Origin: Desulfatibacillum sp.
GTDB taxonomy: Bacteria > Desulfobacterota > Desulfobacteria > Desulfobacterales > SpSt-501
Length of the DNA: 64,000 nt
Direction of reading: 5' to 3'
Assembly (NCBI GenBank): GCA_020725555.1
Contig: DYEU01000016.1
Coordinates: forward strand, 62,001-126,000
Position numbers and translations under genes: made by a program
Notes under the pieces: model-generated
Databases searched by the model: none
Told to the model about the DNA's origin: nothing
The model's input: only the letters and a program-made list of their open reading frames with translations
Shown: positions 1-64,000 of the stretch, piece by piece
Layout of the letters: every line of letters begins with the position of its first letter
Numbering within the stretch: position 1 is the stretch's first letter

Positions 1-418
1 GGGCGGCGAGCGCGTAGTTCGTCCACTCGCAGACCTTCACCTCGCCGGATTCCATATAGCGCCGCGCGTTGGGCGAAAGCCCGCGGGCTTCGAGGCCGAC
101 GATGTAGGCCGCATCGAGCCGGTTGAAGCATTTGCCCGCGCAGAGGAGCTGGAAGTCGTGCGTCGAGGTGTGGCCCAGGAAGCCCAGGTTTTTCCGCCGG
201 GCCCGCAGGATCTCGTGGATCACGGCGGTGGGGATCCTGTTGGCCCCGAAGCCGCCGATGCCGAGATAACAGCCGTCGGGGATGAACTTCGCCACGACCT
301 CCTTTTCGGTCATGCGCTTGTCGACCATCGCCCGGGGCTTCTTGCGGAAGAACTCCCGTGCCTTGTCCGGGTCGGGATCCATGAAGAGGGGGTTGATTCC
401 CTGATCGAGAACCTTCAT
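1..418 (-). CDS. CoA-transferase subunit A, partial (C-terminus off window)
   Basis: The minus-strand reading frame opens with ATG at 418 and stays open to the window edge, giving the first 139 residues. The N-terminal part contains a GIGGFGANRIPTAVIHEIL stretch, the glycine-rich start of family I CoA-transferase alpha subunits (glutaconate and 3-oxoacid CoA-transferase type). These enzymes move CoA between a donor thioester and a free carboxylic acid. A GGAGG ribosome site lies about 8 bases before the ATG. The subunit B gene would be expected further left, outside the window. A consensus sigma-54 promoter lies 62 bases upstream. The family call is firm. The substrate is unknown, although the divergent hydroxybutyrate-dehydrogenase-like gene and the acetoacetate ligase at the far edge suggest short-chain acids or ketone bodies. 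Confidence 0.82.
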   Translation of the reverse strand, partial: MKVLDQGINPLFMDPDPDKAREFFRKKPRAMVDKRMTEKEVVAKFIPDGCYLGIGGFGANRIPTAVIHEILRARRKNLGFLGHTSTHDFQLLCAGKCFNRLDAAYIVGLEARGLSPNARRYMESGEVKVCEWTNYALAA

Positions 419-479
419 CGTCTTTTCCTCCGAGGTTGATGGGGCCTTGGCGCAGCGAAGCGTTCCGTCCCGATCCCCG

Positions 480-495
480 AGCAATAAACATGCCA
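480..495 (-). promoter_or_regulatory. sigma-54 promoter for the CoA-transferase gene
   Basis: Read on the minus strand the site is TGGCATGTTTATTGCT. It has GG and GC separated by exactly 10 bases and fits the consensus TGGCACG-N4-TTGCW with one mismatch. It lies 62 bases before the CoA-transferase start. A second sigma-54-type site faces the other way at 991-1006. Confidence 0.72.
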
Positions 496-756
496 CGGTG
501 CTCAATCGTTATACACAATGAAATCATCATCTTGTATCACCTCGGCCGCTCAGCACCGGGTTTTCATCAAGGAAACGGCCCACGCACGGGCCATGGCCCA
601 AATCACAGGACAACTAACTTGAAAAATTAGATATTATCGCGCATCAGGCCTTCCCGCCCCCGCCGCGGCACAAATGGTCAGGCGGGATGACCCCGGAAAA
701 ATGTATCCAAAAATAAACTTATTTGGCCTCCCTGTCGCGCCGGACAAGACGCGTGG

Positions 757-776
757 TGAATATCAAACACTATTCA
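757..776. promoter_or_regulatory. inverted repeat, possible activator-binding site
   Basis: TGAATA, an 8-base spacer, then TATTCA: a perfect 6-base dyad that extends to 7 of 8 with one mismatch. It lies between two sigma-54 promoters, about 215 bases upstream of the plus-strand one, where enhancer-binding proteins usually bind. The role is inferred from position only. Confidence 0.3.
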
Positions 777-990
777 TCATTGGATAAAATCACCTTTTGC
801 CGAAGCGATGCGCACCCTTTGCGCTCATGATTGCATCATTTTTTCTACATGTATCTTTTTGGATTCATTTCACTGGGGGCGGGAGGGGCCGACCACGGCG
901 GCGGGACGCTGCCCGGTTCCGTGGATAATAAATTGAAATGACAATCAAAGATCGAGAACTTCGGCCTTCATTGCGGATCGCCGTCGCGGG

Positions 991-1006
991 TGGCGCATGT
1001 TTTGCT
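991..1006 (+). promoter_or_regulatory. sigma-54 promoter for the SDR-TRAP operon
   Basis: TGGCGCATGTTTTGCT has the GG-N10-GC spacing and matches TGGCAC-N5-TTGCT with one substitution. It lies about 190 bases before the SDR start codon, the first gene of the plus-strand run. Confidence 0.7.
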
Positions 1007-1196
1007 TTGCATTAGACGGCGTTTCAGCGTTCACCGATTCCTTCAGAAGATGGTTTAAAGTCAAGAGCCGGGTGCCCGCAGGCCCTCACCACGGCGGCCG
1101 GTTGCGGGCGCCGCCACCCTGACCGGCGAAGGGGAATCCGGCATCCGGGGGCGCCCTTCGCCCGCCGGCAGCAAACACGGAAAGGACCTCTGCCCC

Positions 1197-2036
1197 ATGG
1201 AAATCCGCGAGCCCGAAATCACCCGCGAGCAGATCCTGATCCTCGAGGATGAGGCCTTCTGCGTCCAGAACGTCTGCATCGTCACCGGCGCCGGAACCGG
1301 CATCGGGCGGGCGACGGCGATCGCCGCGGCGGCGAACCAGCTCATGACCGTCGGGCTCGACATCAACGAGAAGGAGGGGAAAAAGACGCAGAAGATGGCC
1401 CGCGACCTGGGCGGGCAGATGATCTTCATGCGCTGCGACCTCGGCAACGACGAGGAGGTCGAACGCTGCGTCGCCGACGCCGCACGCCTCGGGTCGATCA
1501 AGTTCCTCGCCAACATCGCGGGCATCCAGCACATCGACGCGATCGAAACCTTCCCCATGGAGATCTACGACCGGATGCAGCGCCTCATGCTGCGCGCCCC
1601 CTTTCTCCTCTCCAAGCTCACCATCCCGCACATGCGCCGGAGCCCCGGCGGGACGGGCGTGATCGGCCACATGGCCTCGATCCACGCCCACATCTGCACC
1701 AAAAACAAGCCCGTCTACAACATCACCAAGTTCGGCCTGCGCGCACTCGCCCAGTCCATTTCGGCCGAGGGGGACGGGAAGATCCGCTCCTTCACCGTGA
1801 GCACGGGGTTCATCAAGACCCCGCTCGCCCTGAACCAGATCCCGGCCCAGGCCGCCCAGCGCGGCATCAGCCCCGAGGAGGTGGTCCGCGAGGTGATGCT
1901 CGGCAGATCGCGCATCAAGGAGATGATGAACCCGATCGAGGTCGCCAACCTCTTCGTGTTCGGCTTCTCGCACCATGCCCGCTTCCTCGTGGGCGGGGAC
2001 CTGCTCTTCGACGGCGGGGTCGTCTTGACTTACTGA
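1197..2036 (+). CDS. SDR family oxidoreductase, 3-hydroxybutyrate dehydrogenase-like
   Basis: A 279-residue short-chain dehydrogenase. The NAD(P)-binding TGAGTGIG motif lies near residue 31, the structural NIAG motif in the middle, and the catalytic YNITK (Tyr-x-x-x-Lys) further on, with a Ser-rich strand before it. The C-terminal part, with QIPAQAAQRGISPEEVVREVML and a final FDGG, closely follows the 3-hydroxybutyrate dehydrogenase subfamily, which interconverts 3-hydroxybutyrate and acetoacetate with NAD. The N-terminus is about 25 residues longer than usual. The ATG is preceded by GGAAAGGA. It heads a run with a membrane protein and a TRAP transporter, behind a sigma-54-type promoter. Membership of SDR is certain; the substrate is likely but unproven. 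Confidence 0.8.
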   Translation: MEIREPEITREQILILEDEAFCVQNVCIVTGAGTGIGRATAIAAAANQLMTVGLDINEKEGKKTQKMARDLGGQMIFMRCDLGNDEEVERCVADAARLGSIKFLANIAGIQHIDAIETFPMEIYDRMQRLMLRAPFLLSKLTIPHMRRSPGGTGVIGHMASIHAHICTKNKPVYNITKFGLRALAQSISAEGDGKIRSFTVSTGFIKTPLALNQIPAQAAQRGISPEEVVREVMLGRSRIKEMMNPIEVANLFVFGFSHHARFLVGGDLLFDGGVVLTY

Positions 2037-2113
2037 ACGGGGAGGGCCTAAATGGGGGCTCCCGCGGCAGCGAACGTCCACCCGGGGGCTGAACCCCATT
2101 CAGGAAACAAGGC

Positions 2114-2422
2114 ATGCCCGAAACGGTACAGATCATTCTCGGTCTTCTGCTGCTGGTTGCGGTCTACGTGCTCACGCAGATGGTCGTGGGCTGGCGCATC
2201 CGGCGCGCGGCGCGCTGGGTGGTCGCCGATCTCGATCGCCGCAAGGCCTACAGCGCCGAGGCGGCGGTCGCGCTGCCCTACGCCAGGACCCAGTTTTTCC
2301 GCATCGGCCTGCGCGATTTCCGGCCCAAGGCGGTCGCCGCCCTGGTGCAGGCCGGCATCGTCGCCCGGACCCCGGCCGACGGCTATTTTCTGCTCAAGCG
2401 GCCGGAGTCGCTCAACTTCTGA
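2114..2422 (+). CDS. small membrane protein of unknown function
   Basis: A 102-residue protein with one strong N-terminal hydrophobic helix (about residues 5-27, IILGLLLLVAVYVLTQMVVG) followed by a basic, soluble tail. The tail may fold as a small winged-helix-like unit ending in FLLKRPESLNF. I do not recognise the family. It lies between the SDR and the TRAP solute-binding gene on the same strand with short gaps, so it is probably co-transcribed with the transporter. Confidence 0.6.
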   Translation: MPETVQIILGLLLLVAVYVLTQMVVGWRIRRAARWVVADLDRRKAYSAEAAVALPYARTQFFRIGLRDFRPKAVAALVQAGIVARTPADGYFLLKRPESLNF

Positions 2423-2552
2423 ACCGCGTGCGGCCGCTGCGGCGGCCGCCGCACCCCCGGCACGAAAGGAGGTGGTCGCCACCGCGAGCGGAAAGCCCCG
2501 CAGCCTGGAACCCCCCCAGCCGAACCCCAACCGTTATGGGAGGATAGAGGAG

Positions 2553-3719
2553 ATGAAGAGACTTGCCGTCGCGTTGCTCGTTGTCTTCACCGCCGCGGCC
2601 CTGGTCGCGGCCCTTCCCGGGGACAGCCTCGCCCAGCAAAAGAAAAAGATCGAGAAATTCGGCGAGGACAAGCGCATCAAGGAATGGGCGAACAAGAAGT
2701 TCGAAACCTCGAACAAGACCTTCAACTGGCGCATGAGCGACCCCTGGGGCGGCCTGAACTTCCACGACATGGCGATGCACTTCGCCGACACGGTCCGCGG
2801 CTGCTCCGGCGGGCGCCTGAACATCAAGGTCTTCCCGACCGGCGCGATCGTCCCGGCGATGGAGATCTTCGAGGCGACCTCCAAGGGGACGCTCGATGCC
2901 TTCCACTCCTGGCCCGGCTACTGGAAGGGGAGAAACGAGGCCTTCGTCGCCTTCGCCTCCGTGCCCTTCGGCCTGGACGCCGAGGGTTACAACATCTGGT
3001 ACTACGAGCGCGGCGGAAAGGAGATGTTCGACGAACTCTACGGCCGCTACGGGCTGGTGCCCTTCTTCTGCGGCAACGTCGGCCAGGAGCTCGGGCTGCA
3101 TTCCAACAAGAAAGCGACCAAGCTCGACGACTTCAAGGGCATGAAGGTGCGCACGGTCGGCTGGTACATGGACATCCTCACCCGCATGGGCGTCTCGGTC
3201 ACCCCGCTTCCCGGCCCGGAGATCTATCTCGCCCTCGAGCGCGGCGTCATCGACGCCTGCGAGTTCAGCACCCCGGCCGCGAACATCCCCTCCGGCTTCC
3301 ACGAGATCACCAAGTACGTGATCGAGCCCGGCGTCCATCAGCCCTCCTGCCAGTTCGACGTCGTCTTCAACAAGAAGAAGTGGGACGAGCTGCCCGAGGA
3401 CCTGCGGATCATCGTCGAGACCGCGGCCAAGGAGACCCAGCTCTGGGCCTGGGCCTGGCAGGAGAACCTGAACATCGAGGCGCTCAAGATCATGGAGAAG
3501 TCCACCGAGTTCGTGAAGATGGACGACGCCGCGATCGTCGAGTTCGCCAAGGTCTCCTTCGCCTACCTGGACGAGCTGGCGGCGAAGAACCCGGACGTGA
3601 AGAAGGTCCTTGACTCGCAGGAGGAGTTCAAGCGGGAGTATGCCAAGTGGCGTGACCTGCGCGGCCGGGTCGCCCCGTGGCCGAAGGAAGAGGTCCTGAA
3701 AGGAAGGTTGCTCCAGTAG
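2553..3719 (+). CDS. dctP: TRAP transporter solute-binding protein, TakP-like
   Basis: A 388-residue periplasmic binding protein. The start at 2553 is chosen because it gives a clean signal peptide (MKRLAVALLVVFTAAALVAA, then a likely cut after SLAQ) and follows AGGAGG-like sequence (AGGATAGAGGAG); the frame is open further upstream but without coding character. The mature part contains the DctP-family FKGMKVRT segment and the EFSTPAANIPSGFHEITKYV segment typical of the TakP branch, which binds 2-oxo acids and other monocarboxylates. It captures the substrate for the DctQ-DctM permease encoded just downstream. Confidence 0.9.
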   Translation: MKRLAVALLVVFTAAALVAALPGDSLAQQKKKIEKFGEDKRIKEWANKKFETSNKTFNWRMSDPWGGLNFHDMAMHFADTVRGCSGGRLNIKVFPTGAIVPAMEIFEATSKGTLDAFHSWPGYWKGRNEAFVAFASVPFGLDAEGYNIWYYERGGKEMFDELYGRYGLVPFFCGNVGQELGLHSNKKATKLDDFKGMKVRTVGWYMDILTRMGVSVTPLPGPEIYLALERGVIDACEFSTPAANIPSGFHEITKYVIEPGVHQPSCQFDVVFNKKKWDELPEDLRIIVETAAKETQLWAWAWQENLNIEALKIMEKSTEFVKMDDAAIVEFAKVSFAYLDELAAKNPDVKKVLDSQEEFKREYAKWRDLRGRVAPWPKEEVLKGRLLQ

Positions 3720-3796
3720 CCGCTTTTCCCCGTCCCGCGGCGGGCGCCCGCCGCGGGACGGGCGCTTCCGGAACACCGGCAGAAAAGGAACCCCCC

Positions 3797-4296
3797 ATGC
3801 TCAAATCCTTCGTCCGTGCCGTAGACGCCTTCAACCTCTTCGTCGGCCGGATCACCTCCTACGCGATGATCCCGCTCTTTCTCGTCGTCTGCTACGAAGT
3901 CTTCATGCGCAAGCTCTTCAACATGCCGACGGTCTGGGCCTTCGAGGTGACGATCTACCTCTACGGCTTCAATTACATGATGGCCATGGCGGCGACGCAC
4001 AGCCTCGACCGGCACGTGCGCATCGATGTGATCACGCTCCAGCTGCCGCCCAAGGCGCAGCTCGTCCTGCGGCTGATCACCCACTGGCTCGTCTTCGTGC
4101 CCTTCGTGGGGGCGCTGCTCTGGGCCGGCACCGAGTACGCGGCCAAGTCCTGGGCCAACTGGGAGCACAGCTGGAGCGCCTGGAAACCGCCGCTCTACCC
4201 CTACAAGACCGTGATCCCGGTCTCGCTCTTGCTGCTCTTCATCCAGGGGTTCGCGAACTTCGTGAAAGAGTGGTACCAGCTGAAGGGGGAGAAGCC

Positions 4297-4300
<4 letters not shown>
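3797..4300 (+). CDS. dctQ: TRAP transporter small permease (DctQ)
   Basis: A 167-residue inner-membrane protein with four hydrophobic helices, starting at ATG 3797 after an AAAAGGAA ribosome site. The family signature is visible: a conserved region around VCYEVFMRKLFNMPTVWAFE and the DRHVRIDVI segment. DctQ pairs with the large subunit DctM in sodium-coupled, binding-protein-dependent uptake. Its last four bases overlap the dctM start (ATGA), which indicates translational coupling. Confidence 0.93.
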
Positions 4301-5634
<1,334 letters not shown>

Positions 5635-5716
5635 GCCCTTCTTCAAGGGCAACCGCGTTGCCGGGGGGCCCCGTCCCGCGCGGGGCTCCCCGCTTCCAAC
5701 CCCCGAGGAGGAACCC

Positions 5717-6631
5717 ATGCCGAAGAAATCATCGACCCCGCTCCCGCTCAAACGCTTCGCCGTCGTGGGCACCGGCATCCAGGGAACCCAGATCGCCATG
5801 ATCGCCGCCCGCGCGGGCTACGAGGTCGCGGTCTACGACCCCCGGCCGGGCGCCTTCCGGCAGACTTTCGAAAAGCTCCGCGCGGACCTCAAGGCCAAGA
5901 AGGTCAAGCCGCTCATCCCCTGGAACCGCTGGGAGGAGTGCGCGCGCAAGGTGCGCCACCTGCGCGATCTCGACAAGGCGGTGGCCCGGGCCGAGTTGGT
6001 GCTCGAGGCCGTGCCCGAGAACCTCGAGCTCAAAAAAGAAGTCTGGCGCGAGATCGCGGCCAAGGCCCCGCCGGAAGCGATCCTCGCCACGAACAGCTCC
6101 TCGATCCCGGTCTCGCGCCTGGAGGGCGAAAGCGGCCGGCCCGAGCGGGTGCTCAACATCCACTTCTACTTCCCCATGCAGGGCGTCACCATGGTGGACG
6201 TGATGGGCGGGAGCCGCACCCTGCCCGAGGTGCTCGAGACCGGGATCGCCTGGGTGCGCTCGATCGGCTTCGTCCCCCTCACGGTGAAGAAGGAGCTGCT
6301 CGGCTTCTGCTTCAACCGCGTCTGGCGCGCCGTCAAGCGCGAGGTGCTCTTCATGTGGGGCAACGGCTACGTCGACTTTCAGGACATCGATCGCGCCTGG
6401 ATGATCTTCACCGGCATGAAGGAGGGCCCCTTCGCCCTCATGGACAAGGTGGGCCTGGACGTGATCTGGGACATCGAGATGGTCTACTATAACGAGTCCA
6501 AGGACCCCAAGGACCACCCGCCCCAGGCCTTGAAGGAGATGATCGCCCGCGGGGAACTCGGGGTGAAGAGCGGCAAGGGCTTCTACACCTACCCGGACCC
6601 CGCCTTCCTCCGCCCCGACTTCATCCGCTGA
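5717..6631 (+). CDS. 3-hydroxyacyl-CoA dehydrogenase family protein
   Basis: A 304-residue stand-alone dehydrogenase with an N-terminal Rossmann domain (VVGTGIQGTQIA near residue 16), the ATNSSSIPVS catalytic-Ser segment, and the C-terminal 3HCDH domain ending GVKSGKGFYTYP. The enzyme oxidises 3-hydroxyacyl-CoA to 3-oxoacyl-CoA with NAD in beta-oxidation. The active-site stretch reads HFYFPMQGVTMVDV where the family has HFFNP...VEV: the His is kept but the paired Glu is Asp and the Asn is Phe. This may indicate a changed substrate or weaker activity. A GAGGAGGAA ribosome site precedes the ATG. It lies 82 bases after dctM and is probably part of the same catabolic operon. Confidence 0.85.
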   Translation: MPKKSSTPLPLKRFAVVGTGIQGTQIAMIAARAGYEVAVYDPRPGAFRQTFEKLRADLKAKKVKPLIPWNRWEECARKVRHLRDLDKAVARAELVLEAVPENLELKKEVWREIAAKAPPEAILATNSSSIPVSRLEGESGRPERVLNIHFYFPMQGVTMVDVMGGSRTLPEVLETGIAWVRSIGFVPLTVKKELLGFCFNRVWRAVKREVLFMWGNGYVDFQDIDRAWMIFTGMKEGPFALMDKVGLDVIWDIEMVYYNESKDPKDHPPQALKEMIARGELGVKSGKGFYTYPDPAFLRPDFIR

Positions 6632-6650
6632 GCCGCTCCGCCCCCCGCCC

Positions 6651-7892
6651 ATGATGACCCCCCGTCCTTGCCTCCAATCCGAGCGCCGCCCCCGCGCCGC
6701 GGGCCTGCTTCTGCGGCCGCCGGCTATCGGCGCCGCCGCGGCGGCCTTTCTCCTGGCCGCCTGGTTTTCCGAGACCCGCATCCTGCTGCTGACCGCCCTC
6801 TTTCTTTCCACGGCGCTGGTTTCCCTGCTCGCCGGCCGGGTCGCTCTCGCGGGCGTCCATCTGGAGCGCCGTTTCGAGGCGACCCGGCTCTTTCCCGGCG
6901 AGAAGGCCTGCGTCGACTGGCGGCTGCTCAACGGCAAGCCGTTTCCCCTCTGCTGGGCCGTGATCGAAAACCCGCTCCCGGAGGGGATCCGGCCGGTCGC
7001 CCCCGAGGGGGAGGCCGAGGCGGCCTTGCGGCGCTCGGTCTGGCTGCCCGGCCGGCGCGCCGTGCGTTGGCGGGTCCTCCTGGCCGCGGAGCGTCGCGGC
7101 TACTACCTCGTCGGCCCCCTGCACCTGACCACCGGGGATCCCTTCGGCCTCTACATCCGCTCCCGCACGGCGTGCGGGGTCGAGCCGCTCCTCGTCTACC
7201 CCGCCGTCTATCCCGTCGACCCGGCCCTGCTCACCTCGCTTTACCCCGCAGGCGATTCCCCGGCGCACCGGCGCCTGGCGCAGGATCCCACGCGGACGCG
7301 CGGGGTCAGGCCCTACCGCCCGGGGGACGGGCCCAAGCTCTTCCATTGGAAAGCCACGGCCCGCCGCGGATCGCTGCAGGTGAAAATCCCCGAGGCGACG
7401 ACCAGCCGCCATGTCCTGCTGAGGATCGCGGTGGAGACCTTCGCGGCGGAAGGGGCCGATTTCGAACTCGCGCTGAGCGCCGCCGCCTCCCTCGCCGTCA
7501 CGCTTTGCGGGCTCGGCTGCCCGGTCGGGTTGTTCGCCAACACGCGGCTCGCCGACAGCGGGGAGCCGGCCTGCCTGCCGGCGGCGGCCGGCCGGGGTCA
7601 GCTCGGCGCCATCCTCGAGGCCCTCGCCAAGGCGACGGCAAGCCCCAGCGGGTCCGTCTGGGCCCTGCCCGAGGCGAGCGGCGCCGCCTGGGGAAGCGGC
7701 ACGACGGTCGTCCTGATCGCCGGCGCGCTGCCTGAGGGCTTCGCCGAGGCCTGGTCGGAGCTTGGCACGCGCGGTCTCCACAGGCTCGTTCTCTTTGCCG
7801 GCAAGGGAGGCCCTCCCGCCGATCTCCCGCCGGGCACGGCCTTCCGGGTCCTGCGCGCGGCGGAAGACCTGGCCACGGGGGGGACCTCTTGA
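6651..7892 (+). CDS. DUF58 domain protein
   Basis: A 413-residue protein with two N-terminal membrane helices (about residues 20-60) and the DUF58 signature GVRPYRPGDGPKLFHWKATAR near residue 220. A von Willebrand A-like fold usually follows this signature. DUF58 proteins typically occur with MoxR ATPases and transglutaminase or DUF4129 membrane proteins, as here, and are thought to act in assembly or quality control at the envelope. The TGA stop overlaps the TTG start of the next gene, so the two are translationally coupled. Confidence 0.85.
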   Translation: MMTPRPCLQSERRPRAAGLLLRPPAIGAAAAAFLLAAWFSETRILLLTALFLSTALVSLLAGRVALAGVHLERRFEATRLFPGEKACVDWRLLNGKPFPLCWAVIENPLPEGIRPVAPEGEAEAALRRSVWLPGRRAVRWRVLLAAERRGYYLVGPLHLTTGDPFGLYIRSRTACGVEPLLVYPAVYPVDPALLTSLYPAGDSPAHRRLAQDPTRTRGVRPYRPGDGPKLFHWKATARRGSLQVKIPEATTSRHVLLRIAVETFAAEGADFELALSAAASLAVTLCGLGCPVGLFANTRLADSGEPACLPAAAGRGQLGAILEALAKATASPSGSVWALPEASGAAWGSGTTVVLIAGALPEGFAEAWSELGTRGLHRLVLFAGKGGPPADLPPGTAFRVLRAAEDLATGGTS

Positions 7893-9321
7893 ACCGGGCG
7901 GGAACGGCGCTCGCCGTCGCGATCTTCGCCGCGGGCATCGAGCTTTCCTGGATGAGCGGCCTGCTGCAGCTTGCCGAATCGCGGGTGGGGCTCACGGGGA
8001 TCCCCGCGGCATGGCTGCTCGGCGGGCTTCCCTTCGCCTTCGCCCTGCGACGGCTGACCCGCCGCCTGCGGCCCCGGGTGCGGGTTGCGGCCTTCACGGC
8101 GGGGGGCCTCCTGTGGGCGGCGGTTTCGTTCCCTTTTCTCCTCGCGGGGCCCGGGGGCGGAGCCTTCCCGGGGACAGGCCCGGCGAACGCCGGCCGGGGG
8201 GCCGCCCTCGCCGCCGCCGCGGCGCTCGGCGCCTGGGGGGCGGGGCTGCGGCTCGCCGGTCTCCGCCCCTCCCCGGGCGGGATGCTCGTCGAGTTCCAGT
8301 TCGGGGTCCTCGTTCTGCTCGGGGTCTTGCTCCTCGCCGCCCCGGGAACGGAACCCCTGCCCGGGGCGGCCGGCGCCGTCGTTTCTCTCTTTCTGTGCTT
8401 CTTCCTGGGGGCAGCCGCGCTGCGCGCGCGGTCCGTGGGGCTTTCCCTGCGGCGGGCCGTCTTCTCTCCTTGGGGCGTCGCGGCCGGCGTGGGCGTGGCG
8501 GGGATTCTTGCCGCCGCGGCGCTTCTTGCGGCAGCGGTGACGCCGGGCTGGGTCCAGGCGGCCCTCGAGACCGCGGAGCGTGCCTGGATGCTTGCCGCCG
8601 AGGGGTTCCGCGCCCTGATCGCCTGGCTGGACGGCCTGCTCCCGCGGCCGGCGGCCTCCCCCCTCCCGGCGGTCGTCGGCGGCCCGCCGGCCGAGCGGAC
8701 GGCGCCGGCGGTCATCGAACTCCTCCGCCTCCCCGAGGCCCTGCGCCGCGTCGCGGCCTTTCTGGTGGTCTCTTTCTGGCTGGCGCTCTTCGCCCTGTGC
8801 CTGTGGCGCATGGCCGCCGCGGTGGCCCACCGCCTCCTTGGCGGCGCCTGGGCCGGCCCGGAGGAGAAAACCGAGCGGCTGCCCGGGTCCTTTGGCGAAG
8901 GCCTCCGCCGGATGCTCGGCCGGGCCTGGCGCCTGCTCGGGCGCGGGATCCGCGGCCTGGCCGCCTTCTTCGGCCGCAGGCTCCCGCTGGGCGGCCCGCC
9001 TGCGCCCGAGGAGCTCGTGCGGCGCGTCTATCGCGACCTTCTCGCCCGAGCGGCCGCCTGCGGCATGCCCCGGGAGCCCTCGCAGACCCCGCGCGAGTTT
9101 CTCGCGCACCTTCGCCGCCGGGCCCCGGAGGGCCTTGGGAGCGCGTTCGCCCGCATCACGGCCCTCTACGAGGCGGTGTGCTACGCGGAAACCCCGCTGG
9201 GCGAAGAAGCGGCCAGACGCCTTGCCTGCGAATGGCGGCTCGTGCGAAAATTCCGTCTCGCCGCGGAAGGCCGTGCCGGGCCTCCGACCGAACGCCGCGG
9301 CGCAGAGGGGGAAGGGCGGCG

Positions 9322-9325
<4 letters not shown>
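7889..9325 (+). CDS. DUF4129 membrane protein
   Basis: A 478-residue protein with about seven hydrophobic segments in the first 270 residues, another near 290, and a soluble C-terminal DUF4129 domain. That domain has the typical REPSQTPREFLAHL and FARITALYEAVCYAE stretches. In related loci this domain forms the C-terminus of TgpA-type transglutaminases; here no transglutaminase core is present. The start is TTG, supported by its four-base overlap (TTGA) with the DUF58 stop. It precedes a MoxR ATPase with another four-base overlap (ATGA). The function is unknown beyond its association with MoxR. Confidence 0.75.
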
Positions 9326-10281
<956 letters not shown>

Positions 10282-10298
10282 GGGCCGGGAGAGGCTTC

Positions 10299-10327
10299 TT
10301 GCCAATCCCCGCACGACGCGGTATCAT
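10299..10327 (+). promoter_or_regulatory. sigma-70 promoter for the type II secretion operon
   Basis: TTGCCA (10299-10304), a 17-base spacer, then TATCAT (10322-10327). Each hexamer has one mismatch to consensus. The site is 30 bases before the gspF start and directly after the MoxR gene. Confidence 0.65.
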
Positions 10328-10357
10328 TGGAAAATTGCATGAAGTCCATGGGTTGAC

Positions 10358-11584
10358 ATGCCTGTTTTCGAGTACACGGCACTCGACGCTCGGGGGAAAA
10401 GCACCTCGGGCGTGATCGACGCCGAGGGGGTCCAGGCCGCGCGCCAGAAGCTCCGCTCCGCGGGGAAATACCCCGTCTCCATCCGCGAGGCGCAGGAAGC
10501 CGCGGGGCCGAAAGTGAAGCGCCGGCCCCTCTGGGGCGACCTCTTCCGCCGCGTCAAGCCCGCCCAGGTCGCCATCCTGACGCGCCAGCTCGCCACCCTG
10601 ATCGGGGCGGGCTTCCCGCTCGTCTCCGCCCTGGACGCCCTGCTCGCGCAGACCGAGGCGCTGGCCCTCAAGCGCACGCTCGCCCAGGTGAAGGACCGCG
10701 TCGTCGAGGGCAGCAGCTTCGCCCAGGCGCTCGCGCAGTTCCCGGCCGTCTTCCCCCCGATCTACGTGAACATGGTGCGCGCGGGCGAGACCTCCGGCAC
10801 GCTCGAGATCGTGCTCGAGCGGCTCGCCGAGATCACCGAAAAACAGCAGGCCCTCGCCAACCGCATCAAGGCGGCGCTCGCCTACCCCATCTTCATGCTC
10901 TGCTTCGGAACCCTCGTCCTCGTGATCCTGCTCACCTACATCGTGCCCACGATCACGACGATCTTCCGCGACATGAAGCAGCAGCTTCCGGCCGCCACCC
11001 GGATCCTCATCGGGACGAGCGATTTCCTCAAGGAAAACGGGTGGATTCTCGCCTTGCTGCTCGCCGCGGGGCTCTTCGCCTTCGGCCGCTGGCGGAAAAG
11101 CCCGGGCGGCCGCCGCCGCCTCGACACCTGGCTGCTGCAGCTCCCGGGCGCGGGCGGGCTCATCCGCAAGCTCGCCGTCGCCCGCTTCAGCCGCACGCTC
11201 GGCTCGCTTCTCGAAAACGGGGTGACCCTCCTCACGGCCCTCGACATCGTGCGCAACATCGTCGGCAACGAGCGCCTCGCCGAGGCCGTCGCCCGCTCCG
11301 CGGTCGAGGTGGGCAAGGGGCGGGCCCTGTGGCTTTCCCTTTCCGAAACCAAGGTCTTCCCGGGGCTTTCGGTGCAGATGATCCAGGTCGGGGAGCAGTC
11401 CGGGGAGCTCGAAAAAATGCTTTACAAGATCGCCGACGTCTTCGAAAATGAGGTCGAAACCACGATCCTGCGCCTCACCTCCTACCTCGAACCGGTCATG
11501 ATCCTCGTGATGGGCGTGGCCGTCGGGTTCATCGTGCTCTCGATCTGCCTGCCGATTTTCGAGATGAACCAGCTGATCCGGTAG
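10358..11584 (+). CDS. gspF: type II secretion inner-membrane platform protein GspF
   Basis: A 408-residue protein with the two T2SSF domains of GspF. The first is around residues 70-195, with the RQLATLIGAGFPL segment and a helix near LVILLTYIVPTI. The second ends with a final helix in MILVMGVAVGFIVLSI. GspF sits in the inner membrane, where it links the GspE ATPase to pseudopilus growth. It is the first gene of a 12-gene run, just after a sigma-70 promoter. The start ATG begins MPVFEYTALDARGK, the usual GspF N-terminus. Confidence 0.96.
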   Translation: MPVFEYTALDARGKSTSGVIDAEGVQAARQKLRSAGKYPVSIREAQEAAGPKVKRRPLWGDLFRRVKPAQVAILTRQLATLIGAGFPLVSALDALLAQTEALALKRTLAQVKDRVVEGSSFAQALAQFPAVFPPIYVNMVRAGETSGTLEIVLERLAEITEKQQALANRIKAALAYPIFMLCFGTLVLVILLTYIVPTITTIFRDMKQQLPAATRILIGTSDFLKENGWILALLLAAGLFAFGRWRKSPGGRRRLDTWLLQLPGAGGLIRKLAVARFSRTLGSLLENGVTLLTALDIVRNIVGNERLAEAVARSAVEVGKGRALWLSLSETKVFPGLSVQMIQVGEQSGELEKMLYKIADVFENEVETTILRLTSYLEPVMILVMGVAVGFIVLSICLPIFEMNQLIR

Positions 11585-11668
11585 CCGGGGCGACCCCGTC
11601 GGCGGGCGGGGATTCCCGGGCCCGGCCGGCGGGGAAAGGCGCGGGAAGATATGGAAAGGGCAAATGCC

Positions 11669-12160
11669 ATGAAAGGCCACCATCGTTTGCCGGCCGTCCG
11701 GTTCCGCGCCCGGGCGGCGGACCCGGCCGCGGCCGGGCAGAGGGGCTTTACCCTGATCGAGATCATGGTCGTCATCATCATCCTGGGGATTCTCGCGATG
11801 TACGTCGCCCCCAAGCTGATGGGCCGGCCCGAGGAGGCGAAGCAAGTGCGCGCGCGCATGGACATCCAAGCCCTCGAGACCGCCCTCAAGCTCTACAAGC
11901 TCGACAACGGCGTCTACCCCTCGACCGAGCAGGGGCTCGCCGCCCTCGTCCAGAAGCCGGAAACCGGGGTCATCCCCAAAAAGTGGCGCCAGGGCGGCTA
12001 CCTCGAGAAGGGCAAGGTGCCCAAAGACCCCTGGGGCAACGACTACCTCTACATCAGCCCGGGCCTCAAGGGCGATTTCGACATCCTCTCCTACGGCGCC
12101 GACGGCGTCCCCGGCGGGGAAAACGAAAACCGCGACATCACCAACTGGGACACGGAGTGA
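11669..12160 (+). CDS. gspG: type II secretion major pseudopilin GspG
   Basis: The major pseudopilin, 163 residues if it starts at ATG 11669, which has GGAAAGGG eight bases upstream; an in-frame ATG at 11651 is less well placed. The prepilin peptidase site is [15 protein letters not shown], after a long basic leader of about 26 residues. The C-terminal part has the GspG pattern [13 protein letters not shown] and [13 protein letters not shown], with calcium-site residues near the end. The stop overlaps the gspH start by one base. Confidence 0.95.
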
Positions 12161-12666
12161 TGGCGCGGGACGCGGCGGGCTACACGCTCCTCGAGCTGAT
12201 CGTCGTCGTCGCCCTGATGGGGGTCGTGCTGCTTGCGGCGCTGCCGCGCTTCGAGGGCTTTCTCTTCGAGGACGCCCGCAAGGGGGAGCGTTTTCTCGTC
12301 GGCGCCTTGCAGACCGCGCGCGAGGAGGCCCAGAGGACACAGCGCGGCCGCATGCTCCATTTCGACCTCCAAACCGGCCTCGTGTGGGAGAGCCTCTTTC
12401 CGCCGCGGGCCGAGGAGCGCGAAACGGGCCTGCTCCCCCCCCAGGCCCTCCCCGGCGGGGCGAGGGTCACGGCCGTCGAATTCCCGCGCCGCGGCCGCAT
12501 CACGAGCGGCCGGGCCGAGATCCGCTTCTTCCCCGACGGGACAAGCGACCGGGCCCTCATCCAGCTCCGGCGGGAGGAGCGCGTCACGACGCTCTTGCTC
12601 GAGACCTTTCTCTCCCGGACGAAACCCTTCGACGGCGCGGTCGCCTTCGACGACCCCCGGCTATGA
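12160..12666 (+). CDS. gspH: type II secretion minor pseudopilin GspH
   Basis: A 168-residue minor pseudopilin with a short leader and the cleavage and helix region G/YTLLELIVVVALMGVV. The globular part is variable, as expected. Its place between gspG and gspI, with overlaps on both sides (TGATG and ATGA), supports the assignment. GspH is part of the pseudopilus below or next to the I-J-K tip complex. Confidence 0.85.
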   Translation: MARDAAGYTLLELIVVVALMGVVLLAALPRFEGFLFEDARKGERFLVGALQTAREEAQRTQRGRMLHFDLQTGLVWESLFPPRAEERETGLLPPQALPGGARVTAVEFPRRGRITSGRAEIRFFPDGTSDRALIQLRREERVTTLLLETFLSRTKPFDGAVAFDDPRL

Positions 12667-13109
12667 GCAGGCCTTCCATGGACCCGCGCCGACCCGTGAG
12701 AGGGGCCCCCGGGGCCGGCGGCCCGCCCCGGCGGCCCCGGGGCTTCACGCTGCTTGAGGTCCTCGCCGCCTTGGGCATCCTCGCCATCGTGCTCCTCGCC
12801 GTGTTCCGGCTGCAGGCCCAGGCCCTCTCCATGAACCGGGAGAGCCGTTTCCACACGCTCGCCCCGCATCTCGCCCGGAGCGTGCTCAAGGAGCGGGAGT
12901 CCGCGCCGGATGCCCCGCTCGCCGGCGGCGAGGGCGATTTCGGCGCCGAGCACCCGGGCTACACCTGGAAGATCACGGTCGAGCCCCACACGGCACGCAC
13001 CCTGGGTGCGGAGATTTCCGCCGACCTGCGGCGGATCGAGGTGCAGGTCAGCCTGGACGGGGGCCGCCTGACCTACGGCTTCCGCACCTACCGCTTCCTG
13101 CGGGAGTAG
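12663..13109 (+). CDS. gspI: type II secretion minor pseudopilin GspI
   Basis: A 148-residue minor pseudopilin. A long, proline- and arginine-rich leader of about 27 residues precedes the prepilin motif G/FTLLEVLAALGILAIVLL. The start ATG overlaps the gspH stop (ATGA). The C-terminal part (GYTWKITVEP and RRIEVQVSL) resembles GspI, which nucleates the pseudopilus tip together with GspJ and GspK. Confidence 0.85.
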   Translation: MSRPSMDPRRPVRGAPGAGGPPRRPRGFTLLEVLAALGILAIVLLAVFRLQAQALSMNRESRFHTLAPHLARSVLKERESAPDAPLAGGEGDFGAEHPGYTWKITVEPHTARTLGAEISADLRRIEVQVSLDGGRLTYGFRTYRFLRE

Positions 13110-13115
13110 ACGGCG

Positions 13116-13850
13116 ATGCGCCCCGCACCCCCGCGTGACCCGACCCCGCCGCGCCGGCCGCCCGCCGCGCCCCGCCGCGCCGCGGGCTTCACGCTCCTGG
13201 AGATCCTCGTCACGCTCGCGATCCTCGCCGTCGTGGTCACGACCGTCCTTTCCTCCTTCCGCATGGTCTTTTTCCACACCGAGGCCGCCGAAGAGGGCAA
13301 CGAGCTCTTCGACGCCGCCCGCGCGGCCCTCCTGCGCATCAGCCGCGACCTCGAAAACGCGGTGGTCCTCGAGCCCCCGCTCTACAAGCCGCCCGCCGGC
13401 CTCGATGCCCCGCCGGACCCCTTCCGCTTCCAGGGCACGACGGACACGGTCCGTGGCACACGAATTGCACAATTGAGGTTCGCCAGCCGCGCTCACCTCC
13501 CCCTCGAGGGGGAGCACCCGGAAGGGGTGGCGGAGATCGTCTACTATGTGCGGCCGGCGGCCGACGGGGGCGGCTTGCGGCTCAAGCGCGCCGAGCACCG
13601 CTTCCCCTACCCGGCGTTCGAGGAGCGGCCGGCCGACCCGGTGCTCTGCGAGCCCGTCAAATCCTTGGCGTTTTCCTACGTGGATGCGGCGGGCCGCGCC
13701 TTCGACGCCTGGGACTCGGAATCCGAGAGGTTCCGTTACGCGACCCCCGTGCGGGTCACGGTGAGGCTCGAGCTCGGCCGCGGCGAGGAGAGCCGCCTCT
13801 TCACGACCACGGTCGCCCTGCCGCGGGTCCGGAGGCCCGCAGGCGGATGA
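13116..13850 (+). CDS. gspJ: type II secretion minor pseudopilin GspJ
   Basis: A 244-residue minor pseudopilin with a leader of about 24 residues rich in Pro and Arg, and the prepilin motif G/FTLLEILVTLAILAVVV. The body has the GspJ-type ISRDLENAV segment after the helix and a beta-rich C-terminal domain. It overlaps gspK by four bases. GspJ joins GspI and GspK at the pseudopilus tip. Confidence 0.88.
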   Translation: MRPAPPRDPTPPRRPPAAPRRAAGFTLLEILVTLAILAVVVTTVLSSFRMVFFHTEAAEEGNELFDAARAALLRISRDLENAVVLEPPLYKPPAGLDAPPDPFRFQGTTDTVRGTRIAQLRFASRAHLPLEGEHPEGVAEIVYYVRPAADGGGLRLKRAEHRFPYPAFEERPADPVLCEPVKSLAFSYVDAAGRAFDAWDSESERFRYATPVRVTVRLELGRGEESRLFTTTVALPRVRRPAGG

Positions 13851-14947
13851 GGGCGCAGGCGGCCGGCTCCCTGTGGGGCTCGCGGCGCGGGATGGCGCTC
13901 GTCGTCACCCTGTCGGTGACCGTGCTCCTGGTCTCCTCCGCGCTCGAGTTCAACCGCCGCGCGCGGCAGGATCTCGTGGGCAGCGCGGCCGCCCGCGACC
14001 GCATCGGGCTGACCGAGATGGCGACCGCGGGCATCCATGTCGCCATGGCGATTCTTGCCAAGGACAAGGTGGACACCGACACCGACACCCCGCTCGACGA
14101 CTGGGCCGACCCCGCCGCCGTGGCCGCCGTCCTCGCGGAGTTCCCCTTCGAGGAGGGCGAGCTCGCGCTCGTCATCCAGGACGAGCTCGGCCGCATCCAG
14201 GTGAACGCGCTCGTCGATTTTCCCGAGGGCCGGCAGTTCAACGAGGCGCAGCGCAGCCTCTGGGAGCGGTTCCTGCAGTACTTCGTCGACCGCGGCCGGG
14301 CGGCGGGGGTCGACTTCCGCGGGGACAGCGAACCCGAGGCGATCCTCAACGCGCTCAAGGACTGGCTCGACCGCGGCGACGACGACGCCATCACCGGGCT
14401 GAGCGGGGCCGAAAGCGCCTATTACCTCGCGAAGAAACCGCCCTACGCCGCGGCGAACGGCCCCCTCACGGACCTGGCCGAGCTCTTGCGCGTCAAGGGC
14501 GTCACCCCCGAGCTCTACTTCGGCACCCCCGCGCTGCCGGGGATCGCGCACTACCTCACGGTGCACGGCATGGCGCCCGGTGAGGGGAACGGCTTCCGCT
14601 TCCCCGGCCGCATCAACATCACGAACGCCGAGCCGCCGGTGATCTTCGCGCTGCTCCCGGCGGAAAACCAGGATCTCGTCAAGCTCGTCGACGAGATCCG
14701 CCGCGACATCGCCTCCGGCAGGCAGACGATTGACTTCCGCCAGGCGGACTGGTTGAATCGCATCCCGGGCCTCGCCGACCTCAAGCTCGACCCCCAGCTG
14801 ATCACGCTCACCAGCGACCTCTTCCGGGTCCGGGCCACGGCCCGGGGCGGCGACACCGAAACCACGATCACCGCCGTGCTCGAGCGCATCCCGGCCCCCA
14901 AGACGGGCCGCTGGACCTGCCGGGTGCTGAGCTGGCAGGTGGAATGA
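13847..14947 (+). CDS. gspK: type II secretion minor pseudopilin GspK
   Basis: A 366-residue protein. The prepilin-like N-terminus reads G/MALVVTLSVTVLLV, lacking the Glu at position 5 as is usual for GspK. Next come QDELGRIQVNALVDF and an ALKDWLDRGDDD segment, where the large alpha-helical domain of GspK is expected. GspK caps the pseudopilus tip. The start overlaps the gspJ stop (ATGA). Confidence 0.92.
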   Translation: MRAQAAGSLWGSRRGMALVVTLSVTVLLVSSALEFNRRARQDLVGSAAARDRIGLTEMATAGIHVAMAILAKDKVDTDTDTPLDDWADPAAVAAVLAEFPFEEGELALVIQDELGRIQVNALVDFPEGRQFNEAQRSLWERFLQYFVDRGRAAGVDFRGDSEPEAILNALKDWLDRGDDDAITGLSGAESAYYLAKKPPYAAANGPLTDLAELLRVKGVTPELYFGTPALPGIAHYLTVHGMAPGEGNGFRFPGRINITNAEPPVIFALLPAENQDLVKLVDEIRRDIASGRQTIDFRQADWLNRIPGLADLKLDPQLITLTSDLFRVRATARGGDTETTITAVLERIPAPKTGRWTCRVLSWQVE

Positions 14948-14960
14948 CCGGGGGCCGACC

Positions 14961-16415
14961 ATGAGCCGCCTCGTCCTGGGAATCGACGTGCAGCGAAGCC
15001 GCCTCGAGGCGGTGCTCGTGAGAAGCGGCCTGCGGGAGACCCGCCTGGCCGGCTGCCGCTCGGTTGCCCTGGCCGGCGGGCCGGGGGAGGGCGGGGCCGA
15101 CCCCCTGCGGGCGGGGCTGGAGGCGGCCCTCTCCCTGAAGGAGGCCCGCAACGCCGACTGCGCGGTCTCGCTGCCGGCCGAGGGGTTCTTCCTGCGCACC
15201 GCCGCCGTCCCCTTCGCCAGCCCGAAGAAGATCCGCCTCGTCCTGCCCTACGAGCTCGAGCCGGATCTGCCTCTTGCGGCCGACGCGCTCGCCTTCGCCT
15301 TCGCCCCGCTCGGGCCCGCCCGGGCGGCGGGGAAGACCGAGGTCCTCGCCGCGGCGATCGAGAAGGAGCGCCTCGAGGCCGTGACCGCCGCCTTCGCCGC
15401 CTGCGGCCTCGAGGCCGCGCGCATCACCCCGAGCGGGTACGCCCTCGCCCTGTGGGCGGCGAGGTCCGCAGGGCAGGCGGAGCGCTTCTTCCACCTCGAG
15501 GTCGAAGAGCGCTTCGCCGCGCTCTACCTCGCCGAGGGCGGCCGCGTCCGCCTGGGGCGCTCCTTTCCGCTGCCGGCGGCGGGGGCGGAGCGGGAGGCGG
15601 CCCTGCTGCGGCAGGTGCGCCTCACGCTGGGGATGCTCGACCTGGGCGGGGAGGCGGGCGAGGATCTCCCCCCCCCGGAAATCCTCCTCTCCGGCCTCGG
15701 CGCAGACGGGCTCGACCCCGGCCGGCTGGCGGAGGGCCTCGCGCTCCCCGTGCGCGGGATCGATCTCCTCGCTGCAAGCGGGATCCCGGGCGGGGAGGAG
15801 GCGGGCTGGGACCCCCGGCGCATGAACGGGGCGCTCGCCCTCGCCCTCGCCGAGATCGAAAACCTGCGGGGGCTCCGCTTCGGCCGCGGCGCCTTCCCCG
15901 GCCGGCAGATCCTCCTGCGCCACCGCGGCCCCCTCGTCCGCACGGCGGCGCTCGCCGTGGCGGCGCTGGCCCTGGGGCTCGGCCAGGCGGCCGTGGAGAC
16001 CGCCCTCCTCCAGCGCCGGGCCTCCGAGCTCGACCGGCGCATGGCGGCCGTCTTCCGCGAGGCCTTTCCCGAGGCGCGCGCGGCGGTGGACCCCTACCTC
16101 CAGATGCGGGCCGGCCTGCAGGAGCTGAAGAAGCTCTCCGCCGCCGCCCCCGGCGCCGCCGGGAGCCTGCGCAGCATCGATCTCCTCAAGCGCCTGAGCG
16201 AGGCCGTCCCGGAGGAGATCCCCGTGGTCTTCGAGCGCCTCGTGATCGGCCCGGAGGGGATCCAGGTGAGCGGGACGACCGCCGGCTTCCAGGAGGTCGA
16301 GGCGATCAAGGCCGGGCTCGAGCGCGCCGCCGCCTTCAAGGCCGTGACCATCGGCGCCGCCAACCTCGACCGCAGCGGCAAGGAAGTGAACTTCCAGCTC
16401 AAGGTGGACCTGTAG
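14961..16415 (+). CDS. gspL: type II secretion assembly protein GspL (PilM-like)
   Basis: A 484-residue bitopic protein. The first ~310 residues form an actin-like (PilM-type) cytoplasmic domain beginning LVLGIDVQRSRLEAVLV. A single membrane helix follows near residues 325-345 (TAALAVAALALGLGQAAVET), then a periplasmic ferredoxin-like domain. GspL recruits the GspE ATPase to the membrane platform together with GspM. Fourteen bases separate it from gspK. Confidence 0.9.
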   Translation: MSRLVLGIDVQRSRLEAVLVRSGLRETRLAGCRSVALAGGPGEGGADPLRAGLEAALSLKEARNADCAVSLPAEGFFLRTAAVPFASPKKIRLVLPYELEPDLPLAADALAFAFAPLGPARAAGKTEVLAAAIEKERLEAVTAAFAACGLEAARITPSGYALALWAARSAGQAERFFHLEVEERFAALYLAEGGRVRLGRSFPLPAAGAEREAALLRQVRLTLGMLDLGGEAGEDLPPPEILLSGLGADGLDPGRLAEGLALPVRGIDLLAASGIPGGEEAGWDPRRMNGALALALAEIENLRGLRFGRGAFPGRQILLRHRGPLVRTAALAVAALALGLGQAAVETALLQRRASELDRRMAAVFREAFPEARAAVDPYLQMRAGLQELKKLSAAAPGAAGSLRSIDLLKRLSEAVPEEIPVVFERLVIGPEGIQVSGTTAGFQEVEAIKAGLERAAAFKAVTIGAANLDRSGKEVNFQLKVDL

Positions 16416-16419
16416 GGCG

Positions 16420-16974
16420 ATGATCGCCGACCTCCTCCAGCGCCTGCATTTCGGCCGGCTCAGCCGCCGCGAGAAAGTCGCCCTGGCCGGCGGGGCGCTC
16501 CTGCTCGCGGCGTGGCTTGCGGCCGAGCTCGGGGTCGCCCCGCTCTTCGAGCGCCGCGCCCGGCTGCGCCAGGCGGTCGCCGCCAAGACCGCGCAGCTTG
16601 CCGAGATGGAAGGCATGAAGGCCGAGGTGGAGGGGATCCGCGGCCGGACGCGGCGGGCCGAGCAGCGCTTCGAGCGGCGCGACAAAGGCTTCACGCTCTT
16701 CGGCTTCCTCGACCAGCTCGCCGGGCAGACCCAGGTCAAGGACCGGGTCACGACGATGCGGCCCTCGAAGATCGAGCAGAAAAACTCGCCCCTCAAGCTC
16801 TCGCGCGTGGAGATGAAGCTCGAGGGGGTGACCCTCGAGCAGCTCACCCGCTTTCTCGTCGGGGTGGAGACCTCGCGCAACGAGGCCGTCGTGAGCAAGC
16901 TCTCGGTCTCGCGCCGGGAGAAGACCGACGGGCTGCTCGACGCCGTGCTGCAGGTGGAGACCCTCGAGCCATGA
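16420..16974 (+). CDS. gspM: type II secretion protein GspM
   Basis: A 184-residue protein with a short cytoplasmic segment, one membrane helix (about residues 24-42, VALAGGALLLAAWLAAELGV), a coiled-coil stretch rich in Ala, Glu and Lys, and a small C-terminal periplasmic domain. It follows gspL by four bases and overlaps the next gene by four. GspM dimerises with GspL in the inner-membrane platform. Sequence conservation in the family is low, so the call rests on position and architecture. Confidence 0.85.
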   Translation: MIADLLQRLHFGRLSRREKVALAGGALLLAAWLAAELGVAPLFERRARLRQAVAAKTAQLAEMEGMKAEVEGIRGRTRRAEQRFERRDKGFTLFGFLDQLAGQTQVKDRVTTMRPSKIEQKNSPLKLSRVEMKLEGVTLEQLTRFLVGVETSRNEAVVSKLSVSRREKTDGLLDAVLQVETLEP

Positions 16975-17804
16975 GCCGCCGCCTGACCCTCTCCCGCCTT
17001 CTCTGGGCGTTCTACCTGGTTGCGGCCACGGCAGCCTGCCTCGTGATCGCCTTTCCCGGCCGCGAGCTCGCGGGCCACGCCGCGGCGCGCCTGCGCGCCG
17101 GGCTCCCCGGCCTCGAGGTCAGCCTGGGGGCCGTGCGGCCCGTCTTCCCGCCGGGGCTCGCCTTGGAGGACGTGCGCCTGGCCGCGGCCGGCCGGCCGCT
17201 CGCCCTCGTCGAGCGGCTCGAGGTGCGCCCCGAGTGGGCCACGATCTTCGAGCCCCAGCCGGCCTGGCGGTTCACGGCGCACGCCGGCGCGGGAACCCTG
17301 GACGGCCTGAGCCGGCCGCCGGATGGCCCGAGCGGCGTCATCGAGGGGTTGCGGCTGGAAGAGATCCCGGCCCTGCGGAACCTCGCGGCCGCCCGCGTGG
17401 CCGGCCGGCTGGACGGCCGCTTCGCCCCGACCGCCGCCGGCGCCCTGGGCGTTTCGCTCCGCCTGACCGACGGCCGGGTCGAGCCCGCCGTCCCCCTGCT
17501 GCGCCAGGAGCGCTTCCTTTTCCCCTCGGGGACGGCCGAGCTGACCTGCCAGCCGGGGCTGGTGCTCGTGCGCAACGGCCGCCTCCGTGGCAATGAGGTC
17601 GACATCGAGATCTCGGGCTCGATCCGCCTCGGCCCCGCGCCGGGCGAGGGCGTGCTCGACCTCTCCGGACGGATCCTCCCCCATGCGGGGTTCGTCTCCC
17701 GCGCGGGGGACGATCTCTCCGCCGCGCTGCTCCGGCGGCGGGGGGGGATCCCATTCCGCGTGAGCGGGCCCCTTTCGGGGCCGGAGATCTCCTTCAGCGG
17801 CTGA
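16971..17804 (+). CDS. gspN: type II secretion protein GspN, AsmA-like
   Basis: A 277-residue protein with an N-terminal membrane helix (about residues 10-27) and an AsmA-like beta-rich periplasmic part with repeated strand patterns (LALEDVRLAAAGRPLALVERLEV). It resembles the GspN form found in leptospiral and deltaproteobacterial secretion operons rather than the enterobacterial one. The ATG at 16971 overlaps the gspM stop. Its exact role in secretion is not known; it is dispensable in some systems. Confidence 0.75.
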   Translation: MSRRLTLSRLLWAFYLVAATAACLVIAFPGRELAGHAAARLRAGLPGLEVSLGAVRPVFPPGLALEDVRLAAAGRPLALVERLEVRPEWATIFEPQPAWRFTAHAGAGTLDGLSRPPDGPSGVIEGLRLEEIPALRNLAAARVAGRLDGRFAPTAAGALGVSLRLTDGRVEPAVPLLRQERFLFPSGTAELTCQPGLVLVRNGRLRGNEVDIEISGSIRLGPAPGEGVLDLSGRILPHAGFVSRAGDDLSAALLRRRGGIPFRVSGPLSGPEISFSG

Positions 17805-17823
17805 GGGGGAACGACACGGGAAC

Positions 17824-18717
17824 ATGATTCCGCGCATCTTCACCGCCGCCCAGGTGCTCCTCGCCGCCGTCGTCGTCTACGCGGCCGTGTCGCTCTTCTA
17901 CACCCTCGCCCTCTCCCGGCTGGGCCCGGTCGAGACCGCCTCGCCCGCGCCGGCGCCGGGCGAACCCGCGGGCGAAGATGCCCGGGGGCGGCCTGCGGAC
18001 TACCAGCGGATCGTCGAGAGAAACCTTTTCCATTCCCGGCGGGGGGGCGCGGAGGAGGCCGCCCGGCCGGCCCCCGAAGTGGACCTCGACAAGCTCAAGC
18101 CGACCGAGCTCAAGCTCCGCCTCTGGGGGACCGGGGTCGGCGGCGACGGCCGCGCCTACGCGGTGATCGAAGACGCCAAGACCCGCGAGCAGGCGCTCTA
18201 CCGGCCGGGCGACACGGTCCAGAACGCATCCGTCAAGCGGATCTTCCGCGGCCGGGTGGTGCTGACCGTGGCCGGCCGCGACGAGGTGCTCGCCCAAGAG
18301 GAGCCCGGGGCGACGGCCCGCGCCGCGGCCCCGGGGACGGCGGCCGCCCGGACCGAGGCGACGGCCCCCGTCCGCCCGCCCGAGCCCGCCGAGACCGTGG
18401 AGCGCGTCTCGGTCAGCCCGGCGCAGGCCGAGGAGGCCCTTGCGAACCTGGGGGATCTCCTCAACCAGGCCACCTTCCGGCCGCACCTCGAGGACGGCAA
18501 GCCGGCCGGCATCTCGATCACCGCCATCAAGCCGAACGCCATTTTCCGAAAGCTCCGGCTGCGCAACGGCGACATCATCACCGGCGTCAACGGCCGCAGC
18601 ATCGCCACCGTGGACGACGCCCTGAACGTCTTCAACTCCCTGTCGCTGGACGGCCCCGTCCAGGTCCAGATCAAACGCAGGGGACAGGAGCAGACCCTTG
18701 AATACCGCATCGACTGA
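17824..18717 (+). CDS. gspC: type II secretion protein GspC with PDZ domain
   Basis: A 297-residue protein. An N-terminal membrane helix (about 8-30) is followed by the homology region starting IVERNLFHSR, a beta-rich core (ELKLRLWGTGV...AVIEDAKTREQALYRPGD) and a C-terminal PDZ domain (about 195-295) with RNGDIITGVNGRSIATVDDA. GspC connects the inner-membrane platform to the GspD secretin and helps select substrates. Its last 20 bases overlap the gspD start. Confidence 0.93.
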   Translation: MIPRIFTAAQVLLAAVVVYAAVSLFYTLALSRLGPVETASPAPAPGEPAGEDARGRPADYQRIVERNLFHSRRGGAEEAARPAPEVDLDKLKPTELKLRLWGTGVGGDGRAYAVIEDAKTREQALYRPGDTVQNASVKRIFRGRVVLTVAGRDEVLAQEEPGATARAAAPGTAAARTEATAPVRPPEPAETVERVSVSPAQAEEALANLGDLLNQATFRPHLEDGKPAGISITAIKPNAIFRKLRLRNGDIITGVNGRSIATVDDALNVFNSLSLDGPVQVQIKRRGQEQTLEYRID

Positions 18718-20734
18718 CCCCGGTTTCCGCCCCCCCGGACGGCCGCGGCGCCTGCTGCGGGCCGCCGCGCTCGCCCTCCTCCTGCTCGCGCCCGGGCCCC
18801 TCGCCGCCCAAGGGCGGACGGGAGGCGGCGGGGGCTCCGCCTCCGACCCCTTCATCTCCATCGACTTCAACAACGTCGACATCCAGCTCTTCATCAAGTT
18901 CATGAGCGAGCTGACCGGGACCAACTTCGTCGTCGACCCCAACGTCCGCGGCAAGGTGACGATCATCTCGCCCTCGCGCATCTCGCTCGACGAGGCCTAC
19001 CGCGTCTTCGAGTCGGTCCTCGAGGTGAACGGCTTCACCACGGTGAAGGCCGGGGAGATCGTGAAGATCATCCCCGCCCCCGAGGCGCGGGCGAAGAACA
19101 TCCAGACCCTGCTCGAGATGGAGAAGGCCACCCCCGAGGACCGCGTCGTCACCCAGCTCATCCCCCTGCGGTACGCCGACCCCGAGGAGATCAAGCGCAC
19201 CTTCACGCCGCTGGTCTCCAAGAACAGCGTGATCCTGGGCTACGCGCCGGCGAACACCGTGATCATCACCGACGTCCAGTCGAACATCCAGCGGCTGCTC
19301 AAGATCATCCGCCAGATCGACCGCCCCGGCGCGGGCCAGCAGATCTCGGTCATCCCGCTCCAGTACGCCGACGCGGCCAAGCTGGCGACGATGATGGCCA
19401 ACCTCTTCAAGCCGACCGCCGCGCGGCCGCAGCAGGCCGCCGGGACCTTCGAGAAGGTGCCGGTGATCGCGGCCGACGAGCGCACCAACGCGCTCGTCGT
19501 CCTGGCGAGCGAGGTGGACACGCTGCGCATCAAGCAGCTGATCGGCTTGATCGACAAGGAGACCCCGCGCGGCAAGGGGCGGATCAACGTCTACTACTGC
19601 GAGCACGCCAACGCCGAGGATCTGGCCAAGGTGCTCGCGGAGATCCCCTCCGCCCCGGCGGGCGGCGCGGCCGGGGGGGCGGCCCCCGCCACGGGCCAGG
19701 CGGCCGCGGCGCGCGGGCCCGTCACCGCCGTGGTCATGGGCAAGGTGCAGATCATGGCCGACAAGGCGACGAACAGCCTGATCATCATCGCCGACAAGGA
19801 GGACTACGACGTCGTCGAGGGGGTGATCCGCAAGCTCGACATCCCCCGCTCCATGGTCTACATCGAGTCCCTCATCATGGAGGTGAACGCGACGAAGAGC
19901 CTGGACCTCGGGGTCCAGTGGCAGCTCTTCGACAGGACCACGGTGGACAACGAGAACGTCGTCTACGGCGGCCGCTTCGGGTCGACCGCCGGCCCCCTCA
20001 ACCCCGCCAATGCCCTCGGCGCGGGGCTCGCCGTCGGCGTGCTGACCGAGCCCTTCCGCTTCGGCGGGATCACCCTCTCCAACATCTCGGCGATCATCAA
20101 CGCCGTGAAACGGGACGACAACTTCCGCATCCTCTCCACCCCGCAGATCCTCACCACGGACAACGAGGAGGCGCGCATCACGGTCGGCGAAAACCGCCCC
20201 TTCCAGACGCGCGCCACGACCGACGTCTCCGGCGGCACCTACGAATCCTACGAGTACCGCGACGTGGGCAAGATCCTCAAGATCACCCCCCACGTCAGCG
20301 AGGGCCGCAACGTGCGCCTCAAGCTCTCCCTCGAGGTGACGAGCCTCGACCGGCTCGCCACGGCGGCGACCACGGCGACGCGGCCGGTCACCCAGAAGCG
20401 GACGATCGAGACCACGGTGCTCGTCCGGGACAGCCACACGGTCGTCATCGGCGGGCTGATCGACGACAACCGCAGCGAAAACGAGACCAAGGTCCCCGGC
20501 CTGGGGGACATCCCGATCCTGGGGTGGCTCTTCCGCAACACGAGCGATGCCAAGCAGCGGACCAACCTCTACGTCTTTCTCACCCCGCGGGTGATCAAGA
20601 GCCCGGAGGAGGCGGACAAGCTCCTCTCGGAGAAGAGGGCCGAGCCCCCGCCGCCGGCCGCCCCGCCCGCCCCGGAGAACGCCTTCCGCGGCGGCGAGAT
20701 CAAGCTCTACCGGGAGGCCGAGCCCAGCCCATGA
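18698..20734 (+). CDS. gspD: type II secretion outer-membrane secretin GspD
   Basis: A 678-residue secretin. The start is TTG at 18698, with AGGAG seven bases before it inside gspC, and it opens into a signal peptide ending LAAQ. Then come the N0 domain (SIDFNNVDIQLFIKFMSE), N1-N3 repeats with VIPLQYADAAKLATMMANLF, and the C-terminal secretin domain with the VPGLGDIPILGWLF signature. It forms the outer-membrane channel. It overlaps gspE by four bases. Confidence 0.95.
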   Translation: MNTASTDPGFRPPGRPRRLLRAAALALLLLAPGPLAAQGRTGGGGGSASDPFISIDFNNVDIQLFIKFMSELTGTNFVVDPNVRGKVTIISPSRISLDEAYRVFESVLEVNGFTTVKAGEIVKIIPAPEARAKNIQTLLEMEKATPEDRVVTQLIPLRYADPEEIKRTFTPLVSKNSVILGYAPANTVIITDVQSNIQRLLKIIRQIDRPGAGQQISVIPLQYADAAKLATMMANLFKPTAARPQQAAGTFEKVPVIAADERTNALVVLASEVDTLRIKQLIGLIDKETPRGKGRINVYYCEHANAEDLAKVLAEIPSAPAGGAAGGAAPATGQAAAARGPVTAVVMGKVQIMADKATNSLIIIADKEDYDVVEGVIRKLDIPRSMVYIESLIMEVNATKSLDLGVQWQLFDRTTVDNENVVYGGRFGSTAGPLNPANALGAGLAVGVLTEPFRFGGITLSNISAIINAVKRDDNFRILSTPQILTTDNEEARITVGENRPFQTRATTDVSGGTYESYEYRDVGKILKITPHVSEGRNVRLKLSLEVTSLDRLATAATTATRPVTQKRTIETTVLVRDSHTVVIGGLIDDNRSENETKVPGLGDIPILGWLFRNTSDAKQRTNLYVFLTPRVIKSPEEADKLLSEKRAEPPPPAAPPAPENAFRGGEIKLYREAEPSP

Positions 20735-22479
20735 CGCCCTATCGCGAGTTTCTCGTCCGCCGCTTCGGCCTGGCCCCCGAGGCGGTCGCCGCCGCCGAGG
20801 CGCAGCGCCGGGAAAAGGGGGGGCGGCTCGAGGAGATCCTCCTGCAGCAGCGGCTGCTGACCGAGGAGCAGCTCCTCGAGGCGGCCGCCGAGCGCCTGGG
20901 GGTCGAGTTCTGGCCGCGGCTTCCCGCGCGGGGCATCGAGCCCTCCTTCGCCGCGCGCGTGCCGCTTGCCTTTCTCAAGAGGCACGGGATCGTCCCCTTG
21001 CGCTACGAGAGCCCGCCGAGCCTCGCCGAATGCGGCCTGGCGGCCTCCGACCCGCAGCGCCCGGCATGCCCGGCGGGCTGCGTCTTCGCCCTGCACGATC
21101 TCCAGGCGCTGCCCGCGCTCGACGACCTCGTGCGGCTGCTCGGGGTCTGCGACTACAAGCTCGTCCTCTCGACCCGCGAGGCGATTCTCGCCGCGATCCA
21201 TGTCCAGCACGACCTCTCCCGGGGGTCGGCCGAGCAGATCGTCCAGGACCTCGAGGAGAACGGGACGACGATCCTGAGCGAGATCGAGGAGACGGCCGAC
21301 CTGCTCGAGGACTCGAGCGACGCCCCGGTCATCAAGCTCGTCAACCACATCATCTCGCAGTCGGTCAAGGCGCGCGCCTCGGACATCCACTTCGAGCCCT
21401 ACCAGAACAGCTTCACCGTGCGCTACCGCGTGGACGGCATCCTCTACGACCTCCTCACCCCGCCGAAGTGGATCCAGCCCGCGCTCATCTCGCGCGTGAA
21501 GGTCATGGCCAAGATGAACATCGCCGAGAAGCGCCTCCCCCAGGACGGCCGCTTCGACGTGCGCGTGGGCGACCAGGACATCGACGTCCGCGTCTCCACC
21601 GTGCCCACGGCCTTCGGCGAGCGCCTCGTGCTGCGGCTGCTCAACAAGTCGGGCTCGCTGCTCCAGATCACCGAGCTCGGGCTGAGCGCCGCGCGGCTGG
21701 AGACCCTCAGGCGGCTTTCCGCGCAGCCCAACGGCATCCTCCTCGTCACCGGCCCCACCGGCAGCGGCAAGACGACGACCCTTTACGCCATCCTGCAGTC
21801 GATCAACCAGCCGGGGATCAACATCATCACCATCGAGGACCCGATCGAGTACCAGATCAAGGGGATCAGCCAGATCCAGGTCAACCCCAAGATCGACCTC
21901 ACCTTCGCCCGCGGCCTGCGCTCGATCGTCCGCCAGGACCCGGACGTGATCCTGATCGGCGAGATCCGCGACAAGGAGACGGCCGACATCGCCGTCCAGT
22001 CGGCCCTCACCGGCCACCTCGTCTTCTCGACGCTGCACACGAACGACTCGCCGAGCGCGATCACGCGCCTGGTCGACATCGGGGTCGAGCCCTTCCTGAT
22101 CTCCTCCTCGGTCCTCGCCGTCCTCGCCCAGCGGCTGGTCCGCGTCCTGTGCGCGGACTGCAAGCAGCCCTACGCCCCCCGCACCGTCTACCTCCAGAGC
22201 ATCGGGCTGCGGCCCGAGCGCTTCGCGGAGCGTCCGGTCTTCAAGGCCGCGGGCTGCGAAAAGTGCTTCCAGACCGGCTACCGCGGCCGGATCGGGATCT
22301 TCGAGATCATGCTCATGAGCGAGGAGCTGAAAAGCCTGATCATCCAGACCTACGACGCCAACCGCATCAAGGCGCTCGCGGTCCAGGAGGGGATGGTCAC
22401 GCTGCGCGAGGACGGGATCGAAAAGGTCCTCGAGGGCCTGACCACGCTCGAGGAGGTCCTGCGGGTGACCCAGGCCTGA
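20731..22479 (+). CDS. gspE: type II secretion ATPase GspE
   Basis: A 582-residue traffic ATPase. An N-terminal GspE-N domain (about 1-160) is followed by the ATPase core with Walker A GPTGSGKTT near residue 341, the Asp box IITIEDPIEYQ, Walker B ILIGEIRDKET and His box TGHLVFSTLHTND. The zinc-binding tetracysteine module CADC...CEKC (residues 474-512) is present. GspE powers pseudopilus assembly through GspL and GspF. It is the last gene of the operon, ending ten bases before the convergent glycosyltransferase. Confidence 0.96.
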   Translation: MTPYREFLVRRFGLAPEAVAAAEAQRREKGGRLEEILLQQRLLTEEQLLEAAAERLGVEFWPRLPARGIEPSFAARVPLAFLKRHGIVPLRYESPPSLAECGLAASDPQRPACPAGCVFALHDLQALPALDDLVRLLGVCDYKLVLSTREAILAAIHVQHDLSRGSAEQIVQDLEENGTTILSEIEETADLLEDSSDAPVIKLVNHIISQSVKARASDIHFEPYQNSFTVRYRVDGILYDLLTPPKWIQPALISRVKVMAKMNIAEKRLPQDGRFDVRVGDQDIDVRVSTVPTAFGERLVLRLLNKSGSLLQITELGLSAARLETLRRLSAQPNGILLVTGPTGSGKTTTLYAILQSINQPGINIITIEDPIEYQIKGISQIQVNPKIDLTFARGLRSIVRQDPDVILIGEIRDKETADIAVQSALTGHLVFSTLHTNDSPSAITRLVDIGVEPFLISSSVLAVLAQRLVRVLCADCKQPYAPRTVYLQSIGLRPERFAERPVFKAAGCEKCFQTGYRGRIGIFEIMLMSEELKSLIIQTYDANRIKALAVQEGMVTLREDGIEKVLEGLTTLEEVLRVTQA

Positions 22480-22488
22480 GCGCCCCGC

Positions 22489-23325
22489 TCACCCGAAGCG
22501 CCGCGCAAGCCGCTCGTAGGCCTCGGCCTCCTCCGGCCGGCCGCGCTTGCGGCAGCCCTCCGCGTAGATCCGGCACTTGCGCTGCAAGACCCGCACGGCG
22601 GCCGCGCGCTGCCCGGGGGTGAGGCGCTCCGTGCGCAGGATCTTCTCGATCGCCCGGACCCGGTGGCGGTCGAGCCCCCAGCCGCGCGAGAGCTGGTCCG
22701 CGTGCCCGCCGCGCTTCACCACCCCGGGCTCGGGCAGCAGGAACACCGGGTGGCGCAGGCTCACGCGCAGCCAGAGATCGTAGTCCTCGCAGGCGGGGAG
22801 CGTTTCGTCGAAGAGCCCCACCTCGGCGAAGAGGCCGCGCCGCGCCATGACCGCCGAGGGGCTGACGAGGCAGAGCTCGAGCGAGGGCTCGAAGATCCAC
22901 CCCGAGGGCTTGCGGTGCCGGAGCCCGGGGTTGACGCGCCGGCCGTTTCGCACCCAGATCTCGCCCGTCTGGCAGATCGCGGCCTCGGGGTGTTCGTCGA
23001 AGAAGGCGACCTGGCGGGCGAGCTTCCCCGGCAGCCAGAGGTCGTCCGAGTCGAGAAAGGCGACAAGCGGGGAGCGGGAGGCCGCGATCCCCCGGTTCCG
23101 TGCCGCGCTCACGCCGCGGTTCTCCTGGCGGATCGTGCGGACCCTCCCCTCGTACCGGGAGAGAACGGCCGGGGTGTCGTCGGTCGAGCCGTCGTCGACC
23201 ACGATCAGCTCGAAATCGCCAAACCGCTGCGCGAGGACCGACTCCACGGCCTCGGCGAGGCACCAGGCGCGGTTGTAGGTGGGCAGGATCACGGCGACCT
23301 GCGGGGCGCTGCCCGTCTCCGCCAC
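22489..23325 (-). CDS. family 2 glycosyltransferase
   Basis: A 278-residue GT-A glycosyltransferase. The N-terminal VAVILPTYNRAWCLAEAVES, the nucleotide-binding VVDDGSTDDTPAV and the metal-binding FLDSDDLW (DxD-type) segments are clear, and CEDYDLWLR is the acceptor-side motif. It would transfer a sugar from a nucleotide donor; the acceptor is unknown. No ATG is available. Of two nearby GTG codons, the one at 23325 is best spaced from the AGGGAGG ribosome site, and the other is at 23331. It begins 14 bases after the hrpA stop, so it is probably translated from the hrpA message. Confidence 0.88.
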   Translation of the reverse strand: MAETGSAPQVAVILPTYNRAWCLAEAVESVLAQRFGDFELIVVDDGSTDDTPAVLSRYEGRVRTIRQENRGVSAARNRGIAASRSPLVAFLDSDDLWLPGKLARQVAFFDEHPEAAICQTGEIWVRNGRRVNPGLRHRKPSGWIFEPSLELCLVSPSAVMARRGLFAEVGLFDETLPACEDYDLWLRVSLRHPVFLLPEPGVVKRGGHADQLSRGWGLDRHRVRAIEKILRTERLTPGQRAAAVRVLQRKCRIYAEGCRKRGRPEEAEAYERLARRFG

Positions 23326-23339
23326 GGCCACACCCTCCC

Positions 23340-26300
23340 TCAGGGGGTCTCCTCGATCTCGCGCACCTTCGCCTCCAGGCGCTTGGGGGACACGGGAAAG
23401 GCCGTCTTCATCTCCTGGGCGAAGAGCGAAACCTTGTACTCCTCGATCATCCAGAAAAGCTCCGCCAGAAGCGCTTCCCGGGCGGGCGACGGCCGGGGGC
23501 CGGCGCGGCGCCGGAGCTCCTCCCAGCGCCCAACCCAGGCCGCGGCCTCCCTGGCGCGCAGCCGCTCCTTCTCGGGGTCGACCGCGGCGCGCCGCATGCG
23601 CACGGCGAGCGCCCGGAGCAGGCGCGCGAGATCGGCGAAGCGCGAAAGCGGAATCCCCGCCGGGAAATCCCGCGGCACAAGCCGCTCGAGCTCGGCCTCG
23701 AGCCCCTGGGCGATCGCGGCCGCAGGGCCCCTCAGCCCCGCGAGCGCGGCCATCTCCCGCACGGCCGCCTCGCCCGCGGCGAGCACGGCGAGCGCCGCCT
23801 CGCGCAGCCGCTGGCCCTCGGTCTGGAGGCCGGGCAGCCGCGCGGCGAGAAGCTCCTCGAACTCCCGCTGCCGCCGCACGGGGACGGCGAAGAGATCGCG
23901 GATCACCCGGTCGGCGAGCAGCCCCTCGAGCCGCGCCGCCCCCCCGAGGCGCATCGCGAGCCGGGGCGCCTCGTCGCCGATCCGGAGCGCCCGCCGCAGA
24001 AAGACGATCTCCCGCCGCGCCTGCCGCGCGGCGAGCGCGGCGACCCCCGCGGGGTGCGCCTCCTCGGCCGCCTCGCGGCGGGCGAAGAGCACGAGGCTCA
24101 CCCCGCCCGCGGCCTCGGCCGCGAGCGCCGGGAAGGCCGCCCAGGGGACGCGGTCCGGCCCGGCCCCGGTCAGGACCGCGGGCAGGTCGCCGAAATCCCA
24201 GCGCTCGAGGCCCCTGCGCTCGTAGCGCCGCCGCACCTCGGCGGGGACCCCCCCGGGGGCGGCGTGCGCCCGGAGCAGCGCCGGGTCGCGGCCGGAGGCG
24301 AGCTCGCGGCCGTCGGCGGCAAAGATCGCGATCCGCGGGCGCAGGTGCTCGGGAAGCGCCGCCGGGGACCAGGCCGAGGCCGGGATCTCGACCTTGAGCC
24401 GCCGCCTGAGAAAGCCGCTCAAGGCCTCGGCGAGCGGCCCCTCCCCCCGCGGCATCTCCCGCAGGATGAGGTCGCGGGTCGCGGCCAGGGGCAGAAGCGC
24501 CTTGCGCTGCGCCTTGGGCAGGGATTTGAGAAGCGCCTCGATTTTCTCGGGCAACAGCCCCGGGACGAGCCAGTCGAGGATCTCGGCGGGCACCGCGCCG
24601 GCGAAGGGGGCCGGCACGGCGAGCGTCACCCCGTCCTCCGGCCCGCCCGGCTCGTAGCGGTAGGAGAGGGTGAGCGTCCGGCCGGCGACCTCGACCCGGT
24701 CGGGGTAGAGCGCCTCGAGGTCGCCCTCGGGCTGGGAGGTCATCACGTCCTCGGCCGCCATGCGCAGAAACCCGTCCCCGCCCCGCTCGCGGATCGTGCG
24801 CTCGAGGTCGCGGACGGAGGCGACGTCGCCCAGCCGCTCGCGGTAGAAGCGCACGAGCTCCTCGTCGCCCACGCGGAGGTCGCGCCGGCGCAGGCGGTGC
24901 TCGAGCCCTGCGACGCGCGTAAGGAGCGCGCGGTTGTGCTCGAGAAAGGAAAACCGCCGGCCGATCCGCCCCTCGACCAGGGCCTCGCGGCAGAAGACCT
25001 CGGATGCCGCCTGCGGGTCGATGCGGGAGAGCGACACGGGGCGTCCGGGCACGATGACGAGGCCGAAGAGGGTCACCTGCTCGGTCGCCGTCACCTCGCC
25101 GCGGCGCGGGTCGAAGCGGGGGTCGCGCCGGCTGGCGCGGCAGAGCCCGCCCCCCAGCCGCTCGAGCCAGGCCGGGTCGATGCCGGCCGCGGTCCGGGCG
25201 TAGAGCCGCGTGGTCTCGACCAGCTCCGCGGCGACGATCCACTCGGCCCCCGCGCCGAAGGCGGCCGAGCCGGGGAAGATTATCGCCTCGCGGCCCCGCG
25301 CGGTGCGGTAGAGGTGCTTTTCCTTGCGCACGGCGATGTGGCTCAAAAAGCCGGCGAGGACGGCGCGGTGGAGGCGGCCGGCGAATTCGGCCTCGTCGGC
25401 TCGGTCCCGCATCCCCGCCGGGGCGCCGGCGGCCGGCCGCAGGCCGCTTTCGCGGGCGGTCTCGAGGATCTGCCGGGTGACGTCCTCCCACTCGCGCATG
25501 CGGCGGAAGGAGAGAAGGTTGCGGCGGCAGAACTCCCGGAGCGCGGCGGACCCCGGATGCGCCCGCCGCGCCTGCCGCCAGGACTCCCAGAGGGCAAGGA
25601 GGGTTAAAAAATCCGACCCCCCGCGGTGGAAGGCCGCGTGCGCCCGATCGGCCTCGGCCGCCTTCTCCGCGGGCCGCTCGCGGGGGTCGCGGATGCTGAG
25701 CGCGGCGGCGATCACGGCCGCCTCCTCGAAGCAGCCCTCCTCGCGGCCGGCGACGAGCATGCGCGAAAGCCGCGGGTCGAGCGGGATGCGCGCGAGCGTC
25801 TTCCCCAGGGGGGTGAGGCGCAGGCCCCCCTGGGCCTCCTCGACCGCCCCGAGCTCGGCGAGCAGGCGCACGCCGTCGGCGACCCCGCGCGGGTCCGGCG
25901 GGTCGAGGAAGGGGAACTCCTCGATCGGGCCGAGCCCGAGGGCGAGCAGCCGCAGCACGACCTCGGCCAGGTTCGAGCGCCGGATCTCGGGGGGGCTGTG
26001 GAGCGGCCGGGCGAGAAAATCCTCCTCGGTATAGAGGCGGATGCAGACCCCGCCCTGGGTGCGGCCCGAGCGGCCGGCCCGCTGCACGGCGCTGCCGCGG
26101 GAGACGGGGACGACGGGCATGGCGGTCGTTCTCGTGCGCGGCAGGTAGCGCGGGATGCGGGCAAGCCCCGTGTCCACGACGAAGCGGATCCCGGGGATCG
26201 TGAGCGAGGTCTCGGCCACGTTGGTCGCGAGGACGACCTTCCGGCCGGGGGCCGGCCGGAAGACGCGGTGTTGCTCTTCGGCCGACAGGCGCGCAAAGAG

Positions 26301-27266
26301 GGGCAGGACGCGCAGCCGGGGGAGGCGCTCGGCGGCGAGCGCCGCCGCCGCCTCGCGGATGTCCTGCTCGGTGGGGAGAAAGACGAGCACGTCGCCCGGC
26401 TCGCCCCCGGATGCGATCCGGCGCACGGCGGCGACCGCCTGCTCGAGCGGGGTGGGCTCCTCCTCGCCCGGCCCGGGCTCCGGGGGTTCGTAGCGCACCT
26501 CGACGGGAAAGGTCCGCCCCGCGACCCGGACCACGGGCGCCCCCGCGAAGGCGGCCGCGAAGGCCTCGGTGTCGAGCGTGGCCGAGGTGATCACCGCCTT
26601 CAAGTCGCGGCGGCGCTTGAGGAGGAGCCGCAGGTAGCCGAGCAGGAAGTCGATGTTCAGGCTGCGCTCGTGGGCCTCGTCCACGATCAGCGTGTCGTAG
26701 GCCGCGAGGCTCCGGTCGCCCGCGGCCTCGGCGAGGAGGATGCCGTCGGTCATGACCTTGATGCGCGTCTCGGGCGAGGTCTGCTCGTGGAAGCGGATCT
26801 TGAAGCCGACCGTGCGGCCGAGCTCCTCGCCCAGCTCCTCGGCGATCCGCCGCGCCACGGCCTGGGCGGCGATGCGCCGCGGCTGGGTGTGGCCGATCAG
26901 GCCCTCGGTGCCGCGGCCCGCCTCGAGGCAGAACTTGGGGAGCTGGGTCGATTTCCCGGAGCCCGTCTCCCCGCAGACGATCACGACGCGGTGGCGGCGG
27001 ATGGCGGCGACGATCTCCTCCCGGAAGGCCGTGATCGGGAGCTCCGGGGGGTAGCGGAGCTCGGGGCACCCGGCCGCGGCCCGGAGGCGGCGGCCGGCGA
27101 TTGAGGCGGCCAGGAGGCGCTCGACGCGGGAGATCCCGGCCGCGCGCTCCTCGGCGGGGAGCCGGCCGATCCGGGCGAGCGCGGCGCGAAGCCGCCCCCG
27201 GTCCTGGGGGCGGGCTTCGGGGAGTTTCCGGAGCAGGCGGCGGATGGGGGCGGCGAGGTCGCTCAT
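23340..27266 (-). CDS. hrpA: ATP-dependent RNA helicase HrpA
   Basis: A 1308-residue DEAH-box helicase, about the length of E. coli HrpA (1300). Walker A GETGSGKST lies at about 99-107, DEAH at 196-199, the SAT motif at about 229, and the QRAGRSGR motif VI further on. The HA2/OB-fold and the long HrpA-specific C-terminal domain (DUF3418-type) follow. HrpA unwinds structured RNA and helps rescue stalled ribosomes. The start at ATG 27266 (MSDLAAPIRRLLRKLP) matches the usual N-terminus; an in-frame ATG 60 bases upstream is less likely. The glycosyltransferase gene follows closely. Confidence 0.95.
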   Translation of the reverse strand: MSDLAAPIRRLLRKLPEARPQDRGRLRAALARIGRLPAEERAAGISRVERLLAASIAGRRLRAAAGCPELRYPPELPITAFREEIVAAIRRHRVVIVCGETGSGKSTQLPKFCLEAGRGTEGLIGHTQPRRIAAQAVARRIAEELGEELGRTVGFKIRFHEQTSPETRIKVMTDGILLAEAAGDRSLAAYDTLIVDEAHERSLNIDFLLGYLRLLLKRRRDLKAVITSATLDTEAFAAAFAGAPVVRVAGRTFPVEVRYEPPEPGPGEEEPTPLEQAVAAVRRIASGGEPGDVLVFLPTEQDIREAAAALAAERLPRLRVLPLFARLSAEEQHRVFRPAPGRKVVLATNVAETSLTIPGIRFVVDTGLARIPRYLPRTRTTAMPVVPVSRGSAVQRAGRSGRTQGGVCIRLYTEEDFLARPLHSPPEIRRSNLAEVVLRLLALGLGPIEEFPFLDPPDPRGVADGVRLLAELGAVEEAQGGLRLTPLGKTLARIPLDPRLSRMLVAGREEGCFEEAAVIAAALSIRDPRERPAEKAAEADRAHAAFHRGGSDFLTLLALWESWRQARRAHPGSAALREFCRRNLLSFRRMREWEDVTRQILETARESGLRPAAGAPAGMRDRADEAEFAGRLHRAVLAGFLSHIAVRKEKHLYRTARGREAIIFPGSAAFGAGAEWIVAAELVETTRLYARTAAGIDPAWLERLGGGLCRASRRDPRFDPRRGEVTATEQVTLFGLVIVPGRPVSLSRIDPQAASEVFCREALVEGRIGRRFSFLEHNRALLTRVAGLEHRLRRRDLRVGDEELVRFYRERLGDVASVRDLERTIRERGGDGFLRMAAEDVMTSQPEGDLEALYPDRVEVAGRTLTLSYRYEPGGPEDGVTLAVPAPFAGAVPAEILDWLVPGLLPEKIEALLKSLPKAQRKALLPLAATRDLILREMPRGEGPLAEALSGFLRRRLKVEIPASAWSPAALPEHLRPRIAIFAADGRELASGRDPALLRAHAAPGGVPAEVRRRYERRGLERWDFGDLPAVLTGAGPDRVPWAAFPALAAEAAGGVSLVLFARREAAEEAHPAGVAALAARQARREIVFLRRALRIGDEAPRLAMRLGGAARLEGLLADRVIRDLFAVPVRRQREFEELLAARLPGLQTEGQRLREAALAVLAAGEAAVREMAALAGLRGPAAAIAQGLEAELERLVPRDFPAGIPLSRFADLARLLRALAVRMRRAAVDPEKERLRAREAAAWVGRWEELRRRAGPRPSPAREALLAELFWMIEEYKVSLFAQEMKTAFPVSPKRLEAKVREIEETP

Positions 27267-27297
27267 GGGGTGTCGGGGGACGCGCGTTCGTTTTCGA

Positions 27298-27326
27298 AAA
27301 ATAGCAGGGCCCGGCCCCGGCCACAA
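27298..27326 (-). promoter_or_regulatory. possible promoter for hrpA
   Basis: On the minus strand TTGTGG, a 17-base spacer, then TATTTT with an upstream TG (extended -10, TGCTATTTT). The -35 is weak. It lies about 30 bases before the hrpA start codon in one of the few AT-containing stretches here. Confidence 0.38.
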
Positions 27327-27395
27327 GCAGCCCGGCCGGCGGGGGCGGCCGCGTCCCCCGCGGCGCGCCCCGTTTACCCGGGGGGGGAGCGGCGC

Positions 27396-27424
27396 TTGGC
27401 AGAACCCCCCGATCCTGCTATGTA
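27396..27424 (+). promoter_or_regulatory. possible sigma-70 promoter for yjbQ
   Basis: TTGGCA, a 17-base spacer, then TATGTA preceded by TGC (extended -10). It lies 39 bases upstream of the yjbQ start, in the divergent gap with hrpA. Confidence 0.45.
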
Positions 27425-27463
27425 GCGACGTGCCGGGCCATCCCCGGCGCCGGGTGATCCCCC

Positions 27464-27880
27464 ATGAAATCCTATCGGCAAGAGCTCTGGTTCGAGATCC
27501 CCGCCCGGCGGGGCTTCGTCAACATCACCCGCCGGGTCGAGGAGTGCCTCGCCGCAAGCGGCATCCGTGAGGGGCTCGTCCTCGTGAACGCCATGCACAT
27601 CACGGCCTCGGTCTTCATCAACGACGACGAGCGGGGGCTGCACCACGACTACGAGGTCTGGCTCGAGAAACTCGCCCCGCACGAGCCCGTCTCCCAGTAC
27701 CGGCACAACGTGGGCGAAGACAACGCCGACGCCCACCTCAAGCGCCAGATCATGGGCCGCGAGGTGGTGGTCGCCGTGACCGAGGGCCGGCTCGATTTCG
27801 GCCCCTGGGAGCAGATCTTCTACGGCGAGTTCGACGGCCGGCGGCGAAAGCGCGTTCTCGTGAAAATCATCGGCGAGTGA
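27464..27880 (+). CDS. YjbQ-family protein (UPF0047)
   Basis: A 138-residue protein that covers the whole YjbQ/UPF0047 fold: [37 protein letters not shown], the conserved His-rich region ([20 protein letters not shown]) and the C-terminal [19 protein letters not shown]. Members form trimers, bind metal, and show weak thiamine-phosphate synthase activity; the physiological role is not settled. The quinone oxidoreductase gene follows after 20 bases. Confidence 0.9.
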
Positions 27881-27900
27881 GACGGGACACGGGAGGTTCC

Positions 27901-28881
27901 ATGCCCAAGGCGATCCGCATCCACCAGCACGGGGGCCCCGAGGTCCTCAAGTGGGAGGAGATGGACCCCGGCAAACCGGGCCCGGGCGAGGCCCTCGTCC
28001 GCCAGGAGGCGGTCGGGCTGAACTACATCGACGTCTACCACCGGACCGGGCTCTATCCCCTGCCCTCCCTTCCCGCAACCCCGGGGCTCGAGGGCGCAGG
28101 CGTCGTGGTCGAGATCGGCGAGGGGGTGACCGAGGTCGCCGTGGGCGACCGCGTGGCCTACGCGGGGATGCCCGTGGGCGCCTACGCCGAGATCCGGCGC
28201 ATCCCGGCCCACCGCCTCGTGCGGCTGCCCGCGGAGATCTCGACGCTCCAGGCGGCGGCCATGATGCTCCAGGGCATGACCGCGCGCTACCTCCTCAAGG
28301 GCTGCTGGCCGGTGGGCCCGGGGACGACCCTGCTCATCCACGCCGCGGCCGGCGGGGTGGGGCTCATCGTCTGCCAGTGGGCGAAGCACCTGGGGGCGAC
28401 CGTCCTCGGCACCGTGGGCACCCCGGAGAAGGCCGAGGTGGCCCGGGCCCACGGCTGCGACCACCCGATCGTCTACACGAAGGAGAAGTTCGCCGAGCGG
28501 GTCAAGGAGATCACCGGCGGCCGCGGGGTGGACGTGGTCTACGACTCCGTGGGGCAGGCCACCTTCTTTTCCTCGCTCGACTGCCTGCGGCCGATGGGGA
28601 TCATGGTCTCCTTCGGGCAGTCCTCGGGGCCGGTCCCGCCGATCGACATCGCGCTTCTCGCCCAGAAAGGGTCGCTCTTTCTCACCCGGCCCTCGCTCAT
28701 GACCTACACGGCGCGCCGCGAGGATCTCCTCGCGCACGCCGAGGACCTCTTCGCCGTGGTGCAGGGCGGGGCGGTGCGCATCACGATCGGCCGCACCTAC
28801 CCCCTCGCCGAGGCAAGCCGCGCGCACCGCGACCTCGAGGGGCGGAAAACCACCGGCTCCTCGGTGCTGACGGTGGGCTAA
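27901..28881 (+). CDS. NADPH:quinone oxidoreductase (zinc-independent MDR family)
   Basis: A 326-residue medium-chain dehydrogenase/reductase of the quinone oxidoreductase group. The N-terminal catalytic domain has AVGLNYIDVYHRTGLYPLP and PGLEGAGVVVEIGEGV, and the NADPH-binding domain has IHAAAGGVGLIVCQWAK. Structural zinc cysteines are absent, as in quinone reductases and unlike alcohol dehydrogenases. It would reduce quinones or enones with NADPH. The start ATG at 27901 follows GGGAGG; an upstream in-frame ATG lies inside the yjbQ end. Confidence 0.88.
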   Translation: MPKAIRIHQHGGPEVLKWEEMDPGKPGPGEALVRQEAVGLNYIDVYHRTGLYPLPSLPATPGLEGAGVVVEIGEGVTEVAVGDRVAYAGMPVGAYAEIRRIPAHRLVRLPAEISTLQAAAMMLQGMTARYLLKGCWPVGPGTTLLIHAAAGGVGLIVCQWAKHLGATVLGTVGTPEKAEVARAHGCDHPIVYTKEKFAERVKEITGGRGVDVVYDSVGQATFFSSLDCLRPMGIMVSFGQSSGPVPPIDIALLAQKGSLFLTRPSLMTYTARREDLLAHAEDLFAVVQGGAVRITIGRTYPLAEASRAHRDLEGRKTTGSSVLTVG

Positions 28882-28895
28882 AAGCAACATGGTCC

Positions 28896-28923
28896 TTGTT
28901 TTTTCGGATGGATCCGCTATGCT
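28896..28923 (+). promoter_or_regulatory. possible promoter for the Hdr-like gene
   Basis: TTGTTT, a 16-base spacer, then TATGCT, 48 bases before the start codon. This is a modest match, supported by the local rise in A and T after the preceding gene. Confidence 0.38.
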
Positions 28924-28970
28924 GGGGGACCGACGAGAGCCTCTGAAATCCCCAAAGGAGGACACGCCGC

Positions 28971-30299
28971 ATGGCTGAAGAAGCGATCAAGATCAGCGGT
29001 AAAAAGAAGAGCACCTTTCTCGACAAGGTGCGGGAGCTCCTGCCGGAGGGTGGGAACCTGAACCTCTGCCTCACCTGCGGGGCCTGCTCCTCCGGCTGCC
29101 CGGCGACGGGGCTGGAGGGGCTGGACCCGCGCAAGTTCCTGCGCATGGCGGCGCTCGGCCTGGACGAGGAGATCCAGAAGTCCAACTGGCCCTGGATGTG
29201 CACCATGTGCTGGCGCTGCATCTACGTCTGCCCGATGAAGATCGACATCCCGCAGCTCGTCTACCACGCGCGCAAGCTCTGGCCGCGGGAGAACCGCCCC
29301 AAGGGCATCCGCGGCTCCTGCGACATGGCGCTCAAGCACGACTCCTGCAGCGCCATGGGCGCCTCCGAGGACGACTTCCGCTTCGTGGTCGAGGACGTGC
29401 TCGAGGAGGTGCGCAAGACCCAGGTCGGCTGGGAGACCCTCGAGGCCCCGATCAACAAGAAGGGGGCGACCTACTTCCTCAACCAGAACTCGCGCGAGCC
29501 GGTCACCGAGCCCGACGAAATGGTGCCGCTCTGGAAGATCATGCACGTCGTGGGCGCCGACTGGACCTACGGCACCAAGGGCTGGGGCGCGGAGAACTAC
29601 TGCATGTTCCTCGCCGACGACGAGGCCTGGAAGCACATCGTGGAGGTGAAGGCCAAGGCCGTGGATGACCTAGGCTGTAAATACTGGGTCAACACGGAGT
29701 GAGGGCACGAACTCTTCGCAGTCCGGGCCGGACTGAAAAAGTTCAACATCCCCCACAAGTTCGAGATCACCACCATCATCCAGCTCTACGCCCAGTGGAT
29801 CCGCGAGGGCAAGCTCAAGGTCAACGCCGACTGGAACAAGGACCTCAAGGTCAAGTTCACCGTCCAGGACCCCTGCAACCAGGTGCGCAAATCCTTCGGC
29901 GACGCCTACGCCGAGGACCTGCGCTTCGTCGTCAAACAGGCCGTGGGCGAGGAGAACTTCGTCGACATGACCCCCAACCGCTCGAACAACTACTGCTGCG
30001 GCGGGGGCGGCGGGGCGCTCCAGGCGGGCTACCACGAGGCGCGGCGCACCTTCGGCAAGATCAAGTTCGACCAGATCATGGCGACGGGCGCAAGCTACGT
30101 GATCGCCCCCTGCCACAACTGCCACTCCCAGATCCACGACCTGGCCGAGCACTACGAGGGCGGCTACCACACGGTCCACCTCTGGACGATCCTCTGCCTC
30201 GCCATGGGGATCCTCGGCCCCAACGAGCGCGCCTACCTCGGCGAGGACCTGGCGGGGCTCCTGGTGCCGGAGACGCGCGAGGCCGAAGAAGACGAGTAG
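28971..30299 (+). CDS. selenocysteine-containing HdrD/DsrK-like Fe-S oxidoreductase
   Basis: A single 442-residue frame read through TGA at 29700-29702 as selenocysteine (residue 244). The N-terminal part has two 4Fe-4S motifs, CLTCGACSSGCP (33-44) and CTMCWRCIYVCP (77-88), as in HdrC/GlpC. Two CCG-type domains follow. The first is degenerate and ends in YWVNTE-Sec-GHELFAVR, where relatives such as DsrK and HmcF have ECGH. The second is intact, with Cys302, CC at 342-343 and CxxC at 381-384, the ligand set for the Hdr active-site cluster. It probably passes electrons between a quinone or thiol/disulfide partner and cytoplasmic carriers. A SECIS-like hairpin follows the TGA. An AAAGGAGG ribosome site precedes the ATG. 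Annotated as two genes, this would look broken; both halves are in frame. Confidence 0.88.
29719..29735 (+). promoter_or_regulatory. bacterial SECIS hairpin
   Basis: CAGTCC (29719-29724), loop GGGCC, GGACTG (29730-29735): a perfect 6-base stem with GG at the start of the apical loop, 22 bases after the in-frame TGA. Distance and loop fit the bacterial SECIS recognised by SelB. Confidence 0.8.
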
Positions 30300-30302
30300 C
30301 CC

Positions 30303-30489
30303 TCCCCGCGGGGAACCCCGCAAACGACAAAAAACCCCGGTCCGTTCGCGGATCGGGGTTTTTGCTTTCGCGGGCGAAGGAACCCTTGGCTCAGGCCGCC
30401 TTCTCCAGCCGCACGGCGCAGACCTTGAACTCGGGGATCCCGCAGACCGGGTCGAGCGCCGCGTACGTCAGCCGGTTCGCCGCCGTCTG
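30303..30489. repeat. junction repeat, left copy
   Basis: About 187 bases nearly identical to 34816-35003 in the same orientation. It spans the bidirectional terminator and the last ~33 codons of fdhA. The left copy follows the intact Hdr-like gene; the right copy belongs to the intact fdhA. The few differences include GCGTACG versus GCGTTCG. The two copies bracket the Rieske/cytochrome b cassette. Confidence 0.85.
30335..30363. terminator. bidirectional terminator after the Hdr-like gene
   Basis: CCCCGGTCCG, loop TTCG, CGGATCGGGG, with an A-run before and a T-run after. One mismatched pair (G/T) is present. It lies 36 bases after the Hdr-like stop codon and can act in both directions. Confidence 0.85.
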
Positions 30490-30490
30490 G
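30391..30490 (-). pseudogene. fdhA 3-prime end fragment
   Basis: The minus strand encodes the last ~33 residues of formate dehydrogenase (AANRLTYAALDPVCGIPEF through the terminal RLEKAA), nearly identical to the intact fdhA at 34905. Homology stops near 30490; no promoter, start codon or catalytic part remains. It is a leftover of a duplicated fdhA end at the left edge of the inserted cassette. Confidence 0.8.
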
Positions 30491-30866
30491 GAGCAATGGA
30501 TGAGGCCCTGGGCGCAAGAGCCCTGTCTCCGGGACTGGACGCCCTTGCTTCCCCGCCCTGCTTCCGCATCTCCCGGCCGGTTGGGCTGATCGCCCGCCCC
30601 GGCAGCAAGGCCTGCGACGGCGACCCAAGAGACCCCACGGCCCCGCTCGCCACCCGTCACTTTCTCGGCGGGGAGGTCCTGACCGCTTCCATGGCATCCC
30701 GCACTTACTGCGGCGAAAACGGCGGGTTTGGCCTCCCTTTGCAGATTGTGGTTGATCTCGATTGCCATGATGTGGTATCAGCGACATCAAGAAGTGAAGG
30801 TCTGCTTGTAAATTGAGGGTCGTTTTTTTACTGACGATCATTTTCCCGGCCCCGGAAAGGATTCCC
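30491..30866. other. cassette 5-prime region without recognised gene
   Basis: Nothing recognisable is encoded between the fdhA fragment and the Rieske gene; a 106-codon plus-strand frame (30496-30816) resembles no family I know. The last 130 bases are less GC-rich. They contain TTGATC, 18 bases, TATCAG (about 30751-30780), a weak promoter candidate for the cassette. Confidence 0.45.
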
Positions 30867-31379
30867 ATGGCCGACACCTGCCGCACCGCCGAGGGCAAAG
30901 CCGCCGCGGAGGATGCTCCGTGCCTTTCACGCCGCAGCTTCATCGCCACTTCCGCGCTGGCGGGCGGCGTGGTTGTGCTCGCGGCCATCCCCATCGTATC
31001 GACCGTCGTCCTTCCCGCACCGAGAACGGGGGTCGGGAAATGGGTCGATTTCGGCCGGGCGGACCAGTTGACCCCCACGGACTTCAGCATGCTGTCCTAT
31101 GAATTCATGGTGAAAGACGGTTGGCAGGATCTCCCGCAGCGGGGGTTTGTTTGGGCCAGGGCGGACGACAAGGGGGGCGTGCAAGTCTTTTCCTCCACCT
31201 GCTCCCACTTGGCCTGCAACGTGATCTGGAACAAGGAGAAGGGCCTGTTTCTTTGCCCGTGCCACAGCGGCATGTTCGATGCGAACGGGTTGCCGGCGGG
31301 AGGCCCTCCCCGAAAACCGCTCACGCTCCTGCCGCACAAAATCGTCGAAGGCAAACTCATGGTCCACATCACCCTTTAA
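30867..31379 (+). CDS. Rieske 2Fe-2S protein
   Basis: A 170-residue Rieske protein. A twin-arginine-type leader (SRRSFIATSALAGG, residues 21-34) runs into a membrane anchor of about 20 residues. Box I is CSHLAC (Cys112, His114; Cys117 for the disulfide) and box II is CPCHSG (Cys130, Cys132, His133), so all cluster ligands and the disulfide pair are present. The ATG at 30867 has GGAAAGG six bases upstream and gives a typical N-terminus; the frame is open further upstream. With the cytochrome b two genes downstream it would form the quinol-oxidising core of a bc-type complex. Confidence 0.92.
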   Translation: MADTCRTAEGKAAAEDAPCLSRRSFIATSALAGGVVVLAAIPIVSTVVLPAPRTGVGKWVDFGRADQLTPTDFSMLSYEFMVKDGWQDLPQRGFVWARADDKGGVQVFSSTCSHLACNVIWNKEKGLFLCPCHSGMFDANGLPAGGPPRKPLTLLPHKIVEGKLMVHITL

Positions 31380-31416
31380 ACGACCCCCACGCGCGGGCTT
31401 TGCAAGGAGGCGATGC

Positions 31417-32406
31417 ATGCCTAAACGATGGCAAGTTGCTCTGTTCCTCGGCGTACTGATGGGTTTCACCGGCCTGTTCATCTTCTCGAATGGCGCCGTC
31501 GGGGCCGCCAAGCAGACCCTGACCGCCGTCTACTCCAAGACTGCGCCCGCAGGCCTGGATGACCCCGCCTGGGGCAAGGTCAAGTCGCTCGAGGTGCCCT
31601 TCGAGGGCAAGGAGAAATTCGCGGGCAAGAAAGCCGCGGTATCGGCCAAGGCCGTGTACACGGACAGCGAAATCGTTTTTTGGTTCAACTGGAAGGACCC
31701 CACGCTGAGCGTCACCAAGGAGGCCTGGAAATTCGACGGGCAAAACTGGGCGCGGCAGAAGGGCGACGAGGACCGGATCTCGCTGCTCTTCGAAATCAAC
31801 CGCATCCAAAATTTCGCCACCAAAGGCTGCGCCGTGGTGTGCCACGTCCCCGCGGGAGCGCCCAACGCCAAGGAAGGCAAGTTCGGGACCGCCACCGAAG
31901 CCGAAAAGGGCGACCTGTGGCACTGGAAGGCGGCCCGCTCCGACCCCGCCGGCTACGCCGACGACGGCTACCTGACCAAGATCGGCGACACCAAGGGCGG
32001 CCGGAAACCGGATGCCGGCAAGGGCGGCGACAAGCCGAACATCACCGACGACAAAACCAAGCCCAAGTACATGCTGGCGCCGGGCAAGAAACTCGGCAAG
32101 CACAACATCCTGCTGGCGGCGGATGCGGTGGAGATCACGGACTACACGATCTTCAAGGCCGGCGACGTCATCACCTACCGCATGCCGCTGGCGGCGGAAG
32201 GATCGTTCGGCGACATCAAGGCCGTCAGCCGTTACGGCGACGGCGCCTGGACGGTGATGCTCTCGCGCAAGCTCAATACCGGCAACGAGGACGATGTGGC
32301 CTTCGACCCCAGGAAGAAATACAATTTCGCCATGGCGCTGTTCGATGATTCCAAGGACTACGACTCCTACGATTCCGAGGTGCTGAGCCTCGAATTCAAA
32401 AAATAG
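31417..32406 (+). CDS. ethylbenzene-dehydrogenase-gamma-like haem protein, first copy
   Basis: A 329-residue exported protein with an N-terminal signal or anchor (about residues 6-30) and the EB_dh-type beta-sandwich pattern: LDDPAWGKVKSLEVPF, VSAKAVYTDSEIVFWFNW, KGDLWHWKAARSDP, and a C-terminal RKYNF-like strand (DPRKKYNFAMALFDD). EB_dh proteins bind haem b and serve as electron-transfer subunits. This one also carries CAVVCH at 138-143, a CxxxCH variant of the c-type haem site. An AAGGAGG site lies six bases before the ATG. It is paralogous to the gene at 33570, and both flank a cytochrome b. It may take the place of cytochrome c1. Confidence 0.78.
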   Translation: MPKRWQVALFLGVLMGFTGLFIFSNGAVGAAKQTLTAVYSKTAPAGLDDPAWGKVKSLEVPFEGKEKFAGKKAAVSAKAVYTDSEIVFWFNWKDPTLSVTKEAWKFDGQNWARQKGDEDRISLLFEINRIQNFATKGCAVVCHVPAGAPNAKEGKFGTATEAEKGDLWHWKAARSDPAGYADDGYLTKIGDTKGGRKPDAGKGGDKPNITDDKTKPKYMLAPGKKLGKHNILLAADAVEITDYTIFKAGDVITYRMPLAAEGSFGDIKAVSRYGDGAWTVMLSRKLNTGNEDDVAFDPRKKYNFAMALFDDSKDYDSYDSEVLSLEFKK

Positions 32407-32457
32407 CCGGCGACGGCCGATCGGCCCTGACCCAGCCGCTAACCGGGATCGGATGCC

Positions 32458-33537
32458 ATGAGCGAGGTGCAGGTTCACGCCGCGGGGCAAAGACCGTCTG
32501 CCGCCGCGGCGCGGGAAGGGTGCGGGCGGCTGCTCCGGGTGCGGGTGCCGGCGGACGCCATCTGCTGGCACCGCTTCTTCGGCGCCTTGCAGCTGGCGTT
32601 GATCGGCCTGCTGTTCCTGACCGGGGTGTTGATGGCCTTGGCCTACACCCCGGTGCCGGGCACGGCTTACGACAGCGTCGACTATTTCCAGTTCAGCCTG
32701 CCTTTCGGGGACGTGGTCCGGGGGGTTCACCATTACGCCTGGAACCTCTTGCTGGTGGTGATGGCACTGCACCTCCTGCGGGCCCTGGTCCTCGGCGCCT
32801 ACAAAGCTCCGCGGCAGCCGGTCTGGGTCTCCGGGGTGCTGTTCCTGCTGGTGATCCCGCTGTTCATCATCACCGGCGACCTCCTGCCCTGGGACCAGAA
32901 GGGGTACTGGTCGACCCAGGTGCGCTTCAGCATCATCGCCTCCGTCCCGCTTGTCGGCGATTTCCTGGTCCAGCTGCTCCGCGGCGGGCCCTTGACCGGG
33001 ATCGTGGCCTTGACCCGGTGTTACGTTCTCCACATTCTCCTGCTGCCCGGCGTCCTGCTCCTGCTGATCGGCCTGCACATGTATTTTTTGGCCACCCGCG
33101 GGCTTTCGGGCCCCCCGGCGGGAGAGGCCGCCGCGAGGCCGCAGGTGCCCTTCCTGCCGACCATCGCCAACCGCTGGTTGGCCGTGTTCCTGGCGTCGGC
33201 GATCGGGCTGGGCCTGGCGGCCCGGCTGTGGCCCGCCCCTCTCGGCGACCCCGCTGATCCGACCGACTCATCGTTCATCCCCCGCCCGGAATGGTGGGTG
33301 CTCGCCCTCAACCAGTTGGTCGCCATTTTCAAGGGCCCCTTCATGGTCATCGGCTCGGCGATCATCCCCGGCGCGTTGATTTTCTTGCTGGCGGCGCTGC
33401 CCTTTCTCGACCGCTCGCCGGAGCGCCGGCCCTCCAAGCGCCGGGGGGTCCTGCTGGGGGCGGCGGTCGTGCTCGCCGCCTGGGCCGTACTGTCCGTCAT
33501 GGGCTACGTCGAACACTTCGTGCAGCCGGAACCGTGA
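32458..33537 (+). CDS. cytochrome b (b6/bc1-type)
   Basis: A 359-residue membrane protein with about seven to eight helices. The first four carry the two-haem core: His91 and His105 in helix B, His192 and His207 in helix D, with 14 residues between the second pair as in cytochrome b6. The PEWW tetrad (277-280) stands where the quinol-site PEWY is normally found. The C-terminal three helices resemble subunit IV, so this is a fused b protein, somewhat short. It lies between two EB_dh-like genes and downstream of a Rieske gene; no cytochrome c1 or f gene is present. Confidence 0.9.
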   Translation: MSEVQVHAAGQRPSAAAAREGCGRLLRVRVPADAICWHRFFGALQLALIGLLFLTGVLMALAYTPVPGTAYDSVDYFQFSLPFGDVVRGVHHYAWNLLLVVMALHLLRALVLGAYKAPRQPVWVSGVLFLLVIPLFIITGDLLPWDQKGYWSTQVRFSIIASVPLVGDFLVQLLRGGPLTGIVALTRCYVLHILLLPGVLLLLIGLHMYFLATRGLSGPPAGEAAARPQVPFLPTIANRWLAVFLASAIGLGLAARLWPAPLGDPADPTDSSFIPRPEWWVLALNQLVAIFKGPFMVIGSAIIPGALIFLLAALPFLDRSPERRPSKRRGVLLGAAVVLAAWAVLSVMGYVEHFVQPEP

Positions 33538-33569
33538 GGCCGTCGGGACGGACCGCAAAGAGGTGGGCC

Positions 33570-34562
33570 ATGAGCAAATGGTGGGTCGGCGGCATGGCCG
33601 CCGTCTTGTGTGCCGGCGCCTTCGCGGCGGCGTCCCCGCCCGAGGATGCAGGCGTCATGACGATCACCGCCCGTTACACCCAAAACGTTCCGACCGGGAT
33701 CGACGACCCGATCTGGCAGCGTGTCGCACAGGCGCAGGTCCCGGTGTCCGGCCGCCTGGAGATGGCCGGCGTCAGGGGCATGGTTTCGACCCGCGCCCTC
33801 TATACGGACCGGGATCTCCATTTCCTGCTTAGTTGGGAGGACCCGACCCGCAGCGTCACCAAGGGGTCGTGGCAGTACGACGGGCAGAAATGGGTGCACC
33901 TCGCGGGGGACGAGGACCGCATCGCGCTGCTCTTCGAGATCCAGCGGATCCAGCACTTTTCATCGCGCAGCTGCGCGGTCGTCTGCCACAGCCCCGCCGA
34001 CCTGCCCCGCGAAAAGTGGAGCCTGGCGACGAAAAGCCCGGTGGAAAAGGGCGACCTCTGGCACTGGAAGGCGGCCCGCTCGGATCCCTACGGCTATGCC
34101 GACGACGGCTGGCTCACGGTGGCGGGCAACCCGTCGGGATCCTACCGCGAAACCGGCCGCAGAAACGACGCCGGAAACGGCGGCGACGTGAAGAACGAAA
34201 CCCCCGACGGGTCGCGCCCGCTCTACATGCAGGACCCCGCGCGCCGGCCCTCGGTACCCGGTTTCCTGCTCCGGGAGGAAGCCGTCCCCATCCTCGACTA
34301 TTCCCGCTTCAAGGCGGGTGACGTGATCCCTTACCGCCTGCCCGTGAAGCCGGACGGCTCGCGCTTCGACGTGAAGGCCGCAAGCCGCTATGCCGAAGGC
34401 CGCTGGACGGTCATGCTGAGCCGCCGCTTGAACACCGGCCGCGAGGACGATGTCGTTTTCGACCCCCGCAAGCGCTTCAGCTTCGCCATCGCCGTCTTCG
34501 ACGACACCGGCGGCGACCACTCCAAGACCACGCGCAGCCTGGTGCTGGTGTTCAAACGCTGA
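33570..34562 (+). CDS. ethylbenzene-dehydrogenase-gamma-like haem protein, second copy
   Basis: A 330-residue paralogue of the gene at 31417, sharing IDDPIWQRV, the HFSSRSCAVVCHSP haem-like motif (Cys135, Cys139, His140), GDLWHWKAARSDPYGYADDGW and the C-terminal EDDVVFDPRKRFSFAIAVFDD. A signal peptide covers about residues 1-22. It likely binds haem and faces the periplasm, as an electron acceptor from the Rieske/cytochrome b core. The two copies have diverged clearly, so they are probably not redundant. It starts 32 bases after the cytochrome b gene. Confidence 0.78.
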   Translation: MSKWWVGGMAAVLCAGAFAAASPPEDAGVMTITARYTQNVPTGIDDPIWQRVAQAQVPVSGRLEMAGVRGMVSTRALYTDRDLHFLLSWEDPTRSVTKGSWQYDGQKWVHLAGDEDRIALLFEIQRIQHFSSRSCAVVCHSPADLPREKWSLATKSPVEKGDLWHWKAARSDPYGYADDGWLTVAGNPSGSYRETGRRNDAGNGGDVKNETPDGSRPLYMQDPARRPSVPGFLLREEAVPILDYSRFKAGDVIPYRLPVKPDGSRFDVKAASRYAEGRWTVMLSRRLNTGREDDVVFDPRKRFSFAIAVFDDTGGDHSKTTRSLVLVFKR

Positions 34563-34699
34563 GCGACGCCGCCGGCCCGTCTGGCGGAGCGGGGGGAGGC
34601 AGGCCTTCTGATCGGCCCGCCGATCGGCCAAAACGTCCAGCCGGCGCGGGGAAGCTGCAGGGGGAGGGGGCTGCTGCTCCGCGTGCGGCGCAGAGCCAC

Positions 34700-34815
34700 C
34701 GGACCCGCGGACGGCTTCCGCTTCGTGGTCGAGGACCCGCTCGAGGAGGTGCGCAAGACCCGGGTCGGCGGGGAGACCCCCGCGGTCCCGATCCGCAAAA
34801 GGGGGGCGCCCCACT
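34700..34815 (+). pseudogene. fragment of the Hdr-like gene
   Basis: About 110 bases are collinear, without gaps, with the Hdr-like gene at about 29360-29476. They encode FRFVVEDPLEEVRKTRVGG against FRFVVEDVLEEVRKTQVGW. The fragment then jumps straight into the terminator repeat, skipping the equivalent of about 825 bases that include the selenocysteine codon. It has drifted more than the terminator part and cannot be functional. Confidence 0.75.
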
Positions 34816-35003
34816 TCCCCGCGGGGAACCCCGCAAACGACAAAAAACCCCGGTCCGTTCGCGGACCGGGGTTTTTGCTTTCGCGGGCGAAGGAACCCCT
34901 CGGCTCAGGCCGCCTTCTCCAGCCGCACGGCGCAGACCTTGAACTCGGGGATCCCGCAGACCGGGTCGAGCGCCGCGTTCGTCAGCCGGTTCGCCGCCGC
35001 CTG
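34816..35003. repeat. junction repeat, right copy
   Basis: Partner of 30303-30489. It covers the terminator and the last codons of the intact fdhA. On its left it joins a truncated Hdr-like fragment instead of the intact gene, so the two copies are reciprocal remnants of one Hdr-terminator-fdhA junction. Confidence 0.85.
34842..34876. terminator. terminator of fdhA
   Basis: A perfect 10-base stem, CCCCGGTCCG-TTCG-CGGACCGGGG (34848-34871), with an A-run on the left and a T-run on the right. It lies 28 bases beyond the fdhA stop and is symmetrical, so it works for the minus-strand fdhA. Confidence 0.88.
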
Positions 35004-37676
35004 GGCGTAGTGGAAGGGGATGAAGACCGTTCCTTGCACGGCGTTGGGCGAGACTTTCAGCCGCACGGTGATGCTCCCGCGGCGCGAGGCGACGCGGACG
35101 AGGCAGCCGTCGTCGAAGCCCAGGGCGCGGGCGTCCTCCAGGGAGATCTCGACGAAGCTCTCCGGGGCAAGCTCGTTCAACCCCTCGGTCTGGCCGGTCA
35201 TGGTGCGGGTGTGATACTGGGGCAGCACCCGGCCCGTGGTGAGGAAGAGGGGGTAGTCGGCGTCGGCCTCCTCGGCGGGCGGCCGGTAGTCGATCGCGTG
35301 GAAGACGCCTTTGCCGATCGTGAACTGCTCGCGGTGCAGGATCGGGGTCCCCGGGTGCTCCTCGTTGGGGCAGGGCCAGTGGAGGCCCTCCTCCTCGATC
35401 CGCGCGTAGGTGATCCCGGCGTAGGAGGGGGTGACGGCGCGGATCTCCTCGAAGATCGCCCGCTCGTCGGCGTAGGCGAGCGGCCGGCCCAGGCGGGCGG
35501 CGAGATCGCAGAGGATCTTCCAGTCGGCCCGCGCCTCGCCGGGGGGCTCGACCGCCTTGCGCACGCGCTGCACGCGGCGCTCGGTGTTGGAGAAGGTGCC
35601 CTCCTTCTCGGCGAAGCAGGCCGAGGGGAAGACGACGTGGGCGAGCTTCGCCGTTTCGGTGAGGAAGATGTCCTGCACGACGAGGAACTCGAGCCGGCGC
35701 AGGCTCTTTTCGACGTGGCCGAGATCGGCGTCGGAGACGGCCGGGTTCTCGCCGATGATGTAGAGCCCCTTGAGCTTGCCGGCGAGCGCGGCCGGCATCA
35801 TCTCCGTCACCTTCATCCCGGCGAAGGTGGGAAGGCGCCCCACCCCCCAGGCCGCGGCCATTTTTTTGCGCGCGTTCTCGTCGGCCACCTTCTGGTAGCC
35901 CGAGAAGACATCGGGCAGCGCGCCCATGTCGCAGGCGCCCTGGACGTTGTTCTGGCCGCGCAGCGGGTTCACCCCCGTCCCGGGTTTCCCGATGTGGCCG
36001 CAGAGCATGGCGAGGTTGGCGAGCGACTTCACGTTGTCCGTGCCCGTCGTGTGCTGGGTGATCCCCATGCAGTAGACGATGCTCGCGCGGCCGGCCCGGG
36101 CGTAGAGGCGGGCGGCCTCCGCCAGCTCGGCGGCCGGGATCCCCGTGATCTTCTCCACGGCCGCGGGGCTGTAGGCCTCGAGGGTTTTTTGGAGCGCCTC
36201 GAAGCCCGCCGTGCGCGCCTCCACGAACTCCCGGTTGTAGAGCCCCTCGGCGACGATCACGTGCATCATGCCGTTCAGCCAAGCGACGTCGGTCCCCGGC
36301 CGCGGCCTGAGCCAGCGCTCGGCGTAGCGGGCGATCACGATCCGCCGCGGGTCGACGACGATCAGCTTCTTCCCCTGGAGCACGACGGCGCGCTTGATGA
36401 AGGTCGAGATGACGGGGTGCGTCTCGGTCGTGTTCGAGCCGGTGACAAGGAAGAGGTCGGCTTCCTCGAGGTCCCCGATCGTGTTCGTCATCGCCCCGCT
36501 GCCGAAGGAGGCGGCCAGACCGGCCACCGTGGCGGAATGTCAGAGGCGGGCGCAGTGGTCGATGTGGTTCGTCTCGAGCACCGCGCGGGCGAACTTCTGG
36601 GCGACGTAGTTCTCCTCGTTCGTGATGCGCGCCGAGGAGAGAACCCCCAGGCTCTCGGGCCCGGATTTCTCCTTGATGGCCGTTAGCCTGCGGGCCGCCA
36701 GATCGAGCGCCTCCTCCCAGGAGGCCTCGCGGAAGGAGTCCCCCTCGCGGATGAGCGGCCGGGTGAGGCGCTCGGGCGAGGAGACGAAGTCGAAGCCGAA
36801 GCGGCCCTTGACGCAGAGGCTCCCCAGGTTGGGTTTCGCACCCTCGACCCCGGTCACCTTGACGATGCGGTTGTCCTTGACGTGGAGATCCTGCTGGCAG
36901 CCGACCCCGCAGTAGGCGCAGGTCGTGCGCACGCGGCGGGTCTCGCCGGGGCGGGCCGCGTTGCGGGCGTCCTTTTCGGTCAGCGCCCCCGTCGGGCAGG
37001 CCTGCACGCACTCGCCGCAGAAGACGCAGTCGGACTCGCGGTAGGGGCGGTCGCCGGCGGCGATGATCTTGGCCTTGGCCCCGCGGTAGCCGAAGTGGAT
37101 CGCCTGGTTCACCTGGATCTCGTTGCATGCCTGGACGCAGCGGCCGCAGAGGATGCAGCGGCCGAAATCGCGCACGATGAAGGGGTTCACGTCCTCGATC
37201 GGGTAGCGCGGCGGGGTCGGGCTGAAGCGGCCGCCGGTCACCCCGTAGCGCCAGGCGAGCTCCTGGAGGCGGCAGCCCCCCCAGGCGGGGCAGGGCTGGA
37301 CGTTGCCCCCGGCCTTCCGGAGGCGCGCGAGATAGTCGTCGTAGCTCTTGCCGTCCGAGCCCTTGACGAGGCAGTTGTGGTTCCCCGAGGCGAGAAGAAG
37401 CTGGAGAATGAGCTTGCGCGCCTCGATCACCTTCTCCGACTCGGTTGCGACCACCATGCGCGGGGCGGCCGGCATGGCGCAGGAGGCGACCAGCGCGCGC
37501 CCCCCCTGCACCTCGACCACGCACATGCGGCAGGCGCCGGTGGGGGCGGTGCGCTTCAGGTGGCAGAGGGTGGGGATGTCGATCCCGTTTCGCCGGGCGA
37601 CCTCGAGGATCGTCTCGCCCGGGGTGAACTCGAGCTCCTTGCCGTCGATCGTGAGGGTCTGCGTTTGCTGGCTCAT
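34905..37676 (-). CDS. fdhA: formate dehydrogenase alpha subunit, selenocysteine-containing
   Basis: A 923-residue molybdenum or tungsten formate dehydrogenase read through TGA at 36542-36540 as selenocysteine (residue 379), in the context HCARL-Sec-HSATVAGL, the exact place of the catalytic Sec or Cys. Domains in order: 2Fe-2S ferredoxin (about 1-80, with TLCHLKRTAPTGACRMCVVE); a His-Cys 4Fe-4S region; a double 4Fe-4S ferredoxin (CILCGRCVQAC and CVFCGECVQACP); the fourth cluster CAYCGVGC; then the bis-MGD catalytic domain. There is no Tat signal, so the enzyme is cytoplasmic, of the NAD- or ferredoxin-linked type. No beta subunit lies beside it. A SECIS hairpin follows the TGA and a strong promoter lies upstream. 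Confidence 0.95.
36510..36528 (-). promoter_or_regulatory. fdhA SECIS hairpin
   Basis: On the minus strand GGTGGCC, loop GGTCT, GGCCGCC: a 7-base stem with one G-U pair, starting 11 bases after the TGA. The GGUCU loop matches that of the E. coli fdhF element, with its GG 18 bases after the codon. Confidence 0.88.
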
Positions 37677-37730
37677 GGACGTCCTGGCGGGTTGGGGGTT
37701 TGCGGGACCAAGCCTTGGAAAGACCAGGGT

Positions 37731-37759
37731 TTTCTAACCAAGCCCCCCCGGTTTGTCAA
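37731..37759 (-). promoter_or_regulatory. sigma-70 promoter for fdhA
   Basis: On the minus strand a perfect TTGACA, a 17-base spacer, then TAGAAA. It ends 54 bases before the fdhA start codon. It is the best sigma-70 match in the window. Confidence 0.75.
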
Positions 37760-37915
37760 TCGCCGGCCGCAAAGCCGGCCAAGAACGCGTGTTCGGGCGG
37801 TGAGGGCGAGTCCGGAGACGCCTTGCCGCGACGGAAAACCCCGGTGGCGAGTTGTCGCCCCGGGGCTTGGTGCGGAGCTTCGGCCGCACCGGCCGCGGGC
37901 CGACGGCCGGGATCA

Positions 37916-37942
37916 TGATATGCAAATGGACGTCCCCTATTT
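37916..37942 (-). repeat. dispersed GGACGTCC repeat, inverted copy
   Basis: On the minus strand it reads ATAGGGGACGTCCATT followed by TGCATATCA, matching 23 of 26 positions of the copies at 55274 and 56681. It lies at the left edge of the AT-rich tadG-tadE stretch. Confidence 0.7.
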
Positions 37943-37980
37943 TGATGGAATTTATTTGATGGAATTTATGATGGAATTTA
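37942..37980. repeat. short tandem repeat at the tadG end
   Basis: Three head-to-tail units of TTGATGGAATTTA (period 13-14, the last slightly shortened), running into the tadG stop codon. Possibly a slippage product next to the dispersed repeat. Confidence 0.75.
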
Positions 37981-39249
37981 TTTAACCAGGACTGGAATTT
38001 CCGCTAAAATTCCAAAATTTTGACCACCGGTAAGCCCGATAGGTTTATGCATTGTACATGACGGTTTAAAGTATACAGTTTTGGATCCATAGCCATATGT
38101 GTTTGAACCAAATTTATTATTCCAGTAAGCAGGTTGTCCATCGGGGAGCTTAAGATTAAAGTGATCGACAAAATGATTCCAGTTTGATTTTCGATTTTCT
38201 TCCGTGTCTGGCGTAAGTGGCGCTTTCCAGTTATCCATTTTCACAGGGACATTTTCAAATTTCGGGTCCTTTCCGCTTGAGGTAATCCAAACCACTTCAA
38301 TATTTACAGCCCCAACTACATTCTCGCACGATTGCACTTTGATATCCGAACCACATTCAATAACCGGGAGGGTTAGTCGCCAACTTGTTGTTCTCTCTGG
38401 ATATGCGTTTCTGTTATTTTTTAAATTTGGTGACCAACATTCCCTCAAGTCTTGAAAGCTACTTTCTAGAACACCATTGGTCGCCATTAAAGGGCTCCCG
38501 AAAACTATTGGATTCGCGTTACCCTTACAAATGCTTCGGCTCACCGTATTAGCCGAGGCCGCACCACTGCATGAAGTCGGCTGTTCAAAATTTGTCCAAC
38601 CAGCTGTATCACCTGTATCGGACAACATCCTTCCCACATTGCACACGTAGTCTTCTCCTGACAACAAAGCTTCTCTACAAATAGCGATTGGTTGGTCCGC
38701 CCCAAATGGCGGAAGTGTCCCAGCAAATCCTATATAGGCTACAGCAGTTGCTTCAATGACAAACCCTGGTATGCCAAAAATTCTAGCAAAAAACGGCTGC
38801 GCAGGTTGATTATCAACAGTTTTACGCGTAGTGATCACCCTAATAGCATTAATAAAATCAATATTTGTATCTAAAGCGGCCGTACTAACGTTGACCAAGG
38901 ATACAGGCTCTAAAGAAGGATTTGGAGTAAAAGTGCGAGTTGAAAAACTCCAATGGCCTCGTTCGATGCTTTTAACTTGCACCGCTGCCTTTTCGCTAAA
39001 ATTTTGATTGACGTAATCGAGTGCCATGGCGTTTGCACCGGGGTTTACTGAAGTGCCATCGTTTATATACAAAACCTGCGCACCAGCCAACGCACCGGCA
39101 TCAGCTGCATTTTGAAGTTCCCCTTTCACTATATAGAGGTATCCCAAATCTATTGCAATTGCAGCAACGCCCAATAATGCAATAATTGAAATGGCTACGA
39201 TAACTATAGCTACTCCGTTTTGATTAAAAATTAGTTTTATGTTTTTCAT
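37978..39249 (-). CDS. tadG: Tad pilus pseudopilin-like protein TadG
   Basis: A 423-residue protein with one N-terminal hydrophobic helix (GVAIVIVAISIIALLGVAAIAIDL split around residues 12-36) and the TadG/Tad motif YIVKGELQNAADAGALAGAQ right after it. A long, cysteine-containing extracellular part follows. TadG-like proteins are membrane-anchored components at the base or tip of Flp pili. The gene is markedly richer in A and T than its neighbours, and its codon choice (AAA, ATT, GAT) is unlike theirs, as in tadE. It is the last gene of the locus. Confidence 0.82.
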   Translation of the reverse strand: MKNIKLIFNQNGVAIVIVAISIIALLGVAAIAIDLGYLYIVKGELQNAADAGALAGAQVLYINDGTSVNPGANAMALDYVNQNFSEKAAVQVKSIERGHWSFSTRTFTPNPSLEPVSLVNVSTAALDTNIDFINAIRVITTRKTVDNQPAQPFFARIFGIPGFVIEATAVAYIGFAGTLPPFGADQPIAICREALLSGEDYVCNVGRMLSDTGDTAGWTNFEQPTSCSGAASANTVSRSICKGNANPIVFGSPLMATNGVLESSFQDLRECWSPNLKNNRNAYPERTTSWRLTLPVIECGSDIKVQSCENVVGAVNIEVVWITSSGKDPKFENVPVKMDNWKAPLTPDTEENRKSNWNHFVDHFNLKLPDGQPAYWNNKFGSNTYGYGSKTVYFKPSCTMHKPIGLTGGQNFGILAEIPVLVK

Positions 39250-39256
39250 CGCCGAA

Positions 39257-39715
39257 TCACTCCATTCGCATTTGGGTCGATGCTTCTAAATTAATTTCAC
39301 CTGGTAACGCAACGCCCGCGGCACTTACCAAACCTGAAATGACATTAAAAACCAAGAACTGATATGGATACACGATATTCACACTGAGCAACGTTCCTCT
39401 CTGCCGCGGTTCAGGGGGACTAATGGTGATTTTCGCATTTTTATCACCAAAAGATATTAAATGATTGGATAGATATTTATTGACCTCTTCTTCGATTTCA
39501 GCATCTTTCAACGGGGCATAGGAGGGCGTGCCTGTAGAGGTATCAACATTATACACAACTCCTCTTCGCGCCCCCTCTCTGCTTGCGTTTGTGATCATCG
39601 CTTTGTTATACATTATCAAGCCGAATTCTATTACCCCGAACAACATAAGCAGTAGAATCGGCAAAATAATTGCGAACTCTACAATGGTGGCTCCTTTTTG
39701 GTCACGCCAACACAT
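39257..39715 (-). CDS. tadE: TadE-like pilus pseudopilin
   Basis: A 152-residue TadE-family pseudopilin. The N-terminal QKGATIVEFAIILPILLLML (with Glu at position 5 after the Gly cut site) and the following ASREGARRGV are characteristic. TadE is processed by the prepilin peptidase and needed for pilus assembly. Like tadG it is AT-rich compared with the rest of the locus. It lies seven bases before tadG. Confidence 0.88.
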   Translation of the reverse strand: MCWRDQKGATIVEFAIILPILLLMLFGVIEFGLIMYNKAMITNASREGARRGVVYNVDTSTGTPSYAPLKDAEIEEEVNKYLSNHLISFGDKNAKITISPPEPRQRGTLLSVNIVYPYQFLVFNVISGLVSAAGVALPGEINLEASTQMRME

Positions 39716-39745
39716 CGTATTTCCTCCCCAACTTTTTATGGCTTC

Positions 39746-41248
39746 TTATCCTCCAACACGGTTTCCTATTGATTTAGGTTTGCCCCAATACAGGGCTTGA
39801 TTTTTCTCAACCAGGTCTCTACCGATCAGCAAACGTATATTGCTGCCCATGCTCTCGAGCTCATACAGCTCGGCATCGGCCGAAATCTCGGGGAGCGCCG
39901 CGAGCACGCGGCGGGCCTCGGCCAGGTTCTCGCCGTAGTAGAAGATCTTGGTGTGGTAGTGGTCGAAGGAGTGCGCATCCATCACGCGGACGACCTGGAA
40001 ACCCAGGCGGCGAAGGTGCGCGGCCACGCGCGCGGCGGCGCCCTTGACGCCGTTGCCGTTTGCGACCTCGACCGCGACGATCCCCTCTTCGGCCGTGCGG
40101 CGGGGCTCGGGGGCGATCTGCCAGCCGGCCTGCGCCGCGCTCGCGGCAACGAGGATCCGCTCCTCGTGCTCCTCCGGGTCGACCCGGGTGGCGAGCTCGG
40201 CCCGCGGCGGGGCGATCGCTTTCAGCTCGCGAACGACGGGCTGGGGGTCGTAGCCGATCGCCGCAGCCGGCGGTTTTTTCGGCGTTTGCGGCTCGAGGGC
40301 GAGCGCGGAGACGGCGTAGGTCCGCCCGGCCTCCTCGGCCGCGACCGCCCGCTCGGCCCCGGCCGGCGGGGAAACGAGTGCCGCGGCAGGGATCACCTCG
40401 ATCCCCGGCGCCGATTCGGCCGCAGGCTGCGCCTCCCCCTTGCCCAGGTTTCGGTTGATCAAACGGAAGCGCGCCACGGGGTCGACGCCCGGGCTTGCCG
40501 CGCGCTCAAGCGGCAGAAGATCCGGCAGGGAAGGGGCCTCGCGGGCGGCCGGGTCCGCCTGCCCGGGGGTCGGCCTTGCGCGCAGCGCGGCGATCACGCG
40601 CTCGGCCTCGTCCCCCCGGCCGAGGTCCCTGAGCACGCGGGCGAGGCGTTTTTCGGCGTTTTCGGCCGTGTCGAGCGCTGCGAACTGGGCGCGCGCCTCC
40701 TCGTATCGGCCTTCCCTCGCCAGCGCGAGGCCCAGGTTGTTCCGGTAGCGCGGCTCGTTTCCGTTGCGGGCGATCGCCTGCTCGAAGGCCTCGATCGCCT
40801 GCCTGACGTCGCCGCGCAGGAGGTGGGAGTAGCCCAGGTTGTTGTAGGCGTAGTCGAGCGTGGGGTCGATCCTGAGGGCGAGCCGGTAGTACTCGATCGC
40901 CGCCTCGTGGTCGCCCAGGTTGTCGAAGGAGACCCCTATCGCGTTGTAGGCCTTGGGGTTTCCCGGGCTGCGCAGCAGCGACTGCTTCAGCTCGTCGATC
41001 GCGAGCTGGTGCCGGGAGTGCTGCTGGAAGTAGAGCGCGAGCTGGTAGTGGGCCTCGGCCTCGCCGTCCACCCGGCGGACCGAGGCGGCGAACTTGCGGA
41101 TCTCGGCCTCGGAGAGGGGGTCGGGCCGCGCGTCGCGCGGCGAGATCCGGCTCTCCTCGGTCGCCGCCTCGCGCGTGTGGCACCCGGCGAGCGGGAGCGC
41201 CGCCAAGAGAGCCGCCGCCAGGAAAGCCGCCGTCCGCATCGTCTTCAT
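39746..41248 (-). CDS. TPR lipoprotein with LytR C-terminal domain
   Basis: A 500-residue lipoprotein (lipobox LPLAGC near residue 23). TPR repeats cover about residues 65-220 (AYNAIGVSFDNLGDHEAAIEYYRLAL and similar). After a Pro/Ala-rich linker comes a LytR_C domain (VAVEVANGNGVKGAAARVAAHL through RLLIGRDL). The TPR part resembles TadD, the lipoprotein that assists secretin assembly. The LytR_C part is more often found on cell-wall enzymes, and its presence here is unusual. The last ~30 codons are AT-rich, so the composition boundary of the tadE-tadG stretch falls inside this gene near 39840. Confidence 0.8.
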   Translation of the reverse strand: MKTMRTAAFLAAALLAALPLAGCHTREAATEESRISPRDARPDPLSEAEIRKFAASVRRVDGEAEAHYQLALYFQQHSRHQLAIDELKQSLLRSPGNPKAYNAIGVSFDNLGDHEAAIEYYRLALRIDPTLDYAYNNLGYSHLLRGDVRQAIEAFEQAIARNGNEPRYRNNLGLALAREGRYEEARAQFAALDTAENAEKRLARVLRDLGRGDEAERVIAALRARPTPGQADPAAREAPSLPDLLPLERAASPGVDPVARFRLINRNLGKGEAQPAAESAPGIEVIPAAALVSPPAGAERAVAAEEAGRTYAVSALALEPQTPKKPPAAAIGYDPQPVVRELKAIAPPRAELATRVDPEEHEERILVAASAAQAGWQIAPEPRRTAEEGIVAVEVANGNGVKGAAARVAAHLRRLGFQVVRVMDAHSFDHYHTKIFYYGENLAEARRVLAALPEISADAELYELESMGSNIRLLIGRDLVEKNQALYWGKPKSIGNRVGG

Positions 41249-41257
41249 GCCGTCCTC

Positions 41258-42223
41258 CTAGCGCGTGAGCGCGAGCGCCTTGGCGCGCTTCAAGTTCTCG
41301 GCCGCCCGGGCGTAGTACTCGGGCTCGAGGGCGATCGCGCGCTCGAAGCTCTTCACCGCCTCGGCGTACATCCCCTTTTCGAGGTAGATGCAGCCCAGGT
41401 TGTTGTGGGCGTGGGCCTCGCCGCCCGCCAGGCGAAAGGCCTCGAAGGCCTCCTCGAAGCGGCCGAGGTTCCCGTAGGCGAGCCCCAGGTTGTTGAAGAC
41501 CTTGCTTTCGCGAAAGTTCCTGCGGATCGCCTTGGCGAAGGCGTCGATTGCGGCCTCGTGGTGCCCCGCGGTCAGGCAGGAGACCCCGAGGTTGTTGTAG
41601 AGGAAGCCTTCGTTGGGCGCGATGGCGATCGCGCTCGTGTACTCGAGGATCGCCTGCTCGAAGTCGCCCTTGCGGTCGGCGATCGCCCCGAGGGTGTTGT
41701 AGGCCTTCCAGAGCCGGTGGTTGAGGGCGAGCGCCTTGCGCAGGTGGCGCTCGGCCTGCATCAGGTCGCCGGCCTGGAAATAGGCCCTGCCCAAGCCCTC
41801 GTGGGCGAGCTCGAATTTGGGGTCCTTTTTCAGGACCGCCTCGAACTGACGGATCGCGTCGTCGTTTCGCCCGCCCAGAAGAAGGGCCAGGCCTTTCTTG
41901 TATTCGAGCCCGAGGCTCTCGGGTTTCAGCCGCAGGGCCTTCTCGTAGTTCACGTAGGCGAGGTAGAGGTTCCCGCGGGCGAGAAGCCCGTCGCCCATGC
42001 GCTCGTACTCCTCGGCGGTGGGCTCGGGGAGCTGCCGCGTCGTCTCGGAGACGAGGGGGGCCTGCTCGGCGGCAAGCGCCGGGTTCTTCTCGTCCGCCCC
42101 GCCCGACTCGATCGCCACCTTGAAGCCCTTTCCGCCGCAGCCCGCAAGGAGGAAGGCCGCGCACGCGAGGGCCGCGAAGACCGCCGCCGCCCCCCGCTTT
42201 CGAATGCCCGCCTGTCCCGCCAT
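41258..42223 (-). CDS. tadD: TPR lipoprotein, TadD-like
   Basis: A 321-residue lipoprotein (lipobox LLAGC near residue 27) consisting mostly of TPR repeats from about residue 75 to the end (YNTLGAIADRKGDFEQAI and LYNNLGVSCLTAGHHEAAI). TadD is an outer-membrane lipoprotein required for secretin stability in Tad systems. The start at 42223 has AGGAG 9 bases upstream; the frame is open further but covers the tadC gene. A second TPR lipoprotein follows after nine bases. Confidence 0.8.
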   Translation of the reverse strand: MAGQAGIRKRGAAAVFAALACAAFLLAGCGGKGFKVAIESGGADEKNPALAAEQAPLVSETTRQLPEPTAEEYERMGDGLLARGNLYLAYVNYEKALRLKPESLGLEYKKGLALLLGGRNDDAIRQFEAVLKKDPKFELAHEGLGRAYFQAGDLMQAERHLRKALALNHRLWKAYNTLGAIADRKGDFEQAILEYTSAIAIAPNEGFLYNNLGVSCLTAGHHEAAIDAFAKAIRRNFRESKVFNNLGLAYGNLGRFEEAFEAFRLAGGEAHAHNNLGCIYLEKGMYAEAVKSFERAIALEPEYYARAAENLKRAKALALTR

Positions 42224-42234
42224 CGGCGAATCTC

Positions 42235-43212
42235 CTATCGGGCGAACGCGCCCTTGATGAGCACGCGGTAGATGTTGATCGCGGCCGGCCCCAGGATCAC
42301 GAGAAAGAGCGAAGGAAAGATGCAGAAGAGCAGCGGGAGCACCATCTTCACCGGCAGCTTCGCCGCCAGCTCCTCGGCCTTCTGGTAGCGCTGGGTGCGG
42401 TAGGAGTCGGCGTAGACCCGCAGGGCGTCGGCCATGCTCGTCCCGAACTTGTCGGTCTGGATGAGGAGGGTGGAGAGGCTGCGGATCTCCTCCAGGTTGG
42501 TCCGCTCGGCGAGGTGCCGCAGCGCATCGACCCGCTTCTTCCCCGCACGGAGCTCGAGGTTCATGAAGTGCAGCTCGTCGGCGAGCTCGGGGCTTCCGAG
42601 CCGGAGCTCCTGGGAGACCTTGTTCACCGCCGCATCGAGCCCCATGCCGGCCTCGACGCAGATGACGAGGAGATCGAGCGCGTCGGGGAGCGCGCGCAGG
42701 ATCTTCTCCCTGCGGCGCTCGGCCCTCTGGCGGATGACGAGGTCGGGGAGGTAGAAGCCGAGCAGCGCAAGCCCCACGGCGAGGGTCAAGGTCGCGGGGT
42801 AGCTCAGCGCCCCGAAGGCGAGCGCGCGCAGCAGAAGGAAGAGGGCCGGGAAGAAGACCGTGAGGACGATCTTGATCCCCCAGTGCACGGCGAGCGCGTT
42901 CTCGTAGCGGATCCCCGCCCGCAGGAACTTGAGCCGCGAGGCGGAGTACTCCTCGAGCGAGGGCTCGGGCGCGGCCTTGCGGCCGATTCGGGAGAAAAGC
43001 CCAAGGAGCGCGGAGGGCTTTTTCTCCGTTTCCTTCTCCTCCTCGTAGGCCGCGGGCTCGACGTAGACCCCGCCGCCCCGGATCTTGCCCACGAGCTGCC
43101 GCCTGAGGGCGCGCTGGCGCAGGGCCTGGGTCACCCCGAGGCAGAAGAGAAAGATCGCAAGAAAGAAGGCGAGGCTTGCGAGAAGGGGCTGGTTGTCGAG
43201 GAGCAGACCCAT
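42235..43212 (-). CDS. tadC: Tad pilus platform protein TadC
   Basis: A 325-residue inner-membrane protein with a T2SSF domain (about residues 165-290, ALPDALDLLVICVEAGMGLD) and four membrane helices, one near the N-terminus, two in the middle and one at the end. TadC and TadB form the platform for the TadA ATPase. It lies 12 bases after tadB. Confidence 0.93.
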   Translation of the reverse strand: MGLLLDNQPLLASLAFFLAIFLFCLGVTQALRQRALRRQLVGKIRGGGVYVEPAAYEEEKETEKKPSALLGLFSRIGRKAAPEPSLEEYSASRLKFLRAGIRYENALAVHWGIKIVLTVFFPALFLLLRALAFGALSYPATLTLAVGLALLGFYLPDLVIRQRAERRREKILRALPDALDLLVICVEAGMGLDAAVNKVSQELRLGSPELADELHFMNLELRAGKKRVDALRHLAERTNLEEIRSLSTLLIQTDKFGTSMADALRVYADSYRTQRYQKAEELAAKLPVKMVLPLLFCIFPSLFLVILGPAAINIYRVLIKGAFAR

Positions 43213-43224
43213 CGTTCCTCCGTG

Positions 43225-44196
43225 TCAGACCTCGATCGTGACCATGCGCTTCAGGATCACGATCCCGAGACCCAAAAAGACGAGCGCCAGGAGCAGGAGA
43301 AGCCTTCCGAAGGGCTCGAGCACCAGGGGCGCGAGGTAGCCGGGGTTGGTCAGCCAGATCCAGCCGGCGACCAGGAAGGGGAGCGCCACCAGGATCACGG
43401 CCGAGATCCGCCCCTCGGCCGAGAGGACCTTCACTTTGCCCTGGAACTTGAACTTCTCGCGGATGAGGTTCGCAAGCGTCTGGATCAGCTCGGCCAGGTT
43501 GCCCCCGGTCTCGCGCTGCAGGATCACGCCCATCGCGAAGTACTTGATCTCCTCGCACTCGACGCGCCGGGTGAGGTTCTTCAGGGCCTCGGGGACGCTC
43601 ACCCCGAAGTTGATCTCCTCGAGCATCTCGGCGAACTCGGTCCCCAGCGGGTCGTCGAACTCCTCGGCCGCCATGGCGATCCCGCCCGAGAAGGCATGGC
43701 CCGCCTTGAGGGCGCGGGCGACGAGATCGAGCGCATCGGGCATCTGCTTCTTGAACTTCTCGGTGCGGAGCCTGCGCTGCCGCACCAGGAGGACGTAGGG
43801 GACGGCGGCACAGAGGAGCGCAAGGAGCAGGGCGCCCGCCGGGTTGTTCATGAGCCGCCCGCCCAGGAGCAGGCCGATCAGCGCCAGAAAGAGGGCGAGC
43901 AGCAGATGGAACCCCACGGGGTAGCGCGAGTTCGCCTGGATGACGAGGCGGTCGAGGGCCTCGACCCCGGGGATCCGCGCAAGAAGCGCGTTGAAAAAGG
44001 GAACGCCGCTGTAGAGCCGTTTCTTGAGGATCTCGGTCCCCTCGGCGCCCGCCGCCTCGACGTAGGCGTATTTCCGGAGGCGCCGCCGGATCTTCATGCG
44101 CTGGGCGGCGCGCAGGTGGCGCACCCCGTAGATCGCAAGCTGGATCACGAGCACCGCCCCCAGAAAGATCCCCACCCCCACGAGCCAGAGCTCCAT
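43225..44196 (-). CDS. tadB: Tad pilus platform protein TadB
   Basis: A 323-residue inner-membrane protein of the T2SSF superfamily, with an N-terminal helix, a helix pair near residues 95-140, the DALDLVARALKAGHAFSGGI segment and a C-terminal helix pair. It pairs with TadC. The gene lies 11 bases after tadA and 12 before tadC, in the usual A-B-C order. Confidence 0.93.
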   Translation of the reverse strand: MELWLVGVGIFLGAVLVIQLAIYGVRHLRAAQRMKIRRRLRKYAYVEAAGAEGTEILKKRLYSGVPFFNALLARIPGVEALDRLVIQANSRYPVGFHLLLALFLALIGLLLGGRLMNNPAGALLLALLCAAVPYVLLVRQRRLRTEKFKKQMPDALDLVARALKAGHAFSGGIAMAAEEFDDPLGTEFAEMLEEINFGVSVPEALKNLTRRVECEEIKYFAMGVILQRETGGNLAELIQTLANLIREKFKFQGKVKVLSAEGRISAVILVALPFLVAGWIWLTNPGYLAPLVLEPFGRLLLLLALVFLGLGIVILKRMVTIEV

Positions 44197-44207
44197 CGCG
44201 TCCCCCT

Positions 44208-45545
44208 TCAGGCCTCGACCACGCGGTTGGGGTCGAAGATCTCGGCCGGGAGATTCACCCCCGCCATCTTCAGCCGTTCCATGAAGCGCGGCCGGATGCC
44301 GCGGAACTGGAAGGCGCCGTGCACGTTCCCCCGGCCGTCGAGCCCGCGCTGGGTGAAGGCGAAGATCTCCTGCATGGTGATGACGCTCCCCTCCATGCCG
44401 GTGATCTCCTGCACGCTGACGAGCCGTCTCTTGCCGTCGACCAGGCGCGCGACCTGGATCACGACGTGGATCGCCGAGGCGATGTAGCGGCGCAGGAACT
44501 CGCTCGGGATCTCGAGGTTCGCCATGGCGACCATGGTCTCGAGCCGCATCAGGGCGTCGCGCGGGGAGTTCGCGTGGATGGTCGTGAGCGAGCCGTCGTG
44601 CCCCGTGTTCATCGCCTGGAGCATGTCGAAGGCTTCCTTGCCGCGCACCTCGCCCACGATGATGCGGTCGGGCCGCATGCGCAGGCTGTTTCTCACGAGG
44701 TCGCGCTGCACGACCTCGCCGCGGCCCTCGATGTTGGGCGGCCGGGTCTCGAGACGGACCACGTGCTCCTGCTTGAGCTGCAGCTCGGCCGCGTCCTCGA
44801 TGGTGATGATGCGCTCCTCCTCGGGGATGAAGCGCGAGAGCACGTTCAAGAGCGTCGTCTTGCCGCTTCCCGTCCCGCCGGAGATGATCACGTTCAGGCG
44901 CGCCTTGACGATCCCCTTGAGGACCTCGGCGATCTCCGGGGTGAGGGTCTGGAAGGAGATGAGGTCGTCCAACTCGAGGGGGTTCACGGCGAAGCGGCGG
45001 ATCGAGAGGCAGGGGCCCTCGAGGGCGAGCGGCGGGATGATCGCGTTCACCCGCGAGCCGTCGGGGAGACGGGCGTCCACCATGGGCGAGGACTCGTCGA
45101 TCCGGCGGCCCACGCTCGAGACGATCTTGTCGATGATGCGCATGAGGTGCGCGTCGTCCTTGAAGCGCACATCGGTCGGCTCGATCCGGCCCTCGCGCTC
45201 GACGTAGACGCTCTTGTAGGAGTTGACGAGGATGTCGGAGACGCTCGGGTCCTTGAGCAGGGGCTCGAGCGGCCCGTAGCCCAGGACCTCGTCCACGATC
45301 TCGCCGAAGATCTTCTCCCGCTCGACCATGTTGAGCGGGAGCTTGAACTGCTCCTCGCGCAGGATCCGCTCGATCACCTTGCGGATCTGGAGGGTGAGCG
45401 CCTCGCGCTCGAGCTTCTCGATGATCGTGAGATCGATCAGGTCGAGGAGCCGGTCGTGGATGCGGGCCTTGAGCTCAAAGTACTCATCGGGCATGTAGCG
45501 GCCCGCGGTTGAGACGGCCCGGAGATTCGCCTTCTCCTGCAGCAT
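44208..45545 (-). CDS. tadA: Tad pilus ATPase TadA (CpaF)
   Basis: A 445-residue secretion ATPase of the TadA/CpaF branch. The N-terminal helical domain contains [18 protein letters not shown]; the core has Walker [22 protein letters not shown], Walker [13 protein letters not shown] and the His box [14 protein letters not shown]. In Tad systems it powers both extension and retraction of the Flp pilus. Length and order (A-B-C) are standard. Confidence 0.96.
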
Positions 45546-45593
45546 GGAGCACCCCTTTCCTCACCCCCGGCGCGGCGGCCGCCGCCCTCGGGG

Positions 45594-46745
45594 TCAGAAC
45601 AACCCTTTCTTCTTCGCCGCCGCCGCGGCGGCCCCCGGGTCGGCGAGCGCGCGCGCAAGCTCGACCAGGCTCTTCGTGATCGCCGCCCCCGGGGCGACGT
45701 TCAAGAGCGGCTTCCCGGAGTTGATCGCCGCCATCGAGGTGTCGTAGTCGTTGGGGATGGCCCAGAAGATCTCTTTTCCGATCCCCGCCTCGGCGTCGGC
45801 GAGCGAGATCTCGCTTCGCTTGTGGAAGCGGTTCAGGATCACGCGGATCCTCTCCTTGGGGACGTAGCCGAGATCGGAGAGCGAGCGCACGAGTTTGTTC
45901 GTGTTCGCGAGACAGGGGAGGCTCAGGATCGTGACCAGCATCAGGAGATCCGAGGTCTCGAGCACCTTGAGCGAGGTGTCGTCGGTCGACTGCCCGGCGT
46001 CGATCACCACGAAGTCAAACATCCGGCGCATGAGGCCGAGAAGCCGGCTCATGATCTCCGGGGTGGGCCGCACGTGGCCGTTCAGGTAGGCGGGCGAGGG
46101 GAGCACCTGGATCCCCGTCTTGTGGCGCGTGAGCGTGTTCTGCAGGAACTGGGCGTCCAGGCGCTCGATGTTCTTCGTGATCTCGCCCCAGTGGAACTTG
46201 GGGGCGATCTCGAGGAAAAGCGGGATCTCGCCGAAGAGCGTGTTCATGTCGAGGAGGGCGACCTGCCGGCCGGCCTGCCCCTGGGCGAGCGAGACCGCGA
46301 GGTTGACGGCGATCGTCGTCGTCCCGACCCCGCCCTTGCTCCCGAAGACGGAGACCACGCTCCCCCGCCGGTCGGCCGCCTTGCCCGGGGCCTGGGTTTT
46401 CCGCTCCTTGAAGCGCTCGAGGGCGGACTTGAACTCGGCCGCATCGAGGGGCAGCGGCAGAAACTCCTTCACCCCGATGCGCATCGCCTGCATGAGGATC
46501 TTGGGGTCCGCGGTCTCGGAGACGAGGAAGACCTCCTCGGCCGCGCCCTTGCGCAGCGCCTCCTCCACGGAGGAAAGCCGCGCCTCGGCCTCGGGCCCGA
46601 GGTGAACGATCAGGAGCTCGGCCGCCTGGGGGTCCTTCGCCGGCAGGATCTCGAAGGCCGCCCCCTGGAGGAGCTCGGTGATTTTGCGCGCAAGCCCAGC
46701 CTCGGTGACCGCGAGCTTCGCGCGATGGGTTCCGCTGGGTGCCAT
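45594..46745 (-). CDS. tadZ: Tad pilus localisation ATPase TadZ (CpaE)
   Basis: A 383-residue protein with an N-terminal receiver-like domain (about 1-120) and a MinD/ParA-type ATPase domain starting FGSKGGVGTTTIAVNLAVSL (deviant Walker A). The ADTDD-like region DAGQSTDDTSLKV and a conserved LVTILSLPCLANT follow. TadZ places the pilus machine in the cell. It lies just upstream of tadA. Confidence 0.92.
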   Translation of the reverse strand: MAPSGTHRAKLAVTEAGLARKITELLQGAAFEILPAKDPQAAELLIVHLGPEAEARLSSVEEALRKGAAEEVFLVSETADPKILMQAMRIGVKEFLPLPLDAAEFKSALERFKERKTQAPGKAADRRGSVVSVFGSKGGVGTTTIAVNLAVSLAQGQAGRQVALLDMNTLFGEIPLFLEIAPKFHWGEITKNIERLDAQFLQNTLTRHKTGIQVLPSPAYLNGHVRPTPEIMSRLLGLMRRMFDFVVIDAGQSTDDTSLKVLETSDLLMLVTILSLPCLANTNKLVRSLSDLGYVPKERIRVILNRFHKRSEISLADAEAGIGKEIFWAIPNDYDTSMAAINSGKPLLNVAPGAAITKSLVELARALADPGAAAAAAKKKGLF

Positions 46746-46784
46746 GCGAATCGGCCTTCTGCCTTTCCCGGCTCTCCCGCCGCC

Positions 46785-47072
46785 TTATTTGGTGACCGCG
46801 GTGGTCGTGGAGACCGGAAGCTCGCGCGCTTCCTTCTTGAAGGACTGCTCGTACTTCTCGACCGCATGCCCCGCGGGCCTTCCCGCGAGCCCCTCGACCG
46901 GGGCATCCGTCCCGCCCGCTTTCGGGTCTAGGATCTGGTTGAATTTCGCGCTCTCGACCGCCCGGCCCCAGTTCCGGTCGAGGGCCGTCTCCTCGCGCAG
47001 GGGGTTGTTGCCCGCGCACGCCGCGGCAAGGAGAAACGCCCCGAGGGTCAAACACAAGCTGGTCCGTTTCAT
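46785..47072 (-). CDS. small Tad-locus lipoprotein
   Basis: A 95-residue lipoprotein with a clear signal and lipobox (LLAAACAG, Cys near residue 19). The short polar mature part contains LDRNWGRAVESAKFNQI, DPKAGG and VEKYEQSF. Small lipoproteins with this pattern occur in Tad loci of related bacteria, between secretin and TadZ, but the function is not known. An AGGGAAGGAGAG ribosome site precedes the ATG. Confidence 0.75.
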   Translation of the reverse strand: MKRTSLCLTLGAFLLAAACAGNNPLREETALDRNWGRAVESAKFNQILDPKAGGTDAPVEGLAGRPAGHAVEKYEQSFKKEARELPVSTTTAVTK

Positions 47073-47098
47073 GGTTTCCTCTCTCCTTCCCTGCCCGT

Positions 47099-48505
47099 CT
47101 AGTTTCGCGGCATGGCGTGCCCGAAGTCGCCCTCGAGCGCGGCCTTCCGGCGTTTGGGCTCGCCCGCCCCGACGGTGCGGCCCAGGAGGTAGAGCTCGGC
47201 CTCGTCGGGCTCGACGTAGAAGTCGGTCGGGAGGACCATCTTGTTGCGGTCGAGCGGTTTGACGAGGTGCGGGGTGACGATGATCACAAGCTCCGTTTCC
47301 TCCTTCTGGAAGGCCGTGCTGCGGAAGAGCGCCCCGAGCACCGGGATGTCCCCCAGGATCGGGAACTTCGAGACCACGGTGCGCACGTTTTCCTTGAGCA
47401 GGCCCGCGATGGCGAAGCTCTGGCCGTCGCCCAGCTCGACCGTGGTCGAGGTGCGCCGCGTCCTCAGGCCCGGGACGACGAAGCCCTGGAGCCGGACCGC
47501 GACCGAGAAGTCGAGGTCCGAGACCTCGGGGGCGACCTGGATGCTGATCCTGTCCTTGCTGAGAACGAGCGGCGTGAAGTTGAGCGCCACCCCGAACTGC
47601 TTGAACTCGATCGTGACGTCCCCGTCGCCCTGGGGCACGGGGATGGGGAACTCGCCGCCCGCAAGGAAGCTCGCCGTCTTGCCCGAGAGCGTGATCAGGT
47701 TCGGCTCGGCCAGCACCTTGACCAGGCCGTCCTCCTGGAGCGCGTCCACGAAGCCCGTCCAGGTCGTCTGCCCCTTGTCGAAGCGGAAAAGCGAGGTGAC
47801 CGCGGGCGACTGCACGAAGCCAAGCGGGCTCGAGAAGATCGTCGCGTCCGTGGGCTTCACGACCTCGGCCAGCCCGCCAAGGAGGCTTACGCCGAAGTCG
47901 TTGCCGCGCGTGTAGGCGAGGTTGATGCCAAGCCTCCGGGTCAGGCTCTTCGACATCTCGGCGACCCGCACCTCGAGCATCACCTGGTGGACGCCTCCCA
48001 CCTCGACCAGGTTGGCGATCTTCCCCTCGGGCGCGTGCGCCCGCGCGAGCGCGAGCGCCTGGCTCAAGGCCGCGGCACTCGTCACCTTGCCCGAGAGCGT
48101 GATCGCGTCGTTCGCCGCGGCCACGCGGAGGCCCTTCTCCTGGGGGAGCAGCTCCATGAGCTCGCGCTTGAGGCGGGCTACGTCGTAGGCGACGACCACG
48201 TCGTAGACGACCGTCTGTCCCTCCAGCCAGAGGGTCAGGTTCGTCGTCCCCGCCGCCTTGCCGCCGAGGTAGACCTCCCGCGGGGAGAGGAGGTTGAAAT
48301 CGGCGATCTCGGGGTTCCCGATCGAGATCCGCTTGACCGGCTGCTCGGTCCGGATCACGACCGACTTGCCGGAGGTGAGCTCAAGCCGCCGCTCCTCGGC
48401 CGCGGCCGCATCCGTCCCCGCGACCCGGAGAAGCAGGAGAACAAGAAGCGAAAGCATGAGCGCCGCGGGGGTCCTTCGTTTGGCGATCGTCTGCATGGGG
48501 TTCAC
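47099..48505 (-). CDS. rcpA: Tad pilus secretin RcpA (CpaC)
   Basis: A 468-residue secretin. A signal peptide (about 1-33) is followed by the pilus-specific N-terminal domain (KSVVIRTEQPVKRISIGNP), a BON-like domain (GLRVAAANDAITLSGKV) and the secretin channel domain with VSKFPILGDIPVLGALF, the secretin signature. It forms the outer-membrane pore for Flp pili. It follows rcpC by 25 bases. Confidence 0.94.
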   Translation of the reverse strand: MNPMQTIAKRRTPAALMLSLLVLLLLRVAGTDAAAAEERRLELTSGKSVVIRTEQPVKRISIGNPEIADFNLLSPREVYLGGKAAGTTNLTLWLEGQTVVYDVVVAYDVARLKRELMELLPQEKGLRVAAANDAITLSGKVTSAAALSQALALARAHAPEGKIANLVEVGGVHQVMLEVRVAEMSKSLTRRLGINLAYTRGNDFGVSLLGGLAEVVKPTDATIFSSPLGFVQSPAVTSLFRFDKGQTTWTGFVDALQEDGLVKVLAEPNLITLSGKTASFLAGGEFPIPVPQGDGDVTIEFKQFGVALNFTPLVLSKDRISIQVAPEVSDLDFSVAVRLQGFVVPGLRTRRTSTTVELGDGQSFAIAGLLKENVRTVVSKFPILGDIPVLGALFRSTAFQKEETELVIIVTPHLVKPLDRNKMVLPTDFYVEPDEAELYLLGRTVGAGEPKRRKAALEGDFGHAMPRN

Positions 48506-48530
48506 CTTTCCTCCCGGGGAGTCATCCGCC

Positions 48531-49391
48531 TCAGAAACTCTTTTTGCTCACCTCGTTGCCCTTGATCACCTCGACGGTGACCGCGGGCCGCGGGGTCCAC
48601 TTGGGCTTGGGCGCCGGCGCCGCCGCCTGCTCCTCTTTCTTGGGCGGGGGGGGCGGGTTCGCGGGGCTGAGCGAGGAGAGCATCTGCGGCACGTTCACCC
48701 CCTTGGTGAGCACGGTCTCGGTGTCGAGGACGTGGCGCAGGGCGAGCTGGAGCTTGCCCTCGCTTCCGGCGAGCGCGAGCCTCTCGGCCTCCTCGGGGGT
48801 CACCTCGAGCGTGTAGACGTCGACCGGCGCGGGCTCGCCCTTCTCGTTCTTCTGCATCTGGGTCCCGGCCGCGAGAACGAGGATGTTCTCGAGGATGAGC
48901 TTGGTCTTGTCTTCCTTCTTCTGCGGGTCCTCGATCGTGACCAGGACATCCACGCGGTTTCCCGGCTGGACGAGGCCGGCAAGGCCGATCACCTTGTCGC
49001 CCTTGACCGAGACCGCGCGCTTTCCCTCCTTCAGGACCGCGGCGACCCCGCCCGTTTTCACCTCGCGGGGGGCGAGCATGTGCTCGGTGATCGGGTGGTT
49101 CGCCTTCACCGCGGCGACGAGCACCCGGTCCCTCAGGTCCTCGGCCTTCGCGAAATAGCCGGTCGGCAGGCTCTCGCGCAGGTAGGGGACCGTCCTCACC
49201 ATCTCGGTCTTGATCTGCGTCCCCCAGCCGAGGTCGGAGGCGGCGACGGCGACCGGGACGGCGTCCGCCTCGACCTTCACGATCTGCTGGGGCGCGGTCC
49301 GCTTCTGGACCCAGGTGTAGAGAAAAAAGCTCCCGGCCACCGCGATGAGAAGCGACAGCGCAATCGGCACTACGGCGCGGAGATTGCCCAT
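48531..49391 (-). CDS. rcpC: Tad pilus assembly protein RcpC (CpaB)
   Basis: A 286-residue protein with an N-terminal membrane helix (about 9-27), a SAF domain (VPVAVAASDLGWGTQIKTEM near residue 45) and the RcpC/CpaB core (KVIGLAGLVQPGNRVDVLVT). The SAF domain may bind peptidoglycan. RcpC works with the RcpA secretin in the periplasm. Confidence 0.92.
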   Translation of the reverse strand: MGNLRAVVPIALSLLIAVAGSFFLYTWVQKRTAPQQIVKVEADAVPVAVAASDLGWGTQIKTEMVRTVPYLRESLPTGYFAKAEDLRDRVLVAAVKANHPITEHMLAPREVKTGGVAAVLKEGKRAVSVKGDKVIGLAGLVQPGNRVDVLVTIEDPQKKEDKTKLILENILVLAAGTQMQKNEKGEPAPVDVYTLEVTPEEAERLALAGSEGKLQLALRHVLDTETVLTKGVNVPQMLSSLSPANPPPPPKKEEQAAAPAPKPKWTPRPAVTVEVIKGNEVSKKSF

Positions 49392-49418
49392 CCCACCCTC
49401 CTTGGGTAGACGCGCGTC

Positions 49419-49958
49419 TCAAAGAAGCGCGATCCCGTAAGCCCTGAATACGATGTGCGTGGTTGTCCCCAGGGCGATCGCCAGCCCGTACCGCAGCCGC
49501 GGCCGCCCCCGGACGGCTTCGAAGCCGAGCGGCGAAACGCTCCTCGTCGCCGCCGCGGCGCAGAGGGCGGAAAGCCGCTCCCGGAAAAACCCCTGGAACG
49601 CCTCCCGCCGGACCAAAATCACGAGCACGGCGTAGAGCCCGCCGAAGAGGGCCGAGACGAGGAAGGCCTCGAAAACCGCCTGCGGCCCAAGAAAGCTCCC
49701 CACGGCGCCCATGAGCTTCACGTCGCCAGCCCCCATCCCGCTGAGCAAATAGGGGACGAAGAGCAGCCCCACCCCCACGGCCCAGCCCCAGAGGCCGAAA
49801 AAGAAGCCGTCCAGCCCCGAGGATGCGGCATGGAAGGAGACCCCCGCCACCGCCGCCGGCAGGGTGAGGAGATTCGGGATGCGGCTTTCGCGGAAGTCCG
49901 TCCAGGAGGCCGCGGCCAGCAACCCGAGCAGCATGATGTTCACCGCATACGAAGTCAT
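49419..49958 (-). CDS. tadV: prepilin peptidase TadV (CpaA)
   Basis: A 179-residue membrane aspartic protease with about five helices. Both catalytic motifs are present: the N-terminal SWTDFRESRIPN with its Asp, and GMGAGDVKLMGAVG with the second Asp in the GxGD-type site. It cuts the leaders of Flp and TadE. The start at ATG 49958 gives the usual N-terminus; in-frame ATGs at 49985 and 50021 are also possible. Confidence 0.88.
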   Translation of the reverse strand: MTSYAVNIMLLGLLAAASWTDFRESRIPNLLTLPAAVAGVSFHAASSGLDGFFFGLWGWAVGVGLLFVPYLLSGMGAGDVKLMGAVGSFLGPQAVFEAFLVSALFGGLYAVLVILVRREAFQGFFRERLSALCAAAATRSVSPLGFEAVRGRPRLRYGLAIALGTTTHIVFRAYGIALL

Positions 49959-50130
49959 CCCTGCACGCCTTGGGTCATCGATCATCGATCGGGGGGCGGC
50001 GCCGGTATCGGCCCGGCGCAACCCCGCCGACCTTCAGGTCAACTGCAGCTTCGGCGTCCCGGTCACGGCCATTGCGCAAGGAGCCGCCCGAAGAGCCCAA
50101 GGACACCATCTCTCAGCGCGGTCACCCCGC

Positions 50131-50313
50131 TCACGATCCACCACCAGGAGCAGCAGCAAGCACATCGCTCACCCTATCAAAAAGATTAGCAAGTTCGTCT
50201 CTTAGCGCCCCAACAGCAACAACGATTCCAGCCGCAATCAGGGCCACCATAACTCCGTATTCCACAGCGGTGGCGCCCTCTTCGTCCTTGAAGAAACCGA
50301 TCAGCTTTTTCAT
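50131..50313 (-). CDS. flp: Flp-type pilin
   Basis: A 60-residue type IVb pilin. The leader MKKLIGFFKDEEG is cut after Gly13, leaving ATAVEYGVMVALIAAGIVVA with the Flp motif Glu-Tyr at positions 5-6. It is the only flp copy in the locus and the first gene of the Tad run. AGGGAGGAT precedes the ATG and a consensus sigma-54 promoter lies about 200 bases upstream. It would be the main pilus subunit. Confidence 0.95.
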   Translation of the reverse strand: MKKLIGFFKDEEGATAVEYGVMVALIAAGIVVAVGALRDELANLFDRVSDVLAAAPGGGS

Positions 50314-50984
50314 GTTCGATCCTCCCTTTCGTTTTGATTCAGTGTCTCTTTTTCAGGTTGATTGTTCCGTTGCCATGCCGACAGGGTTCAAACCGCCTTT
50401 TGCCCCTTTCCTTCCGCCCCACCACCTCCTTTTGCCTTTCCCTCCCGGCCGGCGCCCCCCGGCCGCTTTTTTTGGTCGTTGGGATCGCATTCCCACGCAG
50501 CCGAGGGTAAAGCAACCGCCGTGCCAGAAAACAAAAGCCTGTGAGAAAAATCCCAGCAGGTAAGGGTTAGGCGGTCCCGGCCGGGCCGTTTGCCCGCCCT
50601 CGCATCCGCCTGGATTGAATGGAGAAAGGGCCTTACCTCTTCAACTGGCCGCCCCCAATGGATGGCCGCGAAAAATATTTTCGAACCCCCCGCGATCGCC
50701 CCTGCGCCTTCCCCTTTTTTCGCTTGAGGCGTCGTTTCCCCGCTCTCGGTGGCGGAATTCTGTGGAGCGGCCACCAGAAAACTGTTACTTTAGCTTCCAG
50801 TTTACGAAAAAAATTTCCCAATCGCCGCGGCAAGGAAAATCCTTTCGCCTTCCCCCATGAAGCAAAACCCGTGATATATCGAACACCTTCGCCCGACCCG
50901 GCATCCGCCTCACCCGGCGCAAAACCCCGGCACGCTCCATGCAGAAGCTTTCCGGTTCAAGAACCATCGAGGCGGGCGGCCACC
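50314..50984. other. divergent regulatory region upstream of flp
   Basis: About 670 bases separate flp from the divergent prenyltransferase-like gene. They contain the sigma-54 promoter at 50511-50526 and a long leader for flp. An A/T-richer part at about 50640-50880, with homopolymer runs, could hold enhancer sites. A plus-strand frame runs through the region but has no protein-like character and I do not call it. Confidence 0.65.
50511..50526 (-). promoter_or_regulatory. consensus sigma-54 promoter for flp and the Tad locus
   Basis: On the minus strand TGGCACGGCGGTTGCT, a perfect match to TGGCACG-N4-TTGCW with exact GG-N10-GC spacing. It leaves a leader of about 185 bases before flp. Confidence 0.85.
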
Positions 50985-51869
50985 GTGCACGAGCCTTTGA
51001 TCGAAAACGCGAAACGAGAACTTGCCGCAAGGCGAAAGGAAAACCGCGGCTTCGCCCAGGTCGCCTCGGGTCCCGCCCGGCCGGATGCGACCGCCTGGGC
51101 CGTCTTGGCGCTGAAGCGCTGCGGCCAGGCGCAGGCCGACCTGGATGCCGCCTGCCGCTTTCTTGCGGGCTTTCAGCTCCCGGACGGCCGCGTCGTCTTC
51201 GCGAGGGACGCCCCCCCCGCCTGGTGGCCGACCCCTCTTGCCGCTTTCGCCTGGGGCGACCTCCCCGGGTTCCGGCAGGAAAAAGAGCGCGCGGTTAACT
51301 TTCTTCTGCAAACGAGCGGCCGGCACTTCAAAAAGGAGAAGGGCTCCCCGACCGGACACGACACGACAATCCGCGGCTGGTCCTGGGTCGAGGAGACGCA
51401 CTCGTGGGTCGAGCCGACCGCGCTTGCCATCCTCGCCCTGCGCGCGGCGGAAAAAGGCGGCCACCCGCGCGTCGCCGAGGCGGCCGCCATGCTGATGGAC
51501 CGCATGCTCCCCGGCGGTGGCTGGAACTACGGCAACACCACGGTCTTCGGCCAGGAGCTTCTCCCGATGCCGGATGCGACGGGTCTTGCTCTCGCCGCCC
51601 TCGCCGGCATGGCGGACAGGCCGTCGGTCCGGAAGAGCCTCGAGTGGGCGGAGATGCGGGCCCGGGAGATCGACGTCCCCTTTTCGCTCTGCTGGCTTTC
51701 CTTCGGGCTTTCCGCCTGGGGGGTCGCGGTCCCCGATCTCGGGGGCCGCATTCTGCGGTGCCTCTCCCTCCAGGAAAAGCGGGGCGCTTACGGGACGACC
51801 CTCCTTGCGCTGCTCCTTCTCGCCCACGAAGGCGGGGGGGACCTCCTTTCCCTCCTGGGGGTGCGATGA
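50985..51869 (+). CDS. prenyltransferase/squalene-oxidase repeat protein
   Basis: A 294-residue protein of the alpha/alpha-toroid fold seen in terpene cyclases and prenyltransferases. QW-like repeats are visible, for example DATAWAVLALKRCG, SWVEPTALAILALRAA, GGGWNYGN and DATGLALAALAG. There is no signal peptide and no clear DxDD or DCTAE cyclase motif, so catalysis is doubtful. The start is GTG at 50985 with a GAGGCGGGCGG site upstream. It overlaps the DUF362 gene by four bases (ATGA), which suggests a joint function. Confidence 0.78.
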   Translation: MHEPLIENAKRELAARRKENRGFAQVASGPARPDATAWAVLALKRCGQAQADLDAACRFLAGFQLPDGRVVFARDAPPAWWPTPLAAFAWGDLPGFRQEKERAVNFLLQTSGRHFKKEKGSPTGHDTTIRGWSWVEETHSWVEPTALAILALRAAEKGGHPRVAEAAAMLMDRMLPGGGWNYGNTTVFGQELLPMPDATGLALAALAGMADRPSVRKSLEWAEMRAREIDVPFSLCWLSFGLSAWGVAVPDLGGRILRCLSLQEKRGAYGTTLLALLLLAHEGGGDLLSLLGVR

Positions 51870-52876
51870 TCTCCCTGCCGCGGCTCACCCGACGGGCGTT
51901 TCTCAAGACCGGCCTGGTCGCAGGCGCGGCGGCGGGGACGGGCGCGCTTCTCGGCCGCCGCTCCCGGCCTGAAGAGAAAACAGAGCCCGTGTTCATCGCG
52001 AAGGCCGCTTCCTACGAACCGGCCCTGCTGCGCCGCGCGATCGCCTCGGGTTTCTCGGCGCTCGGGATCGACGCGTCCCTCGTGCGCGGGAAGACCGTCC
52101 TCCTCAAACCCAACCTCGTCGAGCCGCACCGCGGCCAGGCCCACATCAACACCCACCCCTTCGTGGTCCGCGCCGCGGCGGAAGGCTTTCTCGCGCTGGG
52201 CGCCGCCGCGGTCGGGGTCGCCGAGGGCTCGGGCCATCGGCGGGACACCGTTTTCGTCCTCGAGGAGTCGGGCCTTCTCGAGGTGCTGGCCGAGGACCGC
52301 ATCCCCTTCGTCGATCTGAACGAGGAAACCCCGGCCAGGGTCGAAAATTTAGGGAAGGCTTCGCGCCTGAAGCACCTCTTTCTCCCCGAGGCGGTGCTGC
52401 GGGCGGACATCCTCGTTTCGCTCGCCAAGATGAAGACGCACCACTGGGCGGGCGTCACCCTCTCCATGAAGAACCTCTTCGGCGTCATGCCGGGGACGAT
52501 CTACGGCTGGCCGAAGAACGTCCTCCACTGGGCGGGGATCGAGGAGTGCGTCTACGACATCGCGGCGACGGTCAGACCCCGGCTGGCGATCGTGGACGGG
52601 GTCGTCGGCATGGAGGGGGACGGCCCCATCATGGGGCGGCCGCTCGCGGCCGGGGTGCTGGTCATGGGCCGGAACCTCCCCGCCGTGGACGCGACCTGCG
52701 CCCGGGTGATGGGCATCGACCCTTGGAAGATCGGCTACCTCAGGCGCGCCGCAGGCCGCCTGGGGACGATCGGCGAGCGAAACATCGAGCAGCGCGGGGA
52801 GGCGATCGCTTCGGTGCGGCGGGATTTCCTGCTTCTCGACCACATCCCGGCGCAGCGAAACCTGCGCCTTGCGTGA
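51866..52876 (+). CDS. Tat-exported DUF362 protein
   Basis: A 336-residue protein with a twin-arginine signal (LTRRAFLKTGLVAGAAAGTG) and the DUF362 core: VLLKPNLVEPHRGQAHINTH, ILVSLAKMKTHHWAGVTLSM, KNLFGVMPG and a C-terminal DGVVGMEGDGP. The family is linked to Fe-S or redox chemistry in some members, but this copy has no ferredoxin domain and its function is unknown. It is translationally coupled to the prenyltransferase-fold gene. Confidence 0.88.
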   Translation: MISLPRLTRRAFLKTGLVAGAAAGTGALLGRRSRPEEKTEPVFIAKAASYEPALLRRAIASGFSALGIDASLVRGKTVLLKPNLVEPHRGQAHINTHPFVVRAAAEGFLALGAAAVGVAEGSGHRRDTVFVLEESGLLEVLAEDRIPFVDLNEETPARVENLGKASRLKHLFLPEAVLRADILVSLAKMKTHHWAGVTLSMKNLFGVMPGTIYGWPKNVLHWAGIEECVYDIAATVRPRLAIVDGVVGMEGDGPIMGRPLAAGVLVMGRNLPAVDATCARVMGIDPWKIGYLRRAAGRLGTIGERNIEQRGEAIASVRRDFLLLDHIPAQRNLRLA

Positions 52877-52933
52877 CGGGCGGCATGGGCACGACGCAAA
52901 GAGGATTCTTCATCGCCCAGGCGAGGCGGGCGG

Positions 52934-52962
52934 TTCCATCGTCCGGGGAAATGGCGTAGAAT
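52934..52962 (+). promoter_or_regulatory. possible promoter for the DUF6502 gene
   Basis: A good -10 (TAGAAT, 52957-52962), 36 bases before the start codon. The -35 region 17 bases upstream (TTCCAT) is poor. Confidence 0.4.
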
Positions 52963-52997
52963 CGCCGCACGAATCTTAGGGGGCCGCTTCTTCGTTC

Positions 52998-53822
52998 ATG
53001 GCTGACGAACCGTCCGACGCACTCGAAGCCGCTCTCCTGCGGATGCTCAGGCCTCTGGCGCGGCTTTTGTTGAAGCGGGGGGTCTCCTTCCAGGCCTTTG
53101 CGGCGATCGCCAAGCGCGCCTTCGTCGAGGCGGCCGCGCGGGGCTTCCTCAAAGGGGGGAAAAAGCCCGTCGTCGCACGCATCGCGGTGGCAACCGGCCT
53201 CACGCGCAAGGAAGTCGCGCGGCTTCTCGCCGCCTCCGGCCCGGGGGACCGCGAGGCCCGCGAGCGCTACAACCGCGCAGCACGCGTGATCGCGGGCTGG
53301 CGGCGTGACCCCGACTTCAAGGACAGCCGGGGTGCGCCGGCGGCGCTTGCCTTCAAGGACGGCAGGGCGAGCTTCTCAGAGCTCGTGCGCCGCTACAGCG
53401 GGGACATGACCCCGCGCGCCGTGCTGGATGAGCTCTCGCGCATCGGCGCGGTGAAGACGCTTCGCGACGGCCGCCTGAAACTCGCCGTGCGCAGCTTCGT
53501 CCCCGGGGCGGGCGACGCGGTCAAGCTCCACATCCTGGGGACGGACGTGGGCTACCTGATCACGACGATCGGCCACAACCTGGAGGCGGAAGGGGAAAGC
53601 GCCTTCTTCCAGCGGAAGGTGCTCTACGACAACCTCCCGGGGGAGGCCCTGCCCGAGTTCCGCGGCCTCTCGGCCGAGGCCGGCCAGCGGCTGCTCGAGC
53701 GGCTAGACCTCTGGCTTGCCGCGCGCGACCGCGACAGCAACCCCGGCGCCCAGGGCACGGGGCGCTACCGGGCGGGGTTGGGGATCTACTACATCGAGGA
53801 GCCGTACCGTGAAGACGAGTGA
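52998..53822 (+). CDS. DUF6502 family protein
   Basis: A 274-residue soluble protein with the DUF6502 N-terminal pattern LRPLARLLLKRGVSFQAFAAIAKRAFVE and a predicted helix-turn-helix-like ATGLTRKEVARLL around residue 70. The rest resembles a second winged helix (FSELVRRYSGDMTPRAVLDEL). A regulatory role is possible. It is commonly followed by a DUF5666 lipoprotein gene, as here (10 bases). Confidence 0.78.
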   Translation: MADEPSDALEAALLRMLRPLARLLLKRGVSFQAFAAIAKRAFVEAAARGFLKGGKKPVVARIAVATGLTRKEVARLLAASGPGDREARERYNRAARVIAGWRRDPDFKDSRGAPAALAFKDGRASFSELVRRYSGDMTPRAVLDELSRIGAVKTLRDGRLKLAVRSFVPGAGDAVKLHILGTDVGYLITTIGHNLEAEGESAFFQRKVLYDNLPGEALPEFRGLSAEAGQRLLERLDLWLAARDRDSNPGAQGTGRYRAGLGIYYIEEPYREDE

Positions 53823-53832
53823 AGGCCGCGCC

Positions 53833-55278
53833 ATGAAAGAAACGCTCCTCGGCCTGGCGATCATCCTCGCCTGTGCCGTGGCCGCCCTGGTTTCCGGCTG
53901 CGGCGGGGGCGGCCCGGCCGGGGACCTCACGGCCTCGGGCGGGATCGGGGGCTCGGGGGTCACCGTGGGGTCGGTTTCGAAGTTCGGCAGCATCTTCGTG
54001 AACGGGGTCGAGTTCGACACCGCGGCGGCCGAGATCGTGGTCGACGGGGTTGCGGCCGGCGCAGGCGACGCGGCGGCCCGGGCGAGCCTCGCCGTGGGGA
54101 TGCGGGTCCGGGTCGAGGGCCCCTTCACCGAGGAAGGCGCGGGCCAGGCGGCGCGGGTCGTCTACAACGAGGATGTGATCGGCCCGGTCGGGCGGGTCGA
54201 GCCGCTCGGGCCGGAGGCCCTTCTCCTCACGGTGATGGGCCAGGCCGTGGTCGTCGATCCCGAAACCGCGCTCGCCGGGGTCGCACGCGAGGCGATCGCG
54301 GCCGGGCAGGTGCTCGAGGTCTCCGGGCCGCGGGACGAGGCGGGGCGGATCCTCGCCTCCTTCGCCCGCAAGCGGGCCGACGCCTACGCCGCGGGCGACC
54401 CGGTCCAGGTGCGGGGAAACGCCTCCTCCGTGGACCCCGGCCTGCGCACCTTCCGGGTCGGGGAGCTCGCGATCGACTACTCGCTCGCCGACCTCGGGGG
54501 CCTGGCCGGCGCCGACCCCGCCGCGGGCGAACTCCTCGAGGTGAAGGGGGTCCTCGAGCCTTCCGGCGTGCTGCTGGCCACCTCGGTCGCCGCGGAATCG
54601 CTCCTTGGCACCGCGGACGCCGACCAGGCCTCGGTTTCCGGGGTCGTCTCGCGCTTCGCCTCGCTTTCCTCCTTCGAGGTCTCGGGCGTCCCGGTCGTGA
54701 CCGACGCGGGAACGCGCTTTTTGCGGATTCTCCCCGAGGAGATCGGGGCGGGGACGGGGCTTCTCGTCACCGGCTCGCTTGCGGGGGGGGTGCTGCTCGC
54801 CGACACGGTCCAGCCGACCGCGCCCGTCAAGGTCGAGTCGAACGTGGAGGGGGTCGACGGGGACGCGCTTTCGCTTGCCGCGCTCCCCGGCCTTGAGGTC
54901 GCCGCAAACGATCTCACGCGCATCGTCGGCCAGGCGCGATCCTTCGCGGAAATCCTGCCCGGAGACCACGTCAAGGCCTTCGGCACCTCCTACGCCGCGG
55001 GCCGGGTGGTCGCCGCGAGGATCGTCGTCCAGAAAAACCCCAGGAACGCGGTCGCGCTGCGCGGCCCGGTGGGGGCGGTCTCCGGGGCGACGATCGAGGT
55101 GCTCGGGGTCACAATCGACACGGCGGGGATCCCCGAGGAGGGCTTTTCGCTCGAGGAGGGCGGCCCGCTCTCCCGCGCGGAGTTCTTGAACCGTCTGCGC
55201 GTCGGCGACACGGTCAACCTGAACGGCACCCTGACGGGCGCCACCGTGGGCTGGCGCACGATCGCCCTCGCCAATTAG
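53833..55278 (+). CDS. DUF5666 repeat lipoprotein
   Basis: A 481-residue lipoprotein (lipobox LVSGC, Cys23, followed by a glycine run). The mature part consists of repeated beta-barrel-like DUF5666 units; VGSVSKFGSIFVNGVEFD and ASVSGVVSRFASLSSFEVSG are examples. The start ATG at 53833 has GAAGG seven bases upstream. The function is unknown; it is probably anchored in the outer membrane. It lies 10 bases after the DUF6502 gene. A dispersed repeat begins at its stop codon. Confidence 0.82.
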   Translation: MKETLLGLAIILACAVAALVSGCGGGGPAGDLTASGGIGGSGVTVGSVSKFGSIFVNGVEFDTAAAEIVVDGVAAGAGDAAARASLAVGMRVRVEGPFTEEGAGQAARVVYNEDVIGPVGRVEPLGPEALLLTVMGQAVVVDPETALAGVAREAIAAGQVLEVSGPRDEAGRILASFARKRADAYAAGDPVQVRGNASSVDPGLRTFRVGELAIDYSLADLGGLAGADPAAGELLEVKGVLEPSGVLLATSVAAESLLGTADADQASVSGVVSRFASLSSFEVSGVPVVTDAGTRFLRILPEEIGAGTGLLVTGSLAGGVLLADTVQPTAPVKVESNVEGVDGDALSLAALPGLEVAANDLTRIVGQARSFAEILPGDHVKAFGTSYAAGRVVAARIVVQKNPRNAVALRGPVGAVSGATIEVLGVTIDTAGIPEEGFSLEEGGPLSRAEFLNRLRVGDTVNLNGTLTGATVGWRTIALAN

Positions 55279-55308
55279 GGGACGTCCATTCACATATCAC
55301 TTACCCGG
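55274..55308 (+). repeat. dispersed GGACGTCC repeat, copy A
   Basis: A 35-base unit with the core AGGGGACGTCCATT, then CACATATCACTT and CCCGG. It matches copy B (56681-56715) at 34 of 35 positions in the same orientation. It starts within the DUF5666 stop codon. The palindrome GGACGTCC is at its centre. Confidence 0.85.
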
Positions 55309-55346
55309 GCCGCCCCGGGCGGTGCGGCCCGCGAAGGCCGGGTTCG

Positions 55347-55375
55347 TTGACCGGCCTTTGATTTTAGGATAGATT
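55347..55375 (+). promoter_or_regulatory. sigma-70 promoter for the DUF4382 gene
   Basis: TTGACC, a 17-base spacer, then TAGATT, about 90 bases upstream of the DUF4382 lipoprotein start. Confidence 0.62.
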
Positions 55376-55463
55376 TCCCAAAAAGTGCCGCGGGGCGGGA
55401 CAGCCCGCGGACCCATACGGAAGACGACCCCCGGGGGGTACCCTCTCGGGGAAGGGGGGCACG

Positions 55464-56681
55464 ATGAAGGGAAGGATTCTTGGCGCGATCGCGCTGATCG
55501 GCGCGGCACTCCTTTCCGGCTGCGGCGGGGGCGGCGGCGGCACGGATGGCGGAACCGGGAAGCTCGCGCTCAGCCTGACCGACGCCGCGGTCGAGGGCCT
55601 GAAGGCCGTCTATGTCACGATCGACAAGGTCCAGGTCCACCTCGGCGGAAGCGAGAGCGCGCCGGCGAACTGGAAGACCGTCTCCGACGCCGGAAACGGC
55701 AAAACCTACAACCTCCTCGAGCTCGTAAACGGCGTGCGCACCGACCTCGGGCTGACCGATCTCGCGGCCGGGCGCTACACCCAGATGCGGCTCATCCTCG
55801 GGAGAACCCCCGATGACGGGATCAACCTCCTGAGCCGCCGGCACCCCTTCGCGAACTACGTGATCACGGCCGAGGACGAGGTGCACGAGCTCAAGGTCCC
55901 AAGCGGCTTCCAGACGGGGATCAAGATCGTCCACGGCTTCACGATCGAGGAAAACGGCACGACCGAGCTCGTCCTCGACTTCGACGCCGCCTCGTCGGTC
56001 GTGCGGGCGGGGGCGAGCGGGAACTGGCTTCTCAAGCCGACGATCAAGGTCCTGGAGCTCCTCGACCACGCGATCGTGCGCGGGGTGGTTACCGACGGGA
56101 CAGGCGGCATCGCCGGTGTGCGCGTGACCGCCCAGATCTGGGACGACAACGGGACAGCCGACAAAGCCGACGACACCATAGTCGTCCATGCCGCGACCGT
56201 GACCGACGAAAGCGGCAACTTCGCCCTGGTGGTGAACCCCGGGCCAGGCGGCACACTCTACAACATCGTGGCCTACGAGGCGGGCTACCTCCCGGGGTGC
56301 ACGGAGGTGGAGGCCGAGCCCGGCCTGAACCAAAGCGCGGGGGCGACCCGGGTGGTGCTCGAAGGCTCACGGCCGACCGGGACGCTCAAAGGCGAGGTTT
56401 CGATCCCCGGGGCGGCAAGCGACCAGTTCGCGACACTCAGCCTGCGGCGCGCCATCTCCTGCGTCGATGCCGACGTCTCGACAACACGCAATCTTTCCTA
56501 CGGCGAAGTGAAGCGCCTGAACATCCTCAACGGGTCGGGCTACGCGATCCCCTTGACGGCCGGCGCCTACGACGCGCACGTCGTGATCTACGACGATTCA
56601 TCGCGGCGGTTGAGCGAGGACGACGCCTACGACATCGTTGTGTCGGAGGGGGCTGAGACCCTCCTCGACATCCCCTTCTGA
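55464..56681 (+). CDS. DUF4382 lipoprotein with carboxypeptidase-regulatory-like domain
   Basis: A 405-residue lipoprotein (lipobox LLSGC, Cys20, then a Gly run). A DUF4382 domain covers about 33-200 (KLALSLTDAAVEGLKAVYVT and GRYTQMRLIL). It is followed by a carboxypeptidase-regulatory-like beta domain (VRGVVTDGTGGIAGVRVTAQ) and a second DUF4382-like end. It is likely a surface or periplasmic protein of unknown role. It has its own promoter and ends at a second copy of the dispersed repeat. Confidence 0.82.
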   Translation: MKGRILGAIALIGAALLSGCGGGGGGTDGGTGKLALSLTDAAVEGLKAVYVTIDKVQVHLGGSESAPANWKTVSDAGNGKTYNLLELVNGVRTDLGLTDLAAGRYTQMRLILGRTPDDGINLLSRRHPFANYVITAEDEVHELKVPSGFQTGIKIVHGFTIEENGTTELVLDFDAASSVVRAGASGNWLLKPTIKVLELLDHAIVRGVVTDGTGGIAGVRVTAQIWDDNGTADKADDTIVVHAATVTDESGNFALVVNPGPGGTLYNIVAYEAGYLPGCTEVEAEPGLNQSAGATRVVLEGSRPTGTLKGEVSIPGAASDQFATLSLRRAISCVDADVSTTRNLSYGEVKRLNILNGSGYAIPLTAGAYDAHVVIYDDSSRRLSEDDAYDIVVSEGAETLLDIPF

Positions 56682-56715
56682 TTAGGGGACGTCCATTCAC
56701 ATATCACTTGCCCGG
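56681..56715 (+). repeat. dispersed GGACGTCC repeat, copy B
   Basis: Nearly identical to copy A (one difference) and, like it, placed exactly at the stop codon of a lipoprotein gene. Confidence 0.85.
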
Positions 56716-56872
56716 TGTTGCGGCGGAACACCACTTGCGAGAATGAGGCAAGTTCCCCGGGGGAAGGGCGAAGCGCCCTTCCCTTTTTTGCCTCCACATG
56801 AGAAAATTCGAAAGATAAGCGGCGGGGCGGTTTTCGGCCCCGCGGGCCCCGGAGGCGCGACTGGCTGCGAGA

Positions 56873-57562
56873 TTGCGGAAAAGGGGGTTTCTCTCGTTTG
56901 CGGCGGCCGTCTTTTTTCTTTTCACCGCGGGCGCGGCCGCGGCCGGCACCTACGTGATCCGGGCCGAGGGGAAGGGCCTGGTCTTCGAGACCGACCGCGA
57001 CGGCGCCTGGGACATCCCCGAGGCCGACCGCAGGCACTTCCGGCCGGGCGAGCGCGGCACCTACAGCCGCGGCCGCGACGCCGAGGGGGATTTCCTGCGG
57101 ATCGACGAGAGGCGCAAATTCTACATCGAGGCCGCCCCGCGGAGGGATGCCGCGGCCGCCGCCACCCCGCCTGCGGCCCCGCGCGAGACGCGGATCGAGG
57201 TGAAAAACGAGCGCGTCCTCGTCCCCGCCGTGATCGGCCACGCCGGCCGCGAGGTGAAGGCGACGCTCGTCCTCGACACCGGGGCCTCGATCACGACCCT
57301 GAACCGCGCCGCGGTGCAGAAGCTCAACCTCCCGGTCGTCGAGCAGGGAACGCTTCTCCTCCCCGGCGGGCGGACGATCGCGGCCGAGGTCGTCCGGCTC
57401 GCCTACATCCGCGTGGGGCCCCACCGCCTCGAGAACTTCGCCGCCGCCGTGATTGAGCATGCGGGCCCGCAGGTCGAATACGACGGGCTGCTCGGCATGA
57501 ATTTTCTCAAGGAAGTGGACTACCGGATCAACCTCAAGCGCCGCGTGATCGAGTGGCGCTAG
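56873..57562 (+). CDS. retropepsin-like aspartic protease
   Basis: A 229-residue protein with an N-terminal signal or anchor (about 6-25) and a clan AA retropepsin domain at about 105-229: LVLDTGASITTLNR with the catalytic Asp-Thr-Gly, and the late hydrophobic YDGLLGMNFL segment. One Asp per chain implies dimerisation, as in the TIGR02281-type bacterial retropepsins. The start is probably TTG at 56873, but the ribosome site is not convincing, so the N-terminus is uncertain. Twenty-one bases separate it from the DnaJ gene. Confidence 0.82.
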   Translation: MRKRGFLSFAAAVFFLFTAGAAAAGTYVIRAEGKGLVFETDRDGAWDIPEADRRHFRPGERGTYSRGRDAEGDFLRIDERRKFYIEAAPRRDAAAAATPPAAPRETRIEVKNERVLVPAVIGHAGREVKATLVLDTGASITTLNRAAVQKLNLPVVEQGTLLLPGGRTIAAEVVRLAYIRVGPHRLENFAAAVIEHAGPQVEYDGLLGMNFLKEVDYRINLKRRVIEWR

Positions 57563-57583
57563 CCCCTAAAGGAACGGGCCGCC

Positions 57584-58216
57584 ATGAGCGATGACCCCCT
57601 GGCCGACTACTACGAGGACCTCCAGGTCAGCCCGCGGGCCGACCGCGAGACGATCGAGCGCGTCTACCGCCTGCTCGCCAAGCGCTTCCACCCCGACAAC
57701 GGGTGCACGGGCTGTGTCGAGCACTTCGACCGCCTGACCAAGGCCTACCGGGTGCTCTCCGACCCGGTGAAGCGCGCGGCCTACGACGCGCGCTACGAGG
57801 AAATCCGCGCGCGGCGCTGGCGGCTCGCCGCGGCCGCGGCCCCGGCAGCCGGCGCCGGGGATCACGGCGGCGGCCGCGACCGGCAGATCCGCAACGCGCT
57901 GCTTTCGCTTCTCTACATCGAGCGCCGCAACGACCCCGAGAAGGGCTCGGTCGGCCTGTGGCAGATGGGCCAGCTCCTCGACCTCCCGGAGAAGACGATC
58001 GAGTTTCACGCCTGGTACCTCAAGGAGAAGGGCCTGATCCAGCGCACCGACGAGGGAGGCTTCGCCATCACCGCGGCCGGGGTGGACGCGGTCGAGGAGG
58101 CGGGCGGGGCGGAGGGGCGCAACTTGCGGCTCCCCGAGACGACCTCGGCCGCGCCGGCGGCGGGGGACCCCCCGCCGGGCCACGCGCGCACCCTGCCGCA
58201 CGTGGGGGAGGCCTAG
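57584..58216 (+). CDS. J-domain protein
   Basis: A 210-residue protein with an N-terminal J domain (about 8-70; YYEDLQVSPRADRETIERVY, HPD kept in RFHPDNG) but no zinc-finger or DnaJ C-terminal domains. The central part (about 100-175) has a winged-helix-like pattern (QMGQLLDLPEKTIEFHAWYL then GLIQRTDEGGFAIT). It may target DnaK to a specific client. It is convergent with the sigma-54 activator gene, 15 bases away. Confidence 0.85.
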   Translation: MSDDPLADYYEDLQVSPRADRETIERVYRLLAKRFHPDNGCTGCVEHFDRLTKAYRVLSDPVKRAAYDARYEEIRARRWRLAAAAAPAAGAGDHGGGRDRQIRNALLSLLYIERRNDPEKGSVGLWQMGQLLDLPEKTIEFHAWYLKEKGLIQRTDEGGFAITAAGVDAVEEAGGAEGRNLRLPETTSAAPAAGDPPPGHARTLPHVGEA

Positions 58217-58231
58217 CGGGCCTGGCTGGGG

Positions 58232-59290
58232 TCAGGCGAGCTCGGGCGGCGGCTCGATCTTCAGCTCCTCGATCTTCTGGAGCATCGTCTTGTAGCTGAT
58301 CTTGAGCAGCCGTGCCGCCTTGCTGCGGTTCCAGCCGGTCTTGAGGAGCACGTGGCCGATCAGCTCGCGGTCCACGCGCTCGATCGCCTTGCGGCGGATC
58401 TTCCAGAGCGAGAGGTCGGAGAGGTCGGGCCGGCCGCCGTTTCCGGCGAAGAGCTCGGCGATCAGGTCCCGGGCGGCCGCCTCGCCGCCCCCCGCGCCTG
58501 CCTCCTGCGGCGGCAGCAGCCGGGTGAGCATCCCGTCCACGAACTCCTCCCCCTCCCCCAGGACGATGATCCGCTGCAGGACGTTCTGGAGCTCGCGCAC
58601 GTTTCCCGGCCAGCGATAGGCGGCGAGCTTGGCGAAGGTCTCGCGGCTCAGGCAGCCGGAGGAGTTGCAGGGGAGGGTGCGCGCGTAGCGGGCGATGTAG
58701 TAGTCGATCAGGACGGGGATGTCCTCCGGTCGCTCGCGCAGCGGCCGGATGTCGATCGTCATGGTGCTCAGCCGGAAATAGAGGTCGTCGCGGAAACGGC
58801 CGCGCTCGACCTCCCGCTTCAGGTCGCGGTTGGTCGCGGCGATCACCCAGACGTCGGTCTTCACCGGCTTTTCGCTCCCGAGCGGCGTGAAGTCCCCGCC
58901 CTGGAGCACGTGGAGGAGCTTCGCCTGGAGCGGGAGCGACATGTCGCCGATCTCGTCGAGGAAGAGCACCCCGCCGCTTGCCTGCTCGAACTTCCCGCGC
59001 CGGTTCTGGATCGCGCCGGTGAAGGCGCCGCGCTCGTAGCCGAACATCTCGCTCTCGAGCAGCGTGTCCGGCAGGGCCGCGCAGTTCACCTTGACGAAGG
59101 GCTTACCCCAGCGCGGGGACTTCGCGTAGAGGCTGTTGACGACGAGCTCCTTGCCGGTCCCGGTCTCGCCGGTCACGACCACGTTGAACCCCGTGGGGGC
59201 CACCTGCTCGATCAGCTCGCGCACGCGGCGGATGTTGCGGCTCACCCCCACAAGCTCGGTGTTCTCCGAAAGCAGCGCCTTCTCGTCCAT
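58232..59290 (-). CDS. sigma-54 activator without sensor domain
   Basis: A 352-residue enhancer-binding protein. The AAA+ domain begins almost at the N-terminus: Walker A GETGTGKE (41-48), GAFTGA loop (88-93) that contacts sigma-54, Walker B VLFLDE (108-113) and YRWPGNVRELQN. A Fis-type helix-turn-helix follows near the end (RSKAARLLKISYKTML). There is no receiver, GAF or PAS domain, so like PspF it must be controlled by another protein or by its abundance. It is the last gene of a minus-strand operon with two tiny membrane proteins and an AAA ATPase. Confidence 0.94.
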   Translation of the reverse strand: MDEKALLSENTELVGVSRNIRRVRELIEQVAPTGFNVVVTGETGTGKELVVNSLYAKSPRWGKPFVKVNCAALPDTLLESEMFGYERGAFTGAIQNRRGKFEQASGGVLFLDEIGDMSLPLQAKLLHVLQGGDFTPLGSEKPVKTDVWVIAATNRDLKREVERGRFRDDLYFRLSTMTIDIRPLRERPEDIPVLIDYYIARYARTLPCNSSGCLSRETFAKLAAYRWPGNVRELQNVLQRIIVLGEGEEFVDGMLTRLLPPQEAGAGGGEAAARDLIAELFAGNGGRPDLSDLSLWKIRRKAIERVDRELIGHVLLKTGWNRSKAARLLKISYKTMLQKIEELKIEPPPELA

Positions 59291-59291
59291 C

Positions 59292-59495
59292 TCAGAACCG
59301 GATCACCCCTTCACGGTAAAGCAGGAACCCCACCCCGGCGGCGAGCGCGATGACGGCCCCCCACACCCCCTTCACCCTGAACCCCAAAAACACAAGCCCC
59401 ACCCCCGCGCAGACGGCGAGGGCGATCTCGCGCAGGAGCTCCCAGGAGAACCCCGACCCCGTCATCCCCAGGAGCCCGCCGTACTCGAAGAGCAT
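59292..59495 (-). CDS. tiny membrane protein
   Basis: A 67-residue protein with two hydrophobic helices (about 20-41 and 44-61) ending LLYREGVIRF. The stop lies one base before the sigma-54 activator start, so the two are tightly coupled. Resembles the other tiny membrane protein of this operon in size and layout. No family is recognised. Given its place it might hold the activator at the membrane, but that is speculation. Confidence 0.55.
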   Translation of the reverse strand: MLFEYGGLLGMTGSGFSWELLREIALAVCAGVGLVFLGFRVKGVWGAVIALAAGVGFLLYREGVIRF

Positions 59496-59516
59496 GGAGA
59501 AGCCCCCCGCCCCTGC

Positions 59517-60830
59517 TCAACCCGGCCTGCCCTCCGCACCCCCGAGGCGGGGCCGGGTGAAGTAGATCTCGGCCGCGCGGCCGATCGCCTCGCAGGTGAC
59601 CCGAGGGGGGAGGCCCGCGAACTCGCTCGCCGCGACCACGATGTCCAGGATGTCTGCGGGCTGGCAGGCCCGGAGCTCTCCCCCGCGGCGGCGGCAGAGC
59701 TCGCGCAGGTAGGCCCCGGCTGCGCCCTCGCCCTCGAGCCGCCGGCGCTCGATCTCGCGCGCGTAGATCCGCTCGAAGACCTCATCGTCGACCGCGTCCA
59801 CGAGGATCTTGTTCGGGATGCGGCGCAGGAAGGCCTCGTCGGCGAGGTCGGCGGGCTCGAGGTTGGTCGCAAAGACGACGGTCACCTCGAAGGGCACCTG
59901 GAACTTGAGGCCGTAGCGCAGGCTCAGGTAGTCCGTGTGCCGGTCGAGGGGCACGATCCAGCGGTTGAGCAGAAAGACCGGGGAGACGATCTGGCGGCCG
60001 AAGTCGTCGATCACGAGGAGGCCGTTGTTCGCGCGCATCTGGACCGGCGCGGCGTAGACCTGAGTGCTCTCCTCGTGCTGCAGCTCGAGCATGCGGGGCT
60101 CGAGCTCGCCGCCGACCAGGATGCAGGGCCGGCGGCAGACGACCCAGCGCGGGTCGAGATCCGGCGGCGGGTTCTCGGCCTGCTCGTGGACCCCGGGGTC
60201 GAAGAGAACGATGATCTGCCCGTCCACCTCCACGGCGTAGGGGATGACGACCGTGTCGCGATAGATGCGGGAAAGGCGGCTCACGACGCTCGTCTTCCCG
60301 TTTCCCGTGGGGCCGTAAAGGAAGATCGATTTCTGCGAGACGAGCGCGGGGCCGAGCTCCTCGAGGAAGCGCTCGGTCACGACGAGGTCGGCGAGCGCCG
60401 CCTTGAGGGCCGCGCGGTCGATCAGCGGCCGGATGTTCTGGCTGCGCACGGCGGCGTTGTAGGAGGAAAGCGAGACCGGGGCCGGGCCGATGTAGCGGGA
60501 GGTGAGGAAGCGCTGGGCCGCCTGCTCGCGGCCGAGGCCCGAGAGGGTGAAGCGGTAGTCGTTGCCCTCCATGCCGCTCACCTCGAAGAGCTGCTTCTGG
60601 CGCATCTTCTGGAAGAGGGCGTGGAGGAGGGGGAAACTGAGCTTGAGCTCCTGCGAGAGACCCTTCAGGGTCGCCTCGCCTTTCACGTAGAGCCGCCGCA
60701 GCAGGAGGTCCTCGACCATCGCCACCGGGATGCGCAGCTCCTCGGGCCGGAGAGGGGCCTTGGGGAAAAAGGAAAGCCGGGAGGCTTCCGCCCCGCCCCC
60801 CGGGGTGTCTTTCAACGGGATGGGTTTCAT
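59517..60830 (-). CDS. AAA+ ATPase of unknown role
   Basis: A 437-residue protein. An N-terminal winged-helix-like region (about 30-110) is followed by an AAA domain with Walker A GPTGNGKTS (173-181), Walker B GLLVIDDFGRQ (about 268-278), sensor FATNLEPADL and an arginine-finger region FLRRIPNKI. It resembles ATPases annotated as having chaperone activity that occur next to Tad pilus or sigma-54 regulator genes in deltaproteobacteria and acidobacteria. It lies between two tiny membrane protein genes. Confidence 0.75.
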   Translation of the reverse strand: MKPIPLKDTPGGGAEASRLSFFPKAPLRPEELRIPVAMVEDLLLRRLYVKGEATLKGLSQELKLSFPLLHALFQKMRQKQLFEVSGMEGNDYRFTLSGLGREQAAQRFLTSRYIGPAPVSLSSYNAAVRSQNIRPLIDRAALKAALADLVVTERFLEELGPALVSQKSIFLYGPTGNGKTSVVSRLSRIYRDTVVIPYAVEVDGQIIVLFDPGVHEQAENPPPDLDPRWVVCRRPCILVGGELEPRMLELQHEESTQVYAAPVQMRANNGLLVIDDFGRQIVSPVFLLNRWIVPLDRHTDYLSLRYGLKFQVPFEVTVVFATNLEPADLADEAFLRRIPNKILVDAVDDEVFERIYAREIERRRLEGEGAAGAYLRELCRRRGGELRACQPADILDIVVAASEFAGLPPRVTCEAIGRAAEIYFTRPRLGGAEGRPG

Positions 60831-60894
60831 GAAGACGACGGTGCCCCCCTTCGTTCTCCTGCGGCGGTCCTCGGCGTGGGGTTGCGCGCGGCGT

Positions 60895-61095
60895 TCAGCG
60901 CAGCAGCCCCGCGTTGTGGAGAAGCAGCCAGAAGCCGTAGATCAGAACCAGCCCCGCCGCGAGCGACCGGCGGATCTTCCAGCCCCCGATCACGAGAATC
61001 AGGGCGAAGAAGACGATGAAGAGGATGCGCGAGACGAGATCCACCAGCGCCAGCGACTGCCCCAGGCCCGCGATGCGGAAGTATTCGAGAAACAT
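60895..61095 (-). CDS. tiny membrane protein
   Basis: A 66-residue protein with two helices (about 22-40 and 45-63) and a basic loop KIRRSL between them. It is the first gene of the operon that leads to the AAA ATPase and sigma-54 activator. A GGAGG-like site (GGGAGGTCC) precedes the ATG. A sigma-54-type promoter lies about 220 bases upstream. The function is unknown. Confidence 0.55.
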   Translation of the reverse strand: MFLEYFRIAGLGQSLALVDLVSRILFIVFFALILVIGGWKIRRSLAAGLVLIYGFWLLLHNAGLLR

Positions 61096-61313
61096 GAGGG
61101 ACCTCCCGAAGCTTGAGGTTGCCCGCGTTCTGCGGCACCCGCCTCAGACCCGGACGGCCGGCCGCGGCCGATTCTCGCCGCTCGCTCATGCCGGCGCCTC
61201 CGGCGCCCCCGTTGCCTTGCGATCCCTCCTTTTTCGGGCCCCGCCGCCGGGCGGGTCTCCGCCCGCGCCTTGCGCCGTGACGGCCGCGTGCGGGGCCTCT
61301 CTACCCTGTTAAT

Positions 61314-61329
61314 AGCAAAAAGCGTGCAA
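61314..61329 (-). promoter_or_regulatory. sigma-54-like promoter for the regulator operon
   Basis: On the minus strand TTGCACGCTTTTTGCT. It matches TGGCACG-N4-TTGCW at every position but one: the first G of the key GG is T. The spacing is exact. It lies about 220 bases before the first gene of the operon, which itself encodes a sigma-54 activator. Confidence 0.5.
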
Positions 61330-61416
61330 GATCCTGAAAACCCCTGGATATTCAAATTTTTCTATCGAATTCAGATGGTTGTCTTGGCAGCCCGGGGAGC
61401 GGGGCGGCGGCGAGAA

Positions 61417-61441
61417 AGGGAAATCGGAATTGATTTTCCCT
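61417..61441 (-). terminator. hairpin after recD2, possible terminator
   Basis: AGGGAAATC and GATTTTCCCT pair around a 6-base loop with one bulge, 12 bases beyond the recD2 stop. The T-run on the minus strand is short, so efficiency is doubtful. Confidence 0.4.
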
Positions 61442-61452
61442 TTTTGGGAAAT

Positions 61453-63699
61453 TTACTTCCCAGGCAGCAGGCGCTCGAGGCGCTCGCGCAGGAGCGTCAT
61501 GCGGCGCTCGGCGCCGCGGCGCTTCACGCCGATCGCGAGCGCCTTCTTCGAGCCGACCAGCACCGCAAGCCGCCGCGCGCGGGTGAGCGCGGTGTAGATG
61601 AGGTTGCGCTGGAGCAGCACGTAGTGCTGCGTCAGCAGGGGAATCACCACCGCCGGGTACTCGGAGCCCTGGGCCTTGTGCACCGAGACGGCGAAGGCGT
61701 GGGCGAGCTCGTCCAGCTCGGTGAAGTCGTAGGCCACCTCGCGGCCCTCGAAGCGCACCACGACCTCGCGCGCCTCGGGCGAGACGCCGACGATGCGGCC
61801 GATGTCGCCGTTGAAGACCTCCTTGTCGTAGTCGTTTCTCACCTGCATGACCTTGTCGCGGAGGCGGAAGAAGCGCTCCCCGCGGGCGATCCCGCCCTCC
61901 CCCGGGTTCAACGCCTCCTGGAGCCGCGCGTTCAGGCGCGCGACCCCGGCCTCCCCCTTGTGCATGGGGGCGAGCACCTGGATCTCCTCCACGGGGTCGA
62001 GGCCGAAGCGCCGTGGGATGCGGTGGCGGACGAGCTCGAGGATCGTGTCCGCCGCGCGCTCGGGGTCCTCCTGCTCGATGAAGAAAAAGTCGGAGACCTC
62101 GCCCTCCTCGGCCTCGAAAAAGGGCATCTCGCCCCGCCGGATGCGGTGGGCGTTCACGACGATGCGGCTTTTCCCCGCCTGGCGGAAAATCCGCTCCAGG
62201 CGCACGACGGGGAGGCGGCCCGAGTCGATGACGTCGGCGAGCACGTTTCCCGGCCCGACCGAGGGCAGCTGGTCGGCGTCGCCGACGAGGATGAGCGCGG
62301 CCGCGGCCGGAAGGGCATCGAGCAGCGCGGCCATGAGGGGGGCGTCGATCATCGAGCTCTCGTCGACGACGAGCAGATCGCAGGAAAGGGGCCGCTTTCT
62401 TCCGCGCTGGAAGCCGCCCCGGTCGGCCTGGTACTCGAGCAGGCGGTGGAGTGTCGCCGCCTCGCGGCCGGTCGCCTCCGCAAGGCGCCTGGCGGCGCGG
62501 CCGGTGGGGGCGGCGAGGAGCACGCGCGCCTTGAGCCGCTCGAAGCCGTGCACGATCGCGCGCACGATCGTGGTCTTGCCGGTCCCGGGGCCGCCGGTGA
62601 TCACGAGCACCTTGTGCCGCAGCGCCCCGGAGACGGCCGCGGCCTGCTCGGCGGAGAAGCGGACCCCGAGATCGCGCTCGGCGGAGGAGACGAGGGCGTC
62701 GGGCGCGGCGGGAAGCCGCCCGCGCGGCACCGTGAAGAGGAGCGCCAGCGCGCGGGCGATCGCGGTCTCGGCGCGGTGGAGAAAGGGGAGGTAGACGGCC
62801 TCGGAGCCCGCTGTGCTCTCGCGCACGACCCGGCCCGCGGCGCCGAGCGCCTCGAGCGCGGCCGCCAGGGGGGCCTCCTCGACCCCGAGCAGGCCGGCCG
62901 CGCGGCCAAGCAGCGCCTCGCGGCCGGCGAAGAGGTGGCCCTCCTCGGAGAACTCGCGCAGGGCGAAGAGGAGCCCCGCCTCGATGCGGTAGGGCGAGTC
63001 GCGCGGGACGCCCAACCGCTCGGCGATCCGGTCCGCGGTCGCAAAGCCGATGCCCGCGACCTCGGTGGCGAGCCGGTAGGGGTTCTCGCGCACGAGGGCG
63101 GCCGCCGCCGGGCCGTAGGTCTTGAAGATCCGCGCCGCCTGGCCCGGGCCGACCCCGTGGCCCTGGAGGAAGATCAGGATCTCGCGCAGGTGGCGCTGGG
63201 ACCGCCAGGCCTCCTCGATCTGCGCCAGGCGCTTCTTGCCGATCCCCTCGATCTCGGTCAGCCGGCCGGGCTCCCGCTCGATCACCGCGAGGGTCTCCTT
63301 GCCGAAGCGCTCGACGATGCGGGAGGCGAGCGCGGGCCCCAGGCCGCGGATCAGGCCCGAGCCGAGGTAGCGGCGGACCCCCTCGACCGTGGCCGGGATG
63401 CGGCTTTGGCAGCGCTCGACGCGGAACTGCTCGCCGTAGCGCGGGTGCCGCGCCCAGCCGCCCTCCATGGCGAGCACCTCGCCGACCGCGGGGGCGGGGA
63501 TGGTGCCCACGGCCGTGACCGGCTCGGCCCGGCCGGGCAGGCGCACGCGGACCACGGCGAAGCCGTTTTCCTCGTTCACGAAGGAGACGTGCTCGATCTC
63601 GCCCTCGAGGCGCACGGCGCCGGCCCCGGCGGGGCCGGGCGCGGCGGTCTCGCGGGCGGCGTGGGGGTCAGTCTTCCTGGAGCTCGGGGATCCGGGCAT
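61453..63699 (-). CDS. recD2: RecD2-type DNA helicase
   Basis: A 748-residue superfamily 1B helicase. An N-terminal OB-like region (EGEIEHVSFVNEENGFAVVR) and helix-hairpin-helix repeats (about 110-200) distinguish RecD2 from RecD. The motor has Walker A GGPGTGKTT, Walker B LLVVDESSMID, GDADQLPSVGPGNVL and the C-terminal UvrD-like AFAVSVHKAQGSEYP. It unwinds DNA 5-prime to 3-prime in repair without RecBC. The ATG at 63699 overlaps the ligase end by 32 bases; a GTG at 63615 is an alternative start. Confidence 0.93.
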   Translation of the reverse strand: MPGSPSSRKTDPHAARETAAPGPAGAGAVRLEGEIEHVSFVNEENGFAVVRVRLPGRAEPVTAVGTIPAPAVGEVLAMEGGWARHPRYGEQFRVERCQSRIPATVEGVRRYLGSGLIRGLGPALASRIVERFGKETLAVIEREPGRLTEIEGIGKKRLAQIEEAWRSQRHLREILIFLQGHGVGPGQAARIFKTYGPAAAALVRENPYRLATEVAGIGFATADRIAERLGVPRDSPYRIEAGLLFALREFSEEGHLFAGREALLGRAAGLLGVEEAPLAAALEALGAAGRVVRESTAGSEAVYLPFLHRAETAIARALALLFTVPRGRLPAAPDALVSSAERDLGVRFSAEQAAAVSGALRHKVLVITGGPGTGKTTIVRAIVHGFERLKARVLLAAPTGRAARRLAEATGREAATLHRLLEYQADRGGFQRGRKRPLSCDLLVVDESSMIDAPLMAALLDALPAAAALILVGDADQLPSVGPGNVLADVIDSGRLPVVRLERIFRQAGKSRIVVNAHRIRRGEMPFFEAEEGEVSDFFFIEQEDPERAADTILELVRHRIPRRFGLDPVEEIQVLAPMHKGEAGVARLNARLQEALNPGEGGIARGERFFRLRDKVMQVRNDYDKEVFNGDIGRIVGVSPEAREVVVRFEGREVAYDFTELDELAHAFAVSVHKAQGSEYPAVVIPLLTQHYVLLQRNLIYTALTRARRLAVLVGSKKALAIGVKRRGAERRMTLLRERLERLLPGK

Positions 63700-64000
63700 A
63701 GAACTCGAGCACGTCGGGGTTGCTCAACGCGTCGCGGTTGAGGATCGGCTGCCCCTCGATCGCCTTCTTCACCGCCATCTCGACCTTCTTCATGTTGAGC
63801 GTGTAGGGGATGCCCGGGACGGCGACGATCTTCGCCGGGACGTGGCGCGGCGAGGCGAGGGTGCGGATCGTGTCGCGGATCTTCTGTTTCAGCGCCTCGG
63901 TCAGGCTCTCCCCCGGCGGCAGCTGCACAAAGAGGATCACGCGCTCGTCGCCCTTCCACTTCTGCCCGATCACGACACTGTCCACGATCTCGGGCATCAG
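63668..64000 (-). CDS. acetoacetate-CoA ligase, C-terminal part
   Basis: The last ~110 residues of an adenylate-forming ligase whose start lies beyond the window. EIVDSVVIGQKWKGDERVIL, LASPRHVPAKIVAVPGIPYT, KKVEMAVKKAI and the tail SNPDVLEFYARI match acetoacetyl-CoA synthetases rather than acetyl-CoA synthetases. It would activate acetoacetate with ATP and CoA. The catalytic Lys region reads TLNMKKVE, where relatives have TLSGKKLE. This fits the hydroxybutyrate and CoA-transferase genes at the other end of the window. Confidence 0.8.
   Translation of the reverse strand: MMPEIVDSVVIGQKWKGDERVILFVQLPPGESLTEALKQKIRDTIRTLASPRHVPAKIVAVPGIPYTLNMKKVEMAVKKAIEGQPILNRDALSNPDVLEFYARIPELQED

Follow-up and report, generated by a model that had tools for sequence, protein, structure and literature searches.

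Two EB_dh-fold proteins as probable cytochrome c1 counterparts in a bacterial Rieske/cytochrome b gene cassette

A cassette of four genes in a Desulfatibacillum genome probably encodes a bacterial bc-type quinol oxidoreductase in which two paralogous EB_dh-fold cytochromes take the role of cytochrome c1. The c1/f subunit is the variable part of Rieske/cytochrome b complexes, and, as far as we found, its exchange for another haem protein of such a sort had been described from archaea only. The lineage studied here is bacterial and has dsrA, a marker of dissimilatory sulfite/sulfate reduction; its version of the exchange is apparently covalent, present in two copies, and predicted to use differing ligands. 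We also propose, with slightly less than even confidence, that the cassette stands for a bacterial bc-type class: two anciently duplicated EB_dh cytochromes in place of c1, covalent haem attached through CX3CH, distal ligands that differ between the two proteins, and a movable, patchily distributed four-gene cassette in sulfate-reducing lineages. Among the matches listed for EB_dh combined with c-type cytochromes or Rieske/cytochrome b, for CX3CH cytochromes (the best 30 of 77), and for Rieske/cytochrome b complexes in general, open-licence PMC titles and abstract openings do not name such a cassette.

The cassette occupies positions 30867-34562 of the plus strand of the window (the whole 64-kb stretch of DNA that was analysed), in the order Rieske, EB_dh-1, fused cytochrome b, EB_dh-2. 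Position and strand agree with the preliminary description of this DNA. With the preferred starts (Rieske 30867, EB_dh-1 31417, cytochrome b 32458, EB_dh-2 33570), the genes are separated by gaps of 32-51 nt. An Rfam search of the 64-kb window at gathering thresholds gave zero matches, and a tRNA scan of the window and three small loci found none.

The first gene (30867..31379, +) encodes a Rieske [2Fe-2S] protein (PF00355, E 6e-7) with the cluster motif CSHLAC...CPCHSG and a TAT-type N-terminus (Pfam and TAT models, alignment A3). The two-Cys two-His motif is kept in 28 of 31 Rieske rows, and the rows that lack it (L056, L021, and L022) are all three non-cassette. The third gene (32458..33537, +) encodes a fused cytochrome b of the b6 plus subunit IV type (Pfam: PF13631, E 2.5e-41; PF00033, E 2e-36). 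Its haem ligands, His91/92, His105, His192, and His207, are conserved in alignment A2, as is the PEWW motif of the quinol-oxidation site (33286..33297, +; invariant columns 277-280). PEWW occurs in all 26 module-type cytochrome b rows (25 by a stricter pattern), and 25 of the 26 have the b6-type 14/15 His spacing. These results bear out the earlier claim of a complete Rieske protein beside a fused cytochrome b with four haem histidines and PEWW. They also place the pair among bc-type proteins by its features: the Rieske cluster motif and, in cytochrome b, a Qo motif beside two bis-His haem sites. A covalent haem of the b6f type on cytochrome b was considered and rejected, as A2 has no invariant Cys by eye. 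The structure model of cytochrome b is poor (pLDDT 50, from 6 sequences).

The cassette thus shares with bc1 and b6f complexes a Rieske protein and a cytochrome b with four haem His, Qo motif, and b6-type 14/15 His spacing. However, bc1 has a cytochrome c1, and the genome from which the window comes has 0 matches to PF02167, on which ground a cytochrome c1 encoded elsewhere in it was rejected; a c1 that might pair with this Rieske/cytochrome b did not come to light. The same genome has one bc-type cytochrome b (PF00033: 1), no EB_dh beyond the two of the cassette, and two cytochrome c assembly proteins (PF01578, over cut-off). The suggestion that EB_dh is the natural stand-in for c1 is supported, and so is that of a conserved four-gene unit. 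A haem-copper oxidase is encoded in the genome as well, close to an ActB-like gene, and the role of the cassette may therefore be filled already by a different quinol oxidoreductase. Across 58 genomes, the oxidase is found in 6 of 7 relatives with cassette genes (G000, G003, G004, G007, G031, and G042, the last counted on an EB_dh-2 fragment only; absent in G009) versus 23 of 51 others. We discarded this co-occurrence as evidence: the genomes are too few, and cassette-free congeners have the oxidase too.

The unit recurs well beyond this genome. With EB_dh as bait, Rieske, cytochrome b, and two EB_dh genes are contiguous at 22 of 36 loci, all 36 being from metagenome-assembled or environmental genome records; 18 of the full loci have the order Rieske, EB_dh, cytochrome b, EB_dh, and 4 have Rieske, EB_dh, EB_dh, cytochrome b. 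A search with cytochrome b, in samples of 291 at the level of order and 395 of phylum, gave 20 genomes with scores of at least 540 bits, the next best being 274. Rieske and EB_dh adjoin this type of cytochrome b in 20/20 genomes, and both EB_dh are present in 19; the remaining locus is cut by a contig end. One further locus (L040) has a single EB_dh despite its contig continuing. The recurrence of EB_dh beside Rieske/cytochrome b that the preliminary description proposed to look for is thus found, and the four-gene order is conserved. A search of a plasmid collection with EB_dh gave 2 weak matches only.

Both EB_dh proteins are firm members of PF09459 (cut-off 33.3): EB_dh-1 (31417..32406, +) matches with 176.5 bits (E 1e-51) and EB_dh-2 (33570..34562, +) with 165.8 bits (E 2e-48). 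Each carries a CX3CH motif, CAVVCH, at 31828..31845 (+) in EB_dh-1, a candidate covalent haem site, and at 33972..33989 (+) in EB_dh-2 (alignments A1 and A4). CX3CH is far less common than CXXCH. It is invariant in the 11 rows of A1 and present in 59 of 59 full-length relatives, the pair in the window included, which favors a c-type reading of the EB_dh proteins over one as carriers of haem b. The count starts from 72 distinct EB_dh stretches, of which 13 were dropped for low profile coverage; among these, L054 and L055 have CX3CH, and the pieces from L025, L023, L049, and L041 end short of it. Past residue 25 of the matched stretch, 48 of the 59 have only the two CX3CH cysteines. A Met ten residues ahead of the W-x-W core is found in 0 of 59 CX3CH proteins versus 4 of 4 inspected haem-b-type relatives; five of the 59 have a Met 9 or 12 residues ahead of W, that is, 1-2 off the ligand position. 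Met155 of NXR-C (PMC8387239) lies at this position, ten residues ahead of the core. Two solitary CX3CH EB_dh genes, in L050 and L051, adjoin ResB/CcsA-type haem-attachment genes (Pfam on L050), which also favors the c-type reading. The whole sequences of the distant EB_dh proteins of L024 and L060 have no CXnCH. Judged on motif patterns, the pair probably is c-type with covalently bound haem, although the two cysteines could instead form a disulfide. This revises the earlier statement that no c-type cytochrome is present here, as both EB_dh proteins carry a c-type attachment pattern. Their description as exported paralogues holds in part: paralogy stands, and the N-terminal hydrophobic stretch is clear in EB_dh-1, but EB_dh-2 has no such stretch over threshold and is signal-like by eye only.

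The AlphaFold2 model of EB_dh-2 (pLDDT 85) aligns with EbdC (2ivf_C; Z 20.7, 2.3 A over 188 residues) and with NXR-C (Z 19.8). It also resembles CBM9 modules (Z 13-14), a likeness that would suit a different division of labor, in which Rieske hands its electrons to a conventional cytochrome c, soluble or membrane-bound, that is encoded elsewhere, and EB_dh serves for docking, sensing, or sugar binding rather than as a c1 substitute. Related genomes do have other CXXCH proteins beside their oxidase, and Nitrospinota L056 combines EB_dh, cytochrome b, and Rieske with a cytochrome c (three matched stretches). We consider this arrangement unlikely given the far closer fold of EbdC and NXR-C (Z about 20), the invariance of CX3CH in full-length relatives, and the presence of EB_dh beside this type of cytochrome b in every one of the 20 genomes. 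The paralogues, compared by sequence, are an ancient pair from an old duplication: all 22 second copies form a single clade (100/97) in a tree that retains six single EB_dh rows as a third group. Near the C-terminus, S-K is found in 22/22 second copies and S-Y in 22/22 first copies; EB_dh-2 retains the Lys in ...HSK..., and EB_dh-1 has Tyr at that position.

EbdC and NXR-C share with the cassette proteins the PF09459 family, the fold, and, in EB_dh-2, a C-terminal Lys that is apparently kept. They bind haem b with Met/Lys axial ligands, according to an excerpt of PMC8387239. Their partner is a molybdoenzyme, whereas the cassette proteins, with CX3CH, are encoded beside cytochrome b/Rieske. One might still suppose that a type II molybdoenzyme, with its genes at another place, has the EB_dh proteins as haem b gamma-type electron-transfer subunits and Rieske/cytochrome b as its quinol dehydrogenase. 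Haloarchaeal nar operons (Haloferax larsenii, Halarchaeum) offer a precedent, joining Rieske, cytochrome b, a molybdoenzyme, an FeS subunit, and EB_dh. In these operons, the EB_dh gene after the molybdoenzyme genes is a putative gamma subunit or donor, according to an excerpt of PMC8301774. However, they also hold the NarG-like and NarH-like molybdoenzyme genes, of which the cassette has none inside, and their EB_dh has no CXnCH and keeps the Met, whereas the cassette EB_dh has CX3CH and no Met there. Two genomes of the same order (G019 and G023) likewise have a type II-like alpha subunit, haem-b-type EB_dh, b6-like cytochrome b, and Rieske. Their alpha subunits score 863-882 bits at full length, against a best match of 98 bits over 244/913 positions in the source genome; the curated cut-off of 984.75 is reached by 0 of 58 genomes, so G019 and G023 miss it too. 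Partial alpha matches in the cassette carriers G004 (251 bits), G003 (198), and G031 (194) exceed that of the source genome. On the other hand, no molybdoenzyme was seen by eye to recur beside the cassette (neighbour families and ten printed cassette loci), and CX3CH with the lost Met ligand separates its EB_dh from gamma subunits. The molybdoenzyme arrangement is thus quite improbable. Hydrocarbon (ethylbenzene) dehydrogenase function was rejected as well, since the genome has no good type II alpha match; here, the family name 'ethylbenzene dehydrogenase' would wrongly imply hydrocarbon metabolism.

In the bc-type complex that we favor, the four proteins would assemble and work by a Q-cycle. 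Cytochrome b would oxidise a quinol, probably menaquinol, at its PEWW site. Of the two electrons, one would pass through haems bL and bH to a second quinone site; the other would reach the mobile Rieske cluster and, from there, one or both periplasmic EB_dh-fold proteins instead of cytochrome c1/f. Each EB_dh would hold one haem, probably covalently through CX3CH, with the motif His as proximal ligand; in EB_dh-2, the ancestral Lys may serve as distal ligand. A periplasmic acceptor would receive the electrons from the EB_dh proteins; among the neighbour families and printed loci, the cassette has no recurring neighbour that would be a dedicated acceptor gene. If the two-ligand reading is true, the two EB_dh haems would differ in potential, so that a single Rieske/cytochrome b core could serve two acceptors or use the haems as a two-step relay. 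The cassette would then be a further way of wiring quinol oxidation to periplasmic acceptors, a natural experiment in the conversion from haem b to haem c inside one fold, and a marker set for the annotation of Desulfobacterota genomes.

The preliminary description knew of no complex of such composition; besides the haloarchaeal operons, a published archaeal system comes close. PF09459 is over cut-off in the control genome of Sulfolobus acidocaldarius (a whole-genome match); the matching protein is presumably CbsA. In the Sulfolobales cytochrome ba complex (cbsAB/soxNL), one cluster holds SoxL (Rieske), SoxN (cytochrome b), the haem protein CbsA as c1 analogue, and the hydrophobic subunit CbsB, according to an excerpt of PMC5461723; an excerpt of PMC12808453 names haem a for this complex. 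The Sulfolobales complex is archaeal with one CbsA, whereas the cassette is bacterial with two EB_dh paralogues, each with CX3CH. The Geobacter Ext cluster similarly sets a Rieske protein (ExtO) and b6-like cytochrome b (ExtP) beside non-c1 proteins, namely ExtQ and multihaem cytochromes c, and the excerpt of PMC5877670 makes no mention of EB_dh. The window cytochrome b scores 157 bits against the ExtP model, below its cut-off of 290.

The cassette also bears marks of insertion. Two copies of a 190-bp direct repeat, 97.4% identical, flank it: the left (30303..30491) comprises a terminator-like hairpin and the 3' end of fdhA, and the right (34816..35005) continues into intact fdhA. The neighbours are close, with hdrCB ending 0.57 kb upstream and fdhA 0.34 kb downstream, and it could be supposed that the formate dehydrogenase and the HdrCB-like protein feed the complex. 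This partnership is barely credible. In four congeners (G001-G004), the site is uninterrupted, with hdrCB and fdhA side by side, convergent, and cassette-free; this largely refutes the idea, and we rejected a functional link on this ground. As the cassette splits a pair left whole in these congeners, its neighbours are incidental; in addition, junction sequence is duplicated on both sides, and neither hdrCB nor fdhA was seen beside the other printed cassette loci. To the right of the cassette, a 114-bp hdrCB-like gene fragment (34705..34818), 86.8% identical to 29365-29478, is read as an insertion scar.

The cassette consists of four plus-strand genes at 30867-34562, separated by gaps of 32-51 nt, and the preliminary description placed all four open reading frames correctly. 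The first gene (30867-31379) encodes a Rieske protein that matches Pfam Rieske and has an intact cluster motif, CSHLAC...CPCHSG. It is followed by EB_dh-1 (31417-32406; Pfam EB_dh, PF09459, 176.5 bits against a cut-off of 33.3), a fused cytochrome b (32458-33537; Pfam cytochrome b N-terminal families), and EB_dh-2 (33570-34562; 165.8 bits, cut-off 33.3). The cytochrome b keeps histidines at 91/92, 105, 192, and 207 together with PEWW; its histidine spacing of 14/15 is b6-type, and its nearest PDB entry is the b6 of b6f complexes. The window's genome spans 3.59 Mb in 35 contigs (completeness estimate 100%) and encodes 1 PF00033 cytochrome b, no match to PF02167 cytochrome c1, and only the cassette's 2 PF09459 proteins.

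We propose that the cassette probably encodes a bc-type quinol oxidoreductase in which EB_dh substitutes for cytochrome c1. The components, their motifs, their linkage, and the lack of a c1 match are observed, and electron flow is inferred throughout: quinol would be oxidized at the PEWW site of cytochrome b, with one electron passing via bL/bH and the other via the Rieske protein to an EB_dh haem, and from there out into the periplasm.

EB_dh genes recurrently adjoin Rieske and cytochrome b genes, the pattern that the preliminary description had proposed to look for, and this holds with either of 2 baits. Used once as a query against named genomes, the EB_dh alignment detected 36 loci. Most belong to MAGs whose titles read Desulfobacterales, Deltaproteobacteria, or Syntrophobacterales, and a few come from other phyla. 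An unbroken run of all four genes is present in 22 of the 36 loci, in the order Rieske-EB_dh-cytochrome b-EB_dh in 18 and Rieske-EB_dh-EB_dh-cytochrome b in 4. Counted among the 22 are loci L025, with masked bases within EB_dh-2, and L043, whose cytochrome b is broken and whose EB_dh-2 is cut; in L025 and L046, the contig ends within the Rieske gene. The remaining 14 include L040, which has a single EB_dh though its contig continues; L030, L039, and L054, truncated at a contig end or by masked bases; the fragments L041 and L053; and L050, L051, L055, and L057-L060, where EB_dh occurs without Rieske or cytochrome b. In the Nitrospinota locus L056, the genes for EB_dh, cytochrome b, and Rieske are arranged differently and are accompanied by one for a cytochrome c.

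Cytochrome b served as a second bait, so that loci were not picked by EB_dh. Of the 291 genomes sampled from the order, 19 scored at least 540 bits, as did 4 of the 395 sampled from the phylum; together these are 20 distinct genomes, and the next score was 274 bits. Rieske and EB_dh genes adjoin this cytochrome b in 20/20 genomes, with two EB_dh genes in 19; the locus of the 20th, G007, ends at a contig end. In one round with this bait, 13 of the 14 loci fetched were records already found by EB_dh; the two tests thus overlap in genomes and differ in the rule by which loci were selected. At L049, an extra EB_dh fragment (L049:1-573; PF09459, 103.8 bits) lies upstream of a complete cassette, and some loci may hold three EB_dh copies.

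The EB_dh proteins of the cassette look c-type from their sequences. The motif CX3CH is invariant in the 11 rows of EB_dh alignment A1 and is present in 59/59 full-length relatives; past residue 25 of the stretch that was matched, 48 of the 59 have no cysteines other than this motif's pair. Two distant EB_dh proteins, at L024 and L060, lack CXnCH, and the motif therefore marks a subgroup rather than the whole family. According to PMC8387239, EB_dh members of known structure hold haem b by Met and Lys, and the ligands in NXR-C, a gamma subunit of type II molybdoenzymes, are Met155 and Lys305, “as in EBDH”. By alignment numbering, Met155 stands ten residues ahead of the W in the LWHWKA core. All 4 haem-b-type relatives inspected (two haloarchaeal, one each from genomes G019 and G023) have Met at this position; the equivalent residue in the 59 CX3CH proteins is Thr in 56 and Ala, Val, and Tyr in 1 each, and Met in none; 5 of the 59 have a Met within two residues of it. 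In the EB_dh-2 model, CX3CH and the old Met position both lie between strands 117-125 and 160-167, and we thus read the loss of Met and gain of CX3CH as changes within one loop. The haem of the cassette proteins is quite probably bound covalently. The window's genome encodes two PF01578 cytochrome c assembly proteins. Elsewhere, solitary CX3CH EB_dh genes adjoin ResB-like and CcsA/cytochrome c assembly-like genes (L050:6989-10289 and L051:6905-10185; Pfam was run for L050).

EB_dh-2 was modelled with AlphaFold2 (50 sequences, pLDDT 85), and the model matches the haem b gamma subunits EbdC (2ivf_C; Z 20.7, 2.3 A over 188 residues) and NXR-C (7b04_C; Z 19.8, 2.4 A over 196 residues), well above the next matches, CBM9-like modules at Z 13-14. 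In a 50-row EB_dh tree, the second copies, 22 in all, group in a single clade (support 100/97), which places the duplication before the divergence of the sampled cassettes. Near the C-terminus, S-K occurs in 22/22 second copies and S-Y in 22/22 first copies; by ungapped extension of the alignment, the second-copy K falls within two columns of NXR-C Lys305. At A1 column 317, EB_dh-2 has Lys and EB_dh-1 has Tyr. These residues suggest that the distal haem ligands differ between the EB_dh-1 and EB_dh-2 types.

PF09459 also scores over its cut-off in the control genome of Sulfolobus acidocaldarius, where the matching protein is presumably CbsA, the c1 analogue of the Sulfolobales cytochrome ba complex. 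Haloarchaeal nar-type operons carry Rieske, cytochrome b, and EB_dh alongside a molybdoenzyme (PMC8301774), and in the Geobacter Ext cluster multihaem cytochromes accompany Rieske and a b6-like cytochrome b (PMC5877670). Loci L021 (G023) and L022 (G019), from the same taxonomic order as the window's genome, hold type II DMSO-reductase-like enzyme clusters with haem-b-type EB_dh and their own b6-like cytochrome b, subunit-IV-like protein, and Rieske; this layout is a bacterial equivalent of the haloarchaeal nar operons. Our searches of open-licence PMC papers turned up no account of a cassette in bacteria that carries a pair of CX3CH EB_dh proteins. At L056:2070-7821, a response regulator gene is followed by consecutive genes for a CX3CH EB_dh, an FAD/Fe-S oxidoreductase, cytochrome b, Rieske, and a cytochrome c in which three stretches matched, possibly representing a different EB_dh-containing bc-type complex.

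In the window's genome, the cassette is a movable unit. It is flanked by a 190-bp direct repeat of 97.4% identity (30303-30491 and 34816-35005) and by a 114-bp segment (34705-34818) that repeats a portion of the hdrCB-like gene upstream at 86.8% identity; duplicated junction sequence spans 29365-30491 and 34705-35005. No integrase or transposase was recognized by eye among the open reading frames of the inserted stretch. We fetched seven hdrCB stretches from congeners, including two from G004: in G001, G002, G003, and G004, hdrCB and fdhA are convergent neighbors with no cassette between them, and fdhA was not seen beside hdrCB in the other 3 of the 7 (the second G004 copy, G005, and G009). 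EB_dh is present in 3/7 genomes of the genus; G003 and G004 carry the cassette at other sites. Since the hdrCB/fdhA pair is uninterrupted in four congeners and the cassette lies elsewhere in two of them, its HdrCB-like and formate dehydrogenase neighbors in the window are incidental. No recurrent acceptor gene was seen beside the cassette, among neighbor families or by eye in ten cassette loci; in 7/10 cassette loci inspected, the genes immediately upstream are two-component regulatory genes, and the L044 regulator has PAS domains and is of the sigma-54-activating type.

The HdrC/HdrB-like fused Fe-S gene (28971-30299) has one in-frame TGA at residue 244 (...NTE-U-GHELF...), a candidate selenocysteine site where Cys is expected; its best NCBIfam matches, all under cut-off, include HmcF, TmcB, and DsrK, and the open frame of most top-scoring homologues likewise begins near residue 244. 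The formate dehydrogenase-like alpha subunit (34905-37676, minus strand) has an in-frame TGA at residue 379 (HCARL-U-HSATVAG), where FdhA-type enzymes are expected to carry selenocysteine. A low-GC island at 37978-39715 (44% GC in 38001-40000 versus about 68-70% on either side) contains two genes that, by eye, resemble TadE/TadG-type pilus-assembly proteins.

The window's genome also encodes dsrA and a haem-copper oxidase; a few kilobases from the latter, an open reading frame with Fer4 and molybdopterin-binding domains is read as ActB-like. In genomes with dsrA and the cassette, clusters resembling alternative complex III plus a cbb3-type oxidase occur at L069 (G004), L070 (G031), L071 (G007), and, in part, L068 (G000:C3); we take the gene order in the relatives G004, G007, and G031 to be that of this combination.
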